From Candidatus Norongarragalina meridionalis (GTDB taxonomy: Archaea; Micrarchaeota; Micrarchaeia; Norongarragalinales; Norongarragalinaceae): DNA of 44,973 bases. Position numbers and translations under genes: made by a program. The stretch spans positions 1 to 44,973 of the forward strand of contig CABMDO010000015.1 of NCBI GenBank assembly GCA_902384935.1, read 5' to 3'. Positions 1 through 44,973 of the stretch are shown here, one piece after another. The notes beneath the pieces were generated by a model. That model did no database searches. It was not told where the DNA came from and was given only the letters and a program-made list of their open reading frames with translations. The first letter of the stretch is position 1; every line of letters begins with the position of its first letter.

Positions 1-2
1 AG

Positions 3-1820
3 TTCGACCACATGCGCGTCGGCTTGTGCGCCATCGACCAGAAGATGGTTGACAGCGAGAAGAGCGGAATAATGTTCACGGCGGATCCGATGACCGAGGA
101 CAGGAGCGCCATAGTCATCGAGGCGGGATTCGGGCTCGGCGAAGCGATTGTTTCGGGAATGGTGACGCCCGACAGGTACATAGTCGACAGGGAGTCGTTC
201 GCGATACGCGAGAAGGACATCGCGAAACAGGACATCATGATAGTGCGCGCGGCAAACGGAGGCGACGACACAATCGACGTTCCCGAGGAGATGCGCGAGG
301 CGCAGAAGATCACGGACGACGACATAGTGGCGCTCGCGAAAATCGGCAGGAAGCTCGACGAGCACTATGCGTTCCCTCAGGACGTTGAATGGGCTATTGA
401 GAAGGGGAAGTGCTACATCGTGCAGACGCGCGCGATTACAACTCTCGGGAAGAAGAAAAAGGAGGAGGAGGCGAAACCCGCCGCGGCTTCTTCTTCTGGA
501 AGCGGCGAGGCTTTGCTAAGAGGAATGGGTGCGTCGCCGGGCGTGGCGTCCGGACCAGTGAAGATAGTCATGGACGCGTCGGAGATAGATCGCGTTCTGA
601 AGGGTGACGTGCTCGTCGCGCACATGACTTCGCCCGACTACGTGCCCGCGATGAAGCGCGCCGCCGCGATTGTTACGGACGCTGGCGGAATGACGTGCCA
701 CGCGGCTATTGTTTCCCGCGAGCTGGGCGTGCCGTGCATCGTAGGCACGAAAGAAGCGACGTCGAAGCTGAAGGACGGGCAGGTTATCACCGTAGACGCG
801 AAGCGCGGAATAGTCTACGACGGCGAGGTTGCAATCGAGGGAGCAAAATCCGCTTCCGCTCCGGCAAACGACGGACAGCAGGCAACGGTGGTAAACGTCA
901 CCGCCGCGCCGAGCCACGTCGTAACCGGCACGAAGATTTACGTCAACATCGCGGAAACCGAGAAAGCCGAGGAAGTCGGCGCAAAGGATTGCGACGGCGT
1001 CGGATTGCTCAGGGCGGAGTTCATGATCGCGGGATTGGGCGTGCACCCGAAGAAACTCGTTGCGGAGCACCGAGAGCAGGAGTTCATCGACGCGCTCGCC
1101 AACGGCCTGCGCACGGTGTGCTCGGCGTTCTACCCGCGGCCCGTGATATACAGGGCAACCGACTTCAAAACCAACGAGTACCGCAACCTCGAAGGAGGCG
1201 CGGAGTACGAGCCGCAGGAAGAGAATCCGATGATAGGGTACCGCGGCTGCTTCCGCTACGTCAAGGATCCCGACGTGTTCCGCATGGAGCTGCGCGCCAT
1301 CAAGAAGGTGCGCGAGGAGTTCGGGATGAAGAACCTCTGGCTGATGATTCCGTTCGTTCGCACGCTGCACGAACTGGAAGTGTGCAAGAAGCTCACGGAA
1401 GAGGAGGGGCTGCCGCGCAGCTACGACTTCAAGTTCGGAATCATGTGCGAGGTTCCTTCGACGGTCGTCCTCGCCGAGGAATTCTGCGGAATCGGAATCG
1501 ACTTCATGAGCATCGGCAGCAACGATTTGACGCAATTGACGCTCGGCGTCGACCGCGACTCGACGATAGTTGCCGAGGACTTCGACGAACGCGACCCTTC
1601 GATCATGAAAAGCGTCAAGGCGGTAATCGACGGATGCCACAAGCACGGCGTGCGCGTCGGAATCTGCGGGCAGGCGCCGTCGGTCTATCCGGAATTCGCA
1701 GAGGCACTAGTTGAATACGGAATCGACAGCATCTCCGTGAACCCCGACGTGATCGAAGTCACGCGGCGCATCGTGGCTAGCGCCGAAATGAAAGCCCTGC
1801 TCAAGAAAGCGCGCAGTTGA
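3..1820 (+). CDS. ppsA: Phosphoenolpyruvate synthase, C-terminal part (5' end outside window)
   Basis: ORF open to the window edge; phospho-His domain GGMTCHAAIVSRELGVPCIVGT and PEP-utiliser C-terminal barrel (GSNDLTQLTLGVDRDS, GICGQAPS). Confidence 0.95.
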   Translation, partial: FDHMRVGLCAIDQKMVDSEKSGIMFTADPMTEDRSAIVIEAGFGLGEAIVSGMVTPDRYIVDRESFAIREKDIAKQDIMIVRAANGGDDTIDVPEEMREAQKITDDDIVALAKIGRKLDEHYAFPQDVEWAIEKGKCYIVQTRAITTLGKKKKEEEAKPAAASSSGSGEALLRGMGASPGVASGPVKIVMDASEIDRVLKGDVLVAHMTSPDYVPAMKRAAAIVTDAGGMTCHAAIVSRELGVPCIVGTKEATSKLKDGQVITVDAKRGIVYDGEVAIEGAKSASAPANDGQQATVVNVTAAPSHVVTGTKIYVNIAETEKAEEVGAKDCDGVGLLRAEFMIAGLGVHPKKLVAEHREQEFIDALANGLRTVCSAFYPRPVIYRATDFKTNEYRNLEGGAEYEPQEENPMIGYRGCFRYVKDPDVFRMELRAIKKVREEFGMKNLWLMIPFVRTLHELEVCKKLTEEEGLPRSYDFKFGIMCEVPSTVVLAEEFCGIGIDFMSIGSNDLTQLTLGVDRDSTIVAEDFDERDPSIMKSVKAVIDGCHKHGVRVGICGQAPSVYPEFAEALVEYGIDSISVNPDVIEVTRRIVASAEMKALLKKARS

Positions 1821-1831
1821 TTTTTCAGCGG

Positions 1832-2256
1832 TTACACGAGGACGCTCATGACCACGTCGAGCCGCTCCACGGTGCCCAAGGGCTTGCCCGAGGAATCCAC
1901 GACGGGTATACGCTTGAGGTTGAACCTGCGGAGGGTTTCCGCCGCCTTGGAAACGTCGTCTTCTTCGGACAGCGTCTTGGGCCGCAGCGTCATTATGTCG
2001 GCGACCTTAGTGTCCGCGAGCGCCTGCGTCTTCTACTTCATCTTGTAGAATTCATCGTCGCCCCTCGCAAAAGAGGAAACCTTGAGATAGAAAGCGCGCA
2101 GCAGGTCGCCGTCCGTCAGTATGCCCGCGAGTTTTCCGTCGTCCAGCACCAGCATTACCGGTTTGCACTGTTTCGCCATCGCGGCGCACGCGTCGCGCAC
2201 CGTGGCGTCGTGGTCGATCGAAAGGAACCCCTTGCGCATCACGTCTCGGACTTTTT

Positions 2257-2260
<4 letters not shown>
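1832..2260 (-). pseudogene. Two-CBS-domain protein interrupted by an in-frame TAG at 2033-2035
   Basis: ORF 2033..2260 (MKKVRDVMRKGFLSIDHDATVRDACAAM...) is followed in the same frame, after TAG, by KTQALADTKVADIMTLRPKTLSEEDDVSKAAETLRRFNLKRIPVVDSSGKPLGTVERLDVVMSVLV-stop, i.e. the second CBS repeat. Confidence 0.8.
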
Positions 2261-4887
<2,627 letters not shown>

Positions 4888-4928
4888 AAACAAACACCTA
4901 TTTAAGTAAATGACGGATAATTTAAAGC

Positions 4929-5918
4929 ATGTTCGCACAGCTTAGCACGCTGATTCTGGTGCTGCTCGTACTGGGCTACGCCAACATGCGGCTCATCCGC
5001 GAGCTCGGCGTGCTGTCGATTTACCTCAAACTGCCGAAATTCTTCATCGCGTTCATACTGCTGGGCTTGGGAACGTCCCTTCCCGACACGTTCGTCGCCG
5101 CCAACGCGGCGGCGCGCGGGCAGCTGCCGCTGGTGATAGGCTCCATCATAGGCGCGAACATAATCGTGCTCTGCCTTGTGCTGGGCATCGTGACCATCGT
5201 GAAGGGCAACTTCCGCGTGCGCGAGAAAACCATCCTCGAGAACGTCGGGTGGATTTTCTTCGTAATCATGATTCCGTTCTTCCTGCTCGTGGACGGCCGC
5301 CTCACTTTCCTGGAAGGCATAATCCTGCTCGTGGTATACCTGATGTACGTCTATAACGTGAAGGAGCAGGAAACGTTCCACAAGAAGACGGGCGGCATCC
5401 AGCTCGAACTCGGCGACGAAGCGCCGAAGGCGAGTTATTACCGCCACGGCAAGGAGCGCGCGATCGCCAAGGCGCTCGTCTATTTGGGAATCATCGTCAT
5501 CGCCGCGGACATCGTGGTTACGCAGGCCGTCGACATCAGCCACATGCTGGGCATACCCGAGATGGTGATAGGTTTCGGCGTCGTCGCGCTGGGCATCACC
5601 GTGCCGGAGCTCATACTGAACCTGAACGCCCTTAAGCAGAAGGAGGAGGAGGTAATCTGGGGCGACATCATAGGCAGCTTCATCACCGAACTCACGTTCG
5701 TCCTGGGAGTCGCGGCGCTGTTCAACGCCGGAGACAAGGCGTTCAACTTCGGGGACGCTCTCGTCGGATACGCTTTCATGGCAATCTCGTTCCTGCTCGT
5801 GTTCTTCTTCACTTACAACAAGAAGCAGCTGACGCGCTCCGAGGGCGTCGCGCTCATCCTGCTCTATCTGGTGTCGCTGAGCCTCGTTTTCGACCTCGCG
5901 GTGTTCGGAGGCGCCTGA
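4929..5918 (+). CDS. Sodium/calcium exchanger family membrane protein
   Basis: Two homologous hydrophobic halves with GLGTSLPDTFVAANAAARGQ and VALGITVPELILNLNALKQ alpha-repeat motifs. Confidence 0.88.
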   Translation: MFAQLSTLILVLLVLGYANMRLIRELGVLSIYLKLPKFFIAFILLGLGTSLPDTFVAANAAARGQLPLVIGSIIGANIIVLCLVLGIVTIVKGNFRVREKTILENVGWIFFVIMIPFFLLVDGRLTFLEGIILLVVYLMYVYNVKEQETFHKKTGGIQLELGDEAPKASYYRHGKERAIAKALVYLGIIVIAADIVVTQAVDISHMLGIPEMVIGFGVVALGITVPELILNLNALKQKEEEVIWGDIIGSFITELTFVLGVAALFNAGDKAFNFGDALVGYAFMAISFLLVFFFTYNKKQLTRSEGVALILLYLVSLSLVFDLAVFGGA

Positions 5919-5919
5919 G

Positions 5920-7119
5920 ATGCCCGAACAATCAAAGGAAATGTACGACTTCAAGAAGCAGATAGAGGCGCTGAAGAAATTCAGGGGAAGAGGAACCGAA
6001 CTCATCAGCGTTTACATGCCGCCGGAGTATCCCGTGGCGGACATGGCGTCGAAGCTGCGCGAGGAGTTCGGACAGGCGGGAAACATCAAGAGCAAGAGCA
6101 CACAGAAGAACGTGCAGGCGGCGCTCGAGAAAATCATGCACTTCATCAAGGGAGTGCACAAGGCGCCGCCAAACGGAATCGCCATATTCTGCGGCAACAT
6201 TTCGGAAACCGAAGGCAAGGTGGACATGCGCATCTACTCGGTAGTGCCGCCGGTGCCTCTTACCGTCGGATTCTACAGATGCGAATCGACGTTCGTCATA
6301 GAACCGTTGGAGGAGATGCTCGGGCAGACGGGCTGCTACGGGCTCGTCGTAATGGACGGCAAGGAAGCGACGGTAGCCACGCTGAAGGGCAAGCAGATAA
6401 AAGTAATCAAGAAGATGAACAGCACGGCGCACCAGAAGGTGCAGAAAGGTGGGCAGTCCGCCAACAGGTACGACCGCCTGCACGTGGAGGGAGTGGAATA
6501 CTACTACAAGCGCGTCGGCGAGGCGATGGACGCGTTCCTTTCTGAAAAGAACTTCAAGGGCGTCATCGTGGGCGGCCCTGGGCCCGCGAAGGAGGACTTC
6601 CTGAAAACCAAGCCGTTCAACTACCAGCTGAAGATACTCGGCATGGTGGACACGGGCTACACGGACGAATTCGGGTTGCGCGAGATTCTCGAAAAATCGG
6701 GCGATATCATCTCCGAGCAGGAATCCATTGTCGAGAAAAAGCTGCTCGACTCGTTCATGAAGGCGATTTCCGAGAACGGGCTCGTCGTCTACGGCTATGA
6801 TGAAATAAAGGCGGCGCTTCTCAGCCGCCAGGTAGAACGCCTGCTGGTTTCCGAAGCTTTGGAGCTGCACTGGGTTACGTTTTCGTGCGAGGGATGCGGA
6901 AAAACCAAGGAGCGCATGATCGAGGGCCCTGTTCAGGAGGAACCGTGCGAATGCGGCGGCATATGGAAAGTCAAGGCGGAAATCGACGTCGCAAACGAGC
7001 TCATCGGCATCGCGGAAGAGCAGGGCGTTCCCGTTGAAATGATATCCACCGAAACCGCGGAAGGGGCGCAGTTCCGCGGAACTTTCCGCGGCGTGGGCGC
7101 GTTCCTGAGATACAAGTGA
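5920..7119 (+). CDS. prf1: Peptide chain release factor aRF1
   Basis: NIKS motif (GNIKSKSTQKNVQ) and GGQ motif (QKGGQSANRYDR); C-terminal zinc-ribbon-like cysteines. Confidence 0.97.
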   Translation: MPEQSKEMYDFKKQIEALKKFRGRGTELISVYMPPEYPVADMASKLREEFGQAGNIKSKSTQKNVQAALEKIMHFIKGVHKAPPNGIAIFCGNISETEGKVDMRIYSVVPPVPLTVGFYRCESTFVIEPLEEMLGQTGCYGLVVMDGKEATVATLKGKQIKVIKKMNSTAHQKVQKGGQSANRYDRLHVEGVEYYYKRVGEAMDAFLSEKNFKGVIVGGPGPAKEDFLKTKPFNYQLKILGMVDTGYTDEFGLREILEKSGDIISEQESIVEKKLLDSFMKAISENGLVVYGYDEIKAALLSRQVERLLVSEALELHWVTFSCEGCGKTKERMIEGPVQEEPCECGGIWKVKAEIDVANELIGIAEEQGVPVEMISTETAEGAQFRGTFRGVGAFLRYK

Positions 7120-7123
7120 TGAC

Positions 7124-8212
7124 GTGGAATTCACGCCCGACACATTTTTCGTCGAGGAAATAACCTCGGACGGGGTAATCCTCGAACTCGGCAAGGCGTA
7201 TTCCTTCGAAAAGCCCGCGCCCGAACGCGACTTCTTCACCCACTTCGTTTTGCAGAAGCGGGAATGGAACACGGTTCAGGCGCTCGGCGCAATAGCGCGC
7301 AATCTTCATGTAAAACCGTCCCGTTTCGATTTCGCTGGCACCAAGGACAGGCAGGCTACCACGACGCAGCTGTGCAGCGTTTTCGCGCTTCCTGCCGAGC
7401 GCTTGTTGCAAGCCAGGGTAAAGGACGTGCAAATAAACGGCGCGTGGAAAGCCGACGCCAAAGTCCGCCTCGGAAACCTGCTCGGAAACCGCTTCACCAT
7501 CAAAACCGACAAGCCTGTCAACCCAGTCGCATCGTTCTCCAACTATTTCGGCGAGCAGCGCTTCGGCTCCGGAAGGAAGAACACCGCGAAAATCGGCAAG
7601 CTGATTTTGCAGGGAGACTACGAAGCCGCAGTGCGTTCCTATCTGTGCGATTCCGAAGGCGAGGAGAACGTTGATGCGGTCCGCGCCCGCGAAACCCTCC
7701 TCGGCGAAGGGGATTTTGCCGCAGCGGCGGTTTATTTCCCGCACCACCTGAAATACGAAATAACCATGCTCCGCTCCCTTTCATCCAAACCCACCGATTT
7801 CATCGCTGCAATACGCGCCCTTCCCCGCTCGCTTCAACTGATGTTCGTCCACGCGTTCCAGTCCGATTTGTTCAACAAGCGCATCGACTTGAGGCTGCCT
7901 CCGAGTGCGACTTGCGGGAGGGATGCCCACGGTTTTCCATCAGCCGCAACAGAAGGCACGGACTTTACTCTCGGAAACGTCATCGGCTACTCCAGCGTTA
8001 TCAGCGAGGACGAGCGCATTCTTCTGGAAGCAGAGGGGCTGAGCCAAGAAGCATTCAGGCTGAAGGCGATGCCGGAGCTTTCCGCGAAGGGAACCCTCCG
8101 TTTGCTGGAGGCGCCCGTGATGAACTTCGAGAACGTCGAAGGAGGAATCCGCTTCGCGTTGCCGAAGGGATGCTACGCCACGGTTGCCGTGAAGTACATT
8201 CTAAACGAATGA
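7124..8212 (+). CDS. truD: tRNA pseudouridine synthase TruD family
   Basis: FDFAGTKDRQATTTQ catalytic motif, NYFGEQRFGSG motif; GTG start. Confidence 0.93.
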   Translation: MEFTPDTFFVEEITSDGVILELGKAYSFEKPAPERDFFTHFVLQKREWNTVQALGAIARNLHVKPSRFDFAGTKDRQATTTQLCSVFALPAERLLQARVKDVQINGAWKADAKVRLGNLLGNRFTIKTDKPVNPVASFSNYFGEQRFGSGRKNTAKIGKLILQGDYEAAVRSYLCDSEGEENVDAVRARETLLGEGDFAAAAVYFPHHLKYEITMLRSLSSKPTDFIAAIRALPRSLQLMFVHAFQSDLFNKRIDLRLPPSATCGRDAHGFPSAATEGTDFTLGNVIGYSSVISEDERILLEAEGLSQEAFRLKAMPELSAKGTLRLLEAPVMNFENVEGGIRFALPKGCYATVAVKYILNE

Positions 8213-8267
8213 CAGTGGAAAGGACGGGTCACGAAACTATTTTTTAAAGAAACGCAGTCAGTCGCTC

Positions 8268-8912
8268 GTGCAAGTAACCATACCCGAAGAATTTTCGCAC
8301 GATCTGGCTGAAGAAACCGGACTGCACGCTGGCGATGGCAGCATGAACTATTATTCGGGAAACGGGCTCTATTCCCTGCGGGGAAACAAGAAAACCGACG
8401 CCGCGTTTTATTCCGAAATCGTACTGCCGCTTTACGAACAGATTTACTCGTTTAGACCCATTCTGCGGAAGTGGAGGGAAGTCATAGGCTTTCAGGTTGC
8501 CTCAAGCGTGTTGGTGGCGTTCAAACAACAACTTGGCCTTCCGATTGGACCAAAAAACGAGCTGCCCATACCAAAATGGGTTTGGGACAACGGTTTCGAA
8601 ACCGATTTCGTCAGAGGAGTTTTTGAAACCGACGGCTGCGTCTATCTTGAAAACAAGAATGGCAGGAAATATCCGCGAATGGAAATTTCCACCACGTCCG
8701 AACAGTTGGCGAAGGATTTGGCAGTCGCCATCGAAAAGCAGGGCATTCCGACGTCATACTGGAAACAAAGCTACTCGAACGACTGGAAGCCGCTCCATCA
8801 CGTATGCGTTAGAGGAATAGAAAACACGCGGCGTTGGATGGAAAAAATAGGAACAAACCATCCCACACAAAAGGCAAAACTATCCGCAGTCCGCGAGTTG
8901 CGAACGCTTTAA
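8268..8912 (+). CDS. Free-standing LAGLIDADG-family homing endonuclease
   Basis: Two LAGLIDADG-like motifs: LAEETGLHAGDGS and FVRGVFETDGCVY, spaced about 105 aa apart; 214 aa. Confidence 0.85.
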   Translation: MQVTIPEEFSHDLAEETGLHAGDGSMNYYSGNGLYSLRGNKKTDAAFYSEIVLPLYEQIYSFRPILRKWREVIGFQVASSVLVAFKQQLGLPIGPKNELPIPKWVWDNGFETDFVRGVFETDGCVYLENKNGRKYPRMEISTTSEQLAKDLAVAIEKQGIPTSYWKQSYSNDWKPLHHVCVRGIENTRRWMEKIGTNHPTQKAKLSAVRELRTL

Positions 8913-8969
8913 ATTGCCTTCCGCCCAAATAATGTCCAGGCCCCGGTAGCTCAGCCGGCAGAGCGACTG

Positions 8970-8995
8970 TTTTCGTTTCCAAAACGAAAGTCGAA
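8970..8995 (+). other. tRNA intron 1, non-canonical position 30/31
   Basis: 4-bp central helix CGAC(8964-8967)/GTCG(8990-8993), 3-nt bulges TG^T and AA^A, inner 8-bp helix TTTCGTTT/AAACGAAA with CCA loop. Confidence 0.82.
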
Positions 8996-9002
8996 ACTGT
9001 TA

Positions 9003-9038
9003 GCCGTCTAAGAGCTCCGAAAGGAGAGGAAGGCAGAA
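9003..9038 (+). other. tRNA intron 2, canonical position 37/38
   Basis: Central helix CTGT(8997-9000)/GCAG(9033-9036, one G.U), bulges TA^G and AA^A; contains hairpin CTCC-GAAA-GGAG. Confidence 0.78.
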
Positions 9039-9075
9039 ATCAGTAGGCCGCAGGTTCGAGTCCTGCCCGGGGCGT

Positions 9076-10530
9076 ATGATGGGGCGTATGGCTAGACGCT
9101 ATGAGAAGCTAGACTCGGTTGCTATTAAAATATTTTTTTGTCTGACACTGCTTACATTTTTTGCTAACGCGGATATGGTAGAATACAGGAGCGAAAATGT
9201 CGAAATAGACGGAAACACCTTTCTTGTGACTTTGAGTTACGAGAACACTACATCGGCACCTACCACGCATAGTCTTTTGAAGGTCAGAGTGGAAAGTGAA
9301 AATAAAACTATGGCGAGCGTGGGCTGGGTACGTATTTTAAACGAAGGAAAGGAAGCGGCATGGACGGACATAGAACTAGATTACAGAAATAACTTTTCGC
9401 AAAATTTGACTACAAAGAAACCACTAACTGCCGGAAACTACACTGTTATCCTAGACATCGGATCACACGCGAACAATGTGTTTAATTTTTCAATCTACGA
9501 GTATCCATCCGGGCGAATAGACAAGATCGAAAAAGAAGAGGTAACTCTAACACTCAACGAAGATGGAACTCTGCTCGAGACTATAAGGCAAATTTCTAAA
9601 ATTAACCAGACAGGAGAAATAAGAGTCAAACGCGCACAGCTACGCGGAGGACAGCCGTTTCCACCTGAACACATTATCGACGAGGTAGAGGTCTACAGAG
9701 TGGAAAAATACAAAACGCCGTATTATGAGGTAAGCGAATTATGGCCGGGGGGGTGCGACGGACAGTATGAAATTAACAGAACACGGAACGAAATTCAAAC
9801 ATGTGGGGAGTATCGCGAGTCCATGAACGACATCCAAATGCTGTTTAAAGCTAGGTTAATACCCAGAAACAAAACAATAACGACTGATTGTACTGAAGAG
9901 CAGTATATTAAAGACACAATTAAAATTGCGTTCGATAGACCAAATGTTGAGGTAATTGTCAGACTCAGACCCGGAACAAATATAGAGTTTAATGAAACCT
10001 CTGAAATGGGTTTTGAGGATAACTCGGGAATCGTAACCCCCATGCTAGATAAAAATCCTTGTTTTAAAAGCTCAGAGGGTTGGGATTGCTATGCACGAAT
10101 CGGCAATCTACCCCAAAACAAAACACTTTATTTATCTGCAGAGATCGTTGGTTACAAAAAAGACATACATGAAACAATAAACGCCGAGACAAAGAGAAAA
10201 AAGGAAATTAATGAAAGATACGACGCCGAGATCGCAGTCACGTTGATTATTGGATTCGCGTTGTTTATACTTACTTTAGTAACAATTAAGAAAACTTCTG
10301 ATAACAGCCCAGTTAACATTTATGACGCTACAGGCGCGGCTATACTGACTGTGTTAGCAAGTCAACTTCCATCTTTTGGTGCGGATATGAGGTACGCGGG
10401 CATAAAAGTGTTTATTCCGCTTATAGTGGGACTTGCTACGTTTATCGTACTGTATCTAATGTCTAGGTACAGCGAAAAAACAATAGATCTTAGAGAAAAA
10501 ATACGCGGAATAGTGAATATATCACATTAG
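9076..10530 (+). CDS. Hypothetical surface protein: signal segment, sequon-rich ectodomain, about 3 C-terminal TM helices
   Basis: 484-aa ORF; hydrophobic N-terminus IKIFFCLTLLTFFANA, many N-x-S/T, C-terminal hydrophobic segments; visibly more AT-rich than neighbours. Start codon uncertain. Confidence 0.75.
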   Translation: MMGRMARRYEKLDSVAIKIFFCLTLLTFFANADMVEYRSENVEIDGNTFLVTLSYENTTSAPTTHSLLKVRVESENKTMASVGWVRILNEGKEAAWTDIELDYRNNFSQNLTTKKPLTAGNYTVILDIGSHANNVFNFSIYEYPSGRIDKIEKEEVTLTLNEDGTLLETIRQISKINQTGEIRVKRAQLRGGQPFPPEHIIDEVEVYRVEKYKTPYYEVSELWPGGCDGQYEINRTRNEIQTCGEYRESMNDIQMLFKARLIPRNKTITTDCTEEQYIKDTIKIAFDRPNVEVIVRLRPGTNIEFNETSEMGFEDNSGIVTPMLDKNPCFKSSEGWDCYARIGNLPQNKTLYLSAEIVGYKKDIHETINAETKRKKEINERYDAEIAVTLIIGFALFILTLVTIKKTSDNSPVNIYDATGAAILTVLASQLPSFGADMRYAGIKVFIPLIVGLATFIVLYLMSRYSEKTIDLREKIRGIVNISH

Positions 10531-10593
10531 CGGTTATGCTCGCACTTATCTAGTTAAGTCTACTCTTCAACTACGCTGGCTAGTCAATTATAG

Positions 10594-11019
10594 TCAGCCC
10601 GCTATCTTCTCAACTGCCCAGCCAGCCGCAACGTGGACTATCAGCGCGGTTGCCGCCCAAATCGCGAACAGCGACGCGGGAAGGTTGAACAGCAGGTACA
10701 TCGTCATCGAGCCGGGAAGCCCCGCTACCAACCAAACGAGAGCGCCGTATTTCACGCCCGCGCCCTTCTTCGGCAAGCCGTTGCGCACTACCGTATAGAC
10801 GTACGTGAAGAGAGCGCCGGCGATGAGCGCGAACGAAATCGAGTACAGATAGAAGGACATCGGCGGCGCGCCGGGCCCGGGCATCATCACCTTGCTCCAG
10901 ACGTCGAAATACGCGGGATCGGTGTAGTAGCTCATGGTAAGCATCGCTTCCGCCATGTGCACTACCTGCGCAATCACCGCGAAGGCGATTGCGCCGAACA
11001 CGATATTCTTGCAGTTCAT
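10594..11019 (-). CDS. Small multi-pass membrane protein, unknown function
   Basis: 141 aa with about 4 hydrophobic segments; coherent gene-sized ORF. Confidence 0.7.
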   Translation of the reverse strand: MNCKNIVFGAIAFAVIAQVVHMAEAMLTMSYYTDPAYFDVWSKVMMPGPGAPPMSFYLYSISFALIAGALFTYVYTVVRNGLPKKGAGVKYGALVWLVAGLPGSMTMYLLFNLPASLFAIWAATALIVHVAAGWAVEKIAG

Positions 11020-11023
11020 ACGC

Positions 11024-11965
11024 TCACCTCTTTTTCCCGATTAGTTGCGTGTACGCGTAATACGCCGCGCCGAAAACGAGAAGTGCGGCGACTATTATCA
11101 CGATGCTGTCCGTAATTGGAACGGGCTGCGGAGTCGGCATAGGCGTGGGCGTCGGAGTTGGCGCGATGGTCGGCGCCGCGGTGGGCGTCGGCGTCGCAGC
11201 CTGCGCCGCCGCGACGCAATCGAGCGTATTCTTGTCCCACGCGCACTTGCCGTTCGAACACCCGCACGTGCTCCGCGCGGAATCGCGCTGGAAGCAGGAA
11301 TAATAGTCCGCCCACTCGCACGTCGTCACGTCGTTTTCTCCCTTGAGGATGCACAGCTGGCTGCTGCATCCGCCGATTACGCAATCCAGGTCGGTTTCAC
11401 AGCGCGTCAGCACGACGACGGGCGTCGGCGACGGCGTAGTCTGGGGGAAAAGTTGCGGCTGGACTGTCGGCACGGGCGTGGGCTGAACCGCCACCCACTG
11501 CTGCAGGGAAACGCACGCGGCTGCTGCGCGCTGCATCAAATCCGTGAAATCCTGAAGGGTTTCGGTTTCAAAGTAAATCTGGTACTCGGGATTGGACAGC
11601 GTAGGGAGCGGACGGCAGAAGAGGTCCGCCTTCGTGGTGGTCATATTGCCCAGCGCGATCGAACCGAATTTCTTGTAGCGCACGAGGAAGCCGCTCGCGT
11701 TCGCCTGGCCGTCCAAATCGTAGTCCGACAACTGGGTGTTCACGTAAGCGTGGATGCGGTCGTTCGCGTTCAGCGCAAGATGTCCCTCGAACGACGTGTT
11801 CGTATAGTCGACTGGAACCATCAGGATTCCGGGATTCTGCCCGAAATGCGTGTCAACCGCGCTCTTTACGCCCGCGGCGAGCTGCGTCACCTGCGCGGAG
11901 TCGGAATACGCGAAAGCGAAAGCCGAAAGCGCGAGCAACGCGAGAACTGAAAACGAACCTTTCAA
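11024..11965 (-). CDS. Secreted, C-terminally membrane-anchored protein with Pro/Thr-rich stalk
   Basis: KGSFSVLALLALSAFAFA signal peptide (TTG start at 11965 inferred), Cys-rich region, TPTPTAAPTIAPTPTPTPMPTPQP linker, C-terminal TM + GKKR. Confidence 0.8.
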   Translation of the reverse strand: MKGSFSVLALLALSAFAFAYSDSAQVTQLAAGVKSAVDTHFGQNPGILMVPVDYTNTSFEGHLALNANDRIHAYVNTQLSDYDLDGQANASGFLVRYKKFGSIALGNMTTTKADLFCRPLPTLSNPEYQIYFETETLQDFTDLMQRAAAACVSLQQWVAVQPTPVPTVQPQLFPQTTPSPTPVVVLTRCETDLDCVIGGCSSQLCILKGENDVTTCEWADYYSCFQRDSARSTCGCSNGKCAWDKNTLDCVAAAQAATPTPTAAPTIAPTPTPTPMPTPQPVPITDSIVIIVAALLVFGAAYYAYTQLIGKKR

Positions 11966-12011
11966 AACATCACCGAAGCGTTTAATACGCGGCGGTTTTA
12001 AAGGGTTTTTC

Positions 12012-12659
12012 GTGGACGTGCTTTGCGACAGCAGTTCGCTCATAGCGCTTGCGGAAACCTGCAACGTGGAGGCGCTGGAATACCTGACGCAGCGCACGAA
12101 GGCGCGTTTTCTCATAACAACGGGAGTGCGCGACGAAATCATCGCCCGCCCGTTGAACATAAGGCAATACGCCTTCTCCGCGGTAAGGCTCAGGAACATG
12201 GTGGAGCGCGGAGTGCTGGAAGTGACGGAAGCGGATGCGGCGAAGGCGGAAGCGATAATGGCGGATGCGAACGCCGCCTACTCGGTCGGCGGAAGAACGG
12301 CAATCATACTCCACCGCGGCGAAGCCGAATGCCTCGCCTGCGCCAAAGGAGCGCTCCTCATCGACGAAAAAACCGCGCGCCTTCTCGTGGAGAACCCCGA
12401 AAAGCTGCGCGCCTCGATGGAGGTGGAATACCGCCAGAGCGTCAGGATTAACAAAGCTCGGATAACCGCGTTCCGCGAAAAAACCAAGGGCACGCTGATA
12501 ATCCGCTCGGCGGAACTGCTGGCAATGGCGCACAGAAACGGCTTCTTCTTCGGTTTTGGGGAGAGAGCCGACGAGGCGTTCCATGCGGCGCTTTACTCGC
12601 TCAGGCAGTCGGGCTGCAGCATCAGCGGGCACGAGCTCGAAGACTACCAGAAAATCTAA
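12012..12659 (+). CDS. PIN-like nucleic-acid-associated domain protein
   Basis: DVLCDSSSLIALAETCNVEAL... plus RTAIILHRGEAECLACAKGALLIDEKTAR, typical PIN-like acidic layout; GTG start inferred. Confidence 0.6.
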   Translation: MDVLCDSSSLIALAETCNVEALEYLTQRTKARFLITTGVRDEIIARPLNIRQYAFSAVRLRNMVERGVLEVTEADAAKAEAIMADANAAYSVGGRTAIILHRGEAECLACAKGALLIDEKTARLLVENPEKLRASMEVEYRQSVRINKARITAFREKTKGTLIIRSAELLAMAHRNGFFFGFGERADEAFHAALYSLRQSGCSISGHELEDYQKI

Positions 12660-14662
12660 GCCGATTCTACTACCGATTCTCCCGCCTTCTTCGTTATGCG
12701 GAATATCTTGTCGGAAAACGCCTCGAGTTCGCGTTCGTGGGAAACGAGAATAACCTGCTCGCTCTTCAACTCGTCGAACACGTCGCGCATGCGGTAAACC
12801 TGCTCGCGGCTGAACCCGTCGGTGGGCTCGTCGAGAATCAGCAGGTTCGTTTTAAGGGACGCGCACTCGCGGCGTACGAGAGCATTCAGCGCCAGACGGT
12901 AGGCGAGCGCCACCGCGGTTTTCTCTCCTCCTGAAAGCGCGGAAACGTCCTGCTCGAACCCGTTCTGCACCACCTGCGGGGTGAAAGACTCGTTAACCGA
13001 AACCTCGAGCTCTCCTTCTTCCACAAGAAGCGCAAACCATTTCGCGAATAGCGAGTTGAAGTCTGCGTTGTAGGACGCCAGGACGTTCTCCTCTATTGAA
13101 GCGAGCGAAGGCGCGAAATATTCCTCAAGCCACGAGCGAACCGCCACGACTTTCGCGAGTTTCTTGCGTTCGGCTTCCTTTTCAGCTATTTTATCGGCAA
13201 GGGAGGAAAGCCGCTCTCCCAGTGATTCCAGCGACGCACTGCTGGCTGCAAGTCTGCGTTCCGCGTCCATTCTTTCCGAATCCGCCTTCTTCCTGACGAG
13301 TTCCTGCGCGGAATAATCGGCGAAAACGGAGTCGGCATCTTTCAGCGAAACATGCGCGTCCTTAAGCTTCTTCTCCAGCTCCGGCAGCTCCTTCTCCGCT
13401 TTTTCCGCACGCTCCTTCAGCTGCGAAAGGAACGCTTCCTTTTCCGTTATCTCCTTCGCGATTTCCTGGGCGCGCTTGTATTCGTTTTCGGCGGCAACAA
13501 CCGCATCCAATTCGGAACGCAACGCCTTTTCCTTTGCTTCCAAGCTCGCAGAAACAACCCGCTTCGCCGCCGCTTCCTTGAGCGAGTGTTCGGCGTGCTT
13601 CGCGAATTCCCCGGAAGTAGGCTGTCCGCACGTCGGGCATTTGCCAGCTTTCGCGAGCTTTTCGGAATCGCGCGCCTTCAACTCGAGCGCCGACGCCTCG
13701 CCTGAAACGAGCATGAGCTCCTTGCGCAGCGTTTCGGCTTCGGCGCGAACGTCCGCCGACTTCTTGGATGGAGGCTTGATCGAATGCACGCGCGCCTTCT
13801 TTTCCGCGATTTCCTTCTCGATGCGGACGGAATCCTCCGCGCACTGCTTGGAGGCGCGCTTTTTGTCGTCTATGGCGCGCTCGAGCGATTGCGCCTCCGC
13901 TTTCAACAGAAGCAAACGCTCGCGCTCCTTGGAAACCGAAGAAAACCTGGAGTCCGCGGCGATAAATGCGTCGGATGCGCATCTGGCGTTTTCCTCGAGT
14001 TTTTTCATTTCGGTTTTGGACGACGTTATTTTTCCTTCGATTTCGGCTTTTTCCTTGTCCAGGGATTCCGCATCCTCGAGCGCACCTTCGAGATGATCCG
14101 CGGCGCGCCGCACGTCCTGCAGCAGCGTTTTTGCATTGTCCTGCGCCGTCTTGTACTCCTCGACGCGCAGCGCCTTTCTTATGGTTTGCAAACGCTCGTC
14201 GTCCTTCAGGCCTAGAACGAGCTTCATCTCCTCCTGGGGCGTGAAAACCGCGTAGCGGTAAATTTCCGACGTGCTTTTCGGCGACGGCGGCTCGTTGAAG
14301 CCCAGTATCTTTAGAACCGCGGGTTTCATCTCCGAAGGAGCATAGGACTTCGAAGCGCCGTCCTCGATTATGAACGCCTCGCCCTGTTGAACGGTTTTCT
14401 TCCGTTCGAGCGTCCTTTGGAAGACGTAGCGCTTGCCGTTGATTTCCGCTTCGAGCGAAACGTGCCCGTGCCTCGCGCCGTGCCTGAGCACGTGCTCCGC
14501 CTTCAAATCCCCGAGCCCGAACAGCGCGAATTCTATCGCATAGAGGAGGCTGCTCTTTCCCGAGCCGATGTCTCCCTCGAACAGCGTAACGCCGGGCGGG
14601 AACGCTATCCGCGCGGAACTGTAGCTGCGGACGTTCTCGATGTCAAGGTTCAAGAGCCGCAT
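12656..14662 (-). CDS. rad50: DNA double-strand break repair ATPase Rad50
   Basis: Walker A FEGDIGSGKSSLL, zinc hook CPTCGQ, long coiled coil, ALSGGEKTAVALAYRLAL signature, LLILDEPTDGF Walker B. Confidence 0.96.
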   Translation of the reverse strand: MRLLNLDIENVRSYSSARIAFPPGVTLFEGDIGSGKSSLLYAIEFALFGLGDLKAEHVLRHGARHGHVSLEAEINGKRYVFQRTLERKKTVQQGEAFIIEDGASKSYAPSEMKPAVLKILGFNEPPSPKSTSEIYRYAVFTPQEEMKLVLGLKDDERLQTIRKALRVEEYKTAQDNAKTLLQDVRRAADHLEGALEDAESLDKEKAEIEGKITSSKTEMKKLEENARCASDAFIAADSRFSSVSKERERLLLLKAEAQSLERAIDDKKRASKQCAEDSVRIEKEIAEKKARVHSIKPPSKKSADVRAEAETLRKELMLVSGEASALELKARDSEKLAKAGKCPTCGQPTSGEFAKHAEHSLKEAAAKRVVSASLEAKEKALRSELDAVVAAENEYKRAQEIAKEITEKEAFLSQLKERAEKAEKELPELEKKLKDAHVSLKDADSVFADYSAQELVRKKADSERMDAERRLAASSASLESLGERLSSLADKIAEKEAERKKLAKVVAVRSWLEEYFAPSLASIEENVLASYNADFNSLFAKWFALLVEEGELEVSVNESFTPQVVQNGFEQDVSALSGGEKTAVALAYRLALNALVRRECASLKTNLLILDEPTDGFSREQVYRMRDVFDELKSEQVILVSHERELEAFSDKIFRITKKAGESVVESA

Positions 14663-15860
14663 TCAGAACCCCCAGCCCTTTTTTCACGACGGACGCCTCG
14701 TAGTCCGCCTTCCTCTCGCCCTCGCTTATCGGGGAGCGAAGCTCGTCCAGCAATTCAAGCGCGGTTTTCGGGGAAATCGCGCTTTTGAAACCGGTTGCGC
14801 GTTCCTTGAGCACCTTCTCTTCTATTTCGCGCCTCGACGCGCCTTCGACGCGCACCTCCCCTTCTTCGCGGGAGCGCAGACCGTTGCGGTTCACGTAAAC
14901 GGCGGTTGCACCCTCGTCAAGCAGCCGCTGCTTCAACGCGGCGAAATCTATTTCGGAAGGTTTGCCCGAAGCAAGCTCGCCTGAAACGCGCAGCAGGAGT
15001 ATCCTGCCCTTCTCCGCCTTCAAACGCTGAAGCTCCTCGTTCACGGCGAAGGCGGATTTGTCGGAAGCGTCGTGCTCGGTTACTTGGACGCCGCATACGT
15101 CTAGAGCAACGAAGGATGTCTTCGCCTGCCCGTCAGCGTCAACATCGACAATGTAAAAGCCGCTCTTCTGCTTCGCCAGTTCCTCCAAATCGCGGTAGTC
15201 CGCCGCCCATAGCGGTCCGGGGAACACGATGGGGCCCGCGAAACCCTTTTCCTTTTTCTCGAGCCTCTCGTGGACATGCCCGCCCGCATAGTAAACGAAT
15301 GATTTCGGGAAGTGCTTGAGAGGGACTCCTTCGGTGCCGCCGAGGAAGCCGGGCTTGTACTCGTCTATGGCGGAGTGGAAGACGAAGATTTTCGTGCCGG
15401 TTTCACTCTCTAGTCCGCGCAGGTCCAAATGGTCGTAGTCGCTTTTTTCCAGTCCTCCCCGGCGGGCGCTCATTCCCGTTATTTTCGCACCGCTCTCGTC
15501 CTTCACGAACCCCAAACGGAGCCTGCCATCCTCGCCGCATTCCGGAAGCACCACCTTGCGCAGGACGTCGGCGCTGCATAGAACGTCTATGATGCTGGTT
15601 TCGTTCGGAGAATAGTCGTGGGAACCGTATACGACGTAGATGCGAACGCCTTTTTCGCGCAGTTCGCGCATCGCCTTCACTGCGCGGTCAACGATAGCCA
15701 TCTCGGGCAGCGCGACGTGGAACAAATCTCCCGCTATGATGACGAAATCCACTTCGCCGCAAAGCGACAGCGCCTTTTCGAATGCTGCGACGTTGTAATC
15801 GCGAAGAACCGCGTCGCGGAACGCGCCGAGATGCACGTCGCTCATGTGCGCAAAACGCAT
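14643..15860 (-). CDS. mre11: DNA repair exonuclease Mre11
   Basis: MRFAHMSDVHLGAF, DFVIIAGDLFHVALP, VYGSHDYS calcineurin-like motifs; overlaps rad50 start. Confidence 0.94.
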   Translation of the reverse strand: MRFAHMSDVHLGAFRDAVLRDYNVAAFEKALSLCGEVDFVIIAGDLFHVALPEMAIVDRAVKAMRELREKGVRIYVVYGSHDYSPNETSIIDVLCSADVLRKVVLPECGEDGRLRLGFVKDESGAKITGMSARRGGLEKSDYDHLDLRGLESETGTKIFVFHSAIDEYKPGFLGGTEGVPLKHFPKSFVYYAGGHVHERLEKKEKGFAGPIVFPGPLWAADYRDLEELAKQKSGFYIVDVDADGQAKTSFVALDVCGVQVTEHDASDKSAFAVNEELQRLKAEKGRILLLRVSGELASGKPSEIDFAALKQRLLDEGATAVYVNRNGLRSREEGEVRVEGASRREIEEKVLKERATGFKSAISPKTALELLDELRSPISEGERKADYEASVVKKGLGVLNAALEP

Positions 15861-15919
15861 GGCGTAATTAGGTAATCCGCGATTTTAAATCAGCCGACAG
15901 CCGTGCTTTCCACTGGCTA

Positions 15920-15963
15920 CGACGTCGCCTGCGCCTTCCTTATGAAGTAAAAGTAAGCCGCAG
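15920..15963 (-). pseudogene. Remnant of a second copy of the 3' end of the gene at 16017-16679
   Basis: GACGTCGCCTGCGCCTTCCTTATGAAGTAAAAG nearly identical to 16021-16053; encodes AAYFYFIRKAQATS-stop versus GVLFYFIRKAQATS-stop. Confidence 0.6.
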
Positions 15964-16016
15964 AGGGGCAACCGCGGGTTTCCCCTCGGTGCTTACTCCA
16001 CCGACTCCCCTTCCCC

Positions 16017-16679
16017 TTATGACGTCGCCTGCGCCTTTCTTATGAAGTAAAAGAGCACGCCGCCAACTCCCACGATGAGCACGCCGATTGCTATGGGAAT
16101 CAGGTTGTTTCCTGCGCCGGGTTCCTCGGTCACGGGAATCGGGGTCGCGGTTGCCGCGCCTTCCTGGAGCACAACTACCTGCGGCGCCTCGTACTCGTTG
16201 AGCACGTTCTCGTCGAGCTTCTTCTCGACGGTGTATGTCACCGCCTTCTCCTCGCCGGGATCCACGTTGTCGAACAGCCACGTAACGACTACGCTTCCCT
16301 GCTCGAAGCCCGTAGGCGGTACGGTGAAGTTCATGAGCTCGTCGGGGCGCTGCGCCACCGCGCCCGGAAGATGCTCCTTGAGCAGAACGTTCTTCAGCGA
16401 GGTATTGCCGTTGTTCCTGATGGTGACTTTGAAGGTGCTGTAGTTCTTCGTCACCTTCTTGCCGAACTTGTCGACGGTGGTGATATTGTACGTGTTGAGC
16501 TCTCGCCAGACGGTCACGTCGATGTCCATTTTCTGGCAAACGAGCGGCGAAAGGCGCTTCGTGTAAATCTGGGTTTCGTTGAAGATGAGCGTCGCGCCGG
16601 TAGGCAGGGGCGAATCCGCCGCAACCAAGAGCGGCGCTATGGCGAAAGTGACGAAAAGGAAAAGCCACGCCCCCCTCAT
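16017..16679 (-). CDS. Secreted, C-terminally anchored protein with a DUF11/NEW3-like beta domain
   Basis: Signal peptide MRGAWLFLFVTFAIAPLLVAADS, beta-rich core, C-terminal TM + RKAQATS. Confidence 0.75.
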   Translation of the reverse strand: MRGAWLFLFVTFAIAPLLVAADSPLPTGATLIFNETQIYTKRLSPLVCQKMDIDVTVWRELNTYNITTVDKFGKKVTKNYSTFKVTIRNNGNTSLKNVLLKEHLPGAVAQRPDELMNFTVPPTGFEQGSVVVTWLFDNVDPGEEKAVTYTVEKKLDENVLNEYEAPQVVVLQEGAATATPIPVTEEPGAGNNLIPIAIGVLIVGVGGVLFYFIRKAQATS

Positions 16680-16709
16680 ATAAAACGAAGGAAAGGGCGG
16701 TTTAAGAAA

Positions 16710-16853
16710 CTAGCGTTCGTTGGCAAGATAGACGACGAGCAGCGCGATTGCGATGAGCGCCGTGACGTCCAAGCCGCCGAGGAAGTTCACTATCTCGTAG
16801 CGCAGGTCCGTCAGCAAAAGGACGAGTATCGCCGCCCATATCCAGAATCCCAT
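16710..16853 (-). CDS. 47-aa double-TM small membrane protein (not in ORF track)
   Basis: MGFWIWAAILVLLLTDLRYEIVNFLGGLDVTALIAIALLVVYLANER-stop, between two co-oriented genes with tight spacing. Confidence 0.6.
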   Translation of the reverse strand: MGFWIWAAILVLLLTDLRYEIVNFLGGLDVTALIAIALLVVYLANER

Positions 16854-16857
16854 CTCA

Positions 16858-18492
16858 TCACTCCGTTATGGACTTCTTTATCGTCTGGAGCTTCTCGCGG
16901 TACTCCTCTTCCTCGGTCTTGCGCCTGCCCGAGAGCACGATGACGAGCAGCGCGATTGCGACGAGCACCGCTATGAGCATCATGTTCTGGCTGAGCGCCG
17001 TAACCACGAATCCCGTGAGCCCCGCGGGCTTCGGAGATATCGGCGGCAGCGCCTGCTGGCCGATTATGCGGTCGCCGGACTTCACGATGAGCTGCGGCGC
17101 AACCGCTTCCTCGGAGGTGGTCGGCGTAATTATTACCGTAAGGTTGCGCGAAGACTGAGGCGCTATGGAAACGCCGCTCTCCGCCTGAACCTTCCACGTT
17201 GCGGGAATGCCCGCCACGCTCGCCGACACGTTGTCGAGCGAGGTGTTCAGGTCGTTCACCACGTTCACGGTGACGCGGACGGATTCCGCCTCCTGCGTCT
17301 GAGTAGCGTTTACAGAGCTGGCTGCGGAGCAGGAAACCACCTCGAGCTGCGTGGTGGCTTCGGCGACCATCTTGCTGGTCTCGACGCTCGCGATGCCGAC
17401 GTGCAGCGTGGTCGTTCCCTTCTGGAGCGTGCTGCCGTCGATTACGACGTCGAACTGCCCGCGTTCGCCTGCCCGCACGGTTATCGTGTCCTCGCTGGCG
17501 GCGGCGAACTTGTCAGTCATAATAGCGTAAACGTCCTCGGCGGTTCCGAGGTTCTCGGCGAGACCGCGGATTGTAACGCCCGAGCAGTCGGGTACGCGCA
17601 CGTACTTCGGCATGAGCAGCGAAGCCTCGTACTTGTCGACTACGTTGATGCAAACGTCCTTCTCCGTTATCACGGAGACGCCGTTGAGCACCTGCAGCGT
17701 CACCCAGTACCTGCCGGAATCGCGTCCGGGCTGGACGTCGATGAAGACGTCGGAAGCGTCGTTGCGCGTCAGCGAAACGTACTCGCTGCCGAGCATGGCG
17801 TTTATCTTATCGGTGTCGCCGAGCAAGCGGAGGTCGAACGTGCCCGCAGCTCCCCTGTTCAGGAGGGTAAGCGGGACGCGCTTCCAGTCGCCTGCGTAGA
17901 AATCAATGCATTTCTCCGCGCCCGAGACGCGAACGTCGTACTCCGTAGGATCGAAATACTTGACGTAGGTGAGCGTGCTCGAGGGCCTGCCGCGCACGAG
18001 CGGGGCGACGTACGCCTCCGTGCCGAGCGAGCCGTTAATGTGATAGGAGCAGTCGGCCGTAGGCGTGACGAAGACGTGAATCGTCTTCGTGCGCTCCGCG
18101 CAGGACGTTCCGTCCGCGTTGCACGAGCGCGCCTTAAGGTAGACGTCCTCGACGCCCCTGAAGCAGTCGGGAGCGTTGAAACGGATGTACGTGCTCTTCG
18201 CGGCGTTCGGCTGGAGCGCTGCGAAGGGCTCGTCTATGAAGGCAGTAAGTTCCCCGACGTATGCGGAGAAGGACACGAAACGCGTCTCGTTGGCGTTGTT
18301 GGTTGCCCAGAAGCGGAGCTCGCCCTGGGTGCCCGTGATTATAGCGTAATCAGCCTCAGTGCTGAGGGAGACGATGCTGCGGCAGTCCGACTGCGGATTG
18401 CGGCAGTCCGACTCGAAATCGTTGCCCACCGCGTTGACGGCGACAGCGAGCAGTAGAAGAGCGCCGAGCGACAGAAGAGTCAGCCTGTTCAT
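16858..18492 (-). CDS. Large secreted surface protein with repeated Ig/NEW3-like domains and C-terminal TM
   Basis: Signal peptide MNRLTLLSLGALLLLAVAVNA; C-terminal MMLIAVLVAIALLVIVLSGRRK. Confidence 0.82.
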   Translation of the reverse strand: MNRLTLLSLGALLLLAVAVNAVGNDFESDCRNPQSDCRSIVSLSTEADYAIITGTQGELRFWATNNANETRFVSFSAYVGELTAFIDEPFAALQPNAAKSTYIRFNAPDCFRGVEDVYLKARSCNADGTSCAERTKTIHVFVTPTADCSYHINGSLGTEAYVAPLVRGRPSSTLTYVKYFDPTEYDVRVSGAEKCIDFYAGDWKRVPLTLLNRGAAGTFDLRLLGDTDKINAMLGSEYVSLTRNDASDVFIDVQPGRDSGRYWVTLQVLNGVSVITEKDVCINVVDKYEASLLMPKYVRVPDCSGVTIRGLAENLGTAEDVYAIMTDKFAAASEDTITVRAGERGQFDVVIDGSTLQKGTTTLHVGIASVETSKMVAEATTQLEVVSCSAASSVNATQTQEAESVRVTVNVVNDLNTSLDNVSASVAGIPATWKVQAESGVSIAPQSSRNLTVIITPTTSEEAVAPQLIVKSGDRIIGQQALPPISPKPAGLTGFVVTALSQNMMLIAVLVAIALLVIVLSGRRKTEEEEYREKLQTIKKSITE

Positions 18493-18542
18493 CGATACAT
18501 CCCCCCACCAACGTTCCAGGACGGAACCGTTTGTTCCTTCCT

Positions 18543-18561
18543 GTTACTATTCTTGAGTAAC
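18543..18561. promoter_or_regulatory. Operator-like inverted repeat GTTACT-N7-AGTAAC, adjacent to TATA-like TTTATATA
   Basis: Perfect 6-bp arms in the divergent promoter between 16858..18492(-) and the TrmB-family gene; same motif at 41479. Confidence 0.65.
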
Positions 18562-18654
18562 AACATATATAAACCTTTCCGTGCATAGTATATCTCAGGT
18601 GTTACCCAATGTCGGGGAATACAGAGAAAGGCATTTAAAAAGGGGAGAGACATA

Positions 18655-19419
18655 ATGACATACGGGGAGAAGATGGCTGCTAATCCTGATACTATAGGCG
18701 CGTTGCAGCGCCTTGGACTCAACCAGTACGAGGCCAAGGCGTATTACGCGCTTAGCATGTTCGGCGACCACACTGCCGGAAGGCTCAGCGAACGCGCGGA
18801 TCTGCCGCGCCCCCGCGTCTACGACGTCCTCGAACGCCTGCAGGACAAGGGTTTCGTGCTCATTCAGAAGGGAAGGCCGGTCAAGTATTCGGCTATTCCC
18901 CTTTCCGAAGCGGTTCAGACGCTCAAGAAAATCAAGCAGAGCGACCTCGCGGGGGAGCTCACGCGCATCGACGAACTCTCGGGCTCGCTCCAGAGCAAGC
19001 TGAAGGCGTCCGCTTCCGCGAATGCGCCCACCGCCGACGCGGTGTGGACGCTCCACGGACGCGAGGCGATTTATTCCAAGATAGGCAGCATGATTTCCGG
19101 GGCGAAAAACCACGTAACCGTCGTTTCCACGCCCGAGGGCGCGATCAGCAAGTGGAACGCGCACTCCAAGGAGCTTACCAAGGCGAAGAAGCGCGGAGTC
19201 GAAATCAAATTCATAACCCCGCTGTCCAGCGATGCAGCAGGGGAAATAACGAAAATCGCGTCGCTCCACACCAAGGAGATGCCGACGCGGATGGTGCTCT
19301 CGGACGACCAGGCGCTGGTTTTCCTGAGCGACAACAAGGCGAAACCCGAGGATGAAATCGGCGTTTGGCTGAAGAGCCCGCACCTGGTTGAGACGTTCAA
19401 ACACGCGATAGGGAAATAA
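18655..19419 (+). CDS. TrmB-family transcriptional regulator
   Basis: N-terminal wHTH LQRLGLNQYEAKAYYALSMFGDHTAGRLSERADLPRPRVYDVLERLQDKGFV and C-terminal TrmB-type domain. Confidence 0.93.
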   Translation: MTYGEKMAANPDTIGALQRLGLNQYEAKAYYALSMFGDHTAGRLSERADLPRPRVYDVLERLQDKGFVLIQKGRPVKYSAIPLSEAVQTLKKIKQSDLAGELTRIDELSGSLQSKLKASASANAPTADAVWTLHGREAIYSKIGSMISGAKNHVTVVSTPEGAISKWNAHSKELTKAKKRGVEIKFITPLSSDAAGEITKIASLHTKEMPTRMVLSDDQALVFLSDNKAKPEDEIGVWLKSPHLVETFKHAIGK

Positions 19420-19428
19420 GCTGATTAT

Positions 19429-19587
19429 ATGGATTTGCTTCTTGGCGCAGCCTTGGCGGTATGCGGATATCTTTTCCTGAGCGCCGTGCTCGAGGAATAC
19501 GATCTCGGGTTGGGCGAGTTTTTCGTCGAGAAGCCGCACTACGTGATTGCCGTCGCGATAGTCGCCGCGGCGTTCATATTCTCCTAA
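19429..19587 (+). CDS. 52-aa small membrane protein (not in ORF track)
   Basis: MDLLLGAALAVCGYLFLSAVLEEYDLGLGEFFVEKPHYVIAVAIVAAAFIFS-stop; starts 10 bp after the TrmB gene. Confidence 0.55.
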   Translation: MDLLLGAALAVCGYLFLSAVLEEYDLGLGEFFVEKPHYVIAVAIVAAAFIFS

Positions 19588-20855
19588 GCCGCGACTATCC
19601 GGCTTACCAAATCCTCTGAATCGAACGGTATCAAGTCGGAGTATTCCTGCCCGGTTCCGAGAAACAGTATGGGTATTTTAGCCTCATAAGCCAGCGAGAG
19701 CGCGCTTCCTCCCTTCGCGTCGCAATCCAGCTTCGTGAGAATCACGCCGTCCAAGCCGAACGACTCCTTGAATTTCAGCACCTGCTCCACGAGGGCGTGC
19801 CCCGCAATCGATTCGCCGATGAACACCTTAAGGTCCGGTTTGACGACGCGGTTGATTTTCTCCATTTCCTTGAGCAGGTTGTAGTTCGTCTCCTGCCTGC
19901 CAGCGGTGTCTATGAGTACGACATCGACGTTCTGCGCCTTCGCGTGGGCAATCGCGTCGAACGCAACGGCCGAGGGGTCGGCGCCGTAATCGTGCTTTAT
20001 CACGCGCACTCCGAGCCGCGCGCCGTGTTCCTCGGACTGCTGGATAGCCGCCGCCCGGAAAGTATCCGACGCGGATATCACGGAAGAAAGCCCGCGTTCC
20101 GAAAGGTAGCGGGATATCTTCGCTATCGTGGTGGTTTTCCCCGAGCCGTTCGGACCCAGGAAAAGCACGATGAACGGCTTCTTCTGCTTCGCCTTTTCCG
20201 CCAAATCGTAGGGCTTCGCGGAAAACAGGTCGAGCAGCGACGCTTTTACCTCCGCCTGAATGCTTTCGGAAAGCGCGTTCTTCGAAACATGCTTGCCCAC
20301 TAGGCGTTTGCGCAAATCATCCACAAGAAACTCCGCGGTGTCGAACGAAACGTCGCTTTCCAGCAGCGAAACGCGCAGTTCGTCGAGCATCGGCTCCACT
20401 TCGTTGCCGGAAATCGTGACGTTCGACGAAAAAATGCTCTTTACTCGCGAAAACAGCCCGAGCTTCGGCGCGATTTCCCTTTTCGGCTCCTCTTTAAGTT
20501 CGAAAGCGGGCGCGGCTTTTTCAGGCGCGGGAACGTGCGCCTGTTCGCGCTTTGGAAGGGGCTCGTGATGAACGGCGGGAAGATGATGGGCGGACGCTTC
20601 TTTCGGCCGCTCGGTTTCTTTCGGCGCTTCCTCTTTTTCCGGCGCCTCGACCGCCTTCTGCGGTTCGTATTTAGGCTCCTCGCGGATTTCGGCAACGGCT
20701 TCGCGCACTATGGCGTCGTCAACCGCTTCCTCCTTGGGCATAACAGAAACAGGTTTTTCTTCTTTCGCGGGTTGCGGCTCCGCGGGCTTCTCCTCCTCCT
20801 TTTTCGTGAGCCCGCCTATGAAGGACTTCAGCTTGTCCTTGAGCAGCCCGAACAA
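19584..20855 (-). CDS. ftsY: Signal recognition particle receptor FtsY with charged N-terminal extension
   Basis: GPNGSGKTTTIAKISRYL, DTAGRQETNYNLLKEMEKI, TKLDCDAKGGSALSL GTPase motifs. Confidence 0.96.
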   Translation of the reverse strand: MFGLLKDKLKSFIGGLTKKEEEKPAEPQPAKEEKPVSVMPKEEAVDDAIVREAVAEIREEPKYEPQKAVEAPEKEEAPKETERPKEASAHHLPAVHHEPLPKREQAHVPAPEKAAPAFELKEEPKREIAPKLGLFSRVKSIFSSNVTISGNEVEPMLDELRVSLLESDVSFDTAEFLVDDLRKRLVGKHVSKNALSESIQAEVKASLLDLFSAKPYDLAEKAKQKKPFIVLFLGPNGSGKTTTIAKISRYLSERGLSSVISASDTFRAAAIQQSEEHGARLGVRVIKHDYGADPSAVAFDAIAHAKAQNVDVVLIDTAGRQETNYNLLKEMEKINRVVKPDLKVFIGESIAGHALVEQVLKFKESFGLDGVILTKLDCDAKGGSALSLAYEAKIPILFLGTGQEYSDLIPFDSEDLVSRIVAA

Positions 20856-20859
20856 GAAA

Positions 20860-21258
20860 TCACTTCTGCAGTTCCGCGGCGCGCTCCTCTATCTCCGCCA
20901 TGCGCTTGTTTACCGCGGCGAAGGACGCGCCAAGTTCCGCGGCGGCTTTCGACAGCTCCCTCTTTTTTTCCTCGAGCAGATGCCTTGCTTCCGCGACTGT
21001 TTTCTCCGCGATGATGCGGCTTCCTATCTCCACGAGGACATGCTTCTCGTCCGTCGCCTTTCCTTTTATGAAAACGCCCGAACCTACGGAGAACATCGTG
21101 TCTTTGGATATTTCGGGAAGCGATTCCAGCGCCTTGGCAGTCGCGGCGTTCTCCTCGAGAAGCTGCTGTACCATCCCGTTCTGGCGCTCCATCTCGGCTG
21201 CCTGGGAACGGTAGAACGACATTTCGTAAGCGAGCTTGCGCAGTTCATCTTCCGACAT
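20860..21258 (-). CDS. pfdA: Prefoldin alpha subunit
   Basis: Coiled coil plus VGSGVFIKGKATDEKHVLVEIGSRIIAEKT; conserved synteny with ftsY. Confidence 0.88.
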   Translation of the reverse strand: MSEDELRKLAYEMSFYRSQAAEMERQNGMVQQLLEENAATAKALESLPEISKDTMFSVGSGVFIKGKATDEKHVLVEIGSRIIAEKTVAEARHLLEEKKRELSKAAAELGASFAAVNKRMAEIEERAAELQK

Positions 21259-21264
21259 GCCAAA

Positions 21265-21927
21265 TCACCCTGAAAGCGCCTCGTAGATGCGCTGCACTTC
21301 GTAACCCGTCGTGCTTTCGCCGACGAGCGCGCCGCGGCTGTTCGCCACGATGCCGATGGAATTGAAGGGCACACCGCCGTTGCAGGAGCCTATGCCGCCC
21401 GTGACGCCGAATATCTTCTCCAGGAACTTCAGCTCGGTTTCGCTGGTTTCGTTGTAAGCGAGAATGCCCGCGTTCGTGACCACGCTCGACGCGCCTACGG
21501 TCGCAATGCCGGCGAGCGACTGCTGGAACACTTCGACGCCGAAATGGTCGCCGATTTTCCTCGCGTCCGCCTTCGAAAACAGCGGGCTCACCAGCGCGGC
21601 GCGGTCGTTCGCCAGAATCGCGTTTCCAGGCGATATCGGGCCCGCCACCACGCAAACATTGAGCCCCGCCTTCTTAAGAATCGCGCGCTCCTCGTCGTCG
21701 GACGAATGCGGAATCGCGCATCCTTTGGAATTGATGGCGCAGAGAACGCCGAGAATCGGCGACTCGTTTATGAAAAGCCTTACCACGTGCTCGACGCCGA
21801 GCACGCTGTGCAGCTGCTCGTCGACGCGCTGCGGAAGCGTCTTCGGCGCCAACGCGAGCTTTTCGCTGGCGCGCAGATAAATACCTAAAAAGGGATTGCG
21901 CTGGATGCTGGTCTTTTCGATCTTCAT
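21265..21927 (-). CDS. eif6: Translation initiation factor aIF6
   Basis: GIYLRASEKLALAP, NDRAALVSPLFS, NSRGALVGESTTGYE typical IF6 repeats. Confidence 0.96.
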   Translation of the reverse strand: MKIEKTSIQRNPFLGIYLRASEKLALAPKTLPQRVDEQLHSVLGVEHVVRLFINESPILGVLCAINSKGCAIPHSSDDEERAILKKAGLNVCVVAGPISPGNAILANDRAALVSPLFSKADARKIGDHFGVEVFQQSLAGIATVGASSVVTNAGILAYNETSETELKFLEKIFGVTGGIGSCNGGVPFNSIGIVANSRGALVGESTTGYEVQRIYEALSG

Positions 21928-22319
21928 TGCAGCTTTGCCTCGACGAGGCCTTCCTTGTCCTTCGTCGCGGAGATGCGCAGCCGCCTTGCCTTGGCGGCTT
22001 CCGCGGCGAGTTCAGGCGCGATGTGAATCTTCTCGGACTTCATGTGTTTGGAAACGAATTCCTTGAGCAGCCTTACCGCAGAGCGCTGGTGCCTCGGCAA
22101 AGGCTTGCGGAACGCCTTGGACAGGTCGATGACGTAGAGGCGCTGGAGGACTATCTCCTTCTTCTTTTCCTCCTTCTTATCGTCGTGGTGCTCGGGCTTC
22201 ACGCGCTTGCCCTTTTCCTCTGCGGTTTTCTCCTCCTCTACCTGCTTGCCGTCCTCGGCCTCCCGCTCCTTGCGCTTCTCTTCGGTCGGTTTGAAAACCT
22301 TTTCCTCGTCTGCAACCAT
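21924..22319 (-). CDS. rpl31e: Ribosomal protein L31e with about 55-aa highly charged N-terminal extension
   Basis: RLYVIDLSKAFRKPLPRHQRSAVRLLKEFVSKHMKSEKIHIAPEL. Confidence 0.9.
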   Translation of the reverse strand: MVADEEKVFKPTEEKRKEREAEDGKQVEEEKTAEEKGKRVKPEHHDDKKEEKKKEIVLQRLYVIDLSKAFRKPLPRHQRSAVRLLKEFVSKHMKSEKIHIAPELAAEAAKARRLRISATKDKEGLVEAKLQ

Positions 22320-22320
22320 G

Positions 22321-22485
22321 TTAATCCACCTTGAGCTTCAGTTTGCGCCTGCGCCAGTTGCGCTGCTTGCTGTTGCGCATCAGGCGGCGCGCCGTCTTCG
22401 CAATGACGAATATCGGCATGCGCCTGTTCTGCTTCATCTTCTTTGCGAGCTTTCTTTTCAAAGCCGGCGATTTGTTTCTCGGCAT
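22321..22485 (-). CDS. rpl39e: Ribosomal protein L39e (54 aa)
   Basis: MPRNKSPALKRKLAKKMKQNRRMPIFVIAKTARRLMRNSKQRNWRRRKLKLKVD read from the reverse complement; not in ORF track. Confidence 0.93.
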   Translation of the reverse strand: MPRNKSPALKRKLAKKMKQNRRMPIFVIAKTARRLMRNSKQRNWRRRKLKLKVD

Positions 22486-22493
22486 CTTACCAC

Positions 22494-22817
22494 CTATTTT
22501 GAAATGCGCGTTATTTTTGTTTCGCGCCTGTTCGAAACGATTTTTCCTATGAGCTGCTGGAGCGCTTCTTCCGAAAGCTTCCCGCGCAGTTGCCCGTTCT
22601 GGTAGAGGTATATGACGAGCTGCGCGAGCTGCTGGTACATTTGCGGGCTCGCCGCGCGGATGTTCGCCAAACGTTCGTAAGCGGCGGGTTCGAGAAGCTG
22701 CTTCAGCGTCTCGCGCCTCTGCATCTCCGCCGCCCGCTCCTTGCGCGCGTTGTCAAGCGCCTTTTCGTAAGCGCTCGCCTGTTCTTCCTCGCCGTCCTCA
22801 GCCATCGCACTCATCAA
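22494..22817 (-). CDS. PDCD5-family DNA-binding protein
   Basis: LKQLLEPAAYERLANIRAASPQMYQQLAQLVIYLYQNGQLRGKLSEEALQQLI. Confidence 0.93.
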   Translation of the reverse strand: MMSAMAEDGEEEQASAYEKALDNARKERAAEMQRRETLKQLLEPAAYERLANIRAASPQMYQQLAQLVIYLYQNGQLRGKLSEEALQQLIGKIVSNRRETKITRISK

Positions 22818-23212
22818 GCCTTTACGGCTTTGTCCAGCAGGGCTTTGCCTGCATCGGTTATGATGCGCCCGGTCTTCTCCTTCTTTACGAACCCGGCGGT
22901 CTCCAGCTGCTGGAGCGCCGAGCGTATGATTTTTCCGCCTGCCATGCGGTGGTGAGCCCTGTGAACGGTGTGCCCCTTGGCTCCGCCGTACCTGTGCCTG
23001 AGGCGCCTTACGCCCGAGGACTTGAAGTACAGCGTGTACAGAAGCGACGCACAGCGGACGAACCAGAAATCCTCGTCCGCGGGTATGCGCTCCGCGTGGC
23101 TGCCGCTCTTTACGTTGTCAGCCCAATCGGGCTTCTTTATCGCGTTGTTCTTCTTCAGCTCCCCTGCTACCGCCTTGATGAGCGTATCCGCTTGTATGTC
23201 GGACGCCGACAA
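22814..23212 (-). CDS. rps19e: Ribosomal protein S19e
   Basis: PDWADNVKSGSHAERIPADEDFWFVRCASLL..RHRYGGAKGHTVHRAHHRMAGGKIIRSALQQLE. Confidence 0.95.
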   Translation of the reverse strand: MSASDIQADTLIKAVAGELKKNNAIKKPDWADNVKSGSHAERIPADEDFWFVRCASLLYTLYFKSSGVRRLRHRYGGAKGHTVHRAHHRMAGGKIIRSALQQLETAGFVKKEKTGRIITDAGKALLDKAVKA

Positions 23213-23503
23213 CTAAATCACCTCGAATTTTTTTCCAGAAATCGGAAACCTTCGGACATAATTACAGGCGCCGCAGATATATAAAGTTGCCTTTTTTCCG
23301 CGCCTAACCTTCAGGGTTCTGCCCGCCACCCAGACGGTTCCGCACCTGCGGCAGAAGGCTTTTCCGCCGAGTGAGATGCGGTGGCGCATTGCCAGCTTCC
23401 GCGCTAGAGTTATGTAGCGCTTGGAAAGTCGCGCGTCCTTCGTCTCCCCAGCCAGGCGTATGAGCTTTTCGCATCGTTCCTTTGCTATTTCGCGGGCGTC
23501 CAT
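23213..23503 (-). CDS. rnp4: RNase P protein component 4 (Rpp21)
   Basis: CRRCGTVWVAGRTLKVR...YICGACNYVRRFP zinc ribbon and N-terminal helix; start at MDAREIAKERCEKLI. Confidence 0.87.
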   Translation of the reverse strand: MDAREIAKERCEKLIRLAGETKDARLSKRYITLARKLAMRHRISLGGKAFCRRCGTVWVAGRTLKVRRGKKATLYICGACNYVRRFPISGKKFEVI

Positions 23504-23550
23504 ATCGGAAAATACGCAGGCGTTAAATAATATTGCTTCCAAAGAGGATT

Positions 23551-24582
23551 ATGCCGCTCAAGCCGCACGATCACGCACAAGCGCTCTTTTTGGGAAAGGA
23601 AGCCGCACGCACCGCGGGCTTTGCAAAAAGGGTGAGCAGGCGCACCGGGAAGCCCGTCGTGGTCGCGGCGATACTTTCGACCGGGGCGGCGTACACGTGG
23701 GGAATCCCCGAGGCGCGCACCCAAGTAGCCGCACAGCTGAACGGCCGCGAAAGAAAGGAATTCTGGAGAGACGTGCGAAGGCTCTTCGAAAAAACCTCAA
23801 AGATGGAACGCGACGACGAAAGCATAGAGGACGTTTGGGACGACTACCAAAAACGCGTTACAGTAAGCAGAATATCCCCAGAAAGCGGTGTCGGCAAACC
23901 CGAGGAGGAGCGCATTTGGGAGGACTTCGCGTCCAAAGCGGGCTTGACTTCGGAAGGAAAGGCACTCGGACTCGCCATCGTGAAAACCGCCGCCGAATGG
24001 ATGAAATCGAAGAAACTGGGCTGGTTCGTCCATACCGCATACGCCGACGTTTCCTCCTTGGCGGAATACGATCCGAACTACGCGAAAACCAGATTGGAAA
24101 AAACGGCGAACCGGCTGAACGGCTACGTGATGCGTTTCGCTGAGAATGCGACGCTGATTTTCGTCGATGCGTCCAAGACCAAGGCGGCTCCAGGCTCGTT
24201 CAGAACAATCTTCCGGATCGCCGACAAAAATGATATTGCGGTTTTTCCGAGATTAGGGGGCAGTATATCGGAAATAGATGACATGTATGACAAGAGAAGG
24301 CCCGACGCCGTCTGTTTCTATCCGAATCAACTGGGTAAGTGGGACGGATGGAAAGGCAAAAAAATAATCCTGCTCAATCCGTCCGGTTTCCGCGCGACTA
24401 ATTACGGCGGAGTAACGCATGCGCCCGCGTTCCACGACGACAAATTCATACGCGGGTTTCAGAGGCTGTTTCTGAGAGGCGAGAAAGTCCTTCCGCCGAG
24501 CACTCCGGTTCCCGAACAGGACGCGCTGCTTTTCAGGGAACTGGTAACAAAGGCCGCGAGAACGCGCTTCCTGCGCGGTTAG
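23551..24582 (+). CDS. Conserved-looking protein of unknown function
   Basis: About 343-aa coherent ORF starting MPLKPHDHAQALFLGKEAARTAGF; no family recognised by eye. Confidence 0.65.
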   Translation: MPLKPHDHAQALFLGKEAARTAGFAKRVSRRTGKPVVVAAILSTGAAYTWGIPEARTQVAAQLNGRERKEFWRDVRRLFEKTSKMERDDESIEDVWDDYQKRVTVSRISPESGVGKPEEERIWEDFASKAGLTSEGKALGLAIVKTAAEWMKSKKLGWFVHTAYADVSSLAEYDPNYAKTRLEKTANRLNGYVMRFAENATLIFVDASKTKAAPGSFRTIFRIADKNDIAVFPRLGGSISEIDDMYDKRRPDAVCFYPNQLGKWDGWKGKKIILLNPSGFRATNYGGVTHAPAFHDDKFIRGFQRLFLRGEKVLPPSTPVPEQDALLFRELVTKAARTRFLRG

Positions 24583-25190
24583 GCTTCCCGCGCCATCTCG
24601 GCGCACGTCAGAACCGCGGAGAGCACCGCGGGCGCGGTAAGCTCGGTTTCGCCGATTGCTATGCGCGGAAGACCCGCAAGCGCCTTGGACTTGTCCAGAA
24701 ACAGCCCGTGGGGAAAACCGCCGAGAATAATGCCCGCGTCCTTGTTTTTGGAAAGCAGCGAAACCAGCGCTTTCAGTTTGGTTTTCTTTCCCGTCGCATC
24801 CATCACTATGAAATCCGTCTTCAGCTCCGTCAGGAGCTGCTTCAACGTCTTCTGCTCGATTTTCAGGAGCGTCTTGTCGTCGGCTTCGATATTTCCCTTG
24901 TGCTCCAAATCCTCCATCAATCCCACGAAACGCTTGTAGGAGCGGGGAAGACGCAGTTCCGGTGAAACGGAAATGACGCGTTCGTCGTAAGTGTGCACGA
25001 ATACGCGCAATTCTCCGCGCTTGTTCAGCCCGCTATCCAAGGAAAGCTTCAGCAAATCGTGCGCGATATCGGGGCGCCCCCGCTTGTCCTTGTTCTCGTA
25101 GCGCGAAAGAACCTTCCAGTCGTCGTTAGCGTCGAGCACGCGTCCCTTGAAGAACTCGAGCGCGGTTTCGGCAAACACGATTGTCAGCAT
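24579..25190 (-). CDS. nep1: Nep1/EMG1-type rRNA pseudouridine N1-methyltransferase (SPOUT)
   Basis: RGRPDIAHDLLKLSLDSGLNKRGELRVFVHTYDERVISVSPELRLPRSYKRFVGLMEDL; start MLTIVFAETALEF. Confidence 0.9.
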   Translation of the reverse strand: MLTIVFAETALEFFKGRVLDANDDWKVLSRYENKDKRGRPDIAHDLLKLSLDSGLNKRGELRVFVHTYDERVISVSPELRLPRSYKRFVGLMEDLEHKGNIEADDKTLLKIEQKTLKQLLTELKTDFIVMDATGKKTKLKALVSLLSKNKDAGIILGGFPHGLFLDKSKALAGLPRIAIGETELTAPAVLSAVLTCAEMAREA

Positions 25191-25263
25191 TTTTACACCC
25201 GGGAGGGATATCAGGAAAACCGTTGAACTGAAAGGGGGGCAGAGCCCCCCTTGCGGTTCCGAC

Positions 25264-25375
25264 TGGGCCCGCGGGGATTTGAACCCCAGACATCCAGTTG
25301 TCGCAGTCAACAGCGGTACAAGCCCGCGGTCGTCATATAAGACTGGCGCTCTAAACCAGACTGAGCTACGAGCCC
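25264..25375 (-). tRNA. Intron-containing tRNA, best read as tRNA-Ile(UAU), intron 25300-25335
   Basis: Acceptor GGGCTCG/CGGGCCC, D-stem GCTC/GAGC, anticodon stem CCAGT/ACTGG, T arm TGGGG-TTCAAAT-CCCCG, A73; 36-nt insertion after position 37. Confidence 0.75.
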
Positions 25376-25383
25376 TTTTGCAC

Positions 25384-25411
25384 GATGCACCGTCATTTTT
25401 GGAGGTGCATC
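25384..25411. repeat. Inverted repeat GATGCACC-N12-GGTGCATC
   Basis: Perfect 8-bp arms, between the tRNA and the phosphatidyltransferase gene. Confidence 0.7.
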
Positions 25412-25452
25412 ATACTACGGATTTTTAACTGCCGACGCATTTAAGGATTTTC

Positions 25453-25941
25453 ATGAGGCAGTTCCGGGGGTTGCAGTTGAAGGACTGGCTGACGCTGTGC
25501 AACGCGGCGTGCGGCTTGGGCGCGCTTCTGGTTTTCACCAATAGCTACTGGTTCGCCGCGGCGCTGGTGGCTGCCGCCGCGGTTTTCGATTTCCTAGATG
25601 GAAAAGTCGCAAGAAAAGGGCAGCCGGACGCGTTCGGGAAGGAATTGGATTCGCTCGCGGACGCCGTTTCCTTCGTCGCCGCGCCTGCGGTGATGCTTTC
25701 GGTTTCAGGCGGCAACGAGATGGCGATTGCATTCGCGGCGGTGCTCTTCGCCTTCGCGGGTTTGGTGCGCCTCGCGCGCTACAACCTGCAGGAGGAGAAG
25801 GGCGTTTACGTGGGACTGCCCGTGCCGATTGCTGCTTTCGTGCTCGTGGTTGCAATGCCCTTCACTAACGGGTATGCGTTCGTGCTGGCAATAGCTCTCG
25901 GAATACTGATGGCGTCGCACGTGCGGCTCAAGAAATTATAA
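25453..25941 (+). CDS. CDP-alcohol phosphatidyltransferase (archaetidylserine synthase-like)
   Basis: DFLDGKVARKGQPDAFGKELDSLADAVSF = DG(x)2AR(x)8G(x)3D(x)3D-type motif; multi-TM. Confidence 0.9.
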   Translation: MRQFRGLQLKDWLTLCNAACGLGALLVFTNSYWFAAALVAAAAVFDFLDGKVARKGQPDAFGKELDSLADAVSFVAAPAVMLSVSGGNEMAIAFAAVLFAFAGLVRLARYNLQEEKGVYVGLPVPIAAFVLVVAMPFTNGYAFVLAIALGILMASHVRLKKL

Positions 25942-26577
25942 TCTTAGCGGCCCGTCGAGAATCGCAAGCGCGTTTCTCCAGTCGCCCTTGAACGAAATGA
26001 CGTGCCCTTTTACCAACACTTTCAGAAGCGGTTTCGTTTCTGCCAGCTGCCGTTCCAACGACGCTTTCCTCTTTTCGTTCTTCCTGATTTTTTGCGTCAG
26101 ATCGGCTATATCCGCCTTAATCTTCACGACCTTGTCCCGATGCCGCGGATCCTTCGAATAAAGGCGCAGGTCGAACTGCTTTTCGTTGAGCTGAAGCCTG
26201 AAATGCTGGAGGAAATCCGTGCGCGCTTTTATCGCGGACTGGAGTTTTTTCACGTCTTTGGGATCAAATATCTGGAACTCCTTCGTAGTTCCGGAGGGCT
26301 TGGTGGTGCTCAGCCGGTCCACGGTTTTGGAACCCAGAAGGCCCCTGTTGGACTCTACTACGCGATATTCTTCGCTGGTTCTGAGGCGGTTAATCAGATC
26401 GAAGCCCAGGCTTTTCCTGAAAAGTATCGCGTACCTTCCGCCGCGGCGGTTTACGCCCAATATCCCCGTTTCCTCTGTGAGGGGCTTGTCGTAGGCGCCG
26501 ATCAGTTTCGGAAATAGACGTCTCGTCTTCGTTGCTTCGAGCTCTTCGAACTGCCGTATCAGAAGCGGATGCACCAT
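25936..26577 (-). CDS. Coiled-coil-containing protein of unknown function
   Basis: 213-aa ORF, Lys/Arg-rich helix region IADLTQKIRKNEKRKASLERQLAET. Confidence 0.65.
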   Translation of the reverse strand: MVHPLLIRQFEELEATKTRRLFPKLIGAYDKPLTEETGILGVNRRGGRYAILFRKSLGFDLINRLRTSEEYRVVESNRGLLGSKTVDRLSTTKPSGTTKEFQIFDPKDVKKLQSAIKARTDFLQHFRLQLNEKQFDLRLYSKDPRHRDKVVKIKADIADLTQKIRKNEKRKASLERQLAETKPLLKVLVKGHVISFKGDWRNALAILDGPLRL

Positions 26578-26611
26578 TCAATCACCTGAAAGGATAGGCG
26601 CGCATTCGCTT

Positions 26612-27112
26612 TTAAACAAGAGCGACGCGCGCGATTTCGCGGTGCTCCGCACCCTCCAGTTTCAGGACGCTTTCGAAAAATACCAATTCCCGCGCCGTGA
26701 ATTCGCCGAAGAGCTCTTCGGTGAGAAGCAGGGAGCCGCGCCCTTCCCTCAGGCGGGCGAGAGTGACGTGCGGGGAGAACGGCCGTCCTTCGTCATAATG
26801 AAGGATGTCGGCTATTTTTTTCTGCAGCGAAACGAGTTCCGGGGAGTCGACTCCCGCCCACCATACGCGCGAACCGAAGAAATCCGTCCGCGCGATTATT
26901 ATTTTCGCGGAAGGGAGCGACTGGTTACGGAGAGAGGCGATTATCTCGTTTTTCCTCGCTTCGGTTATGTCCGCGAAGAAGGCGAGCGTCAGGTGCATCT
27001 GCTCGGGCTTGGCGAAGGAGGCAGAAACGCCCGCGCCCTTGGCACGCCCGACGGCAGCCAGTAGTTTCGCCCTTATTTCTCCCGGGATTTCCACCGCGAG
27101 GAAACAGCGCAT
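26612..27112 (-). CDS. thpR: RNA 2',3'-cyclic phosphodiesterase (2H/LigT family)
   Basis: Two HxT motifs: MHLTLAF and SPHVTLARL. Confidence 0.92.
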   Translation of the reverse strand: MRCFLAVEIPGEIRAKLLAAVGRAKGAGVSASFAKPEQMHLTLAFFADITEARKNEIIASLRNQSLPSAKIIIARTDFFGSRVWWAGVDSPELVSLQKKIADILHYDEGRPFSPHVTLARLREGRGSLLLTEELFGEFTARELVFFESVLKLEGAEHREIARVALV

Positions 27113-27203
27113 AAATGGCTAAAGTAAGGGGCGGTTTTAAGACGAACGGAAGGGAAGGGGGCAGAAAAAACCGTTAAAAATGGGGGAAACCCTGCGCTTG
27201 CAT

Positions 27204-27249
27204 GACGCATCCCGCGGGATGCGTCCAACAGGACGCGGGTGTCCCGCGT
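27204..27249. repeat. Palindrome cluster: 22-nt perfect palindrome GACGCATCCCGCGGGATGCGTC followed by overlapping hairpins
   Basis: 27204-27225 palindrome; GCGTCC-AACA-GGACGC 27221-27236; ACGCGGG-TGT-CCCGCGT 27233-27249. Confidence 0.85.
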
Positions 27250-27290
27250 TTTCCGAAAGGAATTTAAGAAGGCTTTGCGTCAAAGGCATC

Positions 27291-28100
27291 ATGAAAAAAC
27301 TTCTCTTCGGATTGCTGGTTTTGGCAACGTTCGCGTCCGCGGCGCAGATAGTCGCCATCGAACCGGTTGCGGGCGTTTTCACGGAAGGGCAGGTGCTCGA
27401 TCTCGGGGTAGTCGGCCCGGGGCAGAAGATGGAGATAGTCGCGGAACGCATAACCGGCGAGAACGCCAGGCAGGGCGGCGAAGCGCTCTGGGACAGGCTC
27501 GTTGCGGTGCCCGAAAGCCTTCCGCAGGGCTGGACTTCCGAGCCGAGCAAATTTTATGAGTCGCCGATGCGCGCATTCGTGACTGTTTCAAGGGACGCGC
27601 CCGACGGGGATTACGTATTCACCATCAAGACTATAGACGAGTACGAGGGCGTGCTCACCACCGCGATACAGTGCAAGGTGAGCGTCTCGCGCAGCGTGCT
27701 CGAAACCGGGCTGTTGACGGAACGCGTCAGCGCGGGCGTTGAGCAGCCGGCGCTGTACTACGTGAAGCTCAAGAACAAGAGCAGCGCCAGCGACGTGTTC
27801 GAGATAAGCGTCGCAGGGCTGCCGAAGGAGAACGCGGTCGTGAAGCGCGTGTTCGTGAGGCACAACACGGAAATCGTCGCACCGTACGAGGTTTACTCGA
27901 ACGAGCAGGGCGAGTACTCGCTGACGTTCAACGTCGTTTCGCTGTCGAGCGACGCGATCGACGGGAAACCGAAGGGCACGCTGATAACGTATTCGTCGCT
28001 TTACTACGACATGCTCGCGTGCTCGCGCGGAATCCTCCTGTTCCCGAGCGTGGAGCAGACCCTTTACGCGCTGTTCGGAATCGCAGCGAACTTAAAGTAG
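27291..28100 (+). CDS. Secreted beta-domain surface protein
   Basis: MKKLLFGLLVLATFASAAQ signal peptide; beta-rich body. Confidence 0.8.
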   Translation: MKKLLFGLLVLATFASAAQIVAIEPVAGVFTEGQVLDLGVVGPGQKMEIVAERITGENARQGGEALWDRLVAVPESLPQGWTSEPSKFYESPMRAFVTVSRDAPDGDYVFTIKTIDEYEGVLTTAIQCKVSVSRSVLETGLLTERVSAGVEQPALYYVKLKNKSSASDVFEISVAGLPKENAVVKRVFVRHNTEIVAPYEVYSNEQGEYSLTFNVVSLSSDAIDGKPKGTLITYSSLYYDMLACSRGILLFPSVEQTLYALFGIAANLK

Positions 28101-28118
28101 GCTGCGCTAAATAGCGAC

Positions 28119-29576
28119 GTGGACGAAGCCGTTGAAAAATTAAAGCGCATCCGAGCGGAGCTGGGAAACAAGGGGCGGGTGGAAAGCAATTCTGAATTAA
28201 TGGACGCATTAGGAATGCGCGGCGAGGAGCGGAGAAAACTCCAGGTTCGGCGCGTGCGGAGCGCGAGCGGCATCTGCGTAGTCGCGATAATGACGCGGCC
28301 GTACGAATGCCCGGGAAAATGCATATACTGCCCGACATCGGAAAAGGCTCCCAAAAGTTATACCGGTGAAGAACCAGCCGCCCTGAGGGCGAGACAAAAT
28401 GATTTTGATGCGGCTAGGCAGGTTACTTCGCGCATCGAACAGCTCGAGGCAATAGGGCACGAGCCGAGCAAGTGCGAACTCATAGTAATGGGCGGGACTT
28501 TCAACTACCAGCCATCCACATACCGAAACGCCTTCATGAAAAAGGCATTCGAAGCGTTTAATGAAAGGAAAAGCGCTACGCTTTCCGCGGCGCAGAAGGC
28601 GAACGAGCGCGCAAATCACCGCGTCATCGGGCTTACGTTCGAAACGCGTCCCGACTGGTGCTCGGAAAAACAGGTGAAAGAATTCCTGGCGTACGGCGCG
28701 ACGAGGATAGAATTGGGGGTGCAGACGCTGGACGAAGAGGTTTTGCGGCGCGTCAATCGCGGGCATGACGTCGCGGCGGTGGCGGAGGCCACCCGCATAT
28801 GCAAGGACGCTTTCCTGAAAGTCGGCTACCATATGATGCCGGGTTTGTTCGCCGACGCGAAAAAGGACGCGGAGATCTTCAGGAAACTGTTCCACGACGA
28901 ACGGTTCAAGCCCGACATGCTGAAGATCTACCCGTGCCTCGTGCTCGAAGGGACGCCGCTTTACGATTTGTGGAAAAAAGGGAAGTTCAAGCCCTATTCC
29001 GTCGAAGAGGCGGCGAAGGCGCTCGCCGAATGCAAGCGCTTCGTTCCGCCGTACTGCCGCGTCATGCGCATCGACAGGGACATACCTACAAAACTGATCG
29101 TAGACGGCGTCAAGAAAAGCAATCTTCGCGAACTCGTGAAACGCGAAATGGACTGCCGCGGATTGAAGTGCGCCTGCATAAGATGCAGGGAAATCGGCTT
29201 GCGCGGGGAAAAAATAGGAAAAACCGCGATGAACCGCCTGGACTATGGGGCGAGCGGGGGAAAGGAAACCTTCCTTTCTCTCGATGATGAGAAGAACGGA
29301 TTTTTGGTCGGATATCTGCGGCTGCGCGAGCGAGCCGACGGCGTAGTCGGCGTCAGGGAATTGCGCGTGCTCGGGGAACAGACGCCTGTGGGCGAGGAAA
29401 CGCGGATGGCGCAGCATCGCGGCTTGGGCGCGCGGCTTTTGGACGAAGCCGAGCGCATCGCGCACGACGGCGGGGCGCGGGAGCTCCTCGTGCTCAGCGG
29501 AATCGGCGCGCGGCCGTATTATCGAAAACAGGGTTATAAACTTCGCGAAGGTTATATGGTGAAGGGATTGCCGTGA
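28119..29576 (+). CDS. elp3: Elp3: radical SAM / GNAT tRNA uridine-modifying enzyme
   Basis: TRPYECPGKCIYCPTSEKAPKSYTGEEPA radical-SAM Cys motif; C-terminal GNAT RGLGARLLDEAERIA; GTG start. Confidence 0.95.
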   Translation: MDEAVEKLKRIRAELGNKGRVESNSELMDALGMRGEERRKLQVRRVRSASGICVVAIMTRPYECPGKCIYCPTSEKAPKSYTGEEPAALRARQNDFDAARQVTSRIEQLEAIGHEPSKCELIVMGGTFNYQPSTYRNAFMKKAFEAFNERKSATLSAAQKANERANHRVIGLTFETRPDWCSEKQVKEFLAYGATRIELGVQTLDEEVLRRVNRGHDVAAVAEATRICKDAFLKVGYHMMPGLFADAKKDAEIFRKLFHDERFKPDMLKIYPCLVLEGTPLYDLWKKGKFKPYSVEEAAKALAECKRFVPPYCRVMRIDRDIPTKLIVDGVKKSNLRELVKREMDCRGLKCACIRCREIGLRGEKIGKTAMNRLDYGASGGKETFLSLDDEKNGFLVGYLRLRERADGVVGVRELRVLGEQTPVGEETRMAQHRGLGARLLDEAERIAHDGGARELLVLSGIGARPYYRKQGYKLREGYMVKGLP

Positions 29577-31294
29577 AGTGCGGAATAGAGATTCACCAGC
29601 GACTTGATACGAGCAAATTGTTCTGCCATTGCTATGCCAATCCATCGGCGGAGAATGCGAAGGAAGCCGGTGAAAGGACTCTTTTGACCCGCAGGATGCG
29701 CGCGGTTGCTGGTGAAACGGGAGAGGTGGATCCCGCCGCGGGTTTTGAAGCGCGCAAAGGCAAGGAATACGAATACGAAGCGCCCTCCGACTCTTCGTGC
29801 CTGGTCGAATGCGACGAGGCGCCGCCTTTCGAGACCAACAGGGAAGCGGCGGCTATTGCGCTCGGTGTGGCGATTGCGCTGCACTGCAAACCAGTTGAGG
29901 AGCTGCATGTGATGCGCAAAACCGTTCTCGATGGCTCCGCGATTTCGGGATTCCAGCGAACCGCGCTTCTCGCGACGGACGGCTACATCGAAACGTCGCA
30001 GGGACGCGTGGGAATACAGAGCGTATGCATCGAGGAGGAGAGCGCGGGGATAATCGAGAAGAATAAATTCCGGCTCGACAGGTCGGGGATACCGCTCGTC
30101 GAAGTTGCGACCGACGCGGGCATCAAAAGCGGCGCACACTGCCGCGAAACCGCCGAGGCAATAGGGCTGCTCCTGAGAGGGGCGCGCATACAACGCGGCT
30201 TGGGAAGCATCAGGCAGGACGTTAACGTTTCAATAGACGGCGGCAGCCGCGTGGAAATCAAGGGCGCGCAGGAGCTCTCCGCGCTGGAGAAAATCGTGGA
30301 CAACGAGGTGGCGCGCCAGGAGGCGCTTATCGCGCTGCAGAAAAAACTCAAAGGCGTGAAACAGGACGGCAAAATAAGGGACGTGACGAAGGAGGCGGCT
30401 GCGCTGAAGCTGCGCGGCGCAGTCGTAGGGGTGAAACTGAAAGGATTGGCGGGAATGCTCAAGACGGACATTTATCCCGGCAAGCGGCTTGGCTCGGAAC
30501 TCGCGGATTACGCGAGGGCGCAGGGCGCGGGCGGAATAATACACTCCGACGAGCGCGACGACGCCGGCCTCGCGAAGGCGCTCGGCTGCGCTAAAAGCGA
30601 CGCATGGGCGGTTTGCGCGGGAGAAGACGCCGAACGCGCGCTCGAGGCGGTGCTGAAAAGGGCGCAACTGCTTTCCGAGCGGGTGCCGGAGGAAACGCGG
30701 CGCGCCGACGGCGAGGGAAGCGCGTTCATGCGCCCCCTGCCCGGAAGCGCGAGGATGTACCCCGAAACCGACGTGCCTCCGCTCCTGCTGAAGGAAATAA
30801 CGCCCGAAAAAATACTCAGCGCGGAAGAACGAAGAACGCGCTTCACGAAGGCGGGTTTGAACGCGGATTTGGCGGAGAAAATGCTGCGTTCGCCGTACGC
30901 GCGCGTTTTCGAGGAAGCTGTTGAACGACGCACGCCGGGCGTGCGTCATGCAGGAGACGTTGACGCGACGTTCGTCGCCGCTACGCTGCTTGAAACGCTG
31001 CGCAACATCAAAAGGGAAGGCGCGGCGGTGGAAGCGCTCGAGGACAAGTCTTTCAGGGAATTTTTCGCCGCATACGCGGAAGGGCTTTTTGTGAAAGCGG
31101 CCGCAGCCGAGATATTGAAGGGGATGGCGAACGGGGCGAACGTCGCCGACGCCGTTGAAAAGCTCGGGCTGAGGCGCATGACGAAGGAGGAACTGCGCGA
31201 CGCGGCTAAGGAAGGCGGCTCCTTCGAAGAGCTTATGCGCAAATACCGCCTGCGCGCGGATCCCGCGGAGTTGAAAGAAGCTCTCGGAAGGTAG
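29573..31294 (+). CDS. gatE: Glutamyl-tRNA(Gln) amidotransferase subunit E
   Basis: MKCGIEIHQRLDTSKLFC, GSIRQDVNVSIDGGSRVEIKGAQEL, GAD-like domain insertion and C-terminal GatB/YqeY-like tail. Confidence 0.95.
   Translation: MKCGIEIHQRLDTSKLFCHCYANPSAENAKEAGERTLLTRRMRAVAGETGEVDPAAGFEARKGKEYEYEAPSDSSCLVECDEAPPFETNREAAAIALGVAIALHCKPVEELHVMRKTVLDGSAISGFQRTALLATDGYIETSQGRVGIQSVCIEEESAGIIEKNKFRLDRSGIPLVEVATDAGIKSGAHCRETAEAIGLLLRGARIQRGLGSIRQDVNVSIDGGSRVEIKGAQELSALEKIVDNEVARQEALIALQKKLKGVKQDGKIRDVTKEAAALKLRGAVVGVKLKGLAGMLKTDIYPGKRLGSELADYARAQGAGGIIHSDERDDAGLAKALGCAKSDAWAVCAGEDAERALEAVLKRAQLLSERVPEETRRADGEGSAFMRPLPGSARMYPETDVPPLLLKEITPEKILSAEERRTRFTKAGLNADLAEKMLRSPYARVFEEAVERRTPGVRHAGDVDATFVAATLLETLRNIKREGAAVEALEDKSFREFFAAYAEGLFVKAAAAEILKGMANGANVADAVEKLGLRRMTKEELRDAAKEGGSFEELMRKYRLRADPAELKEALGR
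30927..30947. repeat. Palindrome GACGCACGCC-G-GGCGTGCGTC inside gatE
   Basis: 10-bp perfect arms; shares GACGCA/TGCGTC ends with 27204-27225. Confidence 0.8.
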
Positions 31295-31320
31295 TTTTTA
31301 ATAAAAGGGGTAACAAGACT

Positions 31321-32361
31321 ATGGGCGATGAGGAAGCGGGGGACATCAAAGGCAAACTCGGCGGTTTGCTGGAAAAAGCAAAGGATGCCGCCTCGAAAAT
31401 AGGGGTAAAGCGCATGGCAGTAGCGGCGCTTCTCGTGCTTATCGTGGTTTGGGGCGTGTTCCTGCGCCCTGTTCCGGGAAAAATATCCGTCAGCGTCGTG
31501 GAACTCGACAACGAGGAACAGGTGGTTTCCGGCGCGCAGGTTTACCTGATGAACGCCGACGGAAAGATGATAGGAAGCGGCGTGACGGACGAGGCGGGCG
31601 GGGTTGATTTCAAGAACGCGCCGGCTAACGCGGACCTGTCCATCGAGGTGGATGCGGGCGCGATGTACAAGACGCTGCGCGGGCTTTCCGCGCGGTTGGA
31701 GTCCGGAGGAAGCGCGAGAGTCGACGCCAAGATGGAGCGCGCGACGGATTTGGACGTCAAGGTGGCGAACGTGCCGAAAACGGTCGGCGCGGGATGCGGA
31801 AAGAACGTCCTCGTGGAAGTCACGAACCTCGGCGAGGAACCGGCGGACATAGAATTCATAGGCGAGGGAGACCTGGAAGGAAGGATTACCGCGCCGTCGG
31901 AGCAGCTCGCGGGAAAAACGAGCAAAACCTACACTGTGGCGATAAGGGCGAGGAACGACAAGCCGGGCGACTCCATATCCGGAAAGGTGCGCATAAAATA
32001 CACCCGCAAGGGATTCAGCGTGGACCTCGGCGTCGTCGAGAAGAGCGACTTCACGCTGAGCCCGTCGACAATAACCGGCAACATAGACTCCGGCGGCACT
32101 ATGAAGGAATACATCACGATAACCAACACGGGAAAAAGCGAGGACATCGACGACCTCTCGTTCACGGTCGTGGGCGACATAAAGGATTGGACAACCGTGA
32201 CGCTGACGGACGACAAGCCTATACGCCCCAAGGAGCAGAAAATAGCCGCCATAACCATAAACGCCGGCGGAACCGCGGGCAAATACCTGGGGCAGATAAT
32301 ATTCTCCACGTCGTGCGTGACGAAGCCCGTGCCCGTCGAGATTACTATTAAATCCGGATGA
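31321..32361 (+). CDS. N-terminally anchored surface protein with carboxypeptidase-regulatory-like and NEW3-like domains
   Basis: TM RMAVAALLVLIVVWGVFLRPVPG then KISVSVVELDNEEQVVSGAQVYLMNADGK. Confidence 0.78.
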   Translation: MGDEEAGDIKGKLGGLLEKAKDAASKIGVKRMAVAALLVLIVVWGVFLRPVPGKISVSVVELDNEEQVVSGAQVYLMNADGKMIGSGVTDEAGGVDFKNAPANADLSIEVDAGAMYKTLRGLSARLESGGSARVDAKMERATDLDVKVANVPKTVGAGCGKNVLVEVTNLGEEPADIEFIGEGDLEGRITAPSEQLAGKTSKTYTVAIRARNDKPGDSISGKVRIKYTRKGFSVDLGVVEKSDFTLSPSTITGNIDSGGTMKEYITITNTGKSEDIDDLSFTVVGDIKDWTTVTLTDDKPIRPKEQKIAAITINAGGTAGKYLGQIIFSTSCVTKPVPVEITIKSG

Positions 32362-32382
32362 ACCGGAAATCGGTGATATAAA

Positions 32383-32535
32383 ATGAAGACTTGTTCGAGC
32401 TGTGGAAGGCAGGTTAAGGAGTACGCCGAATTCAAGTGCCCGAGCTGCGAAAAAAGCGCAATCGTGCGCTGCAAGACGTGCCGCGAAACCAGCAATCCCT
32501 ACAGATGCGGGAAGTGCGGATTCAGCGGACCCTGA
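32383..32535 (+). CDS. 50-aa archaeal zinc-ribbon protein (DUF1610/HVO_2753-like)
   Basis: MKTCSSCGRQVKEYAEFKCPSCEKSAIVRCKTCRETSNPYRCGKCGFSGP-stop: four CxxC motifs; not in ORF track. Confidence 0.85.
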   Translation: MKTCSSCGRQVKEYAEFKCPSCEKSAIVRCKTCRETSNPYRCGKCGFSGP

Positions 32536-33478
32536 GAATCCCCAGCGCCTGCTGTTTTTTCGCTTCGTCTACGGCAACGATGACTAGTCCGCGCTTAGGC
32601 TGCCCGTAGACGACGAGCGAGCCCAACGGAGCGAAGAGCACCGCCGGAAGAACCGCCAAATCCTCCTCGCCGGCAACGGAAACGAGAACCCGTCCGCCGC
32701 GCAACGCATTGCGCAGGGCGGAGAGTAACGGGCGCGTAACTTTTCCCGCAGGATTGCGCACGCCTATTGTTTTTTCTCCGAACCTGATGCGCGGCACTTT
32801 TTTCCTCATTATTTTTCCGTCCATGACGCAGACATCGGGCTTCATCTTCGCCAAAACGCGCGACGTCGAATCGCCCACCAGGACAAGTTTCGTCGGTTTC
32901 GCGCGGCGTATGAAACCTGACGCCTCGGCCGCGGAAGCGAAAAGCCTGCCGAAAGGCCTGCGCAGGGTTATGCGCATTCCCGGATTCAGCGCGAACGGCT
33001 TCGCGCTCTTGGAAAACACAGTGCCGCGCCTGTCGCAGTCGCCTTCGCGCACCCGAGTCGAGGAGATGTGCCTGCGGTCCGCCGCGAGCACGAGGCGGCA
33101 GACGACTACCGGAAGCCGGGGCATGCCCTTGCGCGTTCTTGCCGCGTTGACGCGGCGCGCGCCGGCGAGCGTTTCAGGCGAGACGACGACGCAGTCGCAG
33201 GAACAACGGGAGGAAACGAGGGGACCGGACTCGTCTGAAATTTTAATAATGGACGCGCGTTTAAGCAACCCGCGCGATGAAAGAAATACTGCAGCCGCCC
33301 GCTTCCTTTCTTCGAACGGCTGGATTATTCTTCCGAGGGTTTTTTTGGAAGCGAACCCGTCGGACGTGATTCCCACGAGCACGCGCTCCGCCGACGAGAA
33401 CGCCTTGAGCAGGAGCGCCTTGTGCCCGTCGTGCAGGCGGTCGAAGGTTCCCCCGCAGGCGGCAAAGCGGTAGCGCAT
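32522..33478 (-). CDS. Fusion: archaeal phosphopantetheine adenylyltransferase + DUF359 (GTP-dependent dephospho-CoA kinase)
   Basis: N-term GGTFDRLHDGHKALL nucleotidyltransferase; C-term RRPFGRLF...LVLVGDSTSRVLAKMKPDVCVMDGKIMRKK...VSVAGEEDLAVLPAVLFAPLGSLVVYGQP. Confidence 0.87.
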   Translation of the reverse strand: MRYRFAACGGTFDRLHDGHKALLLKAFSSAERVLVGITSDGFASKKTLGRIIQPFEERKRAAAVFLSSRGLLKRASIIKISDESGPLVSSRCSCDCVVVSPETLAGARRVNAARTRKGMPRLPVVVCRLVLAADRRHISSTRVREGDCDRRGTVFSKSAKPFALNPGMRITLRRPFGRLFASAAEASGFIRRAKPTKLVLVGDSTSRVLAKMKPDVCVMDGKIMRKKVPRIRFGEKTIGVRNPAGKVTRPLLSALRNALRGGRVLVSVAGEEDLAVLPAVLFAPLGSLVVYGQPKRGLVIVAVDEAKKQQALGILRVR

Positions 33479-33546
33479 GAAAAAGCCAGAGTGTTTGTGC
33501 TTAAAAGCAGTGGCTCCAAAATAATAGTCCGCGGGAAAAAGCGGGT

Positions 33547-33620
33547 GGGCCAGTGGTATAACCTGGATAGCATGCGAGCTTGCGGAGCTTGAGATCAGGG
33601 TCCGAATCCCTGCTGGCCCG
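33547..33620 (+). tRNA. tRNA-Arg(GCG)
   Basis: Acceptor GGGCCAG/CTGGCCC, anticodon arm CGAGC-TTGCGGA-GCTTG, T arm CAGGG-TCCGAAT-CCCTG. Confidence 0.85.
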
Positions 33621-33638
33621 TTCGAAAAACGGCGTATT

Positions 33639-34034
33639 GTGGAACACATGAAAAAGGTAGTGGTGTGCGGAGCGTTCGACCCGCTCCATCTCGGGCACGT
33701 ACGACTACTGAAGAGCGCGGGTAAACGCGGAAAGCTCCACGTGGTGGTGGCGCGGGACGGGAACATAAAGAGACTGAAGAAGCGGAAGCCGTTTTACACG
33801 GAAAAGGAACGGATTGAGTTCCTGCGCGAGTTGAAGTGCGTCGACAACGCGGTTCTCGGCGGAACCTGCGACCTGCTCGCGGTTCTGCGCAGGATAAAGC
33901 CGGACGTCATCGTGCTTGGATACGACCAGAAGGCGGATTTAGCCGCAATAAGCAAAGCGCTGCCGAATGCAGCAATAGTCCGCGAGAAAAAATACTCGCG
34001 GCACAAGAGTTCGAACAAAAGAAAGGTGATTTGA
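33639..34034 (+). CDS. ribL: Archaeal FAD synthase-like nucleotidyltransferase (RibL family)
   Basis: VVVCGAFDPLHLGHVRLLKSAG..., KPFYTEKERIEFLREL, KPDVIVLGYDQ; likely start MKKVVV at 33648. Confidence 0.8.
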   Translation: MEHMKKVVVCGAFDPLHLGHVRLLKSAGKRGKLHVVVARDGNIKRLKKRKPFYTEKERIEFLRELKCVDNAVLGGTCDLLAVLRRIKPDVIVLGYDQKADLAAISKALPNAAIVREKKYSRHKSSNKRKVI

Positions 34035-34282
34035 TGGGAAAGGTTTTGACGCTGCTTAGGATTTCGCCGGATGAGGGCGTGGACGTCAACGAGCTTTGCG
34101 AACGCGTCAAGAAAATCGAGGACTGCAACTCCTCCAGAGTCGAGGACTACGTCTTCGGAACGAAAATCATCAAGGCCTCTTTTGTATGCGACGACAAGGC
34201 CGCGAAGGACTTCGAGGAGATAGTGCGCGGCGTAGAGGGCGTTTCCGAGGTTCAGGTCGAGGAAGTGGGGCTAATCTCCTGA
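34034..34282 (+). CDS. ef1b: Elongation factor 1-beta
   Basis: VLTLLRISPDEGVDVNELCERVKK...VEEVGLIS. Confidence 0.9.
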   Translation: MGKVLTLLRISPDEGVDVNELCERVKKIEDCNSSRVEDYVFGTKIIKASFVCDDKAAKDFEEIVRGVEGVSEVQVEEVGLIS

Positions 34283-34703
34283 GAGTGTCCCTGATTTCCG
34301 AAACATGCGAGCCGCGCCAGTATACCTGCCCGCACGACGCGCAACGGCGAAACAGGCGGCATCTCGCGTAAACGCGCGGAAAAACTTCGTTCCGTACCGA
34401 TAACCGCGCCACTTTTTTCAGCTTTCCGCCGCATTTCGCGCATCTGGTTTCGGGAATATCCTTCGGAATCCTGATTCCGAATTCGGCGGCTACCTGCCGC
34501 AGTTGCTCGAACGAATCGTTCGAGGAAGGGCGGAAAACGCGCACGTAATCCTTGGCTTTTTCCGCAAGCAGTTCGTCGCGGGTGAGAAGGATGGCATCGA
34601 GCTGCATGGCGAGGCGTATGACGTCGTCGTCCGTTATTTTCTTATCAGCGTAAAAGGTTTCGATACCGAGCAGGCGCAGCCATCTGGCTAGCCTGCCAAG
34701 CAT
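34170..34703 (-). CDS. Mut7-C RNase-domain protein (both ends uncertain)
   Basis: MLGRLARWLRLLGIETFYADK..., LLTRDELLAEKA, CAKCGGKL...CASCGQVYWRGSH; ORF runs antisense into EF-1beta. Confidence 0.8.
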   Translation of the reverse strand: MLGRLARWLRLLGIETFYADKKITDDDVIRLAMQLDAILLTRDELLAEKAKDYVRVFRPSSNDSFEQLRQVAAEFGIRIPKDIPETRCAKCGGKLKKVARLSVRNEVFPRVYARCRLFRRCASCGQVYWRGSHVSEIRDTLRRLAPLPRPEPRKRPLRRALSPRSPSRPCRRIQKRP

Positions 34704-34798
34704 GACATCTGCGAGGAAACGGAGAGATACCCTGCGTCGTCCGCCCGTCTTGCGAGGACGGAGCGCGACGGCATTACTCTGGCGGGGCAAGCTCCCGT

Positions 34799-36151
34799 TC
34801 ACCACCACGATTCCCTTCTGAAAAGATAGGCGGCAAACTCCTGCATAGCCTCGGTTTTCAGCGAAAGCGGTGCCACGAGCCTGGCGCGTTTCAGCGGCTT
34901 TGCGAAATGCGACGCCGCGCCCCACGACTCGGGATTGCGCAGCAGCGCCTTCAGCTCGGTTTCCAGGAACGTTACCGCGCGCGCCCTCTCCGCAAAAACC
35001 CTGCCGCCCTCGATGTACGGCCCGCGGTGCGCACCCTTGTGCGCACGCACGAAATCGGCTACCGCCTTTGCCGAGGACATCGGCGGCCCTTGCAGCCTCT
35101 TCAGGCGCGGGCGCTCGGCGGATTCGCATTCGACGACGAAGAACGCGTTTCCGTTATCTATGAACGACGCGGTGCCGAGCACGCGAAAATCCTGAAGCGA
35201 CAGATGCCGAGCGAGTGCGCGCTCGGTTTTGTGCAGCTGCGGGTAAAGTATGTCCTCGACGAGTTTCGGTGATGCGATTTTTAGCACTACTATCGCGGTG
35301 CCCCTGTTCCGCAAGGCGCGCGCAATCTCTCCCGCCGAACGTTTTTTGCGCTTTCCGAAGAAGAAAGAAATCGACGGCTTCGACTTGAACGCGCGGCAGA
35401 GCGCGACGAATTTGTACAGGTTGGTTTCGGAAACAACCGCCGCGGCGTTGCGGTTCTTGTCTATCGCGTCGATGACTACGAGCGGTTCGGCGAACTGGTG
35501 CCTGCGCCCCGCATAATGCCCCTCCATGTCTACGAGCACGGGCGGCGCCCATTGAGCCGCGGCATCGACGACGTTCTTGAACGAGCGGTAGTTGAGTATC
35601 AGGTACTCGCACAACAACCCGGAAAATCCCTGGATGCGCAGTTCCGCACCGTACAGTCCCGCATTCTTCAGGAACTGCTTGAGCACGCGCACGTCCCTGC
35701 GCTGCGCGTCCGTGAGCCGCGCTTGGAGGTAGTCCATATGCAGCGGCGAGCGGTCAACGGCGCTCTTCAGCTCCTCGTGCGGCGACGTCTCGAAGCAGGG
35801 TATCACTTCCACCTTGAAAGCGCCGTGCTGCGCCTGCAGGTACGGGTGCTCGGCGTAGTGCTTCTCCCATTTCGCCTTCAGCGCCCTGCGTGCCGCCTTG
35901 AACGTTTTCTCGACTATCTCGTCCTTTGAAAAGGAGCGCGGGAACGAAACGAACAAATCGATGTCCTTGGAACCGCGCAACCCGGTGTCGCGCGCCGCCG
36001 AGCCTACGAAGAACACGCGGCACTGCTTCGGAAGGCTTTTGGAAAGGGCGGCGGATGTCTTCGCCGCGAACGCCTTCTCCGAATCCGCCTCCGACTTCGT
36101 CGGGGTTATTTTTTTCGAAACGCGCACGACTATCGCGTCAATCGCGGGCAT
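34799..36151 (-). CDS. cca: CCA-adding tRNA nucleotidyltransferase (archaeal class I)
   Basis: FFVGSAARDTGLRGSKDIDLFVSFPR nucleotidyltransferase motif; RIQGFSGLLCEYLIL. Confidence 0.95.
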   Translation of the reverse strand: MPAIDAIVVRVSKKITPTKSEADSEKAFAAKTSAALSKSLPKQCRVFFVGSAARDTGLRGSKDIDLFVSFPRSFSKDEIVEKTFKAARRALKAKWEKHYAEHPYLQAQHGAFKVEVIPCFETSPHEELKSAVDRSPLHMDYLQARLTDAQRRDVRVLKQFLKNAGLYGAELRIQGFSGLLCEYLILNYRSFKNVVDAAAQWAPPVLVDMEGHYAGRRHQFAEPLVVIDAIDKNRNAAAVVSETNLYKFVALCRAFKSKPSISFFFGKRKKRSAGEIARALRNRGTAIVVLKIASPKLVEDILYPQLHKTERALARHLSLQDFRVLGTASFIDNGNAFFVVECESAERPRLKRLQGPPMSSAKAVADFVRAHKGAHRGPYIEGGRVFAERARAVTFLETELKALLRNPESWGAASHFAKPLKRARLVAPLSLKTEAMQEFAAYLFRRESWW

Positions 36152-36181
36152 GTAGGAAGCAGCGCGGCGTTCTTTAAAACG

Positions 36182-37018
36182 TTAGTGAAATACCAAAAAA
36201 AGCAGCATGTCGCCCACGAGCAGGCACGTCACGAGCGCCGCGAGCACGAACGGCCCGAAGCGGGGCAGCTTCTTGTAAACGAACACGTGCTCCGCGCCCG
36301 CCTTGCGCATCTTCGCGATGACGTCCTTCGTAGCGAGCTTGCCGAAATGCAAAGATTTGGGCATGCGCTCCAAGGCGAGCACGTCCTCGTCCTCCACCGC
36401 CAGCAACGGCACGCGTTTTATGAGCAGTTCGTCGGATATCTGCTGCTTGAACAGGAGCAGGAAGAACGCGCAGAAGCCGAACGCGAGGAGCGCGGCACTC
36501 TGCAGCGGGCCGAGCCCGAAAACTATGACGCCTGCGGCGAACGCCGCGCACGCCGCGGCCAGCGCGTACAGCCGCCACGAACGGAGCGACGGGCTCCTTT
36601 TCCTGAAGAGCATCGCGGCGTAATCGAAAGCGGTGAACATCGTGGCGTAGAACGACGCCGCCACGAACACGCTCAGTATGAAGGGAAGCACGAGCAGGTA
36701 TTCCGGCGGGGAGAACTGCGAAAACAGCACCGGATTCACGGGAAGGAGCGCGGCGATTCCGAGAAAAAGCAGGACGTCGCCCGAACCGAACTGCCCCGCC
36801 TTCCAGCACACCAGGCCGAAGAGCGCGACCGCGCCGAGAAGCACCGCTGTTTGCGTGATGAAGGGGACGTCGAACGTCAGAACGTCCAGAAGAACTCCAG
36901 CCGCGACCATGCCGTACAGGATTTTATCGTCGATGAAACTCGTCTTGGCATCCTGCCACGCGGCGATTCCGCATCCCAAGAGGGCGAGGCAGGCGCGAAC
37001 AATCGCGAAACTGAGCAT
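36182..37018 (-). CDS. Type IV prepilin/preflagellin peptidase (A24 family)
   Basis: AAWQDAKTSFIDDKI and GSGDVLLFLGIAALLP catalytic Asp motifs; multi-TM. Confidence 0.87.
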   Translation of the reverse strand: MLSFAIVRACLALLGCGIAAWQDAKTSFIDDKILYGMVAAGVLLDVLTFDVPFITQTAVLLGAVALFGLVCWKAGQFGSGDVLLFLGIAALLPVNPVLFSQFSPPEYLLVLPFILSVFVAASFYATMFTAFDYAAMLFRKRSPSLRSWRLYALAAACAAFAAGVIVFGLGPLQSAALLAFGFCAFFLLLFKQQISDELLIKRVPLLAVEDEDVLALERMPKSLHFGKLATKDVIAKMRKAGAEHVFVYKKLPRFGPFVLAALVTCLLVGDMLLFLVFH

Positions 37019-37112
37019 GAGAAAATAAAAGAAGAAGGGGGGATAAAAACAGACGGTTTAAAAAAAAGCGGCGGAAGAACTCCCGCAGGACTAGTCTCCC
37101 GCCGCCGAACCC

Positions 37113-37226
37113 TCAACCGCACTCCAGAAACACCTTGTCGCCGAGCCTTGCGAGCCCCTCCAACCGCACGCCTTCGAAAGCCCGTGTAATCTCTCCGTAG
37201 CACAAACGCGATACGTCAATTCTCAT
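37113..37226 (-). CDS. Possible 37-aa small protein
   Basis: MRIDVSRLCYGEITRAFEGVRLEGLARLGDKVFLECG-stop on the reverse strand. Confidence 0.4.
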   Translation of the reverse strand: MRIDVSRLCYGEITRAFEGVRLEGLARLGDKVFLECG

Positions 37227-37321
37227 TCCGTCATCACCTCGGACAGAGGGGTTGTTTCGCGTGATTTATAAAGAAAAACAGACGGCGGCTTGCCAGTGTG
37301 AAACCGTTCCAGTGCCTTGCC

Positions 37322-37345
37322 CCTTTCTTTTGCCGAAAAGAAAGG
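37322..37345. repeat. Hairpin CCTTTCTTTT-GCCG-AAAAGAAAGG downstream of srp54
   Basis: 10-bp perfect arms, 4-nt loop. Confidence 0.85.
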
Positions 37346-37377
37346 TGCGATGGCTCCGCGCCAAAGAAAGCGGCTGC

Positions 37378-38688
37378 TTACTTCAGTTTTCCGCCAAATC
37401 TTTTTTCGAGTTGCTTGAGCATTCCGCGGTTTCTTCCAAGCTGCTTCATCATCTTGGAAACGCGCTCGAAATTGTTCACCAAATCGCGAACGTCGTCGGG
37501 CTTCAGTCCTGCGCCGCGCGCGACGCGTTCCTGCCTGACCTTCGCCTTCATCAGGTCGGGGTTCTTGCGTTCCTTCGGCGTCATGCTGAGCACCGCCGCT
37601 TCGAAAGACTTCATCTTCTCCTCGCTTTTTCCGAGCATCTCTTCCGGCAAATCGTAAGCGCCGAGCATCTGCATTATCTGCTTAAGCGGGCCCATGCGCT
37701 TCATCGCGCGCATCTGGCTTAGGAACGTTTCGTAATTCAGCTCCCCTCCCTCCATCGCCTTCTGGAGCGCCTCCTCGTCGGAAGCTTCGCGCACCTTCTC
37801 CATGAGCGCGGGCAAGTCCGGGAAACCGGTAAGCTGCGCGACGAATCCCTGGGCGTCGAAGGGTTTCAAATCGCTTATCTTTTCACCGGTGCCCATGAAT
37901 GCGACGCGGGCGCCCGATACGGCGACGGAAGAGAGCGCGCCGCCTCCTTTCCCCGAGCCGTCCATCTTCGTGATGACGACTCCGGAAACGCCGACGGAAT
38001 CGTTGAACTCCTTCGCCTGCTTTCCCGCGACCTGCCCTAAATCTGCGCTCACGACGAGGAAGGTTTCATCGGGCTTGAACGCGGCCTTTACGTCCGCCAG
38101 TTCCTTTACCAGGGCTGCGTCGAACGCGCTCCTGCCCGCGGAGTCGAAGATGAGCACATCGTGCTTGTTGTTGTCGGAATGCAATGCGTCGGTGGCTATT
38201 TTCGCGGCGTTTTTCTCCCCTTTTTCCCCGTAGAATGCGCATTTCGCCTGCGTGCTGAGTTGCTGAAGCTGTTCAAAAGCCGCGGGGCGATGGACGTCTC
38301 CCGCGATTACGGCAACCTTCAACCCCTTGGACTGGTAGAATTTCGCGAGCTTCGCTATCGTCGTAGTCTTGCCCGCGCCGTAAAGCCCGAGCATGAGTAT
38401 GCGCTGTTTCGCGAGCTTCGGCGTATAGGACTCGCCGATTACGCGGAGCAGTTCGTCGTATACCACGCGGACTACGTGCTCCCGCAACGACAAGCCCGGA
38501 AGAAGCTTTTCCTTCAGCGCGCGCTCCTCGATGCGCTTCGTGAGCTCCATGACGAGCCGCACGTTCACGTCGTTCGATATCAGGACGCGCTGCAGCTCCT
38601 TGACGAGCTCCTTTACCGCTGCTTCGTCCACCAGCGCCGCACCCGTTATCCGGGCAAGCGCCTTGCGGATGCCTGCGCCCAAATCCAT
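37378..38688 (-). CDS. srp54: Signal recognition particle protein SRP54
   Basis: GLYGAGKTTTIAKLAKFYQ, DSAGRSAFD, TKMDGSGKGGGALS, M domain. Confidence 0.97.
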   Translation of the reverse strand: MDLGAGIRKALARITGAALVDEAAVKELVKELQRVLISNDVNVRLVMELTKRIEERALKEKLLPGLSLREHVVRVVYDELLRVIGESYTPKLAKQRILMLGLYGAGKTTTIAKLAKFYQSKGLKVAVIAGDVHRPAAFEQLQQLSTQAKCAFYGEKGEKNAAKIATDALHSDNNKHDVLIFDSAGRSAFDAALVKELADVKAAFKPDETFLVVSADLGQVAGKQAKEFNDSVGVSGVVITKMDGSGKGGGALSSVAVSGARVAFMGTGEKISDLKPFDAQGFVAQLTGFPDLPALMEKVREASDEEALQKAMEGGELNYETFLSQMRAMKRMGPLKQIMQMLGAYDLPEEMLGKSEEKMKSFEAAVLSMTPKERKNPDLMKAKVRQERVARGAGLKPDDVRDLVNNFERVSKMMKQLGRNRGMLKQLEKRFGGKLK

Positions 38689-38723
38689 GGATATCAGTAG
38701 GAAGCAATGGTTTTAATCGGTGT

Positions 38724-39110
38724 CTACGCGAACGACGCGGCTACCTTCTTCGCCTTGGCGACGTTGCTCGTTTCGAAGCCGAAAACAACCTCGCCCTTGT
38801 CCGCGGGAAATTGGTAGGCGTTCTTGATGTCGATTCCGTTCTCCACGAGTTCGCGCGTCAGCCGCGCCAGCTCGCCGGGCTTGTTCTTCAGCCGAACGAC
38901 GATCATCTCGAAGTCGGAAACGTCGAACCCCGCCTTTTTCAGAACCTCCTTTGTTTTTGCGGGGTTGTCGGCGCCTATGCGCAGTATGCCGGTCTTGCCG
39001 TGCGCCTCCGCGGCTATGGAGGAGATATTGATATTGTTCTCGCCGAGCAGTCCGCTGACGTCCGCCAGCAGTCCGACGCGGTCCTTAGTGACTACGGTGA
39101 TTGTCTTCAT
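38724..39110 (-). CDS. ACT-domain protein (two ACT modules)
   Basis: KTITVVTKDRVGLLADVSGLLGENNINISSIAAEAHG and VVRLKNKPGELARLTRELVENGIDI. Confidence 0.9.
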   Translation of the reverse strand: MKTITVVTKDRVGLLADVSGLLGENNINISSIAAEAHGKTGILRIGADNPAKTKEVLKKAGFDVSDFEMIVVRLKNKPGELARLTRELVENGIDIKNAYQFPADKGEVVFGFETSNVAKAKKVAASFA

Positions 39111-39170
39111 CGTTGCCCCCCTCCCACAAGTAGGGAAAGGGAAAAAAGGAATAAAAAAGGATTGTTGGAG

Positions 39171-41456
39171 TTACTTCCGCTTCTTCTGCATCACGGAGTA
39201 TATTCCATACGCGACAAGCGCCACGAGCAGCGCGCCCGCTATCCAGAGCGCGGCGGTGCTCGCGAGGAACATGCCCGACTGCGGCGACGGTTTCTTCGCC
39301 TCGTACGTGGTCGTGATGGGCACGAAACCCGCCTTGGTCACGGCAATCGAATACACGCCGTACTCGTCGGCACCCAACGAAGCGGTGCCGTTGACGCAGG
39401 TCGCGGCGGACGTCTTGTTCGAGGGCGACTTGACGCTGACGAGCGCGCCGTCGGCGCATTTAAAGCGGAGAGTGCTCGCGCCGTAGGACACATCCAGCGG
39501 CATGATCTCGAGCTTCGGCGTCGGCGATGCCTTGCTGCCTACGGGCACCACGTCGAGCTTGATTTCCTTCGTGGAAACAACTCCCTTCGAGGTGGCGATT
39601 ACCTTTATCGTGTAGGACTTGCCCGCCTCGTTCAGGGGCGGCGACGCGGAGAGGTAAACCGTCTGAGCCTCCGCCTTCTCGAGAAGGACGAAGTCCGGCG
39701 TCACGTTCACCCACACGGGACCCTCGACGTCGAGGGCGTAGGCGTTCTTCACCATGCCGGTGTTCTGTATCGTTACGGGAATTATCGTGGAGGCGCACTC
39801 GACTACCTGAGCGTCCGGCCCGCCGATACGCGCCACGTAGCACACCGCCTTGGGATATACGGTGATGTTCACGCAGAGCTTGTCGCTGACATTGCGCGAC
39901 AGCGAAGAAACCGCGAACGTGAACTTGTAGCTGAGCGGGTCGGCATCGCACGTAAAGGCGACGGGGTTCACCGTGCGCCTGCTCTTGCCTTCTATGGAAA
40001 GCACGGTGCCGTTAAGCAGATCCTGCTGTATCCAGTCGGGCCCGTCGATGCGCGAAAGCGTGTACGAATCGCCCTGCGTGCCGATGTTCATCACGTTGAA
40101 CGGGAACGCCTTGTCGGAGCACTGGCAAATCCAGTCGTTCTCTCCGCTCAGGCGCACGCCGTAGCAGCGTTCGAGTATTACGTAGGTCTTGTTCTCTCCG
40201 TAGGACATCTCCGAGCGCGCCGAAACAATCGGCTCGTACTTTCCGTCCTTCATGCCCGAGGAAACCAGGAGCTTTACCTCCTTCTCCTCGCCGGGGTTCA
40301 GGAACACCTGAGCCGGCTGCAGGGCGACGAAGTCCATGTTCTTTACGCTGAGGTTGAAGAGCCCCGCCGCGCTGCCCGTGTTCTTAATCTTGACGGGGAA
40401 CGCGTGCTCGCTGTCGGAGCATGTGCTGTTCGGGAGGAAGACGTTGACGTCCACTCCGAAGCACGTCCTGGAAACCACTTCGAGGGTTTTCTCGCGCACG
40501 GCGCCGTATTTCGAAGCCGCCGATACCTTCAGCGTGAACGAATCGGTGTTCGCGCCGATGACGAGCTGCGTCTGCTGCGTGCCTCCGGAAGGAAGCTCGA
40601 GCGTGCGCGGCAGCGTCGCCTTCGAGGAATTCGTGTAAAGCGTCACCGTGTCGGAAAGCGGACCGGCGTTCGTGACCACCATCGGGGTCGAGAACGGCGT
40701 CTCCGAGCATTTCTCGATTACGTTGCCGTTGAGGTTCGGGAAGTTGAAATCAAGCTGTTGGCAGTTGTTCGTGACGAACTGCATCGTCAGCGTGCCCTCG
40801 TCGTTCGTGGGCTGCCCGGTAACCTCGTAGATGGAGACTGCGCGGATGTTCAGCGTCTTCGTGCCCGTGCCCGAAAACTTGGCGGAATCCAACGCGATAT
40901 CAAAAACGGTCTCGCCGCTCGCGGGAACGTAAACCTTCTGCGGTGCGGTTGCGCCGGCGGAAGCGTCCCCGGTTAGTATAATAGTATAGTTCTTGGCCGC
41001 GGTCCTGCTCTTGTTGCGGAGCAATACTTTGTAAGTGTGTTTCTCGCCGAGGCACATCGTCTTGCTTTCCGTGCTCACGTCCTGCAGGGTGACGCAGGGC
41101 GTAACGTGGAGCGCGACGTGCGCGTTGGCGGTGTAGTCCGAAGACTGTCCCCTGAGCGTGAAGTCGTAGTTTCCGGGGGTTGCAAAGCAGGAAGGCGTCA
41201 GGTAGGCGTACAGCGGAAGCGAACCCTGTCCTCCGATTGTCGCGATTCCCGGAGCGACTACGCCCCACGGAACCGTCGAGGTGATCGAGAACGAATAATT
41301 ATCCGCCGTAGGCGCGGGGTTGCTCGCGTTGAACACTACGAGCTCCGTGTCGCAGATGCACGCATCCGCGGACGTATCCTGCGGAGCGAGCACGAGCGGC
41401 GACGCCGCGATCATGGAGGCGAATAGAACGAGGACTGCTACCACTGATTTCTTCAT
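39171..41456 (-). CDS. Large secreted surface protein with repeated NEW3/Ig-like domains and C-terminal TM
   Basis: MKKSVVAVLVLFASMIAASPLVLA signal peptide; LWIAGALLVALVAYGIYSVMQKKRK C-terminus. Confidence 0.85.
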   Translation of the reverse strand: MKKSVVAVLVLFASMIAASPLVLAPQDTSADACICDTELVVFNASNPAPTADNYSFSITSTVPWGVVAPGIATIGGQGSLPLYAYLTPSCFATPGNYDFTLRGQSSDYTANAHVALHVTPCVTLQDVSTESKTMCLGEKHTYKVLLRNKSRTAAKNYTIILTGDASAGATAPQKVYVPASGETVFDIALDSAKFSGTGTKTLNIRAVSIYEVTGQPTNDEGTLTMQFVTNNCQQLDFNFPNLNGNVIEKCSETPFSTPMVVTNAGPLSDTVTLYTNSSKATLPRTLELPSGGTQQTQLVIGANTDSFTLKVSAASKYGAVREKTLEVVSRTCFGVDVNVFLPNSTCSDSEHAFPVKIKNTGSAAGLFNLSVKNMDFVALQPAQVFLNPGEEKEVKLLVSSGMKDGKYEPIVSARSEMSYGENKTYVILERCYGVRLSGENDWICQCSDKAFPFNVMNIGTQGDSYTLSRIDGPDWIQQDLLNGTVLSIEGKSRRTVNPVAFTCDADPLSYKFTFAVSSLSRNVSDKLCVNITVYPKAVCYVARIGGPDAQVVECASTIIPVTIQNTGMVKNAYALDVEGPVWVNVTPDFVLLEKAEAQTVYLSASPPLNEAGKSYTIKVIATSKGVVSTKEIKLDVVPVGSKASPTPKLEIMPLDVSYGASTLRFKCADGALVSVKSPSNKTSAATCVNGTASLGADEYGVYSIAVTKAGFVPITTTYEAKKPSPQSGMFLASTAALWIAGALLVALVAYGIYSVMQKKRK

Positions 41457-41478
41457 ATACAAACCACCCACCTGTTTG

Positions 41479-41497
41479 TTACTCTTAATTAGTAATA
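41479..41497. promoter_or_regulatory. Operator-like inverted repeat GTTACT-N7-AGTAAT
   Basis: Same geometry and sequence arms as 18543-18561; upstream of 39171..41456(-). Confidence 0.6.
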
Positions 41498-41534
41498 ATA
41501 TTACGCGGGAGGCTTTAAAAAGGTTGCGAATAGG

Positions 41535-42737
41535 CTATAGCAGGGCGTAGCACGCCAGCCAGGCGAACAGTAGTATGGCGAAGGGCTCGGCGAGCCGCGC
41601 GCCCCGCATCTTCGCCTTCCACGCCAGATACCCCGCCTTAGCGCACATCGAACCGAACGCGCCCAGGAATAGGCAGGTGACCGCCGGTTTTGCGGTCATC
41701 GCGCCCGTAGCGAATAGATAGGCGATGCTGGCAAAAACCGACGTGGACGACAGTACGCCCCCGAAAAGCGCCGAAAGGTAGACTAGCCCGGGGTAGTTGG
41801 TCGCCATCCAGCCCAGCATGAGATTGACGACGAGGAAAATCACGGCGAATTCGAACGCCATCCGCAGGGAAAGCGGCTCGCGCTCGACCGGAATGCGCAT
41901 GCCATTCTTGAGGCGTTTCCAAGCGAAAGCCAGGAAAAGGACGAAGGAAAGCGCCATGAACACCGACGCACTGGCGAGCAGCGCGGGCGATGCGACGAGA
42001 AGAATCGCTACGTCGCTTAGTATGGAACCGGCAGAGGAAACCAGCAACACCGCGAACAGGAGATTCCTATCAGTGGTCTTCTTCGAGAACACGGCAACCG
42101 TCGCCAGCGAGGATACGAACCCGCTTGCTAGCGCCGCGTAAACTACCGCCCGCTCGTGGAAGTATTTGGCGATTATGTGCACGGCGAAGGAAAGCGCCGA
42201 GAAGACGACGACTATCGTCCAGAAGAACCGGGGATTGAACGATATGCTGAACACGTCTATCGGCGCGTCGGGAAGTTGCGGGTATATGATGAACGCGATG
42301 ATGGCTAAAATCAGCATGTCTATTATCTCTTCCTTCGAAACGGTGCGCGCAAGCGAGTGGAACTCCTTCTTCTCCACGAGCAGGTACGTCGAGGCGATTG
42401 CGGCGATGCCCGCCTCCATGTAAAGCCCCATGCCGAACATAGCGCCGAGGAGGTACACGAAAGGTATCATCAGCGTGGTGGTGAGCCCGCCCTCGTGCAT
42501 GCTCATCGCCTTGAAATAATAGTAAAGCGCGGCAAGCGCGAACGAACCGATGAGCCCGATTGCCGGCAGAAGGAGCGAACCGTCTATCGACGCCAGAAGC
42601 ATTCCGAGGAACGAGGCGAGCGCGAGCGTACGCGTGCCGATGAGCGGATGGCGCGAACGTTCGCGTTCCAGGCCGATGAGCCCGACTGCGGCAATCGCAA
42701 GAAGCGCCTTGAGAAGGAAGTCCGGGAGGGTAATCAT
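41535..42737 (-). CDS. MgtC/DUF4010 family membrane protein
   Basis: LLAIAAVGLIGLERERSRHPLIGTRTLALASFLGMLLA, multi-TM, C-terminal DUF4010-like half. Confidence 0.88.
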   Translation of the reverse strand: MITLPDFLLKALLAIAAVGLIGLERERSRHPLIGTRTLALASFLGMLLASIDGSLLLPAIGLIGSFALAALYYYFKAMSMHEGGLTTTLMIPFVYLLGAMFGMGLYMEAGIAAIASTYLLVEKKEFHSLARTVSKEEIIDMLILAIIAFIIYPQLPDAPIDVFSISFNPRFFWTIVVVFSALSFAVHIIAKYFHERAVVYAALASGFVSSLATVAVFSKKTTDRNLLFAVLLVSSAGSILSDVAILLVASPALLASASVFMALSFVLFLAFAWKRLKNGMRIPVEREPLSLRMAFEFAVIFLVVNLMLGWMATNYPGLVYLSALFGGVLSSTSVFASIAYLFATGAMTAKPAVTCLFLGAFGSMCAKAGYLAWKAKMRGARLAEPFAILLFAWLACYALL

Positions 42738-43507
42738 GCGCGCTTGCGTCCCTCCTTCTTAACCGCCTGCGCAATCGCCTTGATCTTCGCTGGAGAGGAT
42801 GCCTCGAATGCGTTGCCGACGTGTATGCCGTGCGCGCCCGCCCTTATGCATTCCGCCGCCTGCGCGGGGGTGCGCACCCCGCCCGCGTTGAAGTACATCA
42901 TGTCGTTTCCGCACGCCTTCGCGACCATCGAAACGAGCGACGCGGGCGCGGGCTGCGGCGCGCCGCTTCCCGCATCGGTTATAACCACCTTTGAGCCGCT
43001 GTAGCGCGCCGCCAGCGCGCACGCCGCCGCCAAATCCCCGCGTTCGCGCGGAACCGCATTGGCGTTTCCGATCCAGCCCACCGCACGGCCCGGCTCTATT
43101 ATAACGTAAGTTGTGGGAATCGCCTCTATTTTCATGCGCGCCACGACCGGAGCCGCTTGAATCTGCGCGGTGCTGAGCCAGTAGACGTCGCGCGAGTTGA
43201 GCATGTGCATGAAATAAACCGCGTCCGCGAACGGCGACAATCCGCTTATGTTTCCCGGATAGAGGACCACGGGGATGGTTCCGCCTATCGCGTCCTTTAT
43301 CATCCTCACGGACTCGTCCAGCAGCGTGCCCTGCGCGCCGATGCTTCCTCCCACGAGGATGGCGTCCGCTCCCGCCTCAAGGCTCTGCTTCGCAACCTTC
43401 GCGCCCTTCTCCAGGAAGAGCTTGTCCGGGTCTATCAGCGAGAACAGCATCGCTCCGTCCTTGTCGAGAACCTCGCGATAGTAGCGCATAACGCCGTTGT
43501 GGAACAT
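42734..43507 (-). CDS. Geranylgeranylglyceryl phosphate synthase family
   Basis: FSLIDPDK, DAILVGGSIGAQ, PVVLYPGNISGLSPFADAVYFMHMLNS, YVIIEPGRAVGWIG, FNAGGVRTPAQAAE. Confidence 0.94.
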   Translation of the reverse strand: MFHNGVMRYYREVLDKDGAMLFSLIDPDKLFLEKGAKVAKQSLEAGADAILVGGSIGAQGTLLDESVRMIKDAIGGTIPVVLYPGNISGLSPFADAVYFMHMLNSRDVYWLSTAQIQAAPVVARMKIEAIPTTYVIIEPGRAVGWIGNANAVPRERGDLAAACALAARYSGSKVVITDAGSGAPQPAPASLVSMVAKACGNDMMYFNAGGVRTPAQAAECIRAGAHGIHVGNAFEASSPAKIKAIAQAVKKEGRKRA

Positions 43508-43549
43508 GCATCACACCTCTTTAAAATTAGGAAGCAGTTATTAAAGCAT

Positions 43550-44416
43550 ATGCGCGTTCTCGTCACCGGGGCGAAGGGCAGGATAGGAAAACACCTAGTT
43601 CGCGCCATGGCCGAAAAGTACGAGGTAAGGGGCGTGGACAGGGAGGAAGTGGACCTGGCGGAAGCAAGCGAAGAGCAACTTGCATCCTTGCTTCGCGGAA
43701 CTGACGCGATTGTGCATCTCGCGGGCATCCTGGATTACGGCGCTCCCGACGAAGTCATAATGAAGGTGAATTGCGGCGCCACCGAAAAACTGGCGAAAGC
43801 CGCCGCGAAGGCGAAAATAAAACGCTTCGTCCTCATGTCGTCCTGCTCGATATGGCACGGCGACGACCTTCCGACCCCCATCACTGAAAAGACCCCTCGT
43901 TCGCCCGACAGCGCTTACGGCAGGAGCAAGATGTGCGCGGAAGAGGCGCTGCGGAAAAGCGGCGTATCGTTCGTTATACTGCGCGCGCCGGCGATTTACG
44001 GGAAGGATTTCAGGGAAGGTTTCGGCGCGGTTGTCAAACTCGTGAAAAAGGGAAGGATGCCGCTTATAGGAAGCGGAAAGAACGTGATTTCCTTCGTGCA
44101 CGTGGATGACGTCGTTCGAGCCCTGATGCTGGCGCTTAAAACGGAAAACGCGGACGAGGATTACATCGTTACAAGCGGCGAAAGGCTCACGCAGGAGGAG
44201 TGCCTCCGCGCTGTTGCAAAGGCGTGCAACATCGCCCCCAGGTTCATACGTTTGCCAGTTGTCATCGCGAAAATCGCCGCTTTCTTCATGGGCATAAGGC
44301 AGCGCTACATCGGCGAACTCGTCGAGAACCGCGTGTTCGACATAACGAAGGCGCGCTCGCGCCTGGGTTATGCGCCGAAGATCCGCATCTCCGACGGATT
44401 GAAGGAGATGATTTAG
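43550..44416 (+). CDS. NAD-dependent epimerase/dehydratase (extended SDR)
   Basis: MRVLVTGAKGRIGKHLVRAM, YGRSKMCAEEALR (YxxxK), VHVDDVVRA. Confidence 0.92.
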   Translation: MRVLVTGAKGRIGKHLVRAMAEKYEVRGVDREEVDLAEASEEQLASLLRGTDAIVHLAGILDYGAPDEVIMKVNCGATEKLAKAAAKAKIKRFVLMSSCSIWHGDDLPTPITEKTPRSPDSAYGRSKMCAEEALRKSGVSFVILRAPAIYGKDFREGFGAVVKLVKKGRMPLIGSGKNVISFVHVDDVVRALMLALKTENADEDYIVTSGERLTQEECLRAVAKACNIAPRFIRLPVVIAKIAAFFMGIRQRYIGELVENRVFDITKARSRLGYAPKIRISDGLKEMI

Positions 44417-44973
44417 TTGGCGGAGAAAGAGGAGATACGGGAGCGATACGGCGGATTGATCACCGAGGGCATGGTTGCGGCGATTGCCGAACCGAAGGCG
44501 CTGAATTCGCTGAAGGACGGCGAGGAAGCGACCGTGCGCGTGCGTATTTTTGAAATTCCCTGCCAGAAGACGTTCGAGCGCAACGGCAAGCCCGGGCGCT
44601 TGTGTTCCATGCGCATCGCCGACGGCACGGCGGAAGGCGCGCTCGTGCTGTGGAACAGGGACGCGTCCATGGCGGACGACCTGAGGCGCAACGACGCCGT
44701 CGAGGCGAGGAATATTCTCGTGAAAACCGCGTCTCCTGTCGAACTCCACTCCATACTCATCACCGAAATCGAGAAATTGACGGAAGACGCCAGTTTGCCG
44801 CCGAAAGACGGGACGCCGTTTCTCAAAATCGCCGAACTGCGCCACGACGTTCCGTCGTTCGATTTCGAAGGGCATCTTCTTGAAAAGAGTTCGGTGCGCG
44901 TGTTCGAAAAAAACGGGAAAAAGGGGAGCGTGGCGAACCTCGTTGTCGGCGACGGCGAGGCGCGGGTTACTAC
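44417..44973 (+). CDS. RPA-like OB-fold single-stranded DNA-binding protein (3' truncated)
   Basis: TTG start inferred; MAEKEEIRERYGGLITEGMVAAIAEPKALNSLKDGEEATVRVRIFEIP...RLCSMRIADGTAEGALVLWN OB-fold pattern, open to the window edge. Confidence 0.75.
   Translation, partial: MAEKEEIRERYGGLITEGMVAAIAEPKALNSLKDGEEATVRVRIFEIPCQKTFERNGKPGRLCSMRIADGTAEGALVLWNRDASMADDLRRNDAVEARNILVKTASPVELHSILITEIEKLTEDASLPPKDGTPFLKIAELRHDVPSFDFEGHLLEKSSVRVFEKNGKKGSVANLVVGDGEARVT

Follow-up and report, generated by a model that had tools for sequence, protein, structure and literature searches.

The essential tRNA-Asn(GUU) gene of Candidatus Norongarragalina meridionalis carries two introns, one of them at the non-canonical position 30/31, and begins 27 nt past the stop of a free-standing LAGLIDADG homing-endonuclease gene. 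The reading that we consider probable is that this locus is a collaborative-homing unit, made up of a working, intron-bearing tRNA-Asn(GUU) gene and an adjacent, tRNA-specific endonuclease. Its basis in sequence is fivefold: the structure of the tRNA gene, the linkage between endonucleases and tRNA genes, an endonuclease tree that tracks tRNA isotype, an association of the introns with the endonucleases, and an empty site in a closely related genome. With somewhat greater reserve, we lean toward a broader proposal, in which a DPANN-wide LAGLIDADG family with isotype-specific clades spreads horizontally and, through collaborative homing, causes archaeal tRNA genes to gain non-canonical bulge-helix-bulge (BHB) introns, which would provide a mechanism for the spread of these introns. 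A preliminary description of the stretch of DNA analyzed here (44,973 nt of contig CABMDO010000015.1, hereafter the window) had rightly recognized the two introns, the 30/31 position, and the DPANN setting, but it took the tRNA gene for an isolated oddity and overlooked the endonuclease gene immediately upstream. The tRNA-Asn gene alone is of a known type; what sets the locus apart is that it is linked to a family of endonucleases whose tree sorts by isotype and which are associated with introns, and that an empty site exists.

Results

The tRNA-Asn(GUU) gene occupies positions 8940-9074 of the forward strand, where it matches Rfam RF00005 (52.9 bits, E 1.1e-8); ARAGORN, run without introns, did not detect it. 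Exon 1 (8940-8969) comprises tRNA positions 1-30, exon 2 (8996-9002, ACTGTTA) positions 31-37 with the anticodon GTT, and exon 3 (9039-9074) positions 38-73, and between them lie intron 1 (8970-8995, 26 nt), at position 30/31, and intron 2 (9003-9038, 36 nt), at the canonical position 37/38. Removal of both introns leaves a 73-nt cloverleaf with the anticodon GUU and the anticodon arm ACTGA-CTGTTAA-TCAGT, precisely as the preliminary description had it. That description had also called for a multi-intron-aware tool. Our own intron-aware parser, which allowed zero, one, or two introns anywhere in the anticodon region, scored stem pairs, the loop signature, and the bulge-helix-bulge motif, and was blind to the expected answer, placed the two-intron solution (30/31 plus 37/38) at the top with a score of 23.9, the second solution scoring 21.0. 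The best of the single-intron solutions, which we rejected, scored 19.4 and leaves 31:39 unpaired, in agreement with the earlier claim that no single intron restores this pair.

At both junctions all four pairs of the central helix form, with CGAC (8964-8967) facing GTCG (8990-8993) at intron 1 and CTGT (8997-9000) facing GCAG (9033-9036) at intron 2, both helices having been correctly described before, as had the 8-bp inner helix of intron 1 (8971-8978 with 8982-8989). The intron 1 motif, comprising the 4/4 central helix and the inner helix, was matched by none of 20,000 shuffles of that intron, while 1.5% of 20,000 shuffles of intron 2 matched the motif of the latter. Because its outer helix is just 2 bp (G24-C32 and A23-U33), junction 1 constitutes a relaxed motif. 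Folding revealed an alternative 5-bp register there (CGACT/AGTCG), which is a one-base slip of the central helix and equal in energy; of the two registers, only CGAC/GTCG yields a normal tRNA. A genome of the same genus (G001) encodes a tRNA-Asn with both introns at the same positions, where the substitutions preserve the helices, and with an additional third intron, of 31 nt, in the D-loop.

The preliminary description had further proposed a search of the genome for any other tRNA-Asn. None was found among 37 tRNA matches in this ~90%-complete genome, for which a first-look tRNA filter had also missed the window tRNA-Asn itself, and neither pattern nor family searches of the same ~90%-complete assembly recovered an uninterrupted tRNA-Asn. 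The case for the window gene as the sole tRNA-Asn of the genome is strong but not absolute. The family of the splicing endonuclease, likewise left for determination, is the three-unit epsilon-2 (ARMAN-2) type: the EndA of this genome has 385 aa and matches the crystal structure of the Micrarchaeum (ARMAN-2) epsilon-2 EndA (4fz2) over its full length (E 7e-129). Epsilon-2 enzymes have been reported to cleave non-canonical introns at varied tRNA positions and with relaxed motifs (PMC4033280, PMC12397907), and the type of EndA encoded here would be suited to such introns. As had been pointed out, it is the anticodon stem that serves as outer helix at junction 2, and the intron-1-free fold does contain this stem; because it is complete only after removal of intron 1, ordered splicing, with intron 1 leaving first, is plausible. 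Multi-intron tRNAs have the DPANN precedent that the preliminary description assigned to them, in ARMAN-1/2 (PMC4033280), and 30/31 is the joint of the split tRNA-Lys in Nanoarchaeum and Staphylothermus (PMC4033280, PMC3218864), which together render the tRNA-Asn alone less surprising. A second tRNA of the genome (L037, C9:150125-150242) parses as tRNA-Arg(UCG) with introns at 30/31 (32 nt) and 37/38 (18 nt), with a single-intron tRNA-Arg(CCG) as an alternative of near-tied parser score, and positions 25264-25375 of the reverse strand of the window parse as tRNA-Ile(UAU) with a 36-nt intron at 37/38.

The gene upstream of the tRNA (8268-8912, forward strand) starts with GTG and encodes a protein of 214 aa, which is identified as a free-standing LAGLIDADG homing endonuclease by its match to Pfam LAGLIDADG_3 (E 2.5e-13), by an AlphaFold2 model based on an alignment with 31 relatives (pLDDT 96.3), and by its best fold matches in the PDB, all of them LAGLIDADG endonucleases (the TliVMA intein, PI-PfuI, I-Tsp061I, and I-DmoI). 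The first LAGLIDADG motif (LAEETGLHAGDG, 8304-8339) contains Asp23, and the second (DFVRGVFETDG, 8604-8636) contains Asp122; both aspartates are kept in all 31 sequences, within the invariant triplets G22-D23-G24 and T121-D122-G123. The two-motif LAGLIDADG fold is intact, both acidic residues are present, and DNA cleavage is predicted. It is a LAGLIDADG protein and lacks the Endo VII catalytic motif of the F-CphI family; by analogy, it may work like F-CphI, though outside that family. Its identity to the tRNA-Asn-adjoining genes of two other genomes of the class is 45% (G005) and 43% (G051). The composition of the endonuclease gene is foreign both in the window (49% GC, versus 56-57% for the upstream TruD and aRF1 genes) and in G051 (34%, versus 49-51% for the flanks). 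On the other side of the tRNA, 2 nt past its end, begins a 484-aa ORF (9076-10530) of 40% GC, in a window of 58% GC, for which searches of Pfam and NCBIfam gave no match; it was possibly acquired.

A scan of genome contigs recovered 51 relatives of the window endonuclease, in Micrarchaeota, Woesearchaeota, Pacearchaeota, Nanoarchaeota, Aenigmatarchaeota, Diapherotrites, some Hadesarchaea, and a few bacterial records. For 39 of the 51, a tRNA gene, located with Rfam and an intron-aware finder, lies within 200 nt of the endonuclease 3' end, against 1.2 expected from the tRNA density elsewhere in the same loci; in four of the 51 loci, the contig border falls shortly past the endonuclease. The adjoining tRNA may be on either strand relative to the endonuclease, and in six convergent cases (L101, L106, L116, L124, L126, and L134) the stop codon of the endonuclease falls 19 nt into the tRNA, where the conserved T-loop, in reverse complement, reads TGA, so that the tRNA gene supplies the stop. 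The window genome itself encodes a second LAGLIDADG gene (L005:1533-2282, reverse strand, contig C7), which lies tail-to-tail with a tRNA-Val(UAC) gene and overlaps its 3' end. Within the class, the family profile matches 70 of 301 genomes at 1e-10, inteins counted. A free-standing endonuclease adjoins an intron-bearing tRNA-Asn in the window (at 27 nt), in G005 and G051, and at loci L134, L108, and L128. No report of archaeal tRNA-linked homing endonucleases was found in the open-access literature. Phages were considered as carriers and set aside, IMG/VR having yielded five weak matches of 22-28% identity. Adjoining another endonuclease of the family is a tRNA (L091:1382-1494, reverse strand) with a 48-nt unaligned stretch in its T-loop.

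In a tree of 53 endonucleases, clades track the isotype of the adjacent tRNA across phyla, and not the host. The His clade (support 99/96) unites sequences from Aenigmatarchaeota, Nanobdellota, Woesearchaeota, Iainarchaeota, and Micrarchaeota, and the Met, Arg, Cys, Ala(CGC), and Asn clades are likewise sorted by isotype. With Asn and Ile merged, and for rows with an assigned phylum only, isotype changes 4 times on the tree versus 8 times for phylum. We read this as the mark of endonucleases that would be target-specific and move between lineages.

The tRNA-Asn 30/31 intron was found in 5 of the 301 genomes of the class (the window genome, G000, and G001, G005, G043, and G051) by a pattern search with 17 matches, 12 of which lay outside tRNA genes and were discarded. 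None of these five is among the 236 genomes with an uninterrupted tRNA-Asn pattern, which consists of 12 fixed bases, part of the 236 being chance matches. By inspection, and among the matches listed, endonucleases adjoin tRNA-Asn only in G000, G005, and G051. With genomes counted as independent, the association of the 30/31 intron with endonuclease adjacency has a Fisher P of 4e-6 (6e-6 with 210 in place of 236), a class-level statistic that involves three endonuclease-bearing genomes, two of them from one family. DPANN-wide, among the window's and the nearest groups, the 30/31 intron is present in 6/6 of the tRNA-Asn genes that lie 3' of an endonuclease (the window, L095, L096, L134, L108, and L128), and in the related tRNA-Ile(GAU) clade, introns at 30/31 or 29/30 occur in the neighbors at L097, L099, L107, and L105, as well as at L104, which was assigned by hand.

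Exceptions exist. The tRNA-Ile neighbor at L114 has no intron and that at L101 is ambiguous, L106 has a 37/38 intron only (by hand), and at L133, where the endonuclease match is more distant and partial, the tRNA-Asn has a 37/38 intron only. Endonucleases also adjoin intronless tRNAs for Ala(CGC), His, Cys, and Val, in addition to that at L114; introns are therefore not required for all family members, and the intron link may hold for some clades only. These cases show that members beside intronless tRNAs avoid self-cutting in some other way. Since G001 and G043 have introns and no adjacent endonuclease, the introns can also persist, or arise, alone. Compared by eye, intron interiors have little in common across families beyond the exon-complementary end, and for this reason we make no claim that the 30/31 introns seen in different families derive from a single intron by copying. 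D-loop introns of 29-56 nt were observed in the tRNA-Asn genes of L108, L110, L112, L128, G001, and G005, with up to three introns per gene; tRNA-Asn genes with D-loop introns are linked to family endonucleases or carry a 30/31 intron.

One genus of another family offers both occupied and empty sites, with a gene upstream of tRNA-Asn that is common to five genomes. In G054, G140, and G141, an intronless tRNA-Asn lies ~35 nt past this gene, and there is no endonuclease. In G051, an endonuclease is inserted between the upstream gene and a tRNA-Asn with introns of 16 and 13 nt, and both introns, each of 13 nt, are also present in G043, which has no endonuclease. G051 and G054 are sisters (support 100/100), with flanks that are 91% identical and with identical tRNA-Asn exons, and G054 is a closely related empty site, having neither introns nor endonuclease where G051 has both. 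On the unrooted tree of the genus, there are at least two changes of intron state. As the direction of change is not fixed on this tree, the difference could stem from a loss in G054 instead of a gain in G051; a gain of introns and endonuclease together in G051 would be the simpler story. G001 and G043 look like later stages, in which the endonuclease would be gone and the introns remain.

Discussion

Collaborative homing was described for F-CphI of cyanophage S-PM2, where a free-standing endonuclease cuts an intronless gene, while the intron blocks self-cleavage and invades via the enzyme (PMC6083498). For the tRNA-Asn locus, we infer a comparable sequence of cutting, protection, co-conversion, and splicing. 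First, the endonuclease would recognize and cut an uninterrupted tRNA-Asn gene, probably in its near-palindromic anticodon arm. Repair from an occupied copy would then transfer the endonuclease gene beside the tRNA together with the introns within it. The 30/31 intron, aided by the one at 37/38 and, in some relatives, by a D-loop intron, would split the site and spare the host gene from re-cutting, and the epsilon-2 tRNA-splicing endonuclease and a host ligase would excise the introns from the RNA, such that the tRNA still works. Finally, the endonuclease gene could be lost, with the introns left behind. The position of the 30/31 intron, ~5 nt off the center of the anticodon arm, we count against this proposal, the actual target being itself a prediction.

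A possible, though clearly less probable, explanation is that homing takes place without any contribution from introns, i.e., that the endonuclease, directed at the tRNA gene or at its flank, escapes self-cleavage through its own insertion or through sequence drift, with the introns as independent passengers. Its appeal comes from the endonucleases beside intronless Ala(CGC), His, Cys, and Val tRNAs, where introns are evidently not needed, and from free-standing phage endonucleases such as SegB, which function without them (PMC2988022). Independent passengers, however, would hardly be expected at a position that is very rare in the class and yet occupied in 3/3 endonuclease-bearing tRNA-Asn genes, nor would introns and endonuclease be expected to differ together, as they do between G051 and G054.

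We regard it as improbable that an ordinary multi-intron tRNA merely came to lie beside an unrelated mobile gene, with the tRNA serving as a general integration spot. tRNA genes are, indeed, common integration sites. The multi-intron tRNAs of ARMAN archaea (PMC4033280) would also fit such a coincidence, which is nevertheless difficult to reconcile with linkage at 39/51 loci where 1.2 were expected, with the fact that the linked gene always belongs to one family, and with clades that are sorted by isotype. An integrase, moreover, would leave a copied tRNA 3' end, and none lies downstream in the window. A genomic island with the tRNA 3' end as its attachment site was rejected on the same observation, no second copy of that end being present within the window.

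A role of the LAGLIDADG protein as an RNA maturase, aiding the splicing or folding of the introns, is very unlikely. LAGLIDADG maturases exist, and the bI3 maturase (2ab5) is among the PDB fold matches, but both catalytic acids are conserved in 31/31 relatives, G001 and G043 keep their introns without an adjacent copy of the gene, relatives adjoin intronless tRNAs, and the enzyme that cuts BHB introns, EndA, is encoded in the window genome. Least credible of all, a tRNA-Asn gene that has decayed or is spliced elsewhere into another tRNA would accommodate the equal-energy register at junction 1 and an unconstrained precursor fold ~6 kcal/mol below that with both motifs enforced, but not the intactness of every cloverleaf arm, the standing of this gene as the sole tRNA-Asn found, or the conservation of introns and exons in G001.

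The collaborative-homing unit that we favor resembles the F-CphI system (Zeng, Bonocora and Shub 2009; PMC6083498) in having a free-standing endonuclease gene beside an intron-bearing gene, an intron at or near the presumed target, and an intron and endonuclease that are separate yet linked, with empty relatives in existence. That system involves a group I intron, phage psbA, and an Endo VII-type enzyme for which cleavage was shown, whereas the present one involves BHB introns in a tRNA gene of an archaeal chromosome, together with a LAGLIDADG enzyme whose cleavage is predicted from sequence. A free-standing homing endonuclease in a tRNA gene region is also found in phage T4, where SegB drives inheritance of the region (PMC2988022); SegB differs in being a GIY-YIG enzyme with a target between tRNA genes, in the lack of introns, and in its location in a phage rather than an archaeal chromosome. 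With I-DmoI and I-Tsp061I, from archaeal rRNA introns, the window endonuclease shares its fold, its two-motif architecture, and a tie to BHB introns, but those enzymes are encoded within the rRNA introns, while the window gene lies outside the intron and adjoins the tRNA gene. The multi-intron tRNAs of ARMAN-1/2 and Thermoproteales are similar in combining several BHB introns, some of them non-canonical, with a broad-specificity EndA. For these, no linked endonuclease was found in the literature searched, and the spread of their introns has been ascribed to transposition (Fujishima 2010, as cited in PMC4033280). The Caldiarchaeum model (PMC3293823) likewise ties the gain of a tRNA intron to a mobile element that sits at the tRNA locus, although the element in that model bears a recombinase, in contrast to the homing endonuclease with isotype-specific clades described here.

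The processes behind tRNA disruption have been described as not yet identified (PMC3293823), and intron transmission as little known (PMC4496867). The locus and its relatives offer a testable agent for the spread of archaeal tRNA introns, which is an open question: the endonuclease has a predicted target, sister species naturally carry occupied or empty alleles, and the family is large enough for studies of its life cycle. Our reading suggests a role for some introns as shields against selfish nucleases, to which they would owe their persistence. If the endonucleases are isotype-specific, they would also furnish meganucleases that act on highly conserved sites. To our knowledge, collaborative homing is known only from phage and group I introns; if our reading is true, it would extend to chromosomal tRNA genes and to protein-spliced introns.

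One further locus of the family touches on a different class of intron. All 39 archaeal group I introns in PMC6125680 reside in rRNA, and none is listed for archaeal tRNA in PMC4033280. At L107 (JAQTMY010000001.1, Candidatus Nanoarchaeia archaeon STA_51), a tRNA-Tyr(GUA) gene at 3613-3877, on the 5' side of a related endonuclease, has its anticodon loop split by a group I intron (RF00028, 84.8 bits, E 8e-22).
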